Shown here one piece after another: positions 1-64,000 of a DNA stretch of 64,000 nt. Made by a program: the position numbers and the translations under genes. This stretch comes from Pagrus major (taxonomy: Eukaryota; Chordata; Actinopteri; Spariformes; Sparidae): positions 21,866,040-21,930,039 of the forward strand of contig NC_133225.1 of assembly GCF_040436345.1 (NCBI RefSeq), written 5' to 3'. How positions within the stretch are numbered: position 1 is the first letter of the stretch; every line of letters begins with the position of its first letter. The notes below the pieces were generated by a model. The model did not search any database and had not been told where the DNA came from. It was given only the letters and a program-made list of their open reading frames with translations.

Positions 1-1866
1 ATGACAGTACTGGGCCGGCCCAAATATGTGCATCGGCCCACCGGGCATTGCCCGGTATGCCAGATGGCCAGTCCAGCCCTGCTGCTAACTGTATATTGCT
101 AATGACTGTAGCTACTGTTAGTTTGTTAACTCAGTTAGCCGTGAAGCTAACAGGACTACCAGGGTAATGTTGGTGGTAACACCACTTACACAGCAGCTTT
201 GGAGTGCTGGGAGAAAGAGGTTTTCAGGCCCAGGTCTAGCTGTTTTGTTTTTCATCCTCCATGTGAACAAACAGTAGCCTAAACCATTACCCATATCATT
301 CTGCAAAGTGGAAGTCAAACATCCAAATGAAGTAACAATAAATAAAAACAAACATGAACAAACAGACAAACAAAAAAAACAACTTTTGAGTGGAAGGGGA
401 AAATTAATTTCTGTAACACTCATTTTGCAGAAATATCAATATTTGAAAGGGACCCTGAAGATAACCACTCAAGTGAACTGCTGCTGTCTTTCAGGTGAAG
501 CTGGACTTTTCTGTGTGTGTGCATGTTTGCTGCTATCTGCACTTTGCACAACATAACACCCACCTCTATTGTACCGAGGTTTCTCATAAACAAACCTCGC
601 TTTTCCATAACTCTGCTATGAGCTGTTGCATCTTCTAACAGCAATGCACAAAGTTCAACTAATGAGTGATGTTTTTCCTCCTTGCTTTGTTTCCTTTTAA
701 AGGCCTGAGGTGGTGACAGCAATCAATATTAGATTGGAAAAAGAAATGACATGAAAACAAAACAAAAATGCATATTTTTTCTCTTTTACATTTGATAATC
801 TTTTGACCCTGAACATGAATCTTAGCCCTTGTTAGTGTCCCCATGTTAGGAGCCACTGGTCTACTGTGTAGCTCCCCCTGTAACCTTACAGCCCTCTTCC
901 TCCTGCCTGCTTTGCCCCTTTGGATCTACATGCAAGCTTTTTCACTGCGTTTCTTTGTTTTTAGTCAAATAACAATTGTTTGAGGCTGCGTTTTGCACAC
1001 ATTCTATATCTAACAATACATGAAGACTTTAATTTCTAAATGCGTCCCATTGTTATTAATATAATGATGAGCTCAGTCTGAGGTAGATACCAGATGACAA
1101 AATGAAAAGTTTGCTAAAAGCTACTCAACTCTGTAACTTCTGACCCTGCATTTATTGGCTGTCAGTGCCGGACCAGCAATCTGGCATAACAAGCATCTTT
1201 AACCCAATCGCAAGAATAAACGTTAGCTGAGCACGTTTCTGCAAAACTACAGATCGTTTAAAACATTGTAGTTTCTTCTGTGACAATGCTGTGCTTATAA
1301 TATGGTTACTTTTAGGCACAAAAACCACTTGATTATGGTTAGAAAAACATCAAGTTTGTTCTTAAAATACCTGTTTTGGTTGCCACAAACAGTCGAAGAT
1401 GTTCTGCCTACCTTGAAAAATATCTGCTTTTGGTCACCACAAGCATGGCTGGAAATTGTCCAGGAGTCTCCTCGAAATTATCCAGTAGTATAACACAAAA
1501 AAACTTAGCTTAGCTTTTTATACAGATATCTTTTAATTGTATTACATATCCCGTTGCTGAGATGTGTAATATACAGCTGTGTGTAAATGTGTGTGTCCTG
1601 TTTGTTTGTTTGTCTCTGTCGCTGTACATGTTTCAGTTGTGACCTTCCAAAGAACTGCAGATGAAAATCACATTTAAACTAAATCTGGTAAAATTAATGA
1701 AATTAATTTGTGTTTTTATATTGCACATGGTTCTTCACCAAAAAGATCAATACATAGATTGTTGCTACATGCTTATTAGCTGCCATTTGCTGGTATATTA
1801 ATAATGAATCATTAGAATCAACAGTTGAAACAAACCACATTTCCTGAAGATGGTTTTGGAATTGAA

Positions 1867-1868
<2 letters not shown>

Positions 1869-1946
<78 letters not shown>
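1869..1946. repeat. (TG)n microsatellite
   Basis: An almost perfect dinucleotide TG run of about 78 bases, directly visible. It generates a spurious threonine-histidine reading frame on the minus strand. Confidence 0.97.
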
Positions 1947-1948
<2 letters not shown>

Positions 1949-2571
1949 ATAATCACATACCGCAGTGCTGACGGCCTGTAGGTGTGAGTTTGACATTGTT
2001 TTCCACTTGACATCAGCAGAAAGAGCAGAAATTGCTACTCATGTCAGAAGTCAGTGAGGAAAATTCAAATCATTTGTTCGGTTTGATTTGTTCCTCATTT
2101 CCCCCAAATATTCTCATTGTACCTTCAGAGAGAGCTCACAAATCTCGCATCTGTATTGTCTTTCCAGAACCAGAGGCACTTTAAAACATACTGATATCAA
2201 TTTTTCTGGAATGCCCATCCTTTTACCCTCCTATCCACATGACTTACACCCAAAAGACACAAGATTACCCCACTAATCTGACAGAGAACTCAAGAGCAAG
2301 ATACTGTAGACCTCTTCTCCACTCCATAATCATATTGTCCATCTCTTACTTGTTGCTTTTCTGTAAATCTTGCTTATACATGAATCTTGATAGTTTTGCA
2401 AGCATCGAAGTAATGTTATTTCTTTATCATGAGAATTCCTTCCTTGACATTTTGACTTGTGACAGCTGGATGAGCACAAGTTGAACATATAACAGAAATG
2501 ATGCCGGTGCAGTGCAGTCAGAATCTCTGCGGTGAAGAGTCCAATCAATTTCAGAAATGTGTCCCAACATA

Positions 2572-2781
2572 CACTGCTCAGAATTAGTTAGGGATATTGG
2601 GATATGTTAGTGTTTCACTTGATTGTTTGTTATGTGACATATCTAATAATTAATGTGTGTTTTGTGAATATATTTAGTCCCCAAAAGTAATTCGACACAT
2701 TTCATTGGACTTCTATTGCATATCCATGCACATGCATATATGCACCCATATCCCAATATTCCTAACTCATTTTGAGTAGTG
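2572..2781. mobile_element. Tc1/mariner-type MITE (210 bp)
   Basis: The left end CACTGCTCAGAATTAGTTAG and the right end (reverse complement CACTACTCAAAATGAGTTAG) form imperfect terminal inverted repeats that continue into a shared GGATATTGGGATAT-type sequence. Both ends are bordered by TA (2570-2571 and 2782-2783), the target duplication expected for Tc1/mariner elements. There is no coding capacity. A related end lies at 26925-26976. Confidence 0.75.
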
Positions 2782-4177
2782 TACTTCAAATTCAATAAAA
2801 AACTTTGCCCACAATTACCCACCTGAATAAAAAACTAAAAACAAGTATGAAATGCCAAGTTTGCATTGTGTAGCACAGAGATAAGAACTCACAACACGCT
2901 GTTCTCTCCGCTCTCATTAGTAAATTTCCTCCTCTTTGTGAAAATGTGATGTATGTTTTTCCTCATTACACGATACAGGAGATTTATTCTTTGATAACTT
3001 ACTGACACCAATAAAAGTCACTGCTGATTTTTTATTTCTAATGATGCTGCGTGGTGGGTTGGGTATACGGTATGAGTGGACACTGAGTCATTTTCCATGA
3101 GGCGTATGAACCTTTACAGATAAAATGCCAGCTTTGTTTGATGTGATGTTCTTAACTGTAGAAGCTAAGAGCAGCAGGTGTTGATTAATTGTTTTTCCTG
3201 CCTTTCAACCCAATCCTGTTTTGACATACAGATGATACTTTTCCCTTCCATATCTACATTTCACACCTCTGTATTTGCTGCCCACGCATTTTTTTGTGTG
3301 TGTGAAAATAACGTGAAAACAAAATGATAATTCAGCCAGATAGTCTCGTTAACCTTTTTCCTTTTCAGTTACATTCCTACTTGAGGCCGACTCCTCCATC
3401 ATTTTGTAGAGGAAACTCAATTTCTTGATACTTAATGCTGCTGCTCTCTACTTCTGTCTTCCCCTCCCAGATGCTTTGGTCACTCTGGTGTTGTTGCAGG
3501 TCAGTCAAACACCAGAAATAACTCCCTGCAGTTCCCTGAAGCCTTCATCGTGAGTTAAATACATCACTGAAACTTTCTTTTCTGCTTAAAACCCTCAGAC
3601 TGTGACAAACTGGACACATCTGGAATGATGACCTCAGCTTCAAACGATATTAAGCTGTCTGTAAAATATCTACAGAGGATAATTGAGACTATATAAGACA
3701 TTTTTCTTTTCACACATCTCCACCTAATTACACCATGATCTCTATTTACAATTTATTTCTGCACAACCACTTTCCCATCAGCCTCAGGACCGCTGCTATA
3801 ACCTATCTGATTGAGAGCAAAAGCAACCCAAACACATTATTTTTACTACATTTGTAAAACTGTAACTATTTTCCTGTATACACTTTTACGAATAATGCAT
3901 ATCTGAAAAAAATATTTTGTAATTTGCTGAACTTTGATCAAGATCATGAACTCATTGGACTAAACTGCGGCTAACACTACCCTCTGGTGGCAAAGAGTCA
4001 CAATGAAAGTGGGCAACTTCCACAGATGTTTAATCTGTCTTATGGCTGCAGTTTTTGCATCCAGCTCAAGTCAGTCTGGTTATATATCCCTAAATCAAAA
4101 ATCACATTACCTCAGTGGGATTTATGATGAGTTATAATACAGTGAAGGACTCTTAGACCCTTGATTCAAGTGAGAAA

Positions 4178-4265
4178 AACTAAAAAAAATGGAAGAAACC
4201 TCAGGAAGAGCCACAGAGGAGGGATCCCTCTCCCAGACCCAAACCGGCAGTTAAAAGTTTGAAGA
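4178..4265. repeat. Dispersed fish repeat, copy 1
   Basis: The segment reading ...CAGGAAGAGCCACAGAG..GGGATCCCTCTCCCAG is repeated at 32940-33020. The class is not recognised. Confidence 0.5.
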
Positions 4266-4391
4266 GATATAAGTTATGCAGTTGAGAGTGTGTTAAACAG
4301 TGGCATAAATCCCAAGGCAGCATACAAAACCGTTTAAATAAGATATTTTAAAATAGAATATAAACAGAAATAACTTCTCATGTTTACTTAA

Positions 4392-4857
4392 AGGTACACT
4401 ATGTAGTTTTGGGGAAAACTTTTTAATCAGAAGAGAAAGATCTTCACTGACGGATTATTTGTATGCCTAAAGAAACTACATAAACAAGCTCTCTTTGTTT
4501 TCATGACTGAATGAACTGAACTGACCTTAAAGGACAACACAGTTTCATTCTGTTTTTGCTTTGTTTATATTTGGAGGACCCTGCCACCTTTCTAGCTTCA
4601 AACTATTCTGAGGACCTTATTTTCCTCTGAGAACAGCTTGTTTATCAGTTATGGAAAAGACAAATCTTGTTTGTATTGTTACCTCACTGATATTTCTTCT
4701 CCAAAACTACATAGTGAATACAGGAATGTCACAGGTGTTTTTTCAAAGCCCCTTTTTCAAAGATAAAACAAATCAGCAGAAGCGTCTATACTGCCATCTG
4801 TTGGACAATCTGTGTTACTACATGAAACACAGAGCGAACCATTGAAGTGTTACAGTG
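4392..4857. mobile_element. TTAA-flanked MITE with CACTATGTAGTTTTGG arm
   Basis: TTAA at 4388-4391 is followed by AGGTACACTATGTAGTTTTG. An inverted copy of the arm (CCAAAACTACATAGTG) lies near 4702-4717. The right boundary is uncertain: a weaker similarity extends to about 4857. Similar short elements are common in fish genomes. No coding potential was seen. Confidence 0.5.
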
Positions 4858-5204
4858 TATTGATGCAGAGGGAACAACACTGTATCAATATCGGTCCATT
4901 AACATGGACCATCATATTAAAAAATTTAATATTTTATTGTGTCAGTAACACACATATGATAATATCGTATGAATTATTATTAAATGAATGACCATAAATG
5001 GACTGTACTTCTAGTCTTAGCGACAACACAATTCACCCATTCACACACACACACATGATAACCATATATGGTTATCATGTTCATCCTCGAAAAGGCAAAG
5101 AACGCGTTTTATGTAGGAAGATGTGTCATTATAAAGTATGTTAATGAGATTACTCCATAAAATACGCCCTGTCAAGAAAAGAAAAAAAAAAAAAAACACA
5201 CAAG

Positions 5205-5402
5205 TCTCTAACCCAAAAATTGGGTTACTCTCTGAAAAACAACCCAAAATTGGTGCATAACCTTGAAAACCCATAAATTGGGTTAAAATAGTAGCCCTAT
5301 AACCCAATAAATGGGTTACTCTCTATAAAAATAACCCAAAAATTTAACCCAACAAAATAACCCATAAATTGGGTTACCAAAATAACCCAACAGTTTTTAG
5401 TG
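5205..5402. repeat. AACCCA/TGGGTT inverted-repeat cluster
   Basis: At least eight AACCCA or TGGGTT blocks alternate in both orientations over 200 bases, for example around 5212-5228, 5277-5286 and 5309-5316. The arrangement is typical of fish foldback or MITE-derived repeats. The class was not determined. Confidence 0.6.
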
Positions 5403-5869
5403 TGTACATACGCATGCATACACCGATGGAAAAGCCATGGAAGAGCCACCGGGAGCAATTTGGATACTTTGACATGTGGACTGCAGGGGCCAGGAATCAA
5501 ACCACCAACCTTCCAATTGGTGGGTGACTGCTCTGCCTCCTGCTGCCCCTCATATGACTAACATGACTAATCCAGCACAGATTTCAGTCCTGGATCTGTT
5601 TGTTTATCAGTTCTTCTGGTTGTCTTTTCACTAATCCTTCAGTGTAGCTGTTCTTTTGACAGTTATGGTTACAGACTCTCCCTTAACTTATGTTTTGAGT
5701 GTCATCTATTTGCCATAAAAAGAGACAAAACACATCCTGAAGTTAAAGATAAATTTGACTGATAGCATTTTTTAATAATGAATTTTCTATAGATATCAGA
5801 ATAATATTAATCGTGCAGTGAAAATCTGATATCGACAGCCAGAACATGCTCATGTTTAAAGTGCTTTAG

Positions 5870-6514
5870 TACAGAAGCCCTAAAGGGCCATGCATTCATA
5901 CATTTTATTTCCTCCGTTTTCCAGTGATAACGAGTTAATTTCCTTTTTTTTAATTCGAGATCTCGAGTTATTATCTCGAAATAACAACTGCTGTTTTCCC
6001 GAGATAACAGGATAATTTTCTCGAGATCTCGAGAAAACAAAACAAACGAGGAGCAGGACCATATCGATCACCGCCTCACATATCTTTTCAATCAAGGCCT
6101 GACACAGGCTGAAATAACATTATGCCTTGCTATTACAGATTATATACACATTAGTGTGCGTAATCTAAAAATACGGTTAGCAAGGCTTCAGCTATATCGG
6201 CGGCGCAATCTAAGTGAGCCTGATGTCGTCGTTAACTACATAGCTGACCAGCTATGAGGTCCCGGGCATCTCCATAATCTCAGGCCTATCATATCACAGT
6301 CATTATCTCGAGATCTCGAATGAATTATATTATTATCTCGGGAAAACAAAATTTCGTTATCTCGAAATCTCGAGAAAATTATCCCATTATCTCGGCAGTT
6401 GTTATTTCGAGATAATAACTCGAGATCTCGAGAAAACATATTAAATTAACTCGTTATCACGGGAAAACAGAGGAAATAAAATGTATGAATGCATGGCCCT
6501 TTAGGGCTTCCGTA
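5870..6514 (+). mobile_element. Long-TIR element with relic integrase-type HTH reading frame
   Basis: The 645-bp element begins TACAGAAGCCCTAAAGGGCC and ends with its inverted counterpart (TACGGAAGCCCTAAAGGGCC on the other strand). It is flanked by a perfect 6-bp duplication CTTTAG (5864-5869 and 6515-6520). The inverted repeats run for about 160 bases and are full of TCTCGAGATCTCGAGA palindromes. The middle (about 6050-6285, plus strand) reads as a degraded protein: NQGLTQAEITLCLAI, then SVRNLKIRLARLQLYRRR, then a TGA stop, then GPGHLHNLRP. This resembles the N-terminal helix-turn-helix region of integrase-core transposon proteins found in fish. The 6-bp duplication and integrase relic suggest an IS3EU-like or related superfamily. 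That assignment is inferred from memory and has not been checked by a search. Confidence 0.7.
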
Positions 6515-8025
6515 CTTTAGAGCTCAAAGTCTTGTGTGACAAAGATAATTCAAATTAATACTCGTCATTTGTATAAAACTACTGTAGATCATGAGAGACA
6601 GACATGTTTGCTTTATGTTAGAGGACTGTTAAACTAAACCTCAAAACCACGTATGAAGTTCTAACATCTTCATCCAGGGGTTTCTGACAACACGGAGCAG
6701 ACATGAGCTATAATTTCTTCATGTTGAGATATATGAGTATATGAAGTGTAGTAAAAGCATTATGCATCCTCAAACTACCGTACTGTACAATACACATGTA
6801 CAATTTTTTTGGGACGTTTTAATGTGGTGGTTAATGTTTTATGTTGTTGGCTGAACTCTCAGGTTCAGCTTCTGACAGATATGGATCATTTTCTTGAAAT
6901 GATGTGAAAACTTTCTGAAGTTAAATACTCGTACTTCATCGTTGAGGCCGAATTTAGCCCTTTTAATGAACAATTGTGATAATGACTTTCTGGGTTCCAT
7001 CGCCTCTTGCACTACAAAGTGGTATTATGAGACTGGACTGGATACATGGACGAGTTTTATACTGTTGTTTCTTCACACTCTGATGATGATGTTTCATTTT
7101 TTTAATGTTTTAAACGTAAACTCTGGCCACATCTTATTGCCCCTTTACTGTAAGTACAGCTATACCAATAAATGTTGATAAAATAAACTCAGGAAACTTA
7201 AGTCCATATGTCCTGTAAAAACATTCTCTCACTATACTTAATATACACACAGACAGAACAGTATCTGTTCATAGTATCTTCTTCTCCACACATCACGTTT
7301 ATCAGATCTTAACCTGCAGTCTGCGGTCACACAGATGATTTGAATCTCCATGTGGTCAGAGATAAAACTTTATGGAAGACAATAGAGTGAAGTTCTCGCC
7401 AGTTTCACTTTCTCCACGCAGGCCACCATACAAAACAGGAACCAGGAAAAAGACCTTTTTTTCTGCTGAGAAACTAAAGTGCAGTGTGGTGGAAAGTGCC
7501 GTAAGTCAGTCATCACTTTTGTACCAAGCGACACCTTGTTCCAACTTGAACAATGAAGCTCGAAACACCACAGATGTCTCTTTGGTTATGAGTAATCCAG
7601 CATTTCACCTTGCATGAGTCACCTTTTTTTAAGGTCATTGTTTTTCTGCGACCACTTCCTGTCACATGTTTACCTCTTGACAGGCTCCCGCTGTGCTGCT
7701 CAGGGATCACATAGGCTGGTTCTTTGTTTCTGCAGTCTCGAGGTTTCATTTTACTCTGACCAAAGTAAGACTGACTCTTTACAGAAAACTGATGGTTTAT
7801 CAGTTAATGTGCACACATTAAGTGAAATCTTTCTAATCCAAGGCTGACATTTTTTTGTCTATTTTATTGAGTTTGATGTAGATGTAGCTGTTAATAAGTC
7901 CAAGAGTCTACAGCGACACCTGCAGCTCTGCGAGTCTGTGACGCGTATTTTACCAAAAACAATCCATTTAACAGTTGCTGAGATATAAATGGACCAGAGA
8001 TGTGGAAGAACTGATACTGATACAG

Positions 8026-8031
8026 TTTATT
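8026..8031 (-). promoter_or_regulatory. Candidate poly(A) signal for the cytokine receptor gene
   Basis: TTTATT on the plus strand gives AATAAA on the minus strand, about 530 bases downstream of the stop codon at 8557-8559. The distance is reasonable, but other A/T-rich hexamers occur nearby, so this is only a candidate. Confidence 0.35.
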
Positions 8032-8215
8032 GACAACATACACTGACAAAGACTGAGAGATTAACCCTCCTGCTTTCACAACTGTATGTAAAAATGGCAC
8101 CAGCAGAATTCAACATGGAGATTAAAAAAATGTTTTCCTCATCAAAAGATTACTTTGCAGATTTCTATTCATCCAGCATCACAAATACAAACATTGTTTA
8201 AAAAGAAAAAAAATA

Positions 8216-8510
8216 TTAGAACCATAGACTGTATAAAACATAGAGGTAGTCTCTGAGTTGTATAAAGGCACCCTCCGTACAGTTGTCATGAACAGGAAAA
8301 TTAGCTGTAGAAACTAAAATCGTTTTTTTGTACCAGGCTGTAAACAAAGACACAGAAACAAGTAAACAGGGTGTAAAGTTGTTCTTTTTAACATGTGGTC
8401 TTGTGGGGGTTGACTCACTTTTGGAGCCAACCTCAAGTGGCCATTCACACCTCTACGTTGGCTTCATGTTCCCGCCACAATGGTTGCCGCTTGAAAAAAT
8501 ACGTCAGCCC
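8216..8510. repeat. Dispersed fish repeat (ACCATAGACTGTATAAA type)
   Basis: The stretch starts with ACCATAGACTGTATAAAACA and ends with a segment reading TTGACTCACTTTTGGAGCCA. It looks like a short interspersed element common in spiny-rayed fish. Its boundaries and class are uncertain. It lies in the presumed 3' untranslated region of the cytokine receptor gene. Confidence 0.4.
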
Positions 8511-8556
8511 TTGATTTGTTAGTTCAGTTTTTTGCTGTGCAGTGGTTAAATTAATT

Positions 8557-11500
8557 TCAAGGCAATTCTGTCTTCACATCAAAGACCAAACCATTCCTGT
8601 ATATCAGCATGGCGATCTCGTTATCCAGCTGTTCCAGATCTGTCACTTCCCCTCCTTTGGATCTCTTCAGCGCCTGATCTGTAGAGCCGGGACCTAAGCA
8701 CTCATCACTGGTTCCTCCTGACAGACTTGAATCACCCCTCTCGTTCTCCACGTCCTCATCAGTGTCATCATCCCAGTCTCCTCTGAGGATGGTGGTCTCC
8801 TCTGCGTCCTCGGGGACGGACTTTCCCTCTGGATGCAGCTGGAGCAGCGTCAGCTCATGAACCTCCTCCTTTCTCTCCGGCATCTCCTGTTGCAGGTCAC
8901 ATTAGTAGAGGGAAGTAAGTTTATTTATGAAGATTTCAAACATTATTGTCATATGAACAGAGAACAAACTGCATTGTACAGTGATATCCACAGCTGGCTG
9001 TCCCTTTTGGTTGCTATATATAGTTACAGAAGTATTTTAAAGTTAAAACAAATGAGGTTAGAACAAAATAGAACAAAAAACAGAACAGAAGGAAAGAATT
9101 ACAATGAGACCCATTGAAAATGGAAATTGATCTATAAAGGGAAGTCTGAATAAGGCTGCAGTCACACATACATAAATGCAGGCCAATCAAAAAAATCAGA
9201 ATTGCCTGCCGGCGCTGAACGTGGGCAGTGCAGGATGTGACACACATAGATCTCAGTTTGCAGGTTTGTAGTCCTTTTGAGAAACCACATACACGTCGTT
9301 GCTATCTGTTGTGGCTGAGCCTCAGCCAGTCGAACTCCATGCAAAGCCAAGATGTGGATTTGCTTCGCCCCTGGATGTGAATGGGTTGTTTTTGCCTCTT
9401 CAGGTGCAATGTATGGAAGTGAACGGGAGGCTTATATTGTTTTCACGTTTGTGTGATCGTGGAGGCAGTGCCCCGTTTATTCCCATGAAGCTGAAAAAGT
9501 TTGACATCCTGGGCTCGAGATCTGCCACAGAGCTTCCTCACTGAGTGTGTCCACTGTAGGCTTCCAGTTTAGTTCAGTTTTAAATAATTTAGACCAGACT
9601 CTAGACTTTGTAGACGTTATCAGACTGAATGGGTGAGTGAAATGTTTTGTTTTTTTTGTTTTGTTTTTCCCGAGATATCTTCATTATGATTTTCTACATG
9701 AACACAAGCAACTACAACACAATGAATAACAACAATGGCCACATTATCACAGTCTGCATGTACATACATGCACATACACATAAGGAAAAGTTCAGTCCCA
9801 TTACAGTAGAGAGTGACACCTCACAACCCAAAAATATCAGTTAACCGCTTTTCATCCACTTTGCATTTAAATCTGTATGTTAGATATTCCATTGGTATCA
9901 TCTCAAACATCAGACATATTATCGATCCACCTGAATAAAATATTTTTCCGGGCAGCAAATGTAAGTATATTAAATAGTCTTCTTTGATAGCATCCTTTAA
10001 TGTGAGGACTGGGCAAAGCAAGAAACACGACCTGAGGTTCATCACCAACCTTGACGCCAAAAATCAGGCTAAGCCTATTAACAATTTTGTGCCAGTATTC
10101 CTCAATATGGATGCATCTCCACATAAGCGGAGTTGTTCAGATGTAAGCATCACTCCTTACTCAAATAAATGCCCCCTGTCCTCCCATATCTTAAATCCTC
10201 CATCCAAGCAAGCTGGGGCAAAGTCTATGTCGCGGTGTGTAGGAGCCAAGGGAGACAGTGTTTTTGAACGGCCTTCTAGCTTCCTAATCGCTTACCAAGC
10301 CTGTAGACTTGTTCTAATTATGATATTATCATCCATAATACCTTTAGTTTTCTTCAGGTCCAGTGAAATGTTTTAAAAAATGTATCCACTGTCCACTTGA
10401 ATCATGTAATTGGTCTTAAAGAAAGCTCACATTGATGTAATTGCTGATCACATTTGGAAACATTGAGGGACAGTTACTGAAAAGTAACACATTCACTCAA
10501 ACTTTCCACAACATTCAGTGTTATTAATAACCTGGTGATGACTATTATGGGAAAAACACTGAAGTTGGAGGAGACGCTTAGTGCATTAATTTAGACTCGT
10601 TTACAAAATAACGCATTAAAAAACTGTTTAATGATCTGTTGTGGCCACATTTTTGGAGTGATGGGCTTATTGTCAATGAAAAATGTCTGAAAATCAGAGA
10701 TTTCTGATGCCACCTTTGCATATCTTTATTTGATGCTTTACTCTTTATTTAATGGCTTCGCAAGTAAATATTGATTTTGGCAATTAAATCAGCATATTAT
10801 AGTGAATATATATGAGGTCTTCATGCTACTCCAAGAATACTCGTTCTGCTTTGTGGTTAAATCAAACGTTTGTGGTTTTCTCACATCGTCTTTCTGCAGA
10901 TTCACTGGGGACTTTCCTCCATTTCATCTACTTCCCTAGAAAAGAAAACATCCGCATCTTTCATTTCTATAATCTCTCTGCTGTTTGAGGTGCACTAAGA
11001 ATCATTTAGACATAAATAAATCGTTGCTGTACGACTGATGTGAAGATGAAGATGTTTGCACATTTATGTCAAATAAACAAGACCGTCAGCCTCTTGTGGT
11101 CTCTAGACTGGATTTGATAATGTTGAGCCACCAGGTTGGATTTGGAGGGAAATCTGATGAAAGCTTTATGGCATAAAATAGTGAAAATATGCTAATCTTC
11201 CTGAGCGAACTGAGTCAAATCTTTCAAATTTGTCTCAGTCTCTGAAACAACTATTGTTTGTTTGCTGTAATCCTGCACAGGTGTTAAGATTCGCCCTCTG
11301 AAATTGTACATTTTTAACTAAAATCTTGAAAATATAGAGATTTTTTTTTTTTATCAAAACAAAAAAACAATTCGCACATCTATGTCATAAGACAGGTGCA
11401 TAGGAGAGGGATGAGTAAATCAAAAGTTGCCAGCAAACTCCCTCCTTTACCCACTTTAGTGTTTTATGTTCTCCAGAATGTTTTATGCTTTAACTTACTG

Positions 11501-14500
11501 ACAAGCTGGAAGATAAGCAAAAGAAACTCCCACCACCGTGGACAATAAAGTTGTGCTCTATTATACTGTAGATCAGTGTGAAAAGAGTGCAAGTCATTAG
11601 CAAAAAGGTTGAAACCCCAAACATCCCCCCAGAGAGTTCATTAAATGACTAAAGGTTTCAGACAGAGCAACAACTTCACACTATCTTTACAGCTGTGAAT
11701 CAGTGGTGAAGTCTTACCTGACTCTCCGCTTGATAAGGGGTGAAATTTGGAATAACAGGTGTTGGCACAGGAGGGAAGATCTTGTTTTTGATTCTAAGTA
11801 AAAGAAGAGAGTGGAAACTTAAAAAAGGAGCCATCCAGGATGACCAGCTGATTGAAAGGATTGCAGATAAAACAGACAAGATAATCTCATTCAAGCTGCT
11901 ACGTATGTATCTGTAAAACTGAATAAAAGCAACAAGTAGGCTGTGAGATTTAAAGGATAAGTTAAAAATTCATATTCAGACATTATCTTTTCACCCCCAT
12001 ATCGATGGAAAGTCAAGTGAAGTTTCGAAGTCCACAAAACATTTCTGGAAGATCTAGTTGTTTAATAGATTTTAAAACAAGTCCCCATCTACTTCAGTCG
12101 TTTAGGAGAATGCTGCAACACTGTTTTGCTGTGAAGCTCCAAGAACATTTGTTGACTACAAAACTTCAGGATTAAGGGTGAGGGGGAGGGGATAATGAAT
12201 GTTTCAAGTTTCATTTTTGGGTGAACTTATCCTTTAAATCCTCATTAACTCTGCATGTAGTCTCACTGTCCCTCTCACTTGTCCACCACATGCCCTCGGA
12301 TATTCCCTCCTTTCCTCATCACCTGACTACCAAACCCATCCACACACCAGCACCCTCTTCTCATCTACTCTGCAGATGTTACCTGGACTTCCCCGCCCAC
12401 CTCCTCACCTGCATCTCTTTGCCTCATCAACCACTCACCATTGGATCGGTTACCCTGGATGTTTGACCTTTTATTGGTTTACTGGACTTTTGATTTGTGC
12501 TAATTTCTTTGCCTGTGCTGACCATGTGTCTGGTTTAGCCTCACAATCCTGTAAGCCCTCTGTGTCTTTGTTGTTTTGCTCTGCCTCTCAAGTTGGGCCC
12601 CTTCCACTGTTATCCTGCTTGCATCAGCCATGACATTCAGAGTATTTACAGTGGGGGTCACCTACCTCTTCAAGATACAGGTGCACGTTGTGGAGATGAA
12701 AAAGAACACAAACAGTAAGCTGAGGCTCCACAGCACTAATTTTAAGGAAAAAGAAGAAGAAAGGAAACATTTGTTAGCTTCCAAATGTGGAAAAACTGCT
12801 CCGTTGATTTGTTTTTAAAGCTACGAGCTGCTTCTGTAAGTCTGATACCATTCACAGGCTTCTCCGGCAGTGTGTTGATAGCTGTTTCAGCATTCGGTCC
12901 TTCTCCGGCTTGTGTCACTGCGGCCAGGCTGAAGCTGTATTTTGCTCCTGGTGACAAGTTTTCCAGATGGTAGTTTATCAGGGAGGCTGATATGTTACGG
13001 CACTCTGATTAGAGATGAGTTCAGAGAAAGTTGTCGTCACAGTTATGTTTAATTGCACATTAAATCAAACATGTTTTGTGCATTAGTTCTTTTGCAAACT
13101 GCTAAAGAAGGGTAAAAAAAAAAAGTGACTTTGCACCTTTCTGCGCCTCCGGTGAAATAATTTTCACGCTGCAGAGGCTGTAGTGTGTGAGGAAACCTTG
13201 CTGGTCTGCAAGGGGGATCGCTTTCCATGACAGGTCGACGGAATTGTGCGTTTCACGGGAAGCAGTGAAGTCCTGAGGTATTATACGTGGAGCTGAAGAA
13301 GAAAAAAACAAACAAATTTGGTTAAAATAGAAGAGACAAAACTTATGACCCTGATGTTCAGTGGCACGATCTGATATCGTTGTGTTGGTGTTAAAAATAC
13401 GCACATGATAGAAGCTATCCTTTCAAAGGATCTAAACCTAGCCAAACAGCGACAGCAAACAAAGAGTACAATAAGTGAACAGTTTAATAATGTGTTTCAA
13501 ACAGGATAGAAAACCCCAGTTACCCAGTCAGCCTCACAGCTTGCTTCAGATGTAGCTTTTGTCGCTGTTTCGTGTTTTCACTGTTTTTTTCAGTATGACT
13601 TTAAGCTACTTTGTACAACACTGCCATTGCACTACGTGTTGCTCCACTTCCTGTTAGCAGCCTAAGTTGAGAGTTTTGTAATTATGATGACCCTGTTTGT
13701 CTTAATATGTTAAAATCCCATTTAAATCAAGGCACCAACATTTTCAGCACTGTCACCACTGTCGTAAATACGAATCCCAGGTCTGAAACAGCTCCTCAGA
13801 CGTAGTGTAGGTGCTAACTACAGTACAAAACAATGTGTTGACAACTTGTATGTTGAAGTTAACACGTATGTAACACTGTGATTCTGCCCTCTCACTGAAG
13901 TTACATAGTGCAGAAACAAGTGATGGGGGGACCGAGGGGCTGAGACAGAGACACCATTCACCCTGGTACAAGACACTGTACCATCAACATGATTTTGAAG
14001 CTGTTATTTTAAAGTTGAAAAAGAGTTACATAATGTCGCTTTAAAGACACTTACCACCCTGTTTTTTATAAACGAGGCACATGTCAACTGTCCGTGGTTT
14101 CCCTTTTTCACATATGTGCTCAAAGTAAAGGTAGCGGACAAATTCCTTAACGGCTGTAAGAGAAACAGAAAGAGAATCAAATTAATTTTTAGTTTTGCAT
14201 CACACAGAAAATAGTCATAACAGTACATGAACCAGAGTAAATGACACAAACAACTGAAAAGCAGTGGAATTTCCACAAACTTTTGGTCTGCATTGTGACC
14301 TATTTTATTATCTTTGTAATACTGAAAATAATGTTTTGCACCTGTCTTAAAACCATCAGATAAAGCTGGTGCAAAATTAGGTCAGGGACTATTTTTTCTC
14401 TCTGTAGAGCAGACATGAGGTTGTGTGGTAAAACACACAAAAACTTACACTTTCTATTTTTCTTCTTGTCTGCTGTTACTGTGATGATATTTTCTGGCCT

Positions 14501-17500
14501 TGAATCTCCATCTTGAAACTCATAAAACTCAAAGCAAGTTTTCTTTTTTATTTTTTTCTTCATCACCGTTTCGTCACAACCTGCCAGGGGGGGAAAGAAA
14601 TAACAGTCTTTAAAGTCTACTTAAGGATTAGTACACAAGATATGTACTAACAGACACACACACACACACACACACACGCAGGCACACACATACTCTTTAA
14701 ATCTGCAGCAGGTTGGGCCGGTATTTGAATGATTGCTGGAGGAGAAGACCCTGCTGCGTTCATGGCCATAACAGAGATGTTCACGGCAGAGTACGAGACA
14801 TAAGTTTGGTGTTCACTCGATTTGATGTCAGGTCTCCTTCTCTCACAGGGACATTTTTGAGATGACTGTGTGTCCATCACGTTGTACGTCACTCCAGTGA
14901 CTGCTGCTGCATGTGGCATCGGCTGAAGAGCAGAAAGAGCCCAGTACAGACAAAGATAGCAAATTGAAACAAATGAAAATCATCCATGAATGAAACAACC
15001 CTGCCTCGCCTTCTATTTTTCTCATAAAATTATTTGAATCAAAATACAAAATTCTAATTAACTGGTTGCATAATTGGGCATACTGGAAGACATATCACAT
15101 GTTATTCAAACTCACCTGTAGGTCTTAGTGATTTTCGCAAATTATAACGTTCTGTTTAAAACCATTACATAAGAATAGGCCTATGTTTCTCATTTTGAAC
15201 TCTTCAGATATAAAGTTTTGTTGTCCTCTACAGCCAAGTGACTGTTCAACAAAAACACTCCAAGAACTACAAGGAAACCTTGAGCTAAAATGTGTGTTTA
15301 CTGGTACAAAGTGGACGTTAAAGGTCAAAATGTCTGTTTCACACCCACCAGATTTTGTAATATAGCAATTTGTAGTTTATATTGTATTTAATGGAACAGC
15401 TTTGTCTGTTTTATTGTGAACATAAGGAATTTAACATGATAGACTGTATTAGAAACACTCTCCAGGATTTGTAGTTTAAATTTAAATGTTCTCTGTGGAA
15501 CTTACGTGTTCTGCTGGAAACCAATCTCTTAGTTTATGTATGTGGGCTCCATTTCTACACTAATGTACTGAGACGACGGACTCGAGTACGTACATTGTTT
15601 GGACCAGGGCTGTCACATGTCATGGCCGAAAGGATTCACGATATTATCATGATATTATCACAATATTTATAGAAAATTTGCAAAAAACAAAATAAAAATA
15701 ATATTTATGTTTCTCTTTTTGGCAAATGGATTACACTACGAGTGTAGGGAGGTGGAGAGAGTCTGTAACCATAACTACAACGTACAAAAAGAACAGTTAC
15801 ATTTGATGAATTTTTCCGTTTCATGTCGGGTGGCTCCAAGCATTACAGTGCGTTACCGTCGCCAACAATGACCAAGCAGGAATGTAAAGAAGCAAAAAAA
15901 ATCAAAGAGGAGGCGGCTTATTTACACAATATTATCATGTGTGTGTTATTAGCACGATATCAATAATTCCTTTGTGAATATCAGGATTATCATCAATACT
16001 GGTACAGTATATCGTGACACGACTAGTTTGGACTGTCATGGAAAATGTGACCTGAGTCTTTCACAAAGAAATCCAGAGTGCAGCAGCAGTAAACAACAAA
16101 TCATCCACAGGCTTGTAAAGGCAACCCAGGGGGCGCAGAAGGTCTAATTTTTCACGTCACAATACAATCCAGGCACCAGTTCATGTGTAATTGTAATGAC
16201 TGATTTTCTGAACATACACTGAGACTGATCTGAGTCCTGTTTGTGTGAAGCACAGCACATTATTATACAATATGGGACAAAGTCAGTACGTGTCGGTGAA
16301 AAGTAACAACTTTTAAACGTGTGCTGCTCTAATTTAAACCCACAAGTGTGAATGTTTTGGCGTCTTTTTCTCTTCTTACCTTCCACGTTAGAGTCACCTT
16401 TCGAGTGCCGTTTAGAAGTGTTGTTGTCATGGAGACTTCGGGCTTTTGTTCAAGCTCTGCAGTTAAAACACAAAATATTAGTGAGAAGACTAATTTTAAA
16501 CCTAGTTTGAGCCTCTGTGTCTAACCTTTACAACAAAAGCAAAGTGATTAAGAGTGGGAAAGATCTTAAACATTTCAGTAAATCTCCAAAAGAGGCACCT
16601 GTACACATTTTGCTAAAATAAACAGAAATAGTAATAATGGCAGGTGTTATATTTCATATTAAAGTTTGGATTTATGATATCCAGTGTGCGTCAATGATTT
16701 CAGTACATTACTCATACCTGAAGCAACAGTTTTAAGACAAGAGAATCAGTTACCGATATCAGTCAGCGGGGATTTGACGTGACTCTAAATGATTCAGGTT
16801 TGTAAATTAATCAGACTTTTACATTATGTCTAGAGCAGCTCTTACTTTTGTGTGTCTGATGGTTTTATTTATTTATTATTTTTTGTTTATTTCAATCAGA
16901 ACTATGGATTTAAAGTCCAAAGTGCCAGTACAATATGAAATCTGTGGTGTCACCTGCAGGAACCGTCACAACTGGCGACCAGTCACTCCACAGGGGATTA
17001 CCGGCCTGACTGGACCGCTGTCTGATCTGAACCTGGTAAGATGTAAACTTCAACAGATTCACAACAATGACCGAGTCTGTTCAGATAAAAAGAAAAAAGA
17101 CAACAAATGAATTTGACATGTCACAATTATTGCTATAAGGCTGGCAATAATTTGTTTTTCCAATTATATATAAGACCAAAGCCACAGTGATGTACTGGGT
17201 CACTTGCCCCTCTATTACAATGAACTGGGGTACAAACAATCCTACATTCACTGTTCTGCCAGCATAAATCTTCACTTGTGCACATTAGGTCAAACTTACA
17301 GATTTTTGCAACACAATTATAGAGGCCAAAAAAAATCACGAAACAATATCTCAGTAAAAAATAATTTTTCATTTTATTTACTGTGTTTTGTCTCTTTTTT
17401 GACAGATAAATGACACTCTTAGTAATGTGAGTGTAGGGAGGTGGAGAGAGAGTCTCTAACCATAACTGTAAAAGAAAAAAAAGAAAAAAAAAAGTTTTTC

Positions 17501-20500
17501 AAGTTAGTAAAAATACATTATATGCAACATCCGATTTGACTTTCAAATTAAAGCTTGCTGCTCACATATAATGACATATTGTGACTTTTGGACTGTTATT
17601 ACCCTTAAACGGTCACTACTGGTTAGAATTAGGATAAGATCATACTTGTGTTAAAATAACAACATTTAGGTAAGAGCTGTAACTCACGTCACATAGCCTA
17701 AGTGACCTATGTACGTTACTCACAAAACATAACTTGCGTCAATTAGGTTACATTACATAACAAATCACACTCTTGGTCAAAAACTGGAAGTGAAACCCAG
17801 TCTCTGGAGGGAAAGTCAATTGTAACCACCCCAACCACCCCCCTATTCTGACTTTTCTTGCTCTTTACACTAGTGCACTAGGAAGGCGCTTCAGGAAGTG
17901 ACAATAGAGGGGTAACTGCAGCGTCAAACTTAGAATGCGTGAGGCCATTGACCAGGCTGCCATATTTGACGTGTTGGGAGCAAGAACGGACTGGAATATC
18001 GCAACACCTATAGGGCACAGCTACAAATAAGTCTTGCAATAGCAAATGCAATATTTTGTCCAGTTTGGGTACCAAAAGAGTACAGTACCCATCCTTTTAA
18101 AATGTATATGAAACTACTTGTTTGACCATCTTCAACAGGAATAAAAGGGCTTGGAGCTAAGGCACACAGACAGATAAGTCAGACGTGGTGGACTAACACA
18201 CTGCTGGTCTTGTTCTTTTGATGGGAGCCCTATATAGTGGTCAGCCACTTCTGTGTCCGCATGAGCAAAACTAATACAGTACAGTAGTCAGGAAAGTAGT
18301 CTAAAAACTAATTGTGTTTTGTTAGAAAATGGTTGGCAGTAACGTAACTATTAGGATTTAAATAAGCGGGCTAAAATTCAAACATTGATCTGATCTTCGA
18401 CTGTGTCTCAGAGACAGATCCCCAAGAAGCGCAGGACGAATACAGCAAACACAGAACGAGGCTGAATTAACTTTTCATTAAAAAAATTAAAATTATAAAA
18501 ATATAAAACATGACGCTACTCACATTTAGAGGTCTCATATGTGGTATTTGTCATTCTCTGTAACAGCAAGACCGATAAAAGTTTAAATGTAAATTAATGT
18601 GAAGAAAAAACACCTTCAAACTTTTGAGAAAGAAATTTGCCTTACTGTCTCCCAGGAATCTGTCGGGCGCTCATGTCGTCGGAACCGGACCTCGGCTAAA
18701 GCTGGATACTTCTCTGCTGCTTTCCAGCTCAAGCTGAGGTTGTTTTTTAACCAGGACATAGTAATATTTTGTGGCACTTTATGCTTAACTGTTGAGAAAA
18801 AGCAAATTATTTTATGTATGGTTTTTTACATTTGTTTACTTTTTGTAGTATCTTTACAATAAAAACTAATCTAGCCGTAAATTTGTGCTTAATTAACTTG
18901 TTGCTCAGGAAGGACAATGGTGTGTTTTAATCTCACATGTTGTTGAGTGAAATGAGAGGATCATTCAGTACCTATGTGCCGGAGTTCAACAGAAGTCCTG
19001 GATGATGTGCAGCTGGAGTTCCCGACGTGAGCTACCACCCAAATGTCAACTGGACGCTTTTGGATAAGGTCATCCCCGTTAATCGAACATGTGGTCTCCT
19101 TAATGCCCCTACATTTATTTTCCCTACGGATGAAAACAAAGAGCTTTGAGTGAAGTGAAAGCAGCAGAAACTGAGACCATCTCATCATGAAGCACGTGGT
19201 TCCAACTCTTCATTTAACTTCTGTTATGAGTGATTATGCATCATTTTAGACACAAGACTCAAAAATACTCTGACAAAACTGGTATCTTTGGAAACTTTGG
19301 GTTCTCTTCTAGAAATGAGAATAAAGTCATGTGGGTCTGAACAACATTGGGACAAATGACATAAGTTTGTAATGACTGTCCCAGTGGCAGACCGCAGCCT
19401 GGTAGAGGGGTTCACTTCAGAGACTATCTCTATATTTGAACACTAAGGGCTAGTCCACACGTACATAAGTATTCTTAGAAACAGGGTTTTAAAACAAAAA
19501 GGATGTCTGTCTAGATGAGCTTCTGCGCCGGGAATGCGTGTGCCAGTGTACACAGGAAGCAGATTGTATACTCTGTGGTTTGTTGCTTAGTTGCAAAACA
19601 ATACATGGACTAGTTCTACTTTTACTTACTGTTTACTTACTTATTTCATTTTAGTTGCTTTTCTATATGTTACGGGTGCCAGGGCTGATACTGAGGCATT
19701 TTTTTCTGAAAAAAGGACAAAACTGATGAGGCAGTGAAATGTGACTGCACCTCACAGAATCCTTCTGGATAATGCTATTTTCAAAAAAGACATTTAACAG
19801 CCGTTTTTTCTCTTTTCCATGATTGTATTTCAATGTTAATTTGTCTGTCTCTAAGTGTAGACAATATACCATCCGTCCTGCTACAGTACAATCCATCCAT
19901 CATTCGTGATATGTAATCCCTCCAACGAGTTCTGGGTCTGCCCCGGCGTCTCCTCACAGTTGGTCGTGCCCAGAAAACCTCCAAATCCAAGCTCCCTGCA
20001 GATGTCTCACCTCTTCACCCCTATCTTTAAGGCTGAGCCCAGCCACCCTATGGAAAAAACTCAGCTTCCTCTTCACCCCGACAGTCCAGTGCAATGCCTG
20101 CAGTACTCCAAATCACTTGTACATCTCACGCTCCTTTTTCCCATCACTTGTGATGATACTTAAATGCTCTCGCTTGGGGATATACGGACACAGCTCTCAC
20201 TTTGGTTATAGACAACCAAAGTTTCCCCCACAGCACTGTAGTCCCACAGTACCTAAACTCAGATACTCCAATCATTTCCAAAAATCTCTGTTTCTTCCAC
20301 TTCAGGTGTAAAAACTGACAATGGAGGTTCTGAAAATTTTATGTCCCAAAGGTCTGTTTTCAGTGCCTGCAGGCCATTTATATAGGGGTGTGCATCTCTC
20401 CCTTACAAGGCAATCCCATACATATCTAGATACAGGGGCTCTGATACAATTCAGTGGCAATACATTTTTAATACTGGATGATTTGATGTGATACGATGCT

Positions 20501-22174
20501 ATCTAATAGCCTACAGTTCTTAACATTTGTTTCATATAGTCATTCATTTCCCATTATAAAATAAAATATGCTATTTCTACAAAAGTGACAGTACTTTTAT
20601 GAATTATATCAGTGTATCTGACATACGTTTCATCATGGCGTCTCTCCAGGTGAGTGCTAACTGTGAACTTCATCGCTGTTCTAGAGACCCCACAAACGAC
20701 CAAACTTCTGCCCAGTTTTCCTTCTTTCTTTTAAAATCCAAATGTCTTCTCTTGACGGTGCACTGTGAACCATGTCAGCGTTGCCGGACATGTTGTTTTT
20801 GTTGTTTTTTGTTTATTGTTAAGCATGGATCCAATAGCAGCTGAGGCGGTGCGCTAACGTAACTCTCATTAAAGTAACGAGAGAGTCTCGCTCTGAACTT
20901 TAACCTTAAACGAGAATCGGTGACTCTGTGCAGAATTAGCAGCTAAGCTAAGCCTCAGTCAACCGATTATTAGCTTTAAAATTGGGCAATTCATAGTACA
21001 TTTATATCGATGACTCGTATCTGGAATGTTAAAAAATTAAAAAATCTGATTCGTATCGGTGAATCTTTACACCCCTACCACTTATGTTTGTATGAAAGGT
21101 CAAAGTGCATAAAAAAGAAAATGTTTTAAGGAATACTTGCGTACGTGCGGACAGGGCCTAAGAGGACTGATAGCTTCCATTGTGCCTCGTATCTGTTACA
21201 GCAATACACATAGAATAAAATAATAGTAAAATAGTAAAAAGAAGAAATCACCATTAAATATTGAATTAATCCATGAAATATTGCAGCTCAAACACTGAGC
21301 AGTACTCACTCAATGTAAAGGTCATATGACACATCACTCTCAGTCGTATTCATCATCCATTCACACAGGTACATGATCGTAGCAGAGCTTGTTCTGAAGC
21401 ACTGAGGACTGGAAGGAGCCTCACATGTTGATCCTTCGAAGAAACACATTTCAATATACAAAAATGTATTACTTTTAACATTTATTTGACTGAGTTGTTC
21501 CAGAAATAAACAACTTCAGTGCCTAACCTTTTTTTATTGTTGATCTACTGTTAAAGTTACCTCCGGATTATGATTTTTTTTATTTCCTCATTTCATTTTA
21601 GTTCTACTGCGAATCACATTGGAGGTTTAGTCTGTCAGTTCAAGCTCTGAACCTTAACTCAAGCATGTTGTAAAAGCCAAAGTGTAAAATATCAAAACTA
21701 TCAAGGCACTTCGAGTAAGGACACACAGAGCAACTCGGTGCGATAGCCATCTGTTAGTGGAAACCACATGACGCTGATAAGCTTACCAACATTTTGTGGC
21801 TGTTTACTTTTACTGCAAAAGACTTCTCACTTTCACACGTCTGATTAAAGGTACGATATGTACCAGGTTGTCAAATAGCTACAGTAGCTCGGTGGCCAGG
21901 CAGACCCACCAACCACAAGCGACCTGGAACTAAGACTCAACAACCAACTATCTGTCTCTAGAATCACTTATTTCACCTTTAATATTCTTCATGATGTAGT
22001 GTTACAATCAGATAGAGGTTAATAGTAATGTCACTCGTCATAAGGTCACTTAAGTTAAGCAAAAAGAGAAAAGATAAAGGAGTTTCATTTGTATTTACCT
22101 GTGCTGAGTGTCACGAGGAACATAAACACAACAATATATTGATGTAGTGAACGCCGGCATTTCAAAGTTTCCAT
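8557..22174 (-). CDS. il12rb1: Interleukin-12 receptor subunit beta-1-like cytokine receptor, complete
   Basis: A type I membrane receptor chain of the gp130-related class I family; in mammals IL12RB1 pairs with IL12RB2 or IL23R and binds TYK2. Fourteen coding exons (minus strand, 5' to 3'): 22099-22174, 21310-21433, 18972-19123, 18646-18788, 16954-17032, 16380-16456, 14694-14922, 14449-14580, 14055-14153, 13137-13292, 12849-13004, 12666-12735, 11718-11793, 8557-8886. They total 1899 nt (632 aa) with continuous phase. Signal peptide: residues 1-25. The cytokine-binding module has CEAPSSPQCF and YLCEW in its first FN3 domain and the WSDWS signature at 180-184 in its second. Three more FN3 domains follow (for example KVTLTWKPMPHAAAVTGVTY). 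The transmembrane helix is at about 475-496 (LWSLSLLFVFFFI). Box 1 is FPPVPTP at 504-510, and the acidic tail is about 130 aa. Domain count, short tail, PPxPTP box 1 and linkage to klhl26-crtc1-comp favour il12rb1. il27ra, which has the same layout, is the main alternative. Confidence 0.8.
8887..11717 (-). other. Last intron of the cytokine receptor gene, repeat-bearing
   Basis: This 2.8-kb intron separates the box 1 exon from the tail exon. It contains a LINE reverse-transcriptase 3' remnant (9821-10150). The sequence around 9130-9545 has no splice-compatible exon and looks like an unrecognised dispersed repeat. The remainder is AT-rich and shows nothing else. Confidence 0.6.
9821..10150 (-). 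mobile_element. L1/Tx1-type LINE ORF2 C-terminal remnant
   Basis: The minus strand encodes EYWHKIVNRLSLIFGVKVGD, then LFNILTFAARKNILFRW, then MEYLTYRFKCKVDEKR in shifting frames. This pattern (tryptophan near a small helix, then an AARK.IL..W block, then an EYLT block) is the C-terminal tail of L1/Tx1 non-LTR retrotransposon ORF2. It is broken by frameshifts and truncated at both ends. It sits in the last intron in the same orientation as the host gene. Confidence 0.65.
11954..12233. mobile_element. TTAA-flanked MITE (280 bp)
   Basis: Terminal inverted repeats AGGATAAGTT... and ...AACTTATCCT are each bordered by TTAA (11950-11953 and 12234-12237). TTAA target sites are characteristic of the piggyBac superfamily. 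It is non-coding and lies in the intron between the box 1 and transmembrane exons of the cytokine receptor gene. Confidence 0.65.
13740..14045. mobile_element. Probable MITE ending ACATAATGTCGCT-TTAA
   Basis: The right end reads GTTACATAATGTCGCT followed by TTAA. The body (TGAGACAGAGACACCATTCA and CTGGTACAAGACACTGTACC) has the feel of a dispersed fish repeat. A related end (TTAA then AGCAACATTATGTAG) begins near 63871. The left boundary is not clear. It lies in an intron of the cytokine receptor gene. Confidence 0.45.
14653..14678. repeat. (CA)n microsatellite next to a 5' splice site
   Basis: A CA run on the plus strand is a GT run on the minus strand. It starts about 15 bases inside the intron after the receptor exon 14694-14922. 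The host intron is only 113 bases long (14581-14693). Confidence 0.9.
15605..16025. mobile_element. hAT-type MITE with perfect 8-bp target duplication
   Basis: The element starts CAGGGCTGTCAC and ends GTGACACGACTA. The identical octamer GTTTGGAC lies directly outside both ends (15597-15604 and 16026-16033). Short inverted ends plus an 8-bp duplication are diagnostic of hAT transposons. The interior is non-coding and includes GTGTAGGGAGGTGGAGAGAG, which reappears in a fragment near 17430. It lies in an intron of the cytokine receptor gene. Confidence 0.85.
19862..20110 (-). mobile_element. LINE reverse-transcriptase 3' fragment
   Basis: The minus strand reads RRRRGRPRTRWRDYI, the arginine-rich GRP.TRW motif near the C-terminus of several non-LTR retrotransposon ORF2 proteins. 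The flanking sequence (plus strand GGCTGAGCCCAGCCACCCTA) is also repeat-like. It is truncated and inside the nested cluster 19443-21162. Confidence 0.5.
20383..21077. mobile_element. Inner TAGGGGTGTG...CACCCCTA element
   Basis: The ends TAGGGGTGTGCATC and GAATCTTTACACCCCTA are inverted relative to each other, in the style of hAT ends. No clean target duplication was seen, although CCATTTAT and CCACTTAT lie close to the two ends. It is nested in the 19443-21162 element. Confidence 0.5.
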
Positions 22175-23922
22175 GAGCTTGAGTGGAAAGTCTCGAAAGA
22201 TCATTCTTTAGCGTGTGAGAGTCCATGTATTCGATCTGCCTTCATGTAACTCAGTTGTCTTTTCTCAGAAATGTCACAGAAGTTTCGTGTCTCTCAGGTT
22301 AAATGAGCTGCAGTAAACCACAGAGTGTCAGGGGTGGGGGGAGGCTGCGTCGACACATTGCAGGCAGACACAACAGCTATTCTGAAAGTGGCTTCTTTGA
22401 AGTCATTTTGTTGATTTTCTTTTTTAAAGTCAGTTTCCCTACAACTGTTTTTGTTCTATCAGGCTGCCTTTCAAAATTAACTGACTCTGGAAACTACAGC
22501 AACCACCACAGACACCTACGTCTGTCTTGTGTTACTATGTCCACCATCATGAAGAAAGAGTGGTGCCAGTCAAGCAGTTTGGAACAGGAGGGAACAAATT
22601 CTTGAACTTTAGTTTGGACTTTTTTATTTGGTGAGGACATTTTGAAGATATATTTTGTAGGAATCCTACATTTAAATGTCTAAAACACTAAATCTTTGCC
22701 ATATACCATATTTTGTTGAGTTGCGTACTTATATCATCCCAAATGTTTCCAACAATGTTCAAACCCAGAGGAATTCACAAGTTAACTCAAGTTAACAGCA
22801 TTTCATTAGCCGTCCCATTGCTACTTCCTGGATAGGAAAATTGGCAAACAAGACTAAACTTTACAGGATTAAATCTTTCAAACATTACCTCATGTCATAT
22901 ATGATCATTTATTCAGGTATCGACCCCAAACAGCATGATGACTACTGTTCATTAGCCTTAAGCTAATGTTAGCGAGCATGAAGTAAAGAACATTTCCCCT
23001 GCAGCACCAGCACCCGAAAACAGACGTCAGGTTGATAAACAGGAGTGAAGATAAATCCACTTCTTAATCCCAAAGTTACATAGTAATCTCTAAACTCTCC
23101 TACCTCTGTCTGTAAATGGCTCAGGATCAGAGCAGAATCAGATGTGACTCTGGAGCGTCTGGCTCTTTGCTTGTTTGACTTTCCTGTCTCTCGATAGTTA
23201 CTCGCTTCCTTGCCCTGTCTGTGGCCCCAGGACCATTGGTAGCTAAAACAGGTGCCAACTATATAGTTTAATTTTTAAAAAGGGCTCAGCAATGGCCTAA
23301 CACAGCTGGGCATTGTAGTTTTTATCAAAGTTACTCAATAAAGAATACACAGTATATTTGTTTGGGACTATTTTCAGCAGTGGATTAATACACATTTGAT
23401 GCTCCACCAAGTACTGACTCAAAATAAACAACAGTGCCCATGTTGATGGTAATAAAGCTCTCGTAGTCCTGGGAGACCACAGATCATTCTCTTGCAACTG
23501 CTCCTCATCTTACATCCTCATTCTTTTCCCATTTCCCATTTATACTAGTTTCACACTAAATCACTTGCTCTTTCATTTTTAAGAGGTTACTTCTCTTCAC
23601 ATGTACAAGAGGAGCAGTGAAGAGGAGGAGGAGTGACGGATTTGCATGCGTTTTTGACTTTTTTAACCTGACACCCCCACTCTTCATCCCCTAGTTGGAG
23701 AGAGAGTGAGAGAGTGCAGGGGCTGATGGGTCGATTAGTTCAGTATGTTAGTCTAGTCTGCCTGCTTCATTAATTCTTTATCTGACAGATTTTTGTGCAA
23801 GTTAGACTCTGTGGCCTTATTGAGTAAATGTCCTGTATTGATAACTCCATTGCGCTGTCCGTGGTTCTGAAGTAGAAGATGGATTTGTAATCGCTTCTTT
23901 ATCTCTCAGTCCCGCCCATCAG

Positions 23923-24318
23923 TCATTTCCTTTTAGCTGCAGATAGTTCATATTTTAGGGTTAGGGTAGGGCGTTCTCCCCTGTTAGAAACATGCAGGGC
24001 AGCGATGCTGTTCAGTTCTGAGTCATTGGTGTTCAAATACTCATCCATAATAGTCTCAAGGATGTTGCCCATCTCTGCCTCGATCAGCAGGTTTAACAAG
24101 AGTGTAAGAAAGAGTACAGCTATTCTGGACATCTTACTTTCTTTTCTAATGTTGACCATTCTGTTCAAGTACTCGTCCATGGTCCTCTTTGCTGTCACCA
24201 GCTCCCTGCCAATACTGCAGAGGAGGTGACAAAAGCACTCCAGAGATTCTTCATCCTGCTCCTCGCAACATTTTTGTCTCAAAGAGCTCAGCGAATAAGT
24301 CATATCTTTTTTCACCAT
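23923..24318 (-). pseudogene. Intronless eIF4G MIF4G-domain-like fragment
   Basis: An uninterrupted 131-codon frame without introns. Residues about 20-65 (DEESLECFCHLLCSIGREL, MDEYLNRM, IRKESKMSRI) match the part of the eIF4G1/eIF4G3 MIF4G domain that reads DEESLECLC.LL.TIGK.L, MD.YFNQM, I.KE...SSRI. The following part (ETIMDEYLN) seems to repeat the MD.YLN block, and the C-terminus is unrelated. MIF4G of translation factor eIF4G normally binds eIF4A. With neither full domain nor introns, this is best read as an old retrocopy or fragment, but an expressed small gene cannot be excluded. Confidence 0.55.
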
Positions 24319-25216
24319 GTTGCATTTTCCCTCGATTTGTATTATACACCCTTTTCTTTTACTCTTTATTCCTTGAATAGTACAGCACTTTTACTGTCTT
24401 CAATTGTCTTGTTTTGTTGTATTGTGTTTATATTTCTGTGATTTTATGCTGCCTTGCTGCAAAAAGAATAAACTCTTGTGGGACAAGAAAGATCTGAACT
24501 AACCCTAACTGTCAGGGTCAAAATTAATTATTGTGATCATTTTCATTTTTTAATATTGACGTCATTTCCCCTTACTGTTTATTTGTTTCTTATGAATCCT
24601 TTCTTTCTTTCTAAGAAAACTGTTGTGGTTGTGACAATCAAACTTGAAAAGCATTTTCTTCACACCTCTAGAAGCCTCCAACCGTCTTCTTCTTCTCAAA
24701 GATTTAATCTTTGATGTGATTATGGAAGTCTGGAAACTGACAGTCACTGTTGTGTCACCAGTTGGTGGGACTTTCACCTTAAGAGGAGAGAACTGTGCAG
24801 AAGCCTTGCTAGGACAATGTCAACTCACATCCAATTTTAAATTTGTAATATTCATATGGAAAGAAATTAAGAAAATGCAATGAACCGGTCTGTGATTAAT
24901 GTGTGCTGCTATATTTCCTCAATACTGTCGTGAGCAGTTGAGACACGAAATGAAGTTGTGATTGCAGAAAACTAGGTCAGAAAACTAAAACATAATCTTA
25001 TTTTTTTTAATCACATTTGTATCCTGTATCCATCTATTTAATAAGCACCACCTACATCAGCTGTAGTTTCATGTCTGTCTAATTTTTTTTGTTGTTCCAA
25101 ATGTCTATACAGTTGTTTGTTTCTAACTTTGCTGTATCTTAATCATCCTTGTTGTCTTGCAGAGCAGGTACAATTGTGTGTCATCTGCATAAAATGAGAA
25201 AAAATGACATATTATG

Positions 25217-25874
25217 TCAAAGCCTTTTGTGTCTTTATGGGAGGAAGCTGCAGGTAATCTGATAAACTGCCTTCAGTAAAAGAGAGCCGAAGTCACACCT
25301 CTTCCGGTTTGCCCCATGGGACCCTATGTTGGAAAAACTTTGTATGGTAGTGAAAGAGAGACAAATAATTTGATCTCAATTGTGCCATGAGCTACACATA
25401 TGATGTTTTTCAATTTAAAACATAATTTTTTGACCTGAGAAAGTCACAGTTTGTTATATAATGAATGAAATCTAATACTGTGAAAATACATAATTACAAA
25501 ACTACACAGCCAGCTCTCTATGTCGCTGAGTGGCGGTTGCATTGTGGGTAATGTAGGAGCCGTGTTTTCAAGAGGAAGAAGAATGTGTGACATTAAAAAA
25601 AAGGTCTCTAGTTCTGCTGTATCGACTTTGATCATTTGTTTTTAAACTGTCCCTTATGAGTCCAACAGTGTTGTAGGAGGACAATAGTGTGGACGGCTTT
25701 TCAAAACCTGTTGCCTACATTACCCACAATGCAACTTGCCACTGAGTGGCATCAGTGGAGGCAATTTATCAGATTACATGCAGCTTCCTCTGGAGCCACA
25801 AAAGGCTTTATACTACTCTCTTGACATGTAGCATGTAAACACACTTTAATGTGTAAAAATGGTGGAGTTACCCT
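25217..25874. mobile_element. Long palindromic MITE, TTAA family, copy A
   Basis: A left arm near 25222-25275 (CTTTATGGGAGGAAGCTGCA) is an inverted copy of the right arm at 25759-25810. The right end reads TGGTGGAGTTACCCT followed by TTAA (25875-25878). Related blocks occur at 32477-32770, 34116-34335, 35060-35570 and 35800-36050. Non-coding. Confidence 0.6.
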
Positions 25875-26160
25875 TTAAGGACCACAGGAACCAGTGGCCT
25901 ACAGCTGAAGATGTTGCAGTGGCGCCGCCCAGTGGTCACGAACGGTCAGTACAGAGGAAAGAGGTGTAACAAACAGCCGGTGGGAGAGGTCATCATCACC
26001 GCGTACACCGTGCAGCTCCAGACAGACGGCTGCTCTCAGTCCGTGCCTGACAAACAGGCTCTCTTCGTACCTCTAACACACCATGAGCAGGCCAGCCGTG
26101 CCGTTGACCTTCTGGTAACATTCATGAAAATGCCATATGCGTGTTGCTCTGTGCTAGAAG

Positions 26161-29100
26161 ATGGCGGAGTCGGATGGAGGGGATTTTGCTTCGAAGCATC
26201 CACAGAGCAGGTGAGTGAAGCTGGGTGAGGACGCGGTGTGACCACGGTGTTGGGCTAGTCCCTCGGTGTTACCTTATAGGAAGCCTCCACGGCTCCGGGA
26301 CTGCAGCCCAGTTCGAGTCCGCTGAAAGGTTCCGCCGTGGCGGCTTGGCTGCAGGAAACACCGGGGAGTTGTGCGGGCCTCCAGGCAGTCATACTCTGAG
26401 TTTTAAAATCGATGGCCAGCAGTGTAAATAAAGTCAGGATGTAACAATTGTCCATTTAGAGAAGTAAACACACCGAACTACGTCTGCTGTCTTGTAGCAG
26501 ATGAAGTTTAACTCATGTGTTGACGGTTTGGTAAAGCTTTCTCCCTATTTTTAATCGCTATTTCAGTATTTACAATACTTTTTGGCAATGCTGATGCAGT
26601 AACGCTGCCCCACATAATGTCTCTGTTAATGATTACAGTGCCTTCTGTGCAGCAGTCAGCCAACAAAACACATTGAAAGTTGTGTCCTCAAAACAACACT
26701 TTTCTAAATAAAGTTGTAAATTGACTATATACTTGTACCATATTTTGAATGAAGTCAGATACAACACTGACTGATGACAGCTGTGTCTACAGCACCACTG
26801 ATAGGTGATTTTTATTTTTTTTTTTAGCTTAAATGCTTGATATAAAACAATTAGGGTGTTTCCACAGTACACTGGTGACAGACAGAAAGTCAAAAGTGAA
26901 AATAATTAAATGTACAGCAATAATTAAATGATATATGCACCCGTATCCCAATATCCCTAACTTATTTTGAGTAGTGTATAGTGTATATGAATTGCAGAAC
27001 GTAAACTGCATTTACAGGTTTGTTAATAATTCCTCAAATATGGTTATCAAACATTTAATAAAGGCAAACAATAAGCCGCAGTAAAAAAAGACAACTGTAA
27101 CCAAGATATGTACAGAGCAGGACACTTTGCAGTTAAAAAAAAAAACCTGTGGCTTTCTTGTGGACAGATTACCATATTGGCCCGCATATGAGATGACCAC
27201 TCTTTTTGGAGCTCCTCATCAAGATATTTTGTGACACCAGTAATTACTGGCTCAAAACACACTTCCTATTAAATTAGTTAATTAGTTGAATTAGTGCAAT
27301 TCTACCCTATCCTTTCATACAACAAAGTTGGTACTCATAGTGGATCTTTAAGGTATAGATAATTATGAAAACTGCATGTAATAACTCATAATTATACGCA
27401 GACTTCAACTTGACCATGTGTCATCATTATAATGTGTTTCTGTAGTTCTGGATTTAAGATATTTAAGGGAAGGACACAACTATGGCTCCTTAAAATCTGT
27501 ACACATTTAAACTGTGTAAGTCAAATTTTCAGGGGAATTCGTCTAGAGCATCTTTTGCCAAACCAATATATTGTCCTATCCCTATTGGCCGGTGGATTAA
27601 TATATTAATTTAGGTATATTATTTTGAGTTAGAGGTTCAGTTCTCCGGTTATCCAGTTTCTAATTAAGGCAGATTGTTCATTTATTCTCAAGATGGCAGC
27701 CTGCTGGTTGTGTGTAGTACTACTGAGTCCTGGCTGTTTGTCTCACCACCTCCCCTCTATCCATGCACACACACATTCACATACATCACAATCAGCTATT
27801 GTATTTTTCCTCCTCCAAACTATTATTATTATTATTATATTGGCCTTTATAAAATCCACCAGCAGTCAACTTCTAATTGCACTGTTGTTTTTTTCCTGTG
27901 CAAAGATGCACTCTCACTAATGCAAAGACCCTGTACACTACAGACTGCATCCCCCCTCTGACTGTAGCAGATTAGATTACATTTCCATTACAGTATTCCT
28001 GTGTGCATCTACACCAGACATTAGATCACATTTTAATATTCTTGAGCTACAGCCTGCTTGGCCAGAATACTAGAGCTTCCTGCAGCATACATAATATTAA
28101 AAATAGCCATGGATAAAAACAGTGAGTTTTATTTGAAAGAAGTGTAGGCTCCCTTGATTCACTGCTTGTGTCAAGGCCTTGTTTTTCTTTCCAGTATGGC
28201 TAACAAGAATAGCACCCTGCGCTGTACATTCTCGGCCCCAAGCCACAGTGCCACCCTGCTCCAGGGCTTGTCGGTCTTGCGGGCTCAGGGTCAACTTCTT
28301 GACGTCGTGCTGGCCATCAATGAAGAGCGCTTCCAGGTCCACAAAGCTGTGCTGGCCGCCTGTAGTGATTACTTCAGGTTAGTCTGAATCACAAGACTTC
28401 TCACTGCTATTTACATTTTAAATTGGAAGCACTTAGCTGATGCTCTTACCCGGAGCAATTTACACTGAGTGCACTGCTAGTAAGCTGCAGGTCACAGATC
28501 AACTACTTTCAAAACAATTCGGTTGGGAGAGGAAGATAAAGCAGGGAGAAATGTGAAACCAAATGCAAAGTGATGCACTCACTTCGGCTTGTTTTCTCTC
28601 ATTTTGTCTTTGATCTGAGCCATTGTACTTCACTGAATTTATATTTACAGAGCTCTTACTAAATTTACTTACTGACTAAAAGGGGAAAGGCGTATTGCAT
28701 AGATGGAAAGTGAGGACGTTTTGAAATGATAAATCATGAAATATGAATTAGATAAATGTACAAATGAGTGACATAAAAATGTGGACAAATATACTCTTTT
28801 GCACACTATTCTCATTAAATGGTAGTTTGCAGTTCATCATAACATGGACACCAGACCTTTATCCAAAACATTAATCCAGAAAGAAGAAAGCTTCTTCACA
28901 TCATACAAGTGCTCTGACTTATTTTTAGAAAGTAAAACAAAATTCATGGAAATTTAAATCGGTGCCTTTCATTTAAAGAGACTGAAAACATCATGTGGTT
29001 TACTGACTCGTTCTTGTGTTACAGAGCAATGTTTACCGGAGGCATGAGGGAGTCAAATCAAGATACCATTGAGCTGAAGGGTTTGTCTGCCCGTGGGCTG

Positions 29101-30606
29101 AAACATATTATTGACTTTGCCTACAGTGCCGAAGTCACTTTAGACCTGGACTGTATTCAGGATGTTCTCGGGGCAGCTGTGTTTCTGCAGATGGTCCCAG
29201 TCGTGGAGCTCTGCGAGGAGTTCCTCAAGTCAGCGATGAGTGTGGAGACCTGCCTGCACATTGGCCAGATGGCCACCACCTTTAGCCTGTCTTCCCTCAA
29301 AGAGTCAGTGGATGCCTTCACCTTCCGTCACTTCCTCCAGATTGCAGAGGAGGAGGACTTTCTGCACATCCCCATGGAGCGCCTCGTTTTCTTTCTCCAG
29401 AGCAACAAACTCAAGAACTGTAGCGAGATCGACCTCTTCCACGCCGCCATCAGATGGCTCCAGTACGACGACTCTCGTCGGGCTCAAGCCAGCAGTGTCC
29501 TGTGCCACGTGCGCTTCCCGCTCATGCGCTCCTCAGAGCTGGTGGACAGCGTCCAGACGGTGGACATCATGGTGGAGGATGTGCTGTGCCGCCAGTATCT
29601 CCTCGAGGCCTTCAATTACCAGATTCTTCCCTTCCGACAGCATGAGATGCAGTCTTCCCGGACAGTCATACGTTCTGACGTCAAGTCACTTATCACTTTT
29701 GGCGGGACGCCCTACACTGACAACGACCGCACAGTGAGCACCAAAGTGTACCATCTCCCTGACATCGCTTCCCGCCAGTTCAAAGAGCTGACAGAGATGG
29801 AGTCAGGGTGCAGCCACGCTTGTGTTGCTGTACTTGATAACTTTGTGTACATAGTTGGTGGACAGCACTTACAGTACCGCAGTGGCGAGGGAGCAGTAGA
29901 CAGCTGTTATCGCTATGACCCGCATCTGAGCCAGTGGCTAAGGATCCAGGCCCTGCAGGAGGCTCGTATCCAGTTTCAGCTCAACGTGCTGAATGGACAG
30001 CTGTACGCCACAGGAGGGCGCAATCGATCTGGCAGTTTGTCCTCTGTAGAGTGTTATTGCCCAAAGAAGAACGAGTGGACTTATGTGGAACCATTAAAAC
30101 GCAGGATTTGGGGTCATGCAGGAACTCCCTGTGCAGAAAAGCTGTATATCTCGGGAGGTTATGGCGTCTCGTTGGATGACAAGAAAACCCTCCACTGCTA
30201 CGACCCAGCTTCAGACCAGTGGGACTTCAGAGCGCCGATGAATGAACCCAGAGTGTTGCATGCCATGATCAGCACCAGGGATCGAGTTTATGCTCTGGGC
30301 GGTCGCATGGACCACGTGGACCGTTGTTTTGACGTGCTTGCTGTCGAGTATTACATTCCAGAGAACGACCAGTGGACCACCGTCAGTCCCATGAGAGCAG
30401 GGCAGTCCGAGGCCGGCTGCTGTCTACTGGACAGGAAGATCTACATCGTAGGTGGTTACAACTGGCACCTGAACAATGTTACAAGCATCGTGCAGGTGTA
30501 CAACACAGAGACAGATGAGTGGGAGAGGGATTTGCACTTCCCAGAATCCTTTGCTGGCATCGCCTGTACACCAATTATAATTCCACAAAACACCACACAA
30601 CGCTAA
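26161..30606 (+). CDS. klhl26: Kelch-like protein 26, complete
   Basis: A BTB-BACK-Kelch protein; the family acts as substrate adaptors of CUL3 ubiquitin ligases, and the KLHL26 substrate is not established. Three coding exons: 26161-26210, 28195-28377, 29025-30606. They total 1815 nt (604 aa; the human protein is about 615). Exon 1 begins MAESDGGDFASKHPQS, which fits the MAES start of the family and ends at a strong GTGAGT donor. The BTB domain (about 40-150) contains GQLLDVVLAINEERF and HKAVLAACSDYFRAMF. BACK (about 160-260) contains SVETCLHIGQMA and LPFRQHEMQS. Six Kelch blades (about 300-590) show paired glycines such as YIVGGQHLQYRSGEGA, YATGGRNRSG, YISGGYG, YALGGRMDHVD and YIVGGYNWHLNNV. 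KLHL9 and KLHL13 are related, but the detailed sequence and the neighbouring crtc1 fit KLHL26. Confidence 0.93.
26925..26976. mobile_element. Solo end of the mariner-like MITE family
   Basis: GATATATGCACCCGTATCCC and the following AATATCCCTAACTTATTTTG match the right end of the element at 2572-2781 and are followed by TA. The other end is degraded beyond recognition. It lies in klhl26 intron 1. Confidence 0.55.
28412..28505. repeat. Dispersed fish repeat (CTTAGCTGATGCTCTTACCC type)
   Basis: The segment resembles the very common fish repeat with the core 'GCTGATGCTTTTATCCAAAGCGACTTACA'-like wording, here mutated. The class is uncertain. It lies in klhl26 intron 2. Confidence 0.4.
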
Positions 30607-30694
30607 CCATCTGACCTGTGACTGTGAAGATTTTATTCCATTTGTGCTTTGTGCAGACAACTGAGTCAACACAAGGTGTGAATATTATGTAAGC

Positions 30695-30697
<3 letters not shown>

Positions 30698-30734
<37 letters not shown>
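30698..30734. repeat. (TG)n microsatellite in the klhl26 3' region
   Basis: A perfect TG run of about 37 bases, 92 bases after the stop codon and therefore probably transcribed. Confidence 0.95.
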
Positions 30735-30737
<3 letters not shown>

Positions 30738-31060
30738 AGGAAATGACCTAAAAAGCGACTAAGAAGTATTATTTTCTATCCTTGTCTTGTTTTTGGCAAG
30801 ACGTGTCTAATTAACAGGCAAACTGTCATCAGTTTTTGATTTTATGTAGAAACTCTTGATATTGAGACATTTATTTGATACTGATTCAAGCTTTTAAATG
30901 ATAGTTTGTAAGTATTCGACCAACACAATTTTACAGGTTGAGTTTGAGTTATTTCCTGTTTGAATTCTCTGATTCTGTGATTTATAATCCCCAAATGCCA
31001 TAAAGATCTAATTCTCTTCCTGACGACTATAATTACCTAAATATAAAACACCTCTTGAAG

Positions 31061-31325
31061 TAGAGCCCGACCGATATATCTGTTGGCCTATATATATTAT
31101 TAATTTAATAAGTTCACTGTTTCAGTGCACTGATGTCATTTTAGATATGAGGTTTACTGTTACACTGTAAAATATCCTGCTTCCATTACATACCTTCGTC
31201 ACAAGTGTTGTGAAGGACCATTCAAAATTATTTTTATATTGGCCGATATACCGATATCTTAATTTTTCACTCCCTAATGTCAGTATCGGAAGCGGCCCGA
31301 AAAATTTAGTATCGGCCATGCTCTA
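31061..31325. mobile_element. hAT-like MITE (TAGAGCCCGACCGATAT ends)
   Basis: The element starts TAGAGCCCGACCGATAT and ends ATCGGCCATGCTCTA, which are inverted copies. The flanking octamers TCTTGAAG and ATTTGAAG match at 6 of 8 positions, compatible with an old 8-bp target duplication. Non-coding. Confidence 0.65.
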
Positions 31326-32476
31326 ATTTGAAGAAGACTAATTCAGGCTAAAGTGTTGTAGTTTTACCAGTCAAGGGCTTAAGTTACAGACAGCACAAAC
31401 TGACTCTCAAAATCTCAGTTTTTTAAATTTTGTGTTTGCAAAGGTGTTAACAGACTCCACCTTTATAATGTAAGACCTTTTGATTGTACAGTTGTGAAAG
31501 TTTTATTCTTGTTTGTTTGCTTCTTTTTATCTAGTAATATTTTGTTTGTTATTTTATTATTCAAACAGCCAAGCTACTGAAAATGTTGTACGTCTCCAAT
31601 TCAATAATCAACAAACCACATATCAATGCACAGTAATGATTGCACAAATGGACACGAGTAGTGGTTGTGTTTCAACTTGAATCAGTTAGCATGTGGCTGT
31701 TAACGATTTTTTTATTATTGTGACTGCCCTTGTGTTTCCTGAGCTGACACCCCCACTGACACACTAATTGTTCTCTGAGTCAACATAACAAACACATGTG
31801 GATCTCTTATGGCAGCTACAGCCTTTATGTGTGTCGGTTGGAATGACGTGTGTGTGCTGCTCGTTATCTTAATGAAGTGCTACATCTTGTGTACCACACA
31901 TGCTTTTGTCCACACACATTAAGGGGATATTTATTAATGCACATTTAATGTTGAAACTATTACTCAAATCCTCAAAAAATCGAATCTCCCCTGAAAAAAT
32001 GCTTAAACTGGCCATTTGCCATGTTTGACACCGGCTCGTGTTTTTATTTTGACTGCATTACTGCACTTTTCAAAGCAGTACTTGTGAGACATCTGATTCT
32101 GCTGCTGATGTACTTTATATGTGTATAAGGAAGAAGCAGGCTTAAAGTTCTTGTTCTTCCTTTTAAATGTCACCATCTATATGATGGCGAGGAGTGTCTG
32201 TTTTAAAACTGTCTCCTGTTTGCCTTAGTGTGTTTGTATTGTTTTACCTGTACCAGTAAAAGCACATGATATCTCGTTAAAGTGCAATATGAAGTTAACT
32301 GCTGTTGTCAAAGGGGAATGTAGACATTTGTGTAGCTTTACGTGCATCCTTTATTAAAGGTGTATCATGTTTTAAAAATACCCCTCAGGTGCTTTTTATG
32401 TTTTTATTTCGATATTTTGATCAGCTGAAGCACTGCCTTGTTCAACAAAAGGTTGTGCTGCTTCCACAGACACTTT

Positions 32477-32770
32477 AAGGGAGAATTACTGTGCAGTTTT
32501 ATCTAATAGAGCGCTGAAGTCACGCCTCTACCAGTTTGCTCCGTGGGACCTTTTTTCAGTAGAAATTTGTATGGTAGTGAATGGAGAGGGACAAATGTTT
32601 TGTTCCTGTATGATGTCTGTCAATTTAAAAGATTTTTTCTTTCATCTTGAGAAAGTCTCAGTTTGTCATAAAACTAATGAAATATAAGACTGTGAAAATA
32701 CATAATTATAAAGACTAAACAGCCAATAGTCGCATTAGTGACGTGGTCTTGTTGACTTCAGCTCTCTATA
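32477..32770. mobile_element. TTAA palindromic MITE family, partial copy
   Basis: It shares with copy A (25217-25874) the blocks TTTGTATGGTAGTGAA, GAGAAAGTCTCAGTTTGT and ACTGTGAAAATACATAATTA. One arm only is evident. Confidence 0.5.
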
Positions 32771-32939
32771 AGAATTCTAATATTTCTATTCCTTGGGGCT
32801 GTAACTAACAATCATTTCATTATCAATCTGATCCATTAATCATTTGGTCTTTAAAATGCCTTCGAGTAATAAAAGTGTATGTCAAAATTCATAAAAACCA
32901 AGTTGATGCCTTAAAATATCTTCTTTCCAACCAAAAGTT

Positions 32940-33230
32940 TAAAAAAAAAAAGAAACCACAGGAAGAGCCACAGAGAGGGATCCCTCTCCCAGGACACACA
33001 GACATGCAATAGATGTACACATGTGTACAGAATAGACCAACGAAATTATACAGAAATCAAAAGTATACAGATTTCAATGACAAAATATCTGACACAAGTA
33101 AATTATTTAATTGCTGGAGCATCGCAAAGTGATGCCCGAGTCACACCACCTCCTCGCTTCCATGGTTATAAATCGCAAGAAAATATCGGACAAGTTTTCG
33201 AATAAGACATCATAAATCATCAATAATAAA
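32940..33230. repeat. Dispersed fish repeat, copy 2
   Basis: It begins with an A-rich run, then AGGAAGAGCCACAGAGAGGG and GATCCCTCTCCCAGGAC, shared with 4178-4265. It then continues with GCAATAGATGTACACATGTG and ACAGAATAGACC. The class is unknown. Confidence 0.5.
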
Positions 33231-34115
33231 TAAAGTGTAATAATTGCAAGTAAAATTAGAGTTGTGGTGTCACTTATTTAATTGCTGTGGTGGTTTTCAT
33301 AAATAAATTAAGTTTGGGCTATGTTCTTACACATTTATTAGTTGTCAAAGTTCAGCTATTATCCTTTCGGAAAACAATACAATAATAGTTGTCCAAATTG
33401 CCACTCACATTCTGTGATGCGATTGTTTTACCTTTACCATCTAGATTCTTATTTAATGGATGAAAAGTGAACCTGCAATTCCCTTAATTTAGCCCTTAGA
33501 TATACCAGAACCTGAATGACTGAGAACCTGCATAGACATTCAGATTCTTTAATGAATTTGAAATGATTTGCTTAGTTAGGTTGCTTTTATCAGATAGTGA
33601 TAATGTGAGGGACAAACAGGAAAGAAGGGGAGAGGAAAGGGGTATGATGTGCGACAGAACTGAACTGAGGGGTTTGTGGTTATCTGGTCTGTGCCTTAAC
33701 CACTATTATTATTATATTATTTAACTCCTTTAAATAAAATATGTCCCTGAGGAATTTGATTCAGTGCTGCGAGTTGCAATATGCTGTTTTTCAAAAGGCA
33801 ATATTAAGTATTTATAGCTGTCTGACATTTTTCAGATCATTACTTTCTCTTGATCAGTGTTACATAAATTTTGCACAACTTTGCAACAGCGTGAAAACTG
33901 TTGCTGTTTTAGAAACTCTGTTATACTAAAATCTAGATTGCCTAAAATTAAATTACAAGTGTTTATGCTGTTAATAAGAAGTCCAATAAATAAATAAATA
34001 GGATTTAGATGTATGTTGTGTTGGTGGACTTTATCTCTGGTGGAAATGTGAGAGAAGAACAAAATAACACCATCAAGTTGCACCACAGGAGAATCTTCCT
34101 CCCAGTGGCCTTTAA

Positions 34116-36050
34116 AGGGTAACTCCAAGAATATAACACATTAAAGTGTGTTTATAGATGTTGGAGAGTACAACTGCATATGTGGAAAAAGTACTATAAA
34201 AGCCTTTGGTGGAAGCTGCATGTATTCTCAAAATTGCATCTAGTGATGTCACTCAGTCCATTGTGGGAAAAGTAGGTGCCAGTTTTTGAAAACGAAGAAG
34301 AATGCCTGGATTAAAAAAAGTAATTTCTCTGGTTCTGCTGTTTCGATTTTGTTTTTGAATTATCCATAATAGAGTGGTGTAGTTTGTAGTCCTAAAACCC
34401 GGTAATCAGTTAGCATTTTTGCACATCCAGTTCCCTCGTCTCAAAGTCTATGAGGTTTTTGAATTGATTTTCGTTCATATGCCTGAAATAAGGTCTGTGG
34501 TCACCACAAGCTTAAGATATTTACACATTTTGTTCTGTGATATAAAATACATCATTAAATGCCCCACAATTTAATAATAAATCGCTCACGTGTCTTTAAA
34601 ACGGCGTTTGCTAACAAGTGGCTAAATGAGACTACAGAAGTTGTCAGGGACATTAAACATCATCACACCGAACACAGTCTCATCTACTCACTAGTCCGTC
34701 TTTACAGGCAATAATTCTCACTCTAACTTTACAACTTGTAGATCAATTTACAGGAAACATGTATAATAATTGTGTAATAAGATGCTTAGTGGTGGTGACG
34801 TTTAAATCACGCGACCTTGGTGGAGTCTGTTTATAGCCTAATGTTAGCTTTTTAATTCTAGCAGTTTAATTTACGCTTCGAAAATCACAAAAGTGGTGTA
34901 CATCTGTGAAGATTATCTTGCTGAATAAAATATGTAAGTGTCATGAACTTGTGTTTGTCAGAGGGCTTATTTCTAGCGATATTCCAAAATCCAACTAAAA
35001 AATCCCTTAGGCTTTTTGTCGAGGGAACCAGGGCGATGATATCTTTCAGGTTAGCCTACAAAAATTTGTCATGGCTACACCATTCTATTGCCTCTCGTGA
35101 TGTCACTCGTGATGCATTATGGGAAATGAAGGCGGCAGTTTTTGAAAAGGGAAAGAATGTCTGGAATAAAAAAGGTTCTTAAATTGTCCAAAATGAGTCC
35201 AACAAAGGTTTAAGGACTTTTATTCAGACCAGCTGACTCCTTTCAAAACCTGGAGCCAACATTACCCACAATGCCATATAGCCATTGAGTGACATCACTG
35301 GCGGCTCATCACACCTTCCAGCGGACCTCATGGGACCTTATTTCAGAAAAACTTCGTATTTTAGTGAATGGAGAGAGACAAATCATTTTTTGATCCCTTT
35401 TGAATTTTGTCATGAATCACACATATGATTGTCAATTTAAAAGATAGTTTTCCAAGTCAAGAAAGTCTCAGTTTGTCATAAAATTAATGAAATATTAGAA
35501 AATAAAATATTAGAAAGCCTACATAGCCATCAGTCACGTTAGTGATGTTGTCTCATTGAACGGTCACTGAAACCCGTAACTTAAAAAATGTAGAGCTGGT
35601 CCTTTTTATTAGCAGCTCATAGAACTAACAGACTCTCCTTTCATAACTGCAGTTGTCAATATGACCAAGTTTATTGTGATTTTCAATTTCTATAGTACCT
35701 TTCCCATTGGTGTTGGTTACATACGGGATGTTTAACGAGACGATGCAGTTCACTGAGCGGTTTAACACAAAACTAGATTATATTTTACTTCAATAACGAC
35801 AAACAGTGACTTTCCTGACTTGAAAAATGATCTTTTAAATTGACAAACATCATATGTGTGATTCATGGCACAATTCACACAGGATCGAACATGTATTTGC
35901 CTCTCTCCATTCACAGCAATACTTTTTTTCCTGACAGAAGGTCCCATGGGGTCCACAAAAGACTTTACACTGCTTTCTCACAAATAGACAGTATTCTTCA
36001 AAGACCTGTAAACACACTTACATTTGTCAAATTGGTGGAGTTCTGCTAAC
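34116..36050. mobile_element. Cluster of TTAA palindromic MITE blocks in both orientations
   Basis: TTAA (34112-34115) followed by AGGGTAACTCC begins one copy. Blocks at 34116-34335 and 35060-35570 run in mixed order with the family of copy A (for example ATTACCCACAATGC, GAAAGTCTCAGTTTGTCATA). A reverse-oriented block at 35800-36050 ends ATTGGTGGAGTTCTGC. Several insertions and rearrangements are likely. Boundaries are approximate. Confidence 0.5.
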
Positions 36051-36315
36051 TATTATTGCCTAGTAGGTTTTCACAACAAGAAATGTGCGTAATTATACAT
36101 AAATGTGTATTAAAATATTAGAAAAATACTATTTAAAAAAAAGTAAGATCGTCCCTCGTTTCAAAATCACCCTGCCACACACTCATGGTTGTTGTTGGCC
36201 AAAAAGCAAGCTCATCCACACACCGACGTCGTGCCGCTGATCGTGCGTGATGACGACACCAGAAGGCCCTAGCGTAGTGTGTAACGTAACATTCCATTGA
36301 GAAGAAGAGGGAAAG

Positions 36316-39300
36316 ATGGCGTCCTCTAACAATCCCCGCAAATTTAGCGAAAAAATCGCTTTGCATAATCAGAAACAGGCGGAGGAGACCGCTGCGTTTG
36401 AAGAAGTGATGAAAGACTTGAACATCACCAGAGCCGCACGGGTAAGACCCGCTCGCCCCGGCTGTTTACATTGTGTTGCATCGCTGTTTGGCAGCTAACG
36501 AACGCTGCGGATATAAATCTGAACGTTGGGATGCTAAGTAAGCTAAAGTTAATATGATCGTCCGTAGCTGCATCAGTCCAACACCACCAAATGAGGTTTC
36601 CAGTCTGCCTGGCAGAAGCGCTATTCAGGGACATCAAGCCACTCGTGTGCTGCGTTAACTGTCTTAGCTAGGCTGCTGAGGATGTGAATAATGTGCACCT
36701 GTGCTCTGTCTGAGGCTGCTTTGAGGAGTCACTGCTGTCATTGCACTAGCAAACAAATCGTCTGACATGTCGCTTAATCACGCGTTTAAAAATATGTTCG
36801 GTAAGTCAGCTGCTTTCAACTAAAAATAAACAGGTATATCTTTAAGGGGGCTAAGTTAGCATTTGCAAGCCAATCAGATGTTAACCAGCCTTCCAGCTGT
36901 GTTTTTCTTTTCTTAACTCGTTTACCATTCAGAACTAGCTTAACGAAACCCCTTATTTTAGCTCGGCAGCATATTAGCTGACTACTTTTACATGTTTCAA
37001 AAAGCAAACGTCGGACTGGTGGAAAACAAATACAGCTCTAAAAAGAAATCCCACATGCCTCTTGTGTGCTCCTATTTATAACAGTTTAACTCAGTTATCG
37101 CACGGTCCCGTTAATCCAATAACTTTGACAACTTTCTCTCGACCGCTGTAAAAAGTTACCTCAAAAACGAGCGTTGATTATCGATTAATCTGCTGTTTAG
37201 TCTAGAGCTGAAATGATCACTCAATTAATTGATTAGTTCATTGATGGAAAAGAATGGATGATTTTGATGATTGATTAGTTATTGAAGTCATGTATTACTC
37301 TAAAGTTATGTATATTAATTAATATCTTTGGATGAGGGATTTTAATGATTAATCATTAGTCGATTGATCGTCAGAATTTAACTGAAACGGGCAAAAAATA
37401 CCTAAAAAAGCGTCTTGTTAAGAATTACTAATACTTTCTTCTCAGATATATCAAAATAAAACAAAGTGCTGATGTGAGAAATGTATTTAATGAAAACACG
37501 AGTCAATTATGATTGAAAAGATACTAAAAGACCTTTTATACAAACTGACATTATTACATTATAGCCATGTAGTAGCATCAATATGGTTGGATTTTGTTGG
37601 TGAATAGCGACAAGACGTACGCTCCGCAGTGAAAATTGAGTCATTATTTTGTGTTGCTTAGTTTATCATTCAAGTAACTTCACTTTATCTTTTTTTTTTT
37701 TTTTTACTCTCATAAAACAGCCAACACTTTTTCACCGATTATTGATTGTTCAGGCTGTCATTTAAAGAAATTCCCCAAGATTTCCAACCCTACTTTGGTT
37801 TTGTGACTACTGGACGGACGAAACGGGCAATTTTACGACTTTACTGTGGGATTTGAGACATCATGACAAGCATTCTCCATTGTTTTCTAACACTTTACAG
37901 ACGAAACAAAGACTAAAAATGATCAGTTGATTAAACGAGGATGAAAATGATATAGTTCAGTCATAGTTTACTCTATAAAATATCAGAAAATACAAAAAAA
38001 TGCCCATTACAACAACAAGTTTTTACTTGAAACGTGACTGAAACAGTTAATCAATTATAAAAAAATTGTTGCCAATTCATTTTCTGGTTATCAACTAATC
38101 AACACATCGTTTCAGCTCTAATAACCCAAAAAAAGAAAAGAGGAAAGGTTTTTTTGCCAGGAATCGTTTTGGTCTAATTGTTGGCTGTATTGCTGGAAAT
38201 GATGCTCACATGCTGCATCAGTGTAAACCCGAGCTGTACTGTCATTTACTGCAGGGAAATATAATTAATTGGTCAGTCTTGTGGTCTCTGCCAGATTTCT
38301 TTTTGTTGCCATCCAAACATCGATCCATTGCATCTGTTCCGATCATTATCAGTCTGACTTCTGTTCATTCCTAGTGTAAGAGGACTTGCATCACAGTGTT
38401 TCTGTAATTACATGCATCAGTTTTGTGACTGGTTTTGTATGAAGACATGTGGCTAATGTAATCACTAGGTGTGTTACATGTAAAGACTCTAATTACACCA
38501 GCTGTCAGTCAGGTGTCAGCTGATGTGATTTTTCTTTGCTATGAGAGATGTCGTCTGCCTCCTAATTGTCCATGAAGCAGACAATCTGCCTGTCTCATCA
38601 TGTGTCATCTGTCACTTAATGGATTCATCCATCTTTCACGTCACCACTGTGGACTGGCAGGCATCATTCACTTTTTAGCATCACTTTTTTGTGAATCAGA
38701 TCAATCATTCACTCATGCTTTCATGCAATTTTACTTTGCACAGTTGCAGTTACAGAAGACCCAGTATTTGCAACTAGGGCAGAATCGTGGACAGTACTAT
38801 GGAGGCTCACTGCCCAATGTCAATCAGATTGGAAATGGCAACATTGACCTGCCTTTTCAGGTGAGCCCTTAGCCTCTCTCGGCTGGTAAATCAATGGTTT
38901 GTGCTCGACCGGTGTACCTTTCTTAGCTGTTGGTGATGTTATTGGACATACAAAGGTTGCAGTTATCTGTTGTATTGGTGAAAGATTGGCTCAAAACAGA
39001 TAATTCCACTTTTTTTAAAAAAAGAATTGAAGAAAGTCTGCAGGCTTAGTTCATCCTATGAAGGCTGAAAAATGACCTGCTGGTCAGAGCTGCACAGTCC
39101 AACCAGGTTCATCATGGTTCAGGAGCGAAAGGAAGCCAGAAGTGTGTAATACAAGATGTACCAGTTCTACCCTGCAGTGTAATTTGGTTCCTAAATTTTA
39201 AACTATATCATTGCTTGTCATGGCTTTCCATCTTAAAATACATTTGCCAACTCGAGCATCAGTATGGGGGGCCCATGGCTTGACTCATTTTGAAATGAAC

Positions 39301-42300
39301 ACATTTACACCATTAATCCTAAGACATTTTAGTTTTGCTGTGTAAGTACGCTGTTTTTGCTGGCCTCATTCACCCGATGTGTTCACTCCAGAACTCGGTG
39401 CTGGATACCAGTCGAACAACCAGGCACCACGGGCTGGTGGAGCGAGTTTACCGTGACCGGAACCGCATCACGTCTCCTCACCGCCGGCTGCTGTCAGTCG
39501 ACAAACATGGACGCCAGATATCCTTTTTTGGTCACGGAAGCATGTTATGTTGAGGATGTTTTGACTGCATTCATTGTAGCTTTTAGGCTTGAGAGGCTGC
39601 TTGAACATTGTTCTGACAACTTCCACCTTCATCTGTTGTTGTAATTAATTTAGCATGTTTAGAGACGTAACACTGAGTAGGTTTGAACAGTGTCAACACA
39701 GTTTTCATCTGATCTACTGCTCCTCGAGTGTTGCTATAATTGACTGGGAACCCAAAATGCTCTAAACAGAAATACAAAACCAGAAAGACAGACTTGAACT
39801 GATTTGTGCTCCGAGATCCAGATATATGGCTTTTCATTCAGCCATAAAATGATGCTAGATGTACAGTCTGGGCAAACGTGACTAGCATGTTTTAGCTAAC
39901 AGTCAGTAACCAACAAACTGCCAAAGCTTTCCATGAGAAACTTACACTTTTATGAGTTGAAACATAGTCTGTAGTTAGCACATATTACACTAAGTGCAGT
40001 CTCTGAACCCATCTACTATTGTCTGATGACAGTTTGGCCACTGTCAGTGTTTTGGAGATGCTGGTGTAGCCAACTTATATCCAGACCAAGACTTCCTCTT
40101 CCCTCTGCCGGTTGTTGTTTACAACCCCATTTGCAACATGATACGTGAGATGAACTATTGACGTCGTCAGCAAACGATAGCCGATGGGTTCCAGCTACAT
40201 GCTGCCCAGTGTGATCTGCCTCTTTTGCACTCCACACGGACTGTTTACCTGCATGCAACCAAAGCCTGCTCAAACGAAGTTGGCCAATACTACTGGGACT
40301 ACAAACTGACTACAAATAGAAACCAATGCTTCCAAAACCCAAATCTTATCCCTTGCCTCCAGATTCTTCATTCAAATGCAGATGTATGTTTATAGGGATG
40401 ACACTAAATACACCCTTTAGCTGAAACCAAGTCATGTCCCAAATTCATTTTTAAGAAATGAATTGTTTTTTTCACGACACATATGCACAGAGCCTGATAC
40501 TGAATTATACAAAGCAATAGACTCTATTATTACACTTCTGTTGAGATTATTCTTAGAACTGTATCTCGCCATTCAATAACAAGACACTGACTGAAGCCCT
40601 TTTCAAAGTAGTTGGATCCCAATAACACTTGTGTGCGGTCATTTATTATGTATCAGGTCTATTAGGTTGAATTAACCAACAGGCTTGAAACTATGGATTA
40701 GCTGAGACCTATTTTTCATCCCCTGTGCTTTATTAGCCTTAACTAGATTCACATTGACAGCTGTCCTTACAGCTCAGTTTACCTCTCCCCACCGCCAGAC
40801 ACTAGCTGGAGAAGGTAAGCCACCGCCCCTTGTAAATTTGCCAAAACAATGAGTAAGAGAGTGAACCAAAAAATTAAATTACGTGACTCACTGTTGGTGC
40901 AAGGTTGCCAAACTCAGCCAAAACAAAGAAGGCTGTATGAAGGCAAATAAAGGTCTGTAACTGAATGTGATTCTTGATGGATGTGATGCTATACATTTGG
41001 CTCTCTACCAGTTTTGGGGATTTGGCAGTGGTTTTGCTGACATCTCATCTTTCTAACACATACAGGACAAATTCGGACTCTGCCTTACACCAGAGCGCCA
41101 TGAATCCGAAGCCCCAGGAGGTGTTTGCAGGGGGATCACAGGAGCTGCAGCCTAAGCGAGGTAATGGAAGATCCAGTTACAAAGACACAGAGACACTTTT
41201 ATTTATTAATGTGCAAGTGTACTAATGCAGGCGGCAAACCTTAAATGACATAAAAGGGTCGATGTCACAAAGAAGAAGATGTAGACTGTTGATGAAATAT
41301 TTATGGAGTAAATGGATACTGATCTCTGGCAGAGGAATGCTTCAGCATGTTGATGGAGTGCTCAGTCGGCTGTGGAGAAGTAACATCTCGGAGGGGAGCT
41401 GAGTCAGGATGATCTAGAGAGAAGGATCAATAATTCACTGATTATCCATGGATTTTGTCTTTTTATGTGTGAGGCTGTGATATAATGAAGCCAACACTGG
41501 CTGGCATCCCCTCAGTCTGTCTGTCTGCTGGTCGCCTTGCTATTTTTAGACTCCCAGGAATCTGGTGCACACAGCACTATATCCTGCTTGACTGGCTCGG
41601 ATATTGATGACTCATTTCTTGCACATTTGAATTGTTATTTATTTTGTTATAGCAAGCAACTGTGTCTTGCTGTTTCACTAATTAGTACTGCTGCTAACAG
41701 TGCCTGGGACGGAGAATTCAGAGTCGAATGCAGACAACAAGGATGCGCAGGATCAGTTGTGGGATGACAAGAAGGTACTGATGGGAGAAGGGAAGGCCGA
41801 CACTTGTACACTTGTTGTGATACATGTAAAGCACTTCAGAGTTGTGGCTCATGATAATGTTTTCTCCTTAGGATGATTCATCAAAGGCCAACACATGCGA
41901 TGTTCCTGGAATCAAGTGAGTCATTTTAGTATATTATTTTATTATAAGTAGTAGTAATAGTGGTATTTACAGTGAAACACTACAGGAGTATCGCAGCCTG
42001 TTAGTCACACAAATATGTTATGTTTTAAGTGCAAGAGACAAGACAGCTGGTCTAGGTACACTGGAAATGTGTAAGAAAGGCAATAAAACATGTCACCTCG
42101 AGTCTTTCAGGAAATGGTTATTATGGTGGTGATGGCAAAATTGATAAACATCCCAAAAGGCAACGTTATACCTCTTACACACCGGACCAAAAACCGACAT
42201 CATCTAACCCGCTAAGCCTTCAATGGGAAAGGGAACAATTGGCATTCAGTCCTGAGTCAGACGACTCTGCAGTAGTCACGGGTGTTTATTGGCTTCAGTT

Positions 42301-45300
42301 CTGATGGGCAGTGACAGGAACACACAACATCAGGGTGCAACACGCTAATTTTTGCCCCTTTTGCTGTGACACAGGTTGAAGTCAAGGACGCCGTGCTTGA
42401 AAATCGTTCAGTCTGCATTGAGTTTGAAAGATAGACCGCAGTTAAAGATGAAAAACAACCCCTGTTGCCTTGTCACTGGCACCTATGTCACTTCCCGATC
42501 CTTGCCAGCTGCCTGATCGGTGCTGCACATGTAAAACCCTCAACAGAGATGAGAAAGAAGCGAGATGTTTCACTCATTAGCCACTTCGATCATCCCCCCC
42601 TGGTTTGATAGGTTGGAACATAGTGATCACAGTATGTCATAGAAAAACTCAGCTGCAAGGTGATATGACAGTAGCTTTCCTCACATCTGATCCAACTTGT
42701 GTCTTTTAGTATATTCCCATCACCAGACCAGGAGTTGAACCCGTCCGTGCTCCCAGCTGCACACAACACCGGTGGTTCACTTCCTGATCTGACCAACATC
42801 CAGTTCCCTCCTCCACTTTCCACTCCGCTGGACCCCGAGGACACCGTGGCCTTCCCCTCCCTCAGCTCGTCCAACAGCACGGGCAGCCTGACCACCAACC
42901 TCACCCACCTGGGCATCAGCGCTGCCAGCCATGGTAATAATACTATTTGAAAGCACTAAAACTGTATGTACATCAGGTGAATGTTGAAGAGCTTTCATGT
43001 GCCGTATTATTTGCTTCCTCGCTAGGGATCTCCACTTCCTCTCAGCCCACCATGACTGTAACGGCACAGCGCCGGCAACCACCCGTGGTGCCGCTCACAC
43101 TCACCTCTGACCTCCATCTCCAACAGTCCCCACAGCAGCTTTCACCCACCCTCTCCTCACCTGTTAACATCACACAGGTAAGGCTCTGCTCTGCTCAACC
43201 AACGCAAGAGAGACTAATAAACAAAAGCCTATTTTGTCACAGGTAACTAGCCTAAACAGAGTCCGTGTTCGTCTTTTCTCAGGCCTTGTCAACAGAGCCA
43301 CTGACGCTGGAGCAGCAGCTCTCCCAGTACCCCCTGTTCAACCAGCTGACGGCTCAGGCCCAGGCTCAGCTGCTCAGTGACCTCCAGAAGCAGCAGCAGG
43401 CCCTGTCGCAGGGCATCCAGCTCATCACCTTGCCAACTCTGGCCTCCCCTGGTACAGCCACTGCCAGCAGCCCTTCCCCAGACAGCCAGAGCCAGACCAC
43501 CGCCAGCATCAGCATCAGCTCGGTGAGTGACCAGGAAGTCTAGTCAGACGCAGGGATAACAGTCAATTTGATGAAATGACAGGGACCATTTTACTTTTTC
43601 TGAAGCGTCAGTTTTCTACCTGCTTGTGCTGAAACTTCTTCAACTGCCCAGAATACATCCCAGTAAATATCTTGACATCCTTTTACTGGCTTACTACTTG
43701 GCTTTGACACTGATTAGCCATTATGTAGAATAATCCACTTTATTAGGAAGAACGTTTCTGTACTCTGGACTACCAGACAATTATGCCTGAAATGTATTAC
43801 TTTTGTTATATTCAGGTTTTTGCTTGCAGGTTCTTTTAAAACTGACAAAATCTTCCTACTATTTGGCACTTTTTTTGTGAGGGTCAGGGCATTTTTTGGA
43901 TGTAGTTGGTTGAATGTGTGTGCACATTTAAAGCGAGAAATTGGCTGATGTAAGCTTATAAGATACAGAAATACACTTTCGACTGTTCTCTATGAACCAG
44001 CAAGTACTTAAACATTTTACTCAAGTAGTGCCAGATGTTACTATTCCAGAAAAATGACATTTTCCAGTAGTGTAGACGAACCAGCCAGCAACAGTTTATC
44101 GGGTGTTAATTGGTGATATTTCCTTCCTGTACACATGAAACCCAGTGAGCAGATCCGAGGCTCATCTTACATCCCATCCTTTGAGATTTGTGTGTGACAG
44201 GCATGAAGCTTAGTGCTAGCTAACCCTCTTCCCTCCAACAGTACCGCAATCAGACTGGCTCACCAGCCACTCAGTCTCCAACCTCCCCAGTCTCCAATCA
44301 AGGCTTCTCCCCCGGCGGCTCGCCTCAAGTAAGGGCCCACCCACCGAGCTAGCTGCTGTTTGGGGAAGGGCTTTGCGCCTGGGGGAAAGCTAATTGTAGA
44401 TGAGATAGGCTGCTTGTCATTCTCTGTATCAGCAGTTAACCTCTCATGGTGTCAACAGCTGCATAACTCATTTCTTCATCACCGCTGTCACTGTTCACTG
44501 TGTGCATGACAACACGCCGATAGTTTGCTGACGGAGGCCCTGACAGATTGTTGTCTTAAAATATCTATAACATCTTTTTAGAATGCAGCAAACAGACACT
44601 TGTCTGATGTGGATGAGCTGCACTTTCATGAAGAGGACTCTGGTTGTTTGCTCCTGTTTCGAGCTCACATGAATAGACAAACAGACTTATAATGTTCTCT
44701 CTGGTTATTACAGAAAAATAATATTACACAATACATTTTGAGTAATTTTCATAATTGATTATACTCGCATTAAAATATTATTGAGTACAGTATTTGCCAA
44801 AAAAGATCTGATGTAAGAATAGGGTCCACAATTAACACCAAAGGGAAAATGTGGGTTTGAATTGGGGATAACCTGCCTAAATGCACAAGTGGTGCAACAT
44901 TGCATAGCTTGTACTGCACAATTGAATAAACTAATACTTGCGTCCAAATAGACTACTCGAATACTAGAGTACACATGCCCATCCCTAATTCCTAAATGCC
45001 AATCGACAGGACATCTTTTGACAAATTGGTATTATGCTCTTGCCCGTAAACTGTTTATTTTGGGCTACTGTGAGACTTAATTATCATCCGTCAGAGTTTT
45101 TAATGACATTTTGTCTTTCGTGAGTCAAGAACTCTCATTAGAGCTAAACTCTGCCTACACAGACTAAATATATCACTCTCTGCTGTGGAAAAGTCATCAG
45201 GCTTTATCATGTTTTCAGTAAAATATTTGGCAGAAAGGCAAAGTCAGCTGCAAGAACTTTGTGTTTAGTGTTTTTCAAGGTGCACTTCATGGGAAACGGC

Positions 45301-48300
45301 CAGAAGCAAAAACTGAAAATTTCATAGTTCTACTAGAGGTCATAAACTCTACAGGGAACTTTTTATGATGAGAATGAGCTAAGTAATATGGTCTATCAAA
45401 AGGAAATCAAAAAGGGAGAAAGCAGATTTTAAAGACACTGGTCAAATATAAATCTAAATTCTGGGCTTTCTTACACTGAATAAGTCGTCTCTGGTGCATC
45501 TGTGACTCAAGAAATGATGTTAGAAACGGTTTGACTGGGACTTCACCACTAAAGAAAATGCCACAAAATTCTAGTGCTTTTCGCATCGCATAAAACTGTT
45601 AAAGGGAAATTCCAGTATTTGTCAACCTCGACGCTGTTCTCATACTTTTTGTCAATTGTGTCAATGACATTTAACCCCCATTGTAGAGATTTAAGACCTA
45701 ACAATGAGAAATGTTTCCCAAAAAAACGTAATCATTTTATCAAAATAAAATGTGAATACTGGCATGAGAAAATGTATTTAATTAGAAAATAGTGATGCAA
45801 CAATATGGAAATTCTCACCCAATTCCGATGTATAAAATAACAATTTGGCCAGTAAACGATATTTTATTTATTTTTATTATTTGTTGTTATTATTAACTCC
45901 CTTTTGTTATAAATGAATAACTAAAAACTGTTTTAAAGCCATTCAGGCCTTCATCACACGTCCCTGTGAATGAGCACAAATTAAATCCTGCAAATTTATA
46001 AAACAACATTCAATATAATCTTCGTTACCATGAAAACAGAAAAAATAACTGCTTCAAAGGCATTTTTAGCCTGCTATAAAACTACATACTCAATGAGAAG
46101 AAAGTTTTAGTACCAAGATAAACATTCTCTTTAGAAAAAGTAGTAAATAGAAAAAACCATCAAGTTCCTGTGATGCCCTCCTACTTGCTTTTGGCTGATG
46201 GTTTTTAAATGGAAAAACATTTAACATACTTCATTTATTCTAAACGATTAACCAGCACTCTATTGTTAAGGCCGCCAACTATCAAAGAAAGAAATTGATT
46301 AAAATTTGCATCTGTAGATCCAATACAGCAGGCAGTTACGTAGAAACGTGTTGATGATTTCTGTGTAATTGAAGCTGTTTGGAAGCTCATACTGGAGTCC
46401 ACGTGGGTTAAGAGTTTTCTTTATCAGTAGTCATAAGAGACAAAAATATCAGAATATCACTCATGTTGATGAAAACCAGAATTCTCCTTTCTCTGTTTGT
46501 GTCATAGTGAACAGGGCTGCTGCAGTCAACACATCACTGCAACCACGTCATGTCCATACTGTCATTTCATGTCTTAGTTTTTTGGATTTTTTTTTTTTTT
46601 TTTGTCATGACGAAATAATTAGATGTCTGCCAAATTAAATTAAAGAACATAATTTTTTTCTCCTCTTTTTGACTCTGAACTGCCTCAGCCCTCGTCATGA
46701 GAACCATTTGCTTTGGTCACCGCTCTGACCCACAGCTGTGTGATTTTGTGTTTCGCTTGTGTTTTCTGTTATTCCATCGCTGAAATGTCTGCTTGTGGGC
46801 GCGGATAACTTGCCTTCTGGCTGATTTTGTTCTTTTAAGTGTATCTGCTTCCTTTACATGTGCACTGACTTTTTTATGGCTTCTTTTTCTTCCCCCAGCA
46901 CATCCCTGTGGTGGGCAGCATATTCGGTGACTCCTTCTACGATCAGCAGTTGGCATTGAGGCAGACCAATGCCCTCTCTCACCAGGTGAACACACACACA
47001 CAATACACAGAAATGACAGAAATGTGCTCCTCAGACAGTCCCTGACTTTATGCTGGGTTACATCTCTGTACCTTTTTAGCTGGAGCAGTTCAACATGATC
47101 GAAAACCCCATCAGCTCCACCAGCCTTTACAACCAGTGCTCCACCCTCAACTACACGCAGGCAGCCATGATGGGCCTCACCGGGAGCAGCCTACAGGACT
47201 CGCAGCAGCTCGGCTACAGTAACCATGGCAACATCCCCAACATCATCCTAACAGGTAGCCACACCGTGAACGTCCATCAGATACACTTTTACATTATTAC
47301 ACTCATGTCGGCTTTTAGCTGTATCATACACATTATTTTTTGGTTGTTTTTTTGCCAATAATATGCAGATAATGTTGAGTTTCACTGCTTTGACAGGGTG
47401 AAATTAGCCTCTAGTCTCTTCTCCTTCAAGCACAAGCAAAGCTCTTGTTTAGGGAAGTCAAGAACGTGCTTCAAATAACTTTTTTTAGTTACGCTAATCA
47501 CTGAATTATTTCATCTCGAGATAACAAAGCTAGTTTTCTAATGATAGCGGGTTAATTTGTGTACATTTCTCTATCAAAATAATGAACTTGTGCTCTGGAG
47601 ATCGCAACACAAACGCATGTGCTAACTAGATTAAGATTAGGAATTTTTTTGATATCGCAAAAGAAAATGCTGCGATACCATCGCGGGACTGTGACGGTTA
47701 TTTTGCCCGTTAAGTTCGTGGATCTAACGTGGGAAATCAGTATAAATGCATTCTGCTCTCTCTCCTTGTCATTGTATTGTTCTGTTTAAACAGCAGAGGG
47801 TGCAATCATACTGCTTAAGAAGACCAGACCCCTGTTATTATCGGTCACACCTGAGCTCTCATAAGACCCGCCCTACTCCACCTCTGATTGGTTGGGTTCA
47901 TTGGTTGCGTTCTCTATGCCGGAACACCCCCGCTCACACAGTAGCTCTGGTAATGTCTGTTTTCGGCAGTGTTTGAACTGTAGTAACACTCCGGCCTCTT
48001 TACACCATCCTTTTAGGCTTCTCTCCTGCTCCTGTCAGGATCACTCATCCTCCGGAGCCGCTCGTGTAGTGTCTCTAGACTCGTCAGATGGAGCAAACAG
48101 GCCGGCTGTCCGCATGGCGGGCTGCCACTGGGCTGCTTCACCTAATGAGCCCAGAGACACTACAGCTGTGACAGCCAGTCGGTGTGTTTACCGGCAGGGA
48201 ATCTCAGTTCGCAATCTGCTGCATCAGCTCAACCGCTGGTTGTTTGTTTTCACAAACCAACTACATGAAAAACATGATGTCAACTCACTGACACCAGACA

Positions 48301-48794
48301 ACCACTGAATTATCAGGGAAGAATAACGTGTCAGTTACACTGACAGAGATTTTCGTGGCCCTGGTCGTTCGCTGAACAACTAGAGTGAGACATCGGCTGA
48401 GTGCCTGTTCTTGGCTGTCCTCCTGTGCCACACCCCTGCGGGTGCCCTGGTAGTCTAATGTACAACTGTGCATGTCGTGATAAATATCATATCAAGAATT
48501 ATTTATCCTGACAATATCGTACCAAGAGTTTTTGGTATTGTATGTCAGTACTCACTTGTTTCTCTGATGTCACGTATCTCAGTCACAGGGGAGTCTCCGC
48601 CGAGCCTCTCCAAAGAGCTGACTAACTCTCTGGCGGGTGTCGGTGACGTCAGCTTCGATGCAGACTCTCAGTTTCCTCTGGACGAGCTGAAGATCGACCC
48701 GCTCACGCTGGACGGACTGCACATGCTCAACGACCCCGATATGGTGCTGGCAGACCCTGCCACCGAGGACACGTTCAGGATGGACAGGCTGTAA
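36316..48794 (+). CDS. crtc1: CREB-regulated transcription coactivator 1, complete
   Basis: A cAMP- and calcium-responsive coactivator that shuttles to the nucleus and binds the CREB bZIP domain. Fourteen coding exons: 36316-36441, 38744-38860, 39392-39517, 40753-40814, 41066-41160, 41701-41774, 41872-41915, 42710-42933, 43026-43177, 43283-43522, 44242-44328, 46899-46985, 47080-47254, 48583-48794. They total 1821 nt (606 aa; human 634) with continuous phase. The CREB-binding domain is at 1-42 ([20 protein letters not shown]). A SIK-type phosphorylation and 14-3-3 site lies around Ser147 ([11 protein letters not shown]). A glutamine-rich middle spans about 341-420. PNIILT near 532-537 resembles a calcineurin PxIxIT motif. 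The C-terminal activation domain (537-606) ends [13 protein letters not shown]. Intron 3 appears to be U12-type AT-AC. Teleosts can have two crtc1 copies; which one this is cannot be decided here. Confidence 0.95.
37203..38120. mobile_element. hAT-like element in crtc1 intron 1
   Basis: The ends TAGAGCTGAAATGATCACTC and (reverse complement of the right end) TAGAGCTGAAACGATGTGTT are inverted copies, followed by ATTAATTGATTAG-type repeats on both sides. This 'TAGAGCTGAAACGAT' end is a familiar fish hAT-like repeat. About 918 bases; no coding frame was seen. A related GGGGCTGTAACTAACAATCA fragment occurs near 32797. Confidence 0.6.
39518..40752 (+). other. crtc1: Probable U12-type AT-AC intron of crtc1
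   Basis: The intron starts ATATCCTTTT immediately after ...GGACGCCAG (codons GRQ), which is the minor-spliceosome 5' consensus ATATCCTT. It ends ...GCCTTAACTAGATTCAC before ATTGACAGCTGTCC (codons IDSC). The CCTTAAC core fits the U12 branch-point consensus, with the branch A 10 bases before the 3' AC. No GT donor near the exon end keeps the conserved protein in frame. Flanking exon phases (0/0) and protein similarity to mammalian CRTC1 (HGRQ then DSCPY) fix both ends. Confidence 0.85.
47640..48545. mobile_element. Probable transposon-derived block in crtc1 intron 13
   Basis: A 0.9-kb stretch between the last two exons is more GC-rich than its surroundings. It begins with GATATCGCAAAAGAAAATGC and ends near TGACAATATCGTACCAAGAG, wording typical of hAT-like fish repeats with cgatat ends. 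Exact ends and duplications were not found. The open frame inside (47892-48308) resembles no known protein and is not called as a gene. Confidence 0.35.
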
Positions 48795-51090
48795 TGCGAG
48801 AAGCTGACTATGGCCGAGAACAAGAAGAAAAAAAACACACTAACTTGTGAATGGAGAGAATCAAAGGGCAGGATGAACCCTCTCCCTCGTTGCATGGCCG
48901 TCCAGCTGTCCGACCTCGCCCTCGACTCCGTGAAGCCCTTTGAAACGATGCGCCACCAAAAGACAACAGGGAAAAAGACATCCAGTGGCTTGCAGGGGAA
49001 TGGCCTTGCTGTCGTTTTGAATGAGATTGGTCGCTCAGCGCTTTCGCTAGCCTGCTGTGTTTACAGTGTACCATTACATGCCACATATATTCCAAAAAAA
49101 CGCACATTTGACTTTTTTTTTTCTTTTCATATCCACTTTAATATTTGTTTTGTTGATATTTGCTCGTAGCAGGAAGCTGCTAGGACATTGGGCTAAACCG
49201 TTCCCGTTATAACGGCTGTGCTTAAAAAAAAAAACAAAAAAAGAAAAATACCACCACAGCCGGTTTGCTTGTACCCTGCAATCAAATGATCGGTTTTCCC
49301 ATCATGCCGTAACGGCTTTCTATTTCACACTCAAAGCTTTATTTTTGACAACCAAATGTTCTTTTCATCATGTACTGTATGTGTTGATGCTTTATGTATT
49401 TATATGTTCTATTTATTTATTTAGTTAAAGATTTTATATTCCATTTCATAATTTAAATTTGATGCCAAAATGCTCTCTGTAGGCATAGTGTAAAATTGCA
49501 CTGATGTAATTTGTGTCTATTTATTGATTACTAACATATTTATATATGTGTTTGTTAAGCTACTTGGTTAATGAAGGAGTGCAAAACCTCCCCATAGTTG
49601 CTCTTGTGTGTGTTCGATGTGCCATTTTCTGACGTAGGACGTGGTAGACGTTGCCATGCTGCAGCCCAGCGGTCAAATCAAAATATCCTAGTTTTTAGCA
49701 CAGCTCCAGGAAATGCTGCATGCTCCAGAAATGGGTTGGTTTTACGCCACTTGAATTAACTTTTTCTGAGAAAATCATCAGGTATTTCTATTAAAGTAGA
49801 AAGCAAGACAAAACACGTCCAAATTAATTTTCTGCCAGTGAAAAGCCAATATATATATCCAGACTGAGCTTCTTTTCGGTGAAGGAAGCCGTCTGTTTTT
49901 AAACACTAAAATCTTAAATCTTTTTAAGTCGTCACTGTGAAATCACCTGATTTTGCCTTACATGAGTATTCTACTGTTCTACTTAAGTGTCTAACGTGAC
50001 AACGTATTTTCGTAACTTATTGTAACATTTTCTTGTATTTCAGAGGAACTTAACTTTTGGTCAGTGATATTTGTGGTTATGTTGTGTAAGGTTTGACAAA
50101 TCAATGTACTGTATTTTGTATCGGTACAGTTTATAGCCAAATTGTTGATGTTTTTAAAGTGGGGCTTAAAAACAAAACAAAAAAAATCAAAAGGACGGGT
50201 GTGAGGTGTTTTTAGAAGGAGTGCAATTATGGGGAGGCTTTTTGCTCCTTGACAGGGAAGCTCTCACAAAAAATGCTATTGAGCTTTGCCACACAGGTCA
50301 TCAATGACAAAAATAAGGATTTTAATAGTCAATTGTTGGATATTCAACAGTATGGAAGCCTCCAAATGGATGTTTTGATAAGATGCAAACTTGCAGAGTA
50401 TTTTTTATTGTAGAAGGTTTGTTTACTCCACTTAGTAAACTGGAAGAAGTACGTAAAGGTTTAAGAAAGAATAGAATTGTATTTTTATTTTTGTTATTGT
50501 ATGCAGTTTTCTCAGAGATCGCTCCTGATCTGTTCAGTGTCACAAACAAACAAAAATGGTCACAATAGCAATCAGGGATGTAGTGGAGTCTAGAATTGTT
50601 TACGCCACCTTTTCAAAACGAAAAATGTTTACACAAGTTTCATCTGAAAAATGTACATATTGATATCATCTCCAGCTACATCCATGACGCGGTCTCTTTT
50701 GCCAAAATATGTACAACAAATTGTCAAATTTTAAAACGTCAGAGTTCAATCTGCCTTGGCCTTTTGTCAGAGTTTCCCTGAGAGGTGTTTGTAGGTCTGT
50801 GGGATCATGTTTGGTATATTGTAATGTTCATGTACAGACGTGCTAATCATTTACTCACCTAAAGCGCTGTTGGGAAGATTTTCCAACCCCCTTCCTCCTC
50901 TCCTCCTCTCTCTCTCCCCCCCCCCTCCCATAAAGGAATCACGTTTGGTTTACTGCACACCTCCACAGCTGTACGATTTGTTTCAGTTCAAGTGTTTATT
51001 TGTCCGCTGTAAATCTTCCCATCAAATGTTTTGTTTGCCTTCAACAGATCTGTGATTCCTATGCAAATGAGACAAAATAACGACCCTTAA

Positions 51091-52168
51091 AGGAAAAATC
51101 CACCTCTGTTTCTTTTTTTTCTTTTCTTTAAACAGGAGTTAAGCTGGATTTATTCTTCTGAAATGTTGTGATTATGGAGGCTTTGTACTGCCAAAAAAAA
51201 AGTACGAACAGGATCGTCTGAGATACAGAAAGAACCAGTGTTAATGGTCAACTTAGGCTGTTTTCCCCTATTAATGCTGGTAGAGACCTTTAATAAAGAC
51301 AGCTTTGAGTAATTTGAAAGACACTACAATAAGCATTAGTGTGCAACTATAATCTATTATAGATGCACAATTATATTGATACATCTTTGGTATCAGCTGA
51401 TAATAAATACTTGAAAATGAAATATCAGCCCAAAATGAATATATCTGTCGATAAGATGACCATTGTCTGAGTAGTTGTCTTATTTTGCCCAGTGAATATG
51501 TACATCTTGAAAAGTATTGTACGTCTTCATCTGCCTGGCCCATCACAATAAGAGACTTGATGTTCTCTGCAATTAGGTGACTAAAAGAAATGTGCCTATA
51601 TTGGTATCCACATTGGAGAAAACAAGTTTGAAGATATATCACGCCTCCCTAAAAAAGACCGTTTACGGCCATGATTGTTATTATTATTATTAGCATTATT
51701 TGCTCTGTAAAACAGAGTCCCAAAAGATGGACCAGTTTGTAATATAAGACGAAGCTTTCCGTTGTCTTTGCGTGTAAGAAAATAAACTATAATCTCGACT
51801 AGTTTGAGTGCAGGTCATCGAGTGTTGCAGTGGTGCTTTGACAATCAACGAGTGAAATCGTGCGCTGAACTATAAATGTATTTCTCAGAGGAGTGTCTCG
51901 ACAGAGAAACAAAAGTCCAGCTTAACTTTAAAATGAAATAACATTACAAATAACAGAATTCCTCTCATCTTTTCTGGTGCGACTGTTGTCTATAAAGAAA
52001 ACTTTCCCTCTAACCCTTTAGGAAGAAACGCCAGTAGTTGCTTGAAATATCTCAGTTGCCATGGGCCAATAATCCATAGGAAGAAGAAAAATAAACCACT
52101 AAAAAAGGCCTTGAAATGATCCTTTACCAGAAGCATTTTTTTTATTTATCTTGAGCTGGATTTTTCCT
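51091..52168. mobile_element. TTAA-flanked element (1.08 kb)
   Basis: AGGAAAAATCCACC at the left and GGATTTTTCCT at the right are inverted copies. Each is bordered by TTAA (51087-51090 and 52169-52172). TTAA bordering suggests piggyBac-type mobilisation. No transposase frame was seen. It lies in the crtc1 3' region. Confidence 0.55.
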
Positions 52169-52635
52169 TTAAGTCACTGAAACAAATGTATATTTATTCC
52201 TAAAAAAAAAAAAGAAATAAGCATTGTATTTGAGCCAAACGTCACTGTTGTACCACCAGTGATTTTGAGCTTTCCTGTCACATACTTTCTGTCATCCTGC
52301 TGAGTCCTAGTCCTTCACACTGACCTTGTACATAAACGCTATCGCTGAAACAAAATGCATGACTAAACTGACAGTCAGAACCTCTAAATGAAGGCCTTCT
52401 ATAGCTCCGCAGGTTTGATTTGTGTAACATAACGCTATCACAAAGTCTAAAGGGATGCATGTATGGGTTTCTCCAGTGCAACAGTTAACTCAGTTTTCCT
52501 GTTAAGTGACTCTGTTACCTCCATCTCTGTATAATGCTACTTCATGAATGATAAGAGAATGTATTTTCTGTGGCAGCGTACTAGTTTTCTTGCCAAACGT
52601 TTTGGAGTTTTTGGTCCCATCACAGTCGGACCAGA

Positions 52636-52637
<2 letters not shown>

Positions 52638-52722
<85 letters not shown>
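52638..52722. repeat. (CT)n microsatellite
   Basis: An almost perfect CT run of about 85 bases. It produces artefactual serine-leucine and arginine-glutamate frames. Confidence 0.97.
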
Positions 52723-52724
<2 letters not shown>

Positions 52725-54352
52725 TCTTCACCGTCTTCTCCTCAGAGGAACTGGACTGTTTCTTGTTCTACTCTCTCTCTTACTTCCTACTGTAGCATCT
52801 CACCGCGTACGAGTGTAAACAGTTGATTCTCGCAACGAAAAAAACCTGCAGTCGATCCGGCCCCTCGCCTCCATCAGCACAACCTTTTTTTTGGCTTTCT
52901 TGAGAAAATGGAAGCAGGTTCTGTCTTGCAGGGATTGCAGATTGGCATGTGCACTGATCGTTTGCATTATGTGGACTTTTGGAGCTTCTGCGTTACACAG
53001 TCGACTGCATGACATGATAGACGCATCAAGCTGATTCTTATCCCACGTTATGTACAGGGCAGGAGTTTGATCTAGCTATGACATCAGATATGATTGTTCT
53101 ATTTTGCCTATCATGTCAGGTTTTGGACTGGGTAAAGTGTAATTCTGTTTTTTTTTTGTATTTGTTTTTTATTTTCTGTTTTTGTGCAATGTTTAGTCCA
53201 CTAGTTGCTTCGCACTTTATTTGTGACTTCCTTGCTTTTCGAGCAGGGTCTGTTCTGCCCGAGCTGAATGCTGACTGTTTCACTCCAGATGTAAACTCCG
53301 GAGATATTTTCATGTCAAAGAAAAGATGAATTCTCTATTTTCCTTTGTAAACTATATTTTGGCTTGTCTTGTTTTTTATCAGTGAAGATTTTAGGAGATG
53401 CAAAACTAGAAAGGGCTTACTCCAGTGCAGCTTGTGCTCTCGTGTTGGAAAGGAACGGCACTCCGAATGTACTTCTTTGTCGATCATTTACCCCCCCACG
53501 TGAAAATCGCATCGAGTTTGAGCAAGTTATTACAGTGACAATAGATTGGCCTCAGTAGTCTTGACTTCTACTGCACATACTGCCACTACCACAGTCTCAC
53601 TTCATGAAATTAGCTGGAACTCTGAAATGCAGGTTACATGTTTTAAATATGAAGAACTAAAACAGGTCAAACATTTCTTCTCCAGTTCAACGTGCTTCTG
53701 TATGTGCATGTAATAAATGTTTCCGTTTACCTGCAGGCGCAATAGTAGAAGCATTTTGGTAGATGGTGCAGTTTGTCCTGGAGAAGAGTTTTTTACGCTG
53801 GTCTGACGCGCTCCAAGTTAGAAATTAATTCATAGTTTAACAACATGACAAAGGTATTCGATGCCTTTTTCCATTGTCTCAGATTTGCTAACAAAGTTAA
53901 CTAACAGCAACCCTAGCGAAGATTTGAGAGTATGGCAGCTAATACACCTTTAATCAAAGTTAGCAAATTGCATAATGGAATTTATGAGGGTGTTAAAGTC
54001 AACATTGTTCAGCAGAGTTTGCCTGATCGTGTTTTGGTGGGAAAACTTTGAATTGGCATTTTGCGACCTTGCGCTAACTTCACAAACATTGAAATGTGGA
54101 CAGCAAACCCCATTTCCCAAACAGACAAGATTAACGAATCATCATCAAAATATATTTTTTACGTCTTGTAAGCTATTTAGTTTTGACTCGTCTGCTTGTG
54201 TCAGTCTGAGACACCACTCAGTTGCATTACTTGTTAGCACAACCTGCATTTCTGTTGGGTTAAAGGGCGCTGAAGCTAAATCGTGTCGCAAACTGAAGAG
54301 GCAGACGAGTGAAGCTCAAACAGGAGTCCTGTGTTTTAAAGGTGTCTCTTAA

Positions 54353-55788
54353 AGGGAAAGTTTGACACGCTTTATGTCAAAATGTCCGATCAGTGTTGAT
54401 GGTAAATGTAGTCAGTTGAAGCAGTGAATTGTTCAGTCGGAGCTGTATTTACAGAGACAGCTGAGCCTCCCTTAGTTACTGTTGCTAGGTTGGACAAGCT
54501 TGACAACAGGAAACATGGCGATGACGGTTCTGGGTAGCTGTGTGCTGCAATGTTTATTAGTTTTTGGGAGTCGGGCAGCGTAGCTCAGCAAGGGCAGCCG
54601 CACATGATGAAAGTGAGCGTTCACAACGTTAAGTTTTATTAACAAATTGAGGCAAAGTCATCACAACAGACAAGAGAATCCTTGATCTTTTATGGCTAAC
54701 TCTAATTCATGTCATCTTAAAAATAGGTCAGCAACCAACCTGACTGTCCTTTTCCAAATCTTCTTAATGTTACTACAGAAAAGCTGCTCAGTGGTGCTTG
54801 GAGCTAAAAAAAACCGCTTGACTTCCGGGTATGAAAATACCCAGATCTTCTACATTGTAAGGCCCACAGAGCGTGCGCACTAGAGACCTCTGTTGACCGA
54901 GCTGGCTAACTTAGCTGGTGGTGAGGTCTGCCGCACAGCTGAATTCATCAGACAAAATTTGTCTGCGGTTTTAAACACTTGGTCAGAGTATCAAGTGTCA
55001 CTTTTTAAGGTCCCCATGCGACATCTTTCAACCATCTTCTAAACTTGTTTTTCTTTTCAAACTAAACAAACCTAGCACGTATAAGTTTAACAGGAAATGG
55101 ATTAGTTGGGAACCAGAGCCCTTGTGTAGAGAGAGTCGAGACAACGGAAGTTCAAAATGCTGATCGTCACGTGATTCACAGAGACTTCAGATCGCTCCAG
55201 GAAGTTCTAAGTGGGCAATTTAAATGCATTAATACAAAGAGACAGAAGTACTATGTTTGGCAGTTTGTAGTCAATACATGATTGATTGATTGGTTGATTT
55301 ACAGTGCTGGGCTGCTAGTATTTTCAGTTAACTTCCAGGAACTACTGAGAGGCTCCACGATCGGCCATTGCTTTAAAAAAAACAGTTCCACTGGAGTAAA
55401 CGGTGATGACGCAACTCTCTGCTCGAGGGCTCTGTTGGGTACCAAGCTTGCTCAACTGTTATTGGAGCACAGAGTGAAAATGGGCGGGACTTAGGGAGGG
55501 TCAAATGCTGCAAAATCTCTTCTTTGGTTGTCAGTTATGTAATTGTTGTCAATGAAGGACTACGAGTTATTTCATCTTGGATTTAGCTTCTGGTCAACTC
55601 ATAAATAAAAGTTGTCCTCCTGCCTGGAAATGAGCAACATTTCAGACAGCAAAAATGTCATCCTAAAGTGCAGAGGACGTTCAGTTCTTGGTCAATATAT
55701 CGCGCACTGCAGAATTTATGGCTTCACTTGATTACATTTATCATCAACACTGATTGGACATCCACAGAAAATGTGGTGAATTTTCCCT
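54353..55788. mobile_element. TTAA-flanked element with ~75-bp inverted ends (1.44 kb)
   Basis: The left end AGGGAAAGTTTGACACGC continues through ATGTCCGATCAGTGTTGATG and TAAATGTAGTCAGTTGAAGC. The right end carries the inverted copy (GCTTCACTTGATTACATTTA, ATCAACACTGATTGGACAT, ending TTTTCCCT). TTAA borders both ends (54349-54352 and 55789-55792). The pattern fits a non-autonomous piggyBac-like element. No transposase-like protein was recognised inside. Confidence 0.7.
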
Positions 55789-57044
55789 TTAAGTCCCGGG
55801 ATGAAAGGAAATAGTTGCTGCTCGGTCTTTACTGCTCGTTCCCAGAGTGTTTTAGGTCTGAATAAAATCTCCCTTTAATAATACGGGGTTTTCTAAACGA
55901 CTCTACAGCTCTCTCTGGAAAACCAGTTTAAGTTCCACCTTAAGCTTATAGTGAGAATAGCATTATATCACTGTTGTCCTGTAAGTCGTAGTAAAAGATC
56001 TGTAGCTATTTATTTGTTGCCATGTGATTCTCCTTATGTGACCATATTTGTTTATAAGATGAAAGAAAAATGTCAATTAAATTGAATGTGGAAGACAGAT
56101 TTTTCTCTGCACATAGTCTTGATTTGCAGAATATGCTGATTTAGAAAAAAAAACAAAAAACTGTCCGATGTCATTTTACAACATCACAGCGTGTTGCTGT
56201 GGACATGCATGGTGTTTCAATCCTGTTGTATATTGTCTTTGCTATCGTTTCTATTTTGTAATCTGTATTTCCAAATGCAAAATTTAAAAGATTATTTTGG
56301 ATATGTGCATGCTTGTGAAATGTTCAGAATGTTGATTTCCACTAAAAGCTGTTGAGTTTGAAATAAGTCACGTCTGGTACTTAAAATCCAATGTTTGACC
56401 TTTTTTAGTGTAGCTACAGCATTATTATTTATTTCACCATTCATACATTTCATTTATAGAGTAGTTATCTATATATTTAAAGATGCTTTGCATGACAAAA
56501 TATATTATTCCCAGGCTCTTTTTTTGACTAAACTAGAAGGTAAATTCTCTCCACTTCTCTGCGATGTAAAAATACCTCTTAAACTTAATATTTCATCAAT
56601 TCTGATAAGCTAGTATTCTATTATTATTCATTAATAATGGTCACTTCACACTTAGCAGAGCTTAAATTAATCCAGTTACTGCACATAATTTACCAAAATC
56701 CACATTTATTCATTAATGACAGTAAAATCTTTGCAATAATTCTTCTTTCAAAACTATAAATTGTGATGTAAATATACAGTAGACAGTATAGCGAAAAACA
56801 TATATATATAGGAATTTCTGTTTTGGTAACGACAATACAATTCAAACAATTGGTGTATTTACTGCTGTGGAGTTTTCTGTCAGGAGTTTAAACCTTAGGC
56901 GGTCTGTTTTTATGTTAAAAAATAAGGAGATTTTTTAAAACCTTTTTTGTTAAATGTTCATGAAATAATGCTGATTATTTTCTGTCTGGTCCCAGTTGTG
57001 CGTTGGAAAGTGTTCCCAGAATTCCCTGAGCTCATTTGTAGTCA

Positions 57045-63769
<6,725 letters not shown>

Positions 63770-63870
63770 CTGGAAAATACAGTCAGTCCAATGATGACAT
63801 TTATTAGGATTTACACCAAATGTAGACATTAGCATCACGTGTTAGCTTCATGTTTGCTGTCTAAATGTTT

Positions 63871-64000
63871 AAAGCAACATTATGTAGAAATCGGCATTTT
63901 GTGTGAATTTGCGCCCCCCACAGTTTATGAGTGCAACACCACTGTTGAAAAGTCAAATCCCAGCTCTGTACAGTTTGTACTAACTACAAACATCATAACA
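63871..64000. mobile_element. Partial MITE at the window edge
   Basis: TTAA followed by AGCAACATTATGTAG matches the inverted end of the 13740-14045 element. The rest runs out of the window inside a comp intron. Confidence 0.4.

Follow-up and report, generated by a model that had tools for sequence, protein, structure and literature searches.

Minor introns in CRTC genes have already been described in human. Baumgartner et al. (2019; PMC6865273) list 59 younger human minor-intron-containing genes, three of them from the CRTC family, and collapse these three to one candidate gain event. This is the only paper naming crtc among the minor-intron matches listed from open-licence PMC full text; CRTC2 is named elsewhere for SF3B1-related splicing (PMC7469106). 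The fish gene analysed here belongs to the same family and is likewise minor-intron-containing. The central point is thus already known, and the surprise implied by the first-pass annotation at finding such an intron in crtc1 is not supported. What the fish adds to print is the intron position and the subtypes, including a GT-AG difference in the crtc2-like gene: the passages on CRTC in PMC6865273 come without intron position, subtype or fish data, whereas for the fish both position and subtype are given below for four loci (HGRQ/IDS and the like).

The printed U12 signals are a 5′ site ATATCCTT, a branch site TCCTTAAC and a 3′ end AC (Lin et al., 2010; PMC2831892). Lin et al. also described switching of U12 introns between the AT-AC and GT-AG subtypes, with 36 clusters that hold both. 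The AT-AC share of human minor introns is put at approximately 22% (PMC6717393) or 26% (PMC10639083), and the AT-AC subtype of the crtc1 intron is therefore not exceptional. Human LKB1 (STK11) has an AT-AC U12-type intron that is linked to Peutz-Jeghers syndrome (PMC8329584). This is the same subtype as in crtc1, but in another gene and at another intron, and homology is not claimed.

The window, that is the whole 64-kb stretch of DNA that was analysed (C11:21866040-21930039, in a 786-Mb genome of 25 contigs), carries on the forward strand a CRTC gene, crtc1, which encodes a coactivator of cAMP signalling. Its membership of the CRTC (TORC) family follows from Pfam matches to TORC_N (3e-20), TORC_M (1.8e-33, profile positions 87–157 of 158) and TORC_C (1.4e-31). 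Exons were mapped by tblastn, with a working version of human CRTC1 as probe. The coding blocks are collinear from 36316 to 48791, with the last block 94% identical, and the first five exons listed in Table 1 join into one open frame. Exon ends in the later part of the gene are resolved only in part. The intron of interest is the third mapped intron and is in phase 0; the other introns among the joined exons are all GT-AG (3/3). The exon that follows the downstream exon, at 41066, is taken by us to be the carrier of the SIK/14-3-3 site.

Table 1. Mapped features of crtc1 in the window, and the corresponding introns of the four CRTC loci. A slash in a sequence marks an exon-intron junction.
Feature	Position	Strand	Evidence and details
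First mapped coding exon (TORC_N)	36316..36441	+	tblastn, Pfam TORC_N 3e-20, in-frame join
Second mapped coding exon	38744..38860	+	tblastn, in-frame join
Exon 5′ of the U12-type intron, ending ...SVDKHGRQ, phase 0	39392..39517	+	sequence, tblastn, join
U12-type AT-AC intron, 1235 bases	39518..40752	+	signals; same-position U12-type introns in three paralogues
U12-type 5′ splice site ATATCCTT	39518..39525	+	8/8 against the printed U12 consensus
U12-type branch site CCTTAAC	40737..40743	+	last A 10 bases from intron end
AC 3′ splice site	40751..40752	+	TTCAC/ATTGACAGC; exon start ATTGACAGC identical in C21 paralogue
Exon 3′ of the U12-type intron	40753..40814	+	sequence, tblastn, join
Following exon, (R)TNSDSALHQ...	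41066..41160	+	tblastn, join; 3′ end from tblastn and a GT only
Last mapped coding block (TORC_C)	48576..48791	+	tblastn, Pfam
C11 (window) intron, AT-AC, 1235 bases			CGCCAG/ATATCCTT, 5′ ATATCCTTTT; branch GCCTTAAC; AC; branch to end 10
C21 intron, AT-AC, 937 bases			CGCCAG/ATATCCTT, 5′ ATATCCTTAC; branch TTCTTAAC; AC; branch to end 13
C4 intron, AT-AC, 6995 bases			CGGCAG/ATATCCTT, 5′ ATATCCTTCC; branch TCCTTGAC; AC; branch to end 12
C17 intron (L013), GT-AG, 3721 bases	C17:31238690-31242410		CGACAA/GTATCCTT, 5′ GTATCCTTCA; branch TCCTTAAC; AG; branch to end 16

The first-pass annotation had proposed that the exon ending in HGRQ runs directly into a U12-type AT-AC intron, with almost perfect signals and no in-frame GT donor at that point. 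The sequence agrees. At 39517/39518 the exon gives way directly to ATATCCTTTT, the junction reading ...GTCGACAAACATGGACGCCAG/ATATCCTTTTTTGG with the exon edge CGCCAG/ATATCCTTTTTTGG. At the other end, the downstream exon is preceded directly by CCTTAACTAGATTCAC, the junction reading TTTATTAGCCTTAACTAGATTCAC/ATTGACAGCTGTCC (also written TTAGCCTTAACTAGATTCAC/ATTGACAGC). In addition to the complete match at the 5′ site, the branch site GCCTTAAC matches the printed TCCTTAAC at 7/8 positions, its last A lies 10 bases from the end, the intron ends in AC, and position +5 is C and not G. Both junctions proposed earlier stand, while the start of the upstream exon is corrected to 39392, and the downstream exon reads IDSCPYSS, with ATT (Ile) as its first codon, and not DSCPYSS. 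Two features fit less well. The stated optimum distance from branch site to 3′ end is 11–13 bases for minor introns (PMC6717393), so that the distance here is one below the optimum; the branch site is nevertheless scored as present. Minor introns are also biased away from phase 0 (PMC10639083), and the phase 0 of the crtc1 intron is counted against the U12 reading.

A chance match to the U12 signals was considered and rejected, because of the low position-specific rates and because the same signals are repeated in the paralogues. The motif RTATCCTTT occurs once in the 64-kb window when both strands are counted, where shuffles give an expectation of 1.24 (approximately 1e-5 per site), and this sole occurrence sits exactly at the edge of the HGRQ exon. 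The per-site rate of RTATCCTT derives from one occurrence, the site itself, and the shuffle expectation is used in its place. A CTTAAC or CCTTGAC suitably spaced before AC or AG is found at 59 of 127,940 positions.

The paralogues were compared within the same genome, where CRTC probes, with the best candidates scored, found at least four CRTC loci (on C11, C21, C4 and C17). In all four that were found (4/4), a U12-type intron interrupts the gene at the same codon boundary. It is AT-AC in C11, C21 and C4, and GT-AG in C17. The downstream exons start with IDS, IDS, IES and VDS. Apart from their ends the introns have little in common: 5 of the 6 intron pairs compared give no alignment at E 1e-3, and the remaining pair, C4 and C17, shares an internal stretch of 87 bases at 70%. 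Because the introns are otherwise largely unalike, the splice signals are what has been kept. This combination of unalike introns with shared signals points to one ancestral U12 intron, presumably kept by selection. Based on the paralogues of one genome, the fish data would also agree with one intron gain before the vertebrate CRTC duplications.

The paralogues were named from summed tblastn bits against working versions of the N-terminal parts of the human CRTC proteins. By this measure, C11 and C21 are CRTC1-like, C21 being a crtc1 duplicate, and C17 is CRTC2-like. The C4 gene scores 166 bits with CRTC1, 129 with CRTC2 and 127 with CRTC3, whereas in its second exon CRTC3 leads with 54.7 bits, the other two giving 48.9 and 45.1; it is probably crtc3, an uncertain name that comes from the second-exon match only. 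The subtype of the C17 intron, set against the other three loci, resembles the switching described by Lin et al. (2010; PMC2831892). It differs from the clusters in that work in being a difference between paralogues of one genome. The branch-to-end distance in C17 is beyond the stated optimum of 11–13 bases (PMC6717393). This intron also has a nearer AG, only 4 bases downstream of the final A in its branch motif.

If the U12-like motifs were coincidental, the major spliceosome would have to splice at GT and AG sites close to the apparent intron ends. There is no lack of raw material for this, with 13 GT between 39440 and 39639, 15 AG between 40640 and 40829, and a pyrimidine fraction of 0.8 over the 20 bases leading up to the AG at 40736. 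The GT sites are however poor: the first-pass annotation was right that the exon edge itself offers no in-frame GT donor, and the best of the 13 nearby scores 5/9 against MAG/GTRAGT, compared to 6–8/9 for six other crtc1 donors. These include the donor of exon 1, scored at 36442, and donors at 41161, 41775 and 44329, which were located by tblastn and a GT only. The two classes separate clearly when scored both ways, since the AT site at 39518 gives 5/9 as an ordinary donor and 8/8 as a U12 site, whereas the six others give only 3–4/8 as U12 sites. Pairing the 13 GT with the 13 AG between 40640 and 40811 (the remaining 2 of the 15 AG lie at and beyond the downstream exon's own end) gives 169 pairs, of which 54 are in frame and 20 of those are free of stops. 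With none of these 169 nearby pairs do HGRQ and DSCPY, which both match the human CRTC1 probe, stay together in frame, and the GT-AG alternative was rejected on this ground. Moreover, ATATCCTT is found at the exon edge in three CRTC genes and GTATCCTT in the fourth. We regard this explanation as very improbable. Excision of an AT-AC intron by the major spliceosome has a precedent in some sodium channel introns (PMC2831892), but these have G at +5 where crtc1 has C, and the crtc1 intron also has a U12 branch motif, which makes such a mechanism even harder to credit here.

A different possibility is a genuine AT-AC intron with a variable 3′ end, giving isoforms two residues apart: use of the AC at 40758 would lose Ile-Asp, and use of the AG at 40746 would gain Ile-His. 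Both sites are near the branch site and in frame with the AT donor. However, counted from the final A of the branch motif, 40746 is only 4 bases away and 40758 is 16 bases away, the C4 copy, with the exon start ATAGAGAGC, has no second AC, and the exon starts are those of IDS, IDS, IES and VDS across the four genes. Such variation is therefore considered unlikely, although less so than either use of the major spliceosome. The signals, the U12-type introns at the same boundary in 4/4 CRTC loci, the four snRNAs described below and the human CRTC minor introns already in print (PMC6865273) all support the U12-type AT-AC reading. We conclude that 39518–40752 is almost certainly a genuine U12-type AT-AC intron, one that descends from an ancestral CRTC gene and is spliced out by the minor spliceosome.

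All four of the minor snRNAs searched for, U11, U12, U4atac and U6atac, are encoded in the genome. There is one match over the cut-off for each of U12 (131 bits; L014), U6atac (134 bits) and U11 (119 bits). U4atac, by comparison, has two genes over the family cut-off, on C9 (L016) and C24 (L017). The U12 gene reads ...GATGAGTAAGGAAAATAACG, in which GTAAGGA is complementary to the branch motif CCTTAAC; the U6atac gene reads AAAGGAGAGAAGG, and the U11 gene starts with AAAAAGGGCTTC. On the basis of these sequences, the 5′ end of U11 (AAAAAGG) would bind CCUUUUU at the 5′ site of the intron, and GUAAGGA of U12 would pair with the branch site, bulging an A. The AAGGA of U6atac would then take over at UCCUU. 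In this way U11/U12 would recognise the crtc1 intron, and the minor spliceosome would excise it, joining 39517 to 40753.

If the intron were retained, the reading frame in the window would continue for 11 protein letters before a stop. In the paralogues the stop comes at codon 6 (C4), 11 (C17) and 47 (C21) of the intron. An early stop in a retained frame is usual for a random intron. The message would be open to nonsense-mediated decay, or would yield a truncated protein with the TORC_N end but nothing beyond it, and so without TORC_C. Since the introns stop in frame, retention is expected to lower the amount of CRTC protein. We assume that the SIK/14-3-3 site lies 3′ of the retention stop in each CRTC gene.

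LKB1 acts upstream of CRTC via the SIK kinases, in the LKB1-SIK-CRTC pathway. The same genome has stk11 (LKB1) on C21 (L020), where a U12-type intron 179 bases long is of the AT-AC subtype, as in human LKB1 (PMC8329584), with the junctions AAAAT/ATATCCTTC ... CCCCTTGACTCCTGACTTAC/GTATATGG. The two ends of the pathway would thus carry U12-type introns. This may be coincidence, because 770 minor introns are listed for human (PMC6717393). That the pathway is controlled jointly through minor splicing is a speculation that we consider highly doubtful; if it were true, less minor splicing would shift cAMP/CREB signalling output in a concerted way.

The four loci provide a clean case of a U12-type intron common to the CRTC genes of one genome. 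Having AT-AC and GT-AG side by side among paralogues helps to trace an intron that is listed as a candidate late gain (PMC6865273). The CRTC genes are also reasonable readouts in models of minor-spliceosome disease.

It is worth adding that other genes are present in the window. Pfam identifies a kelch/BTB gene at 28939–30603 (+), upstream of crtc1, and a thrombospondin C-terminal domain at 58559–59101 (−), downstream of it, while 2 of the 7 translated stretches of the window, at 59743–60183 (−) and 46720–47190 (−), have no Pfam family match. The two neighbours are, we assume, consistent with the order KLHL26-CRTC1-COMP on human chromosome 19.
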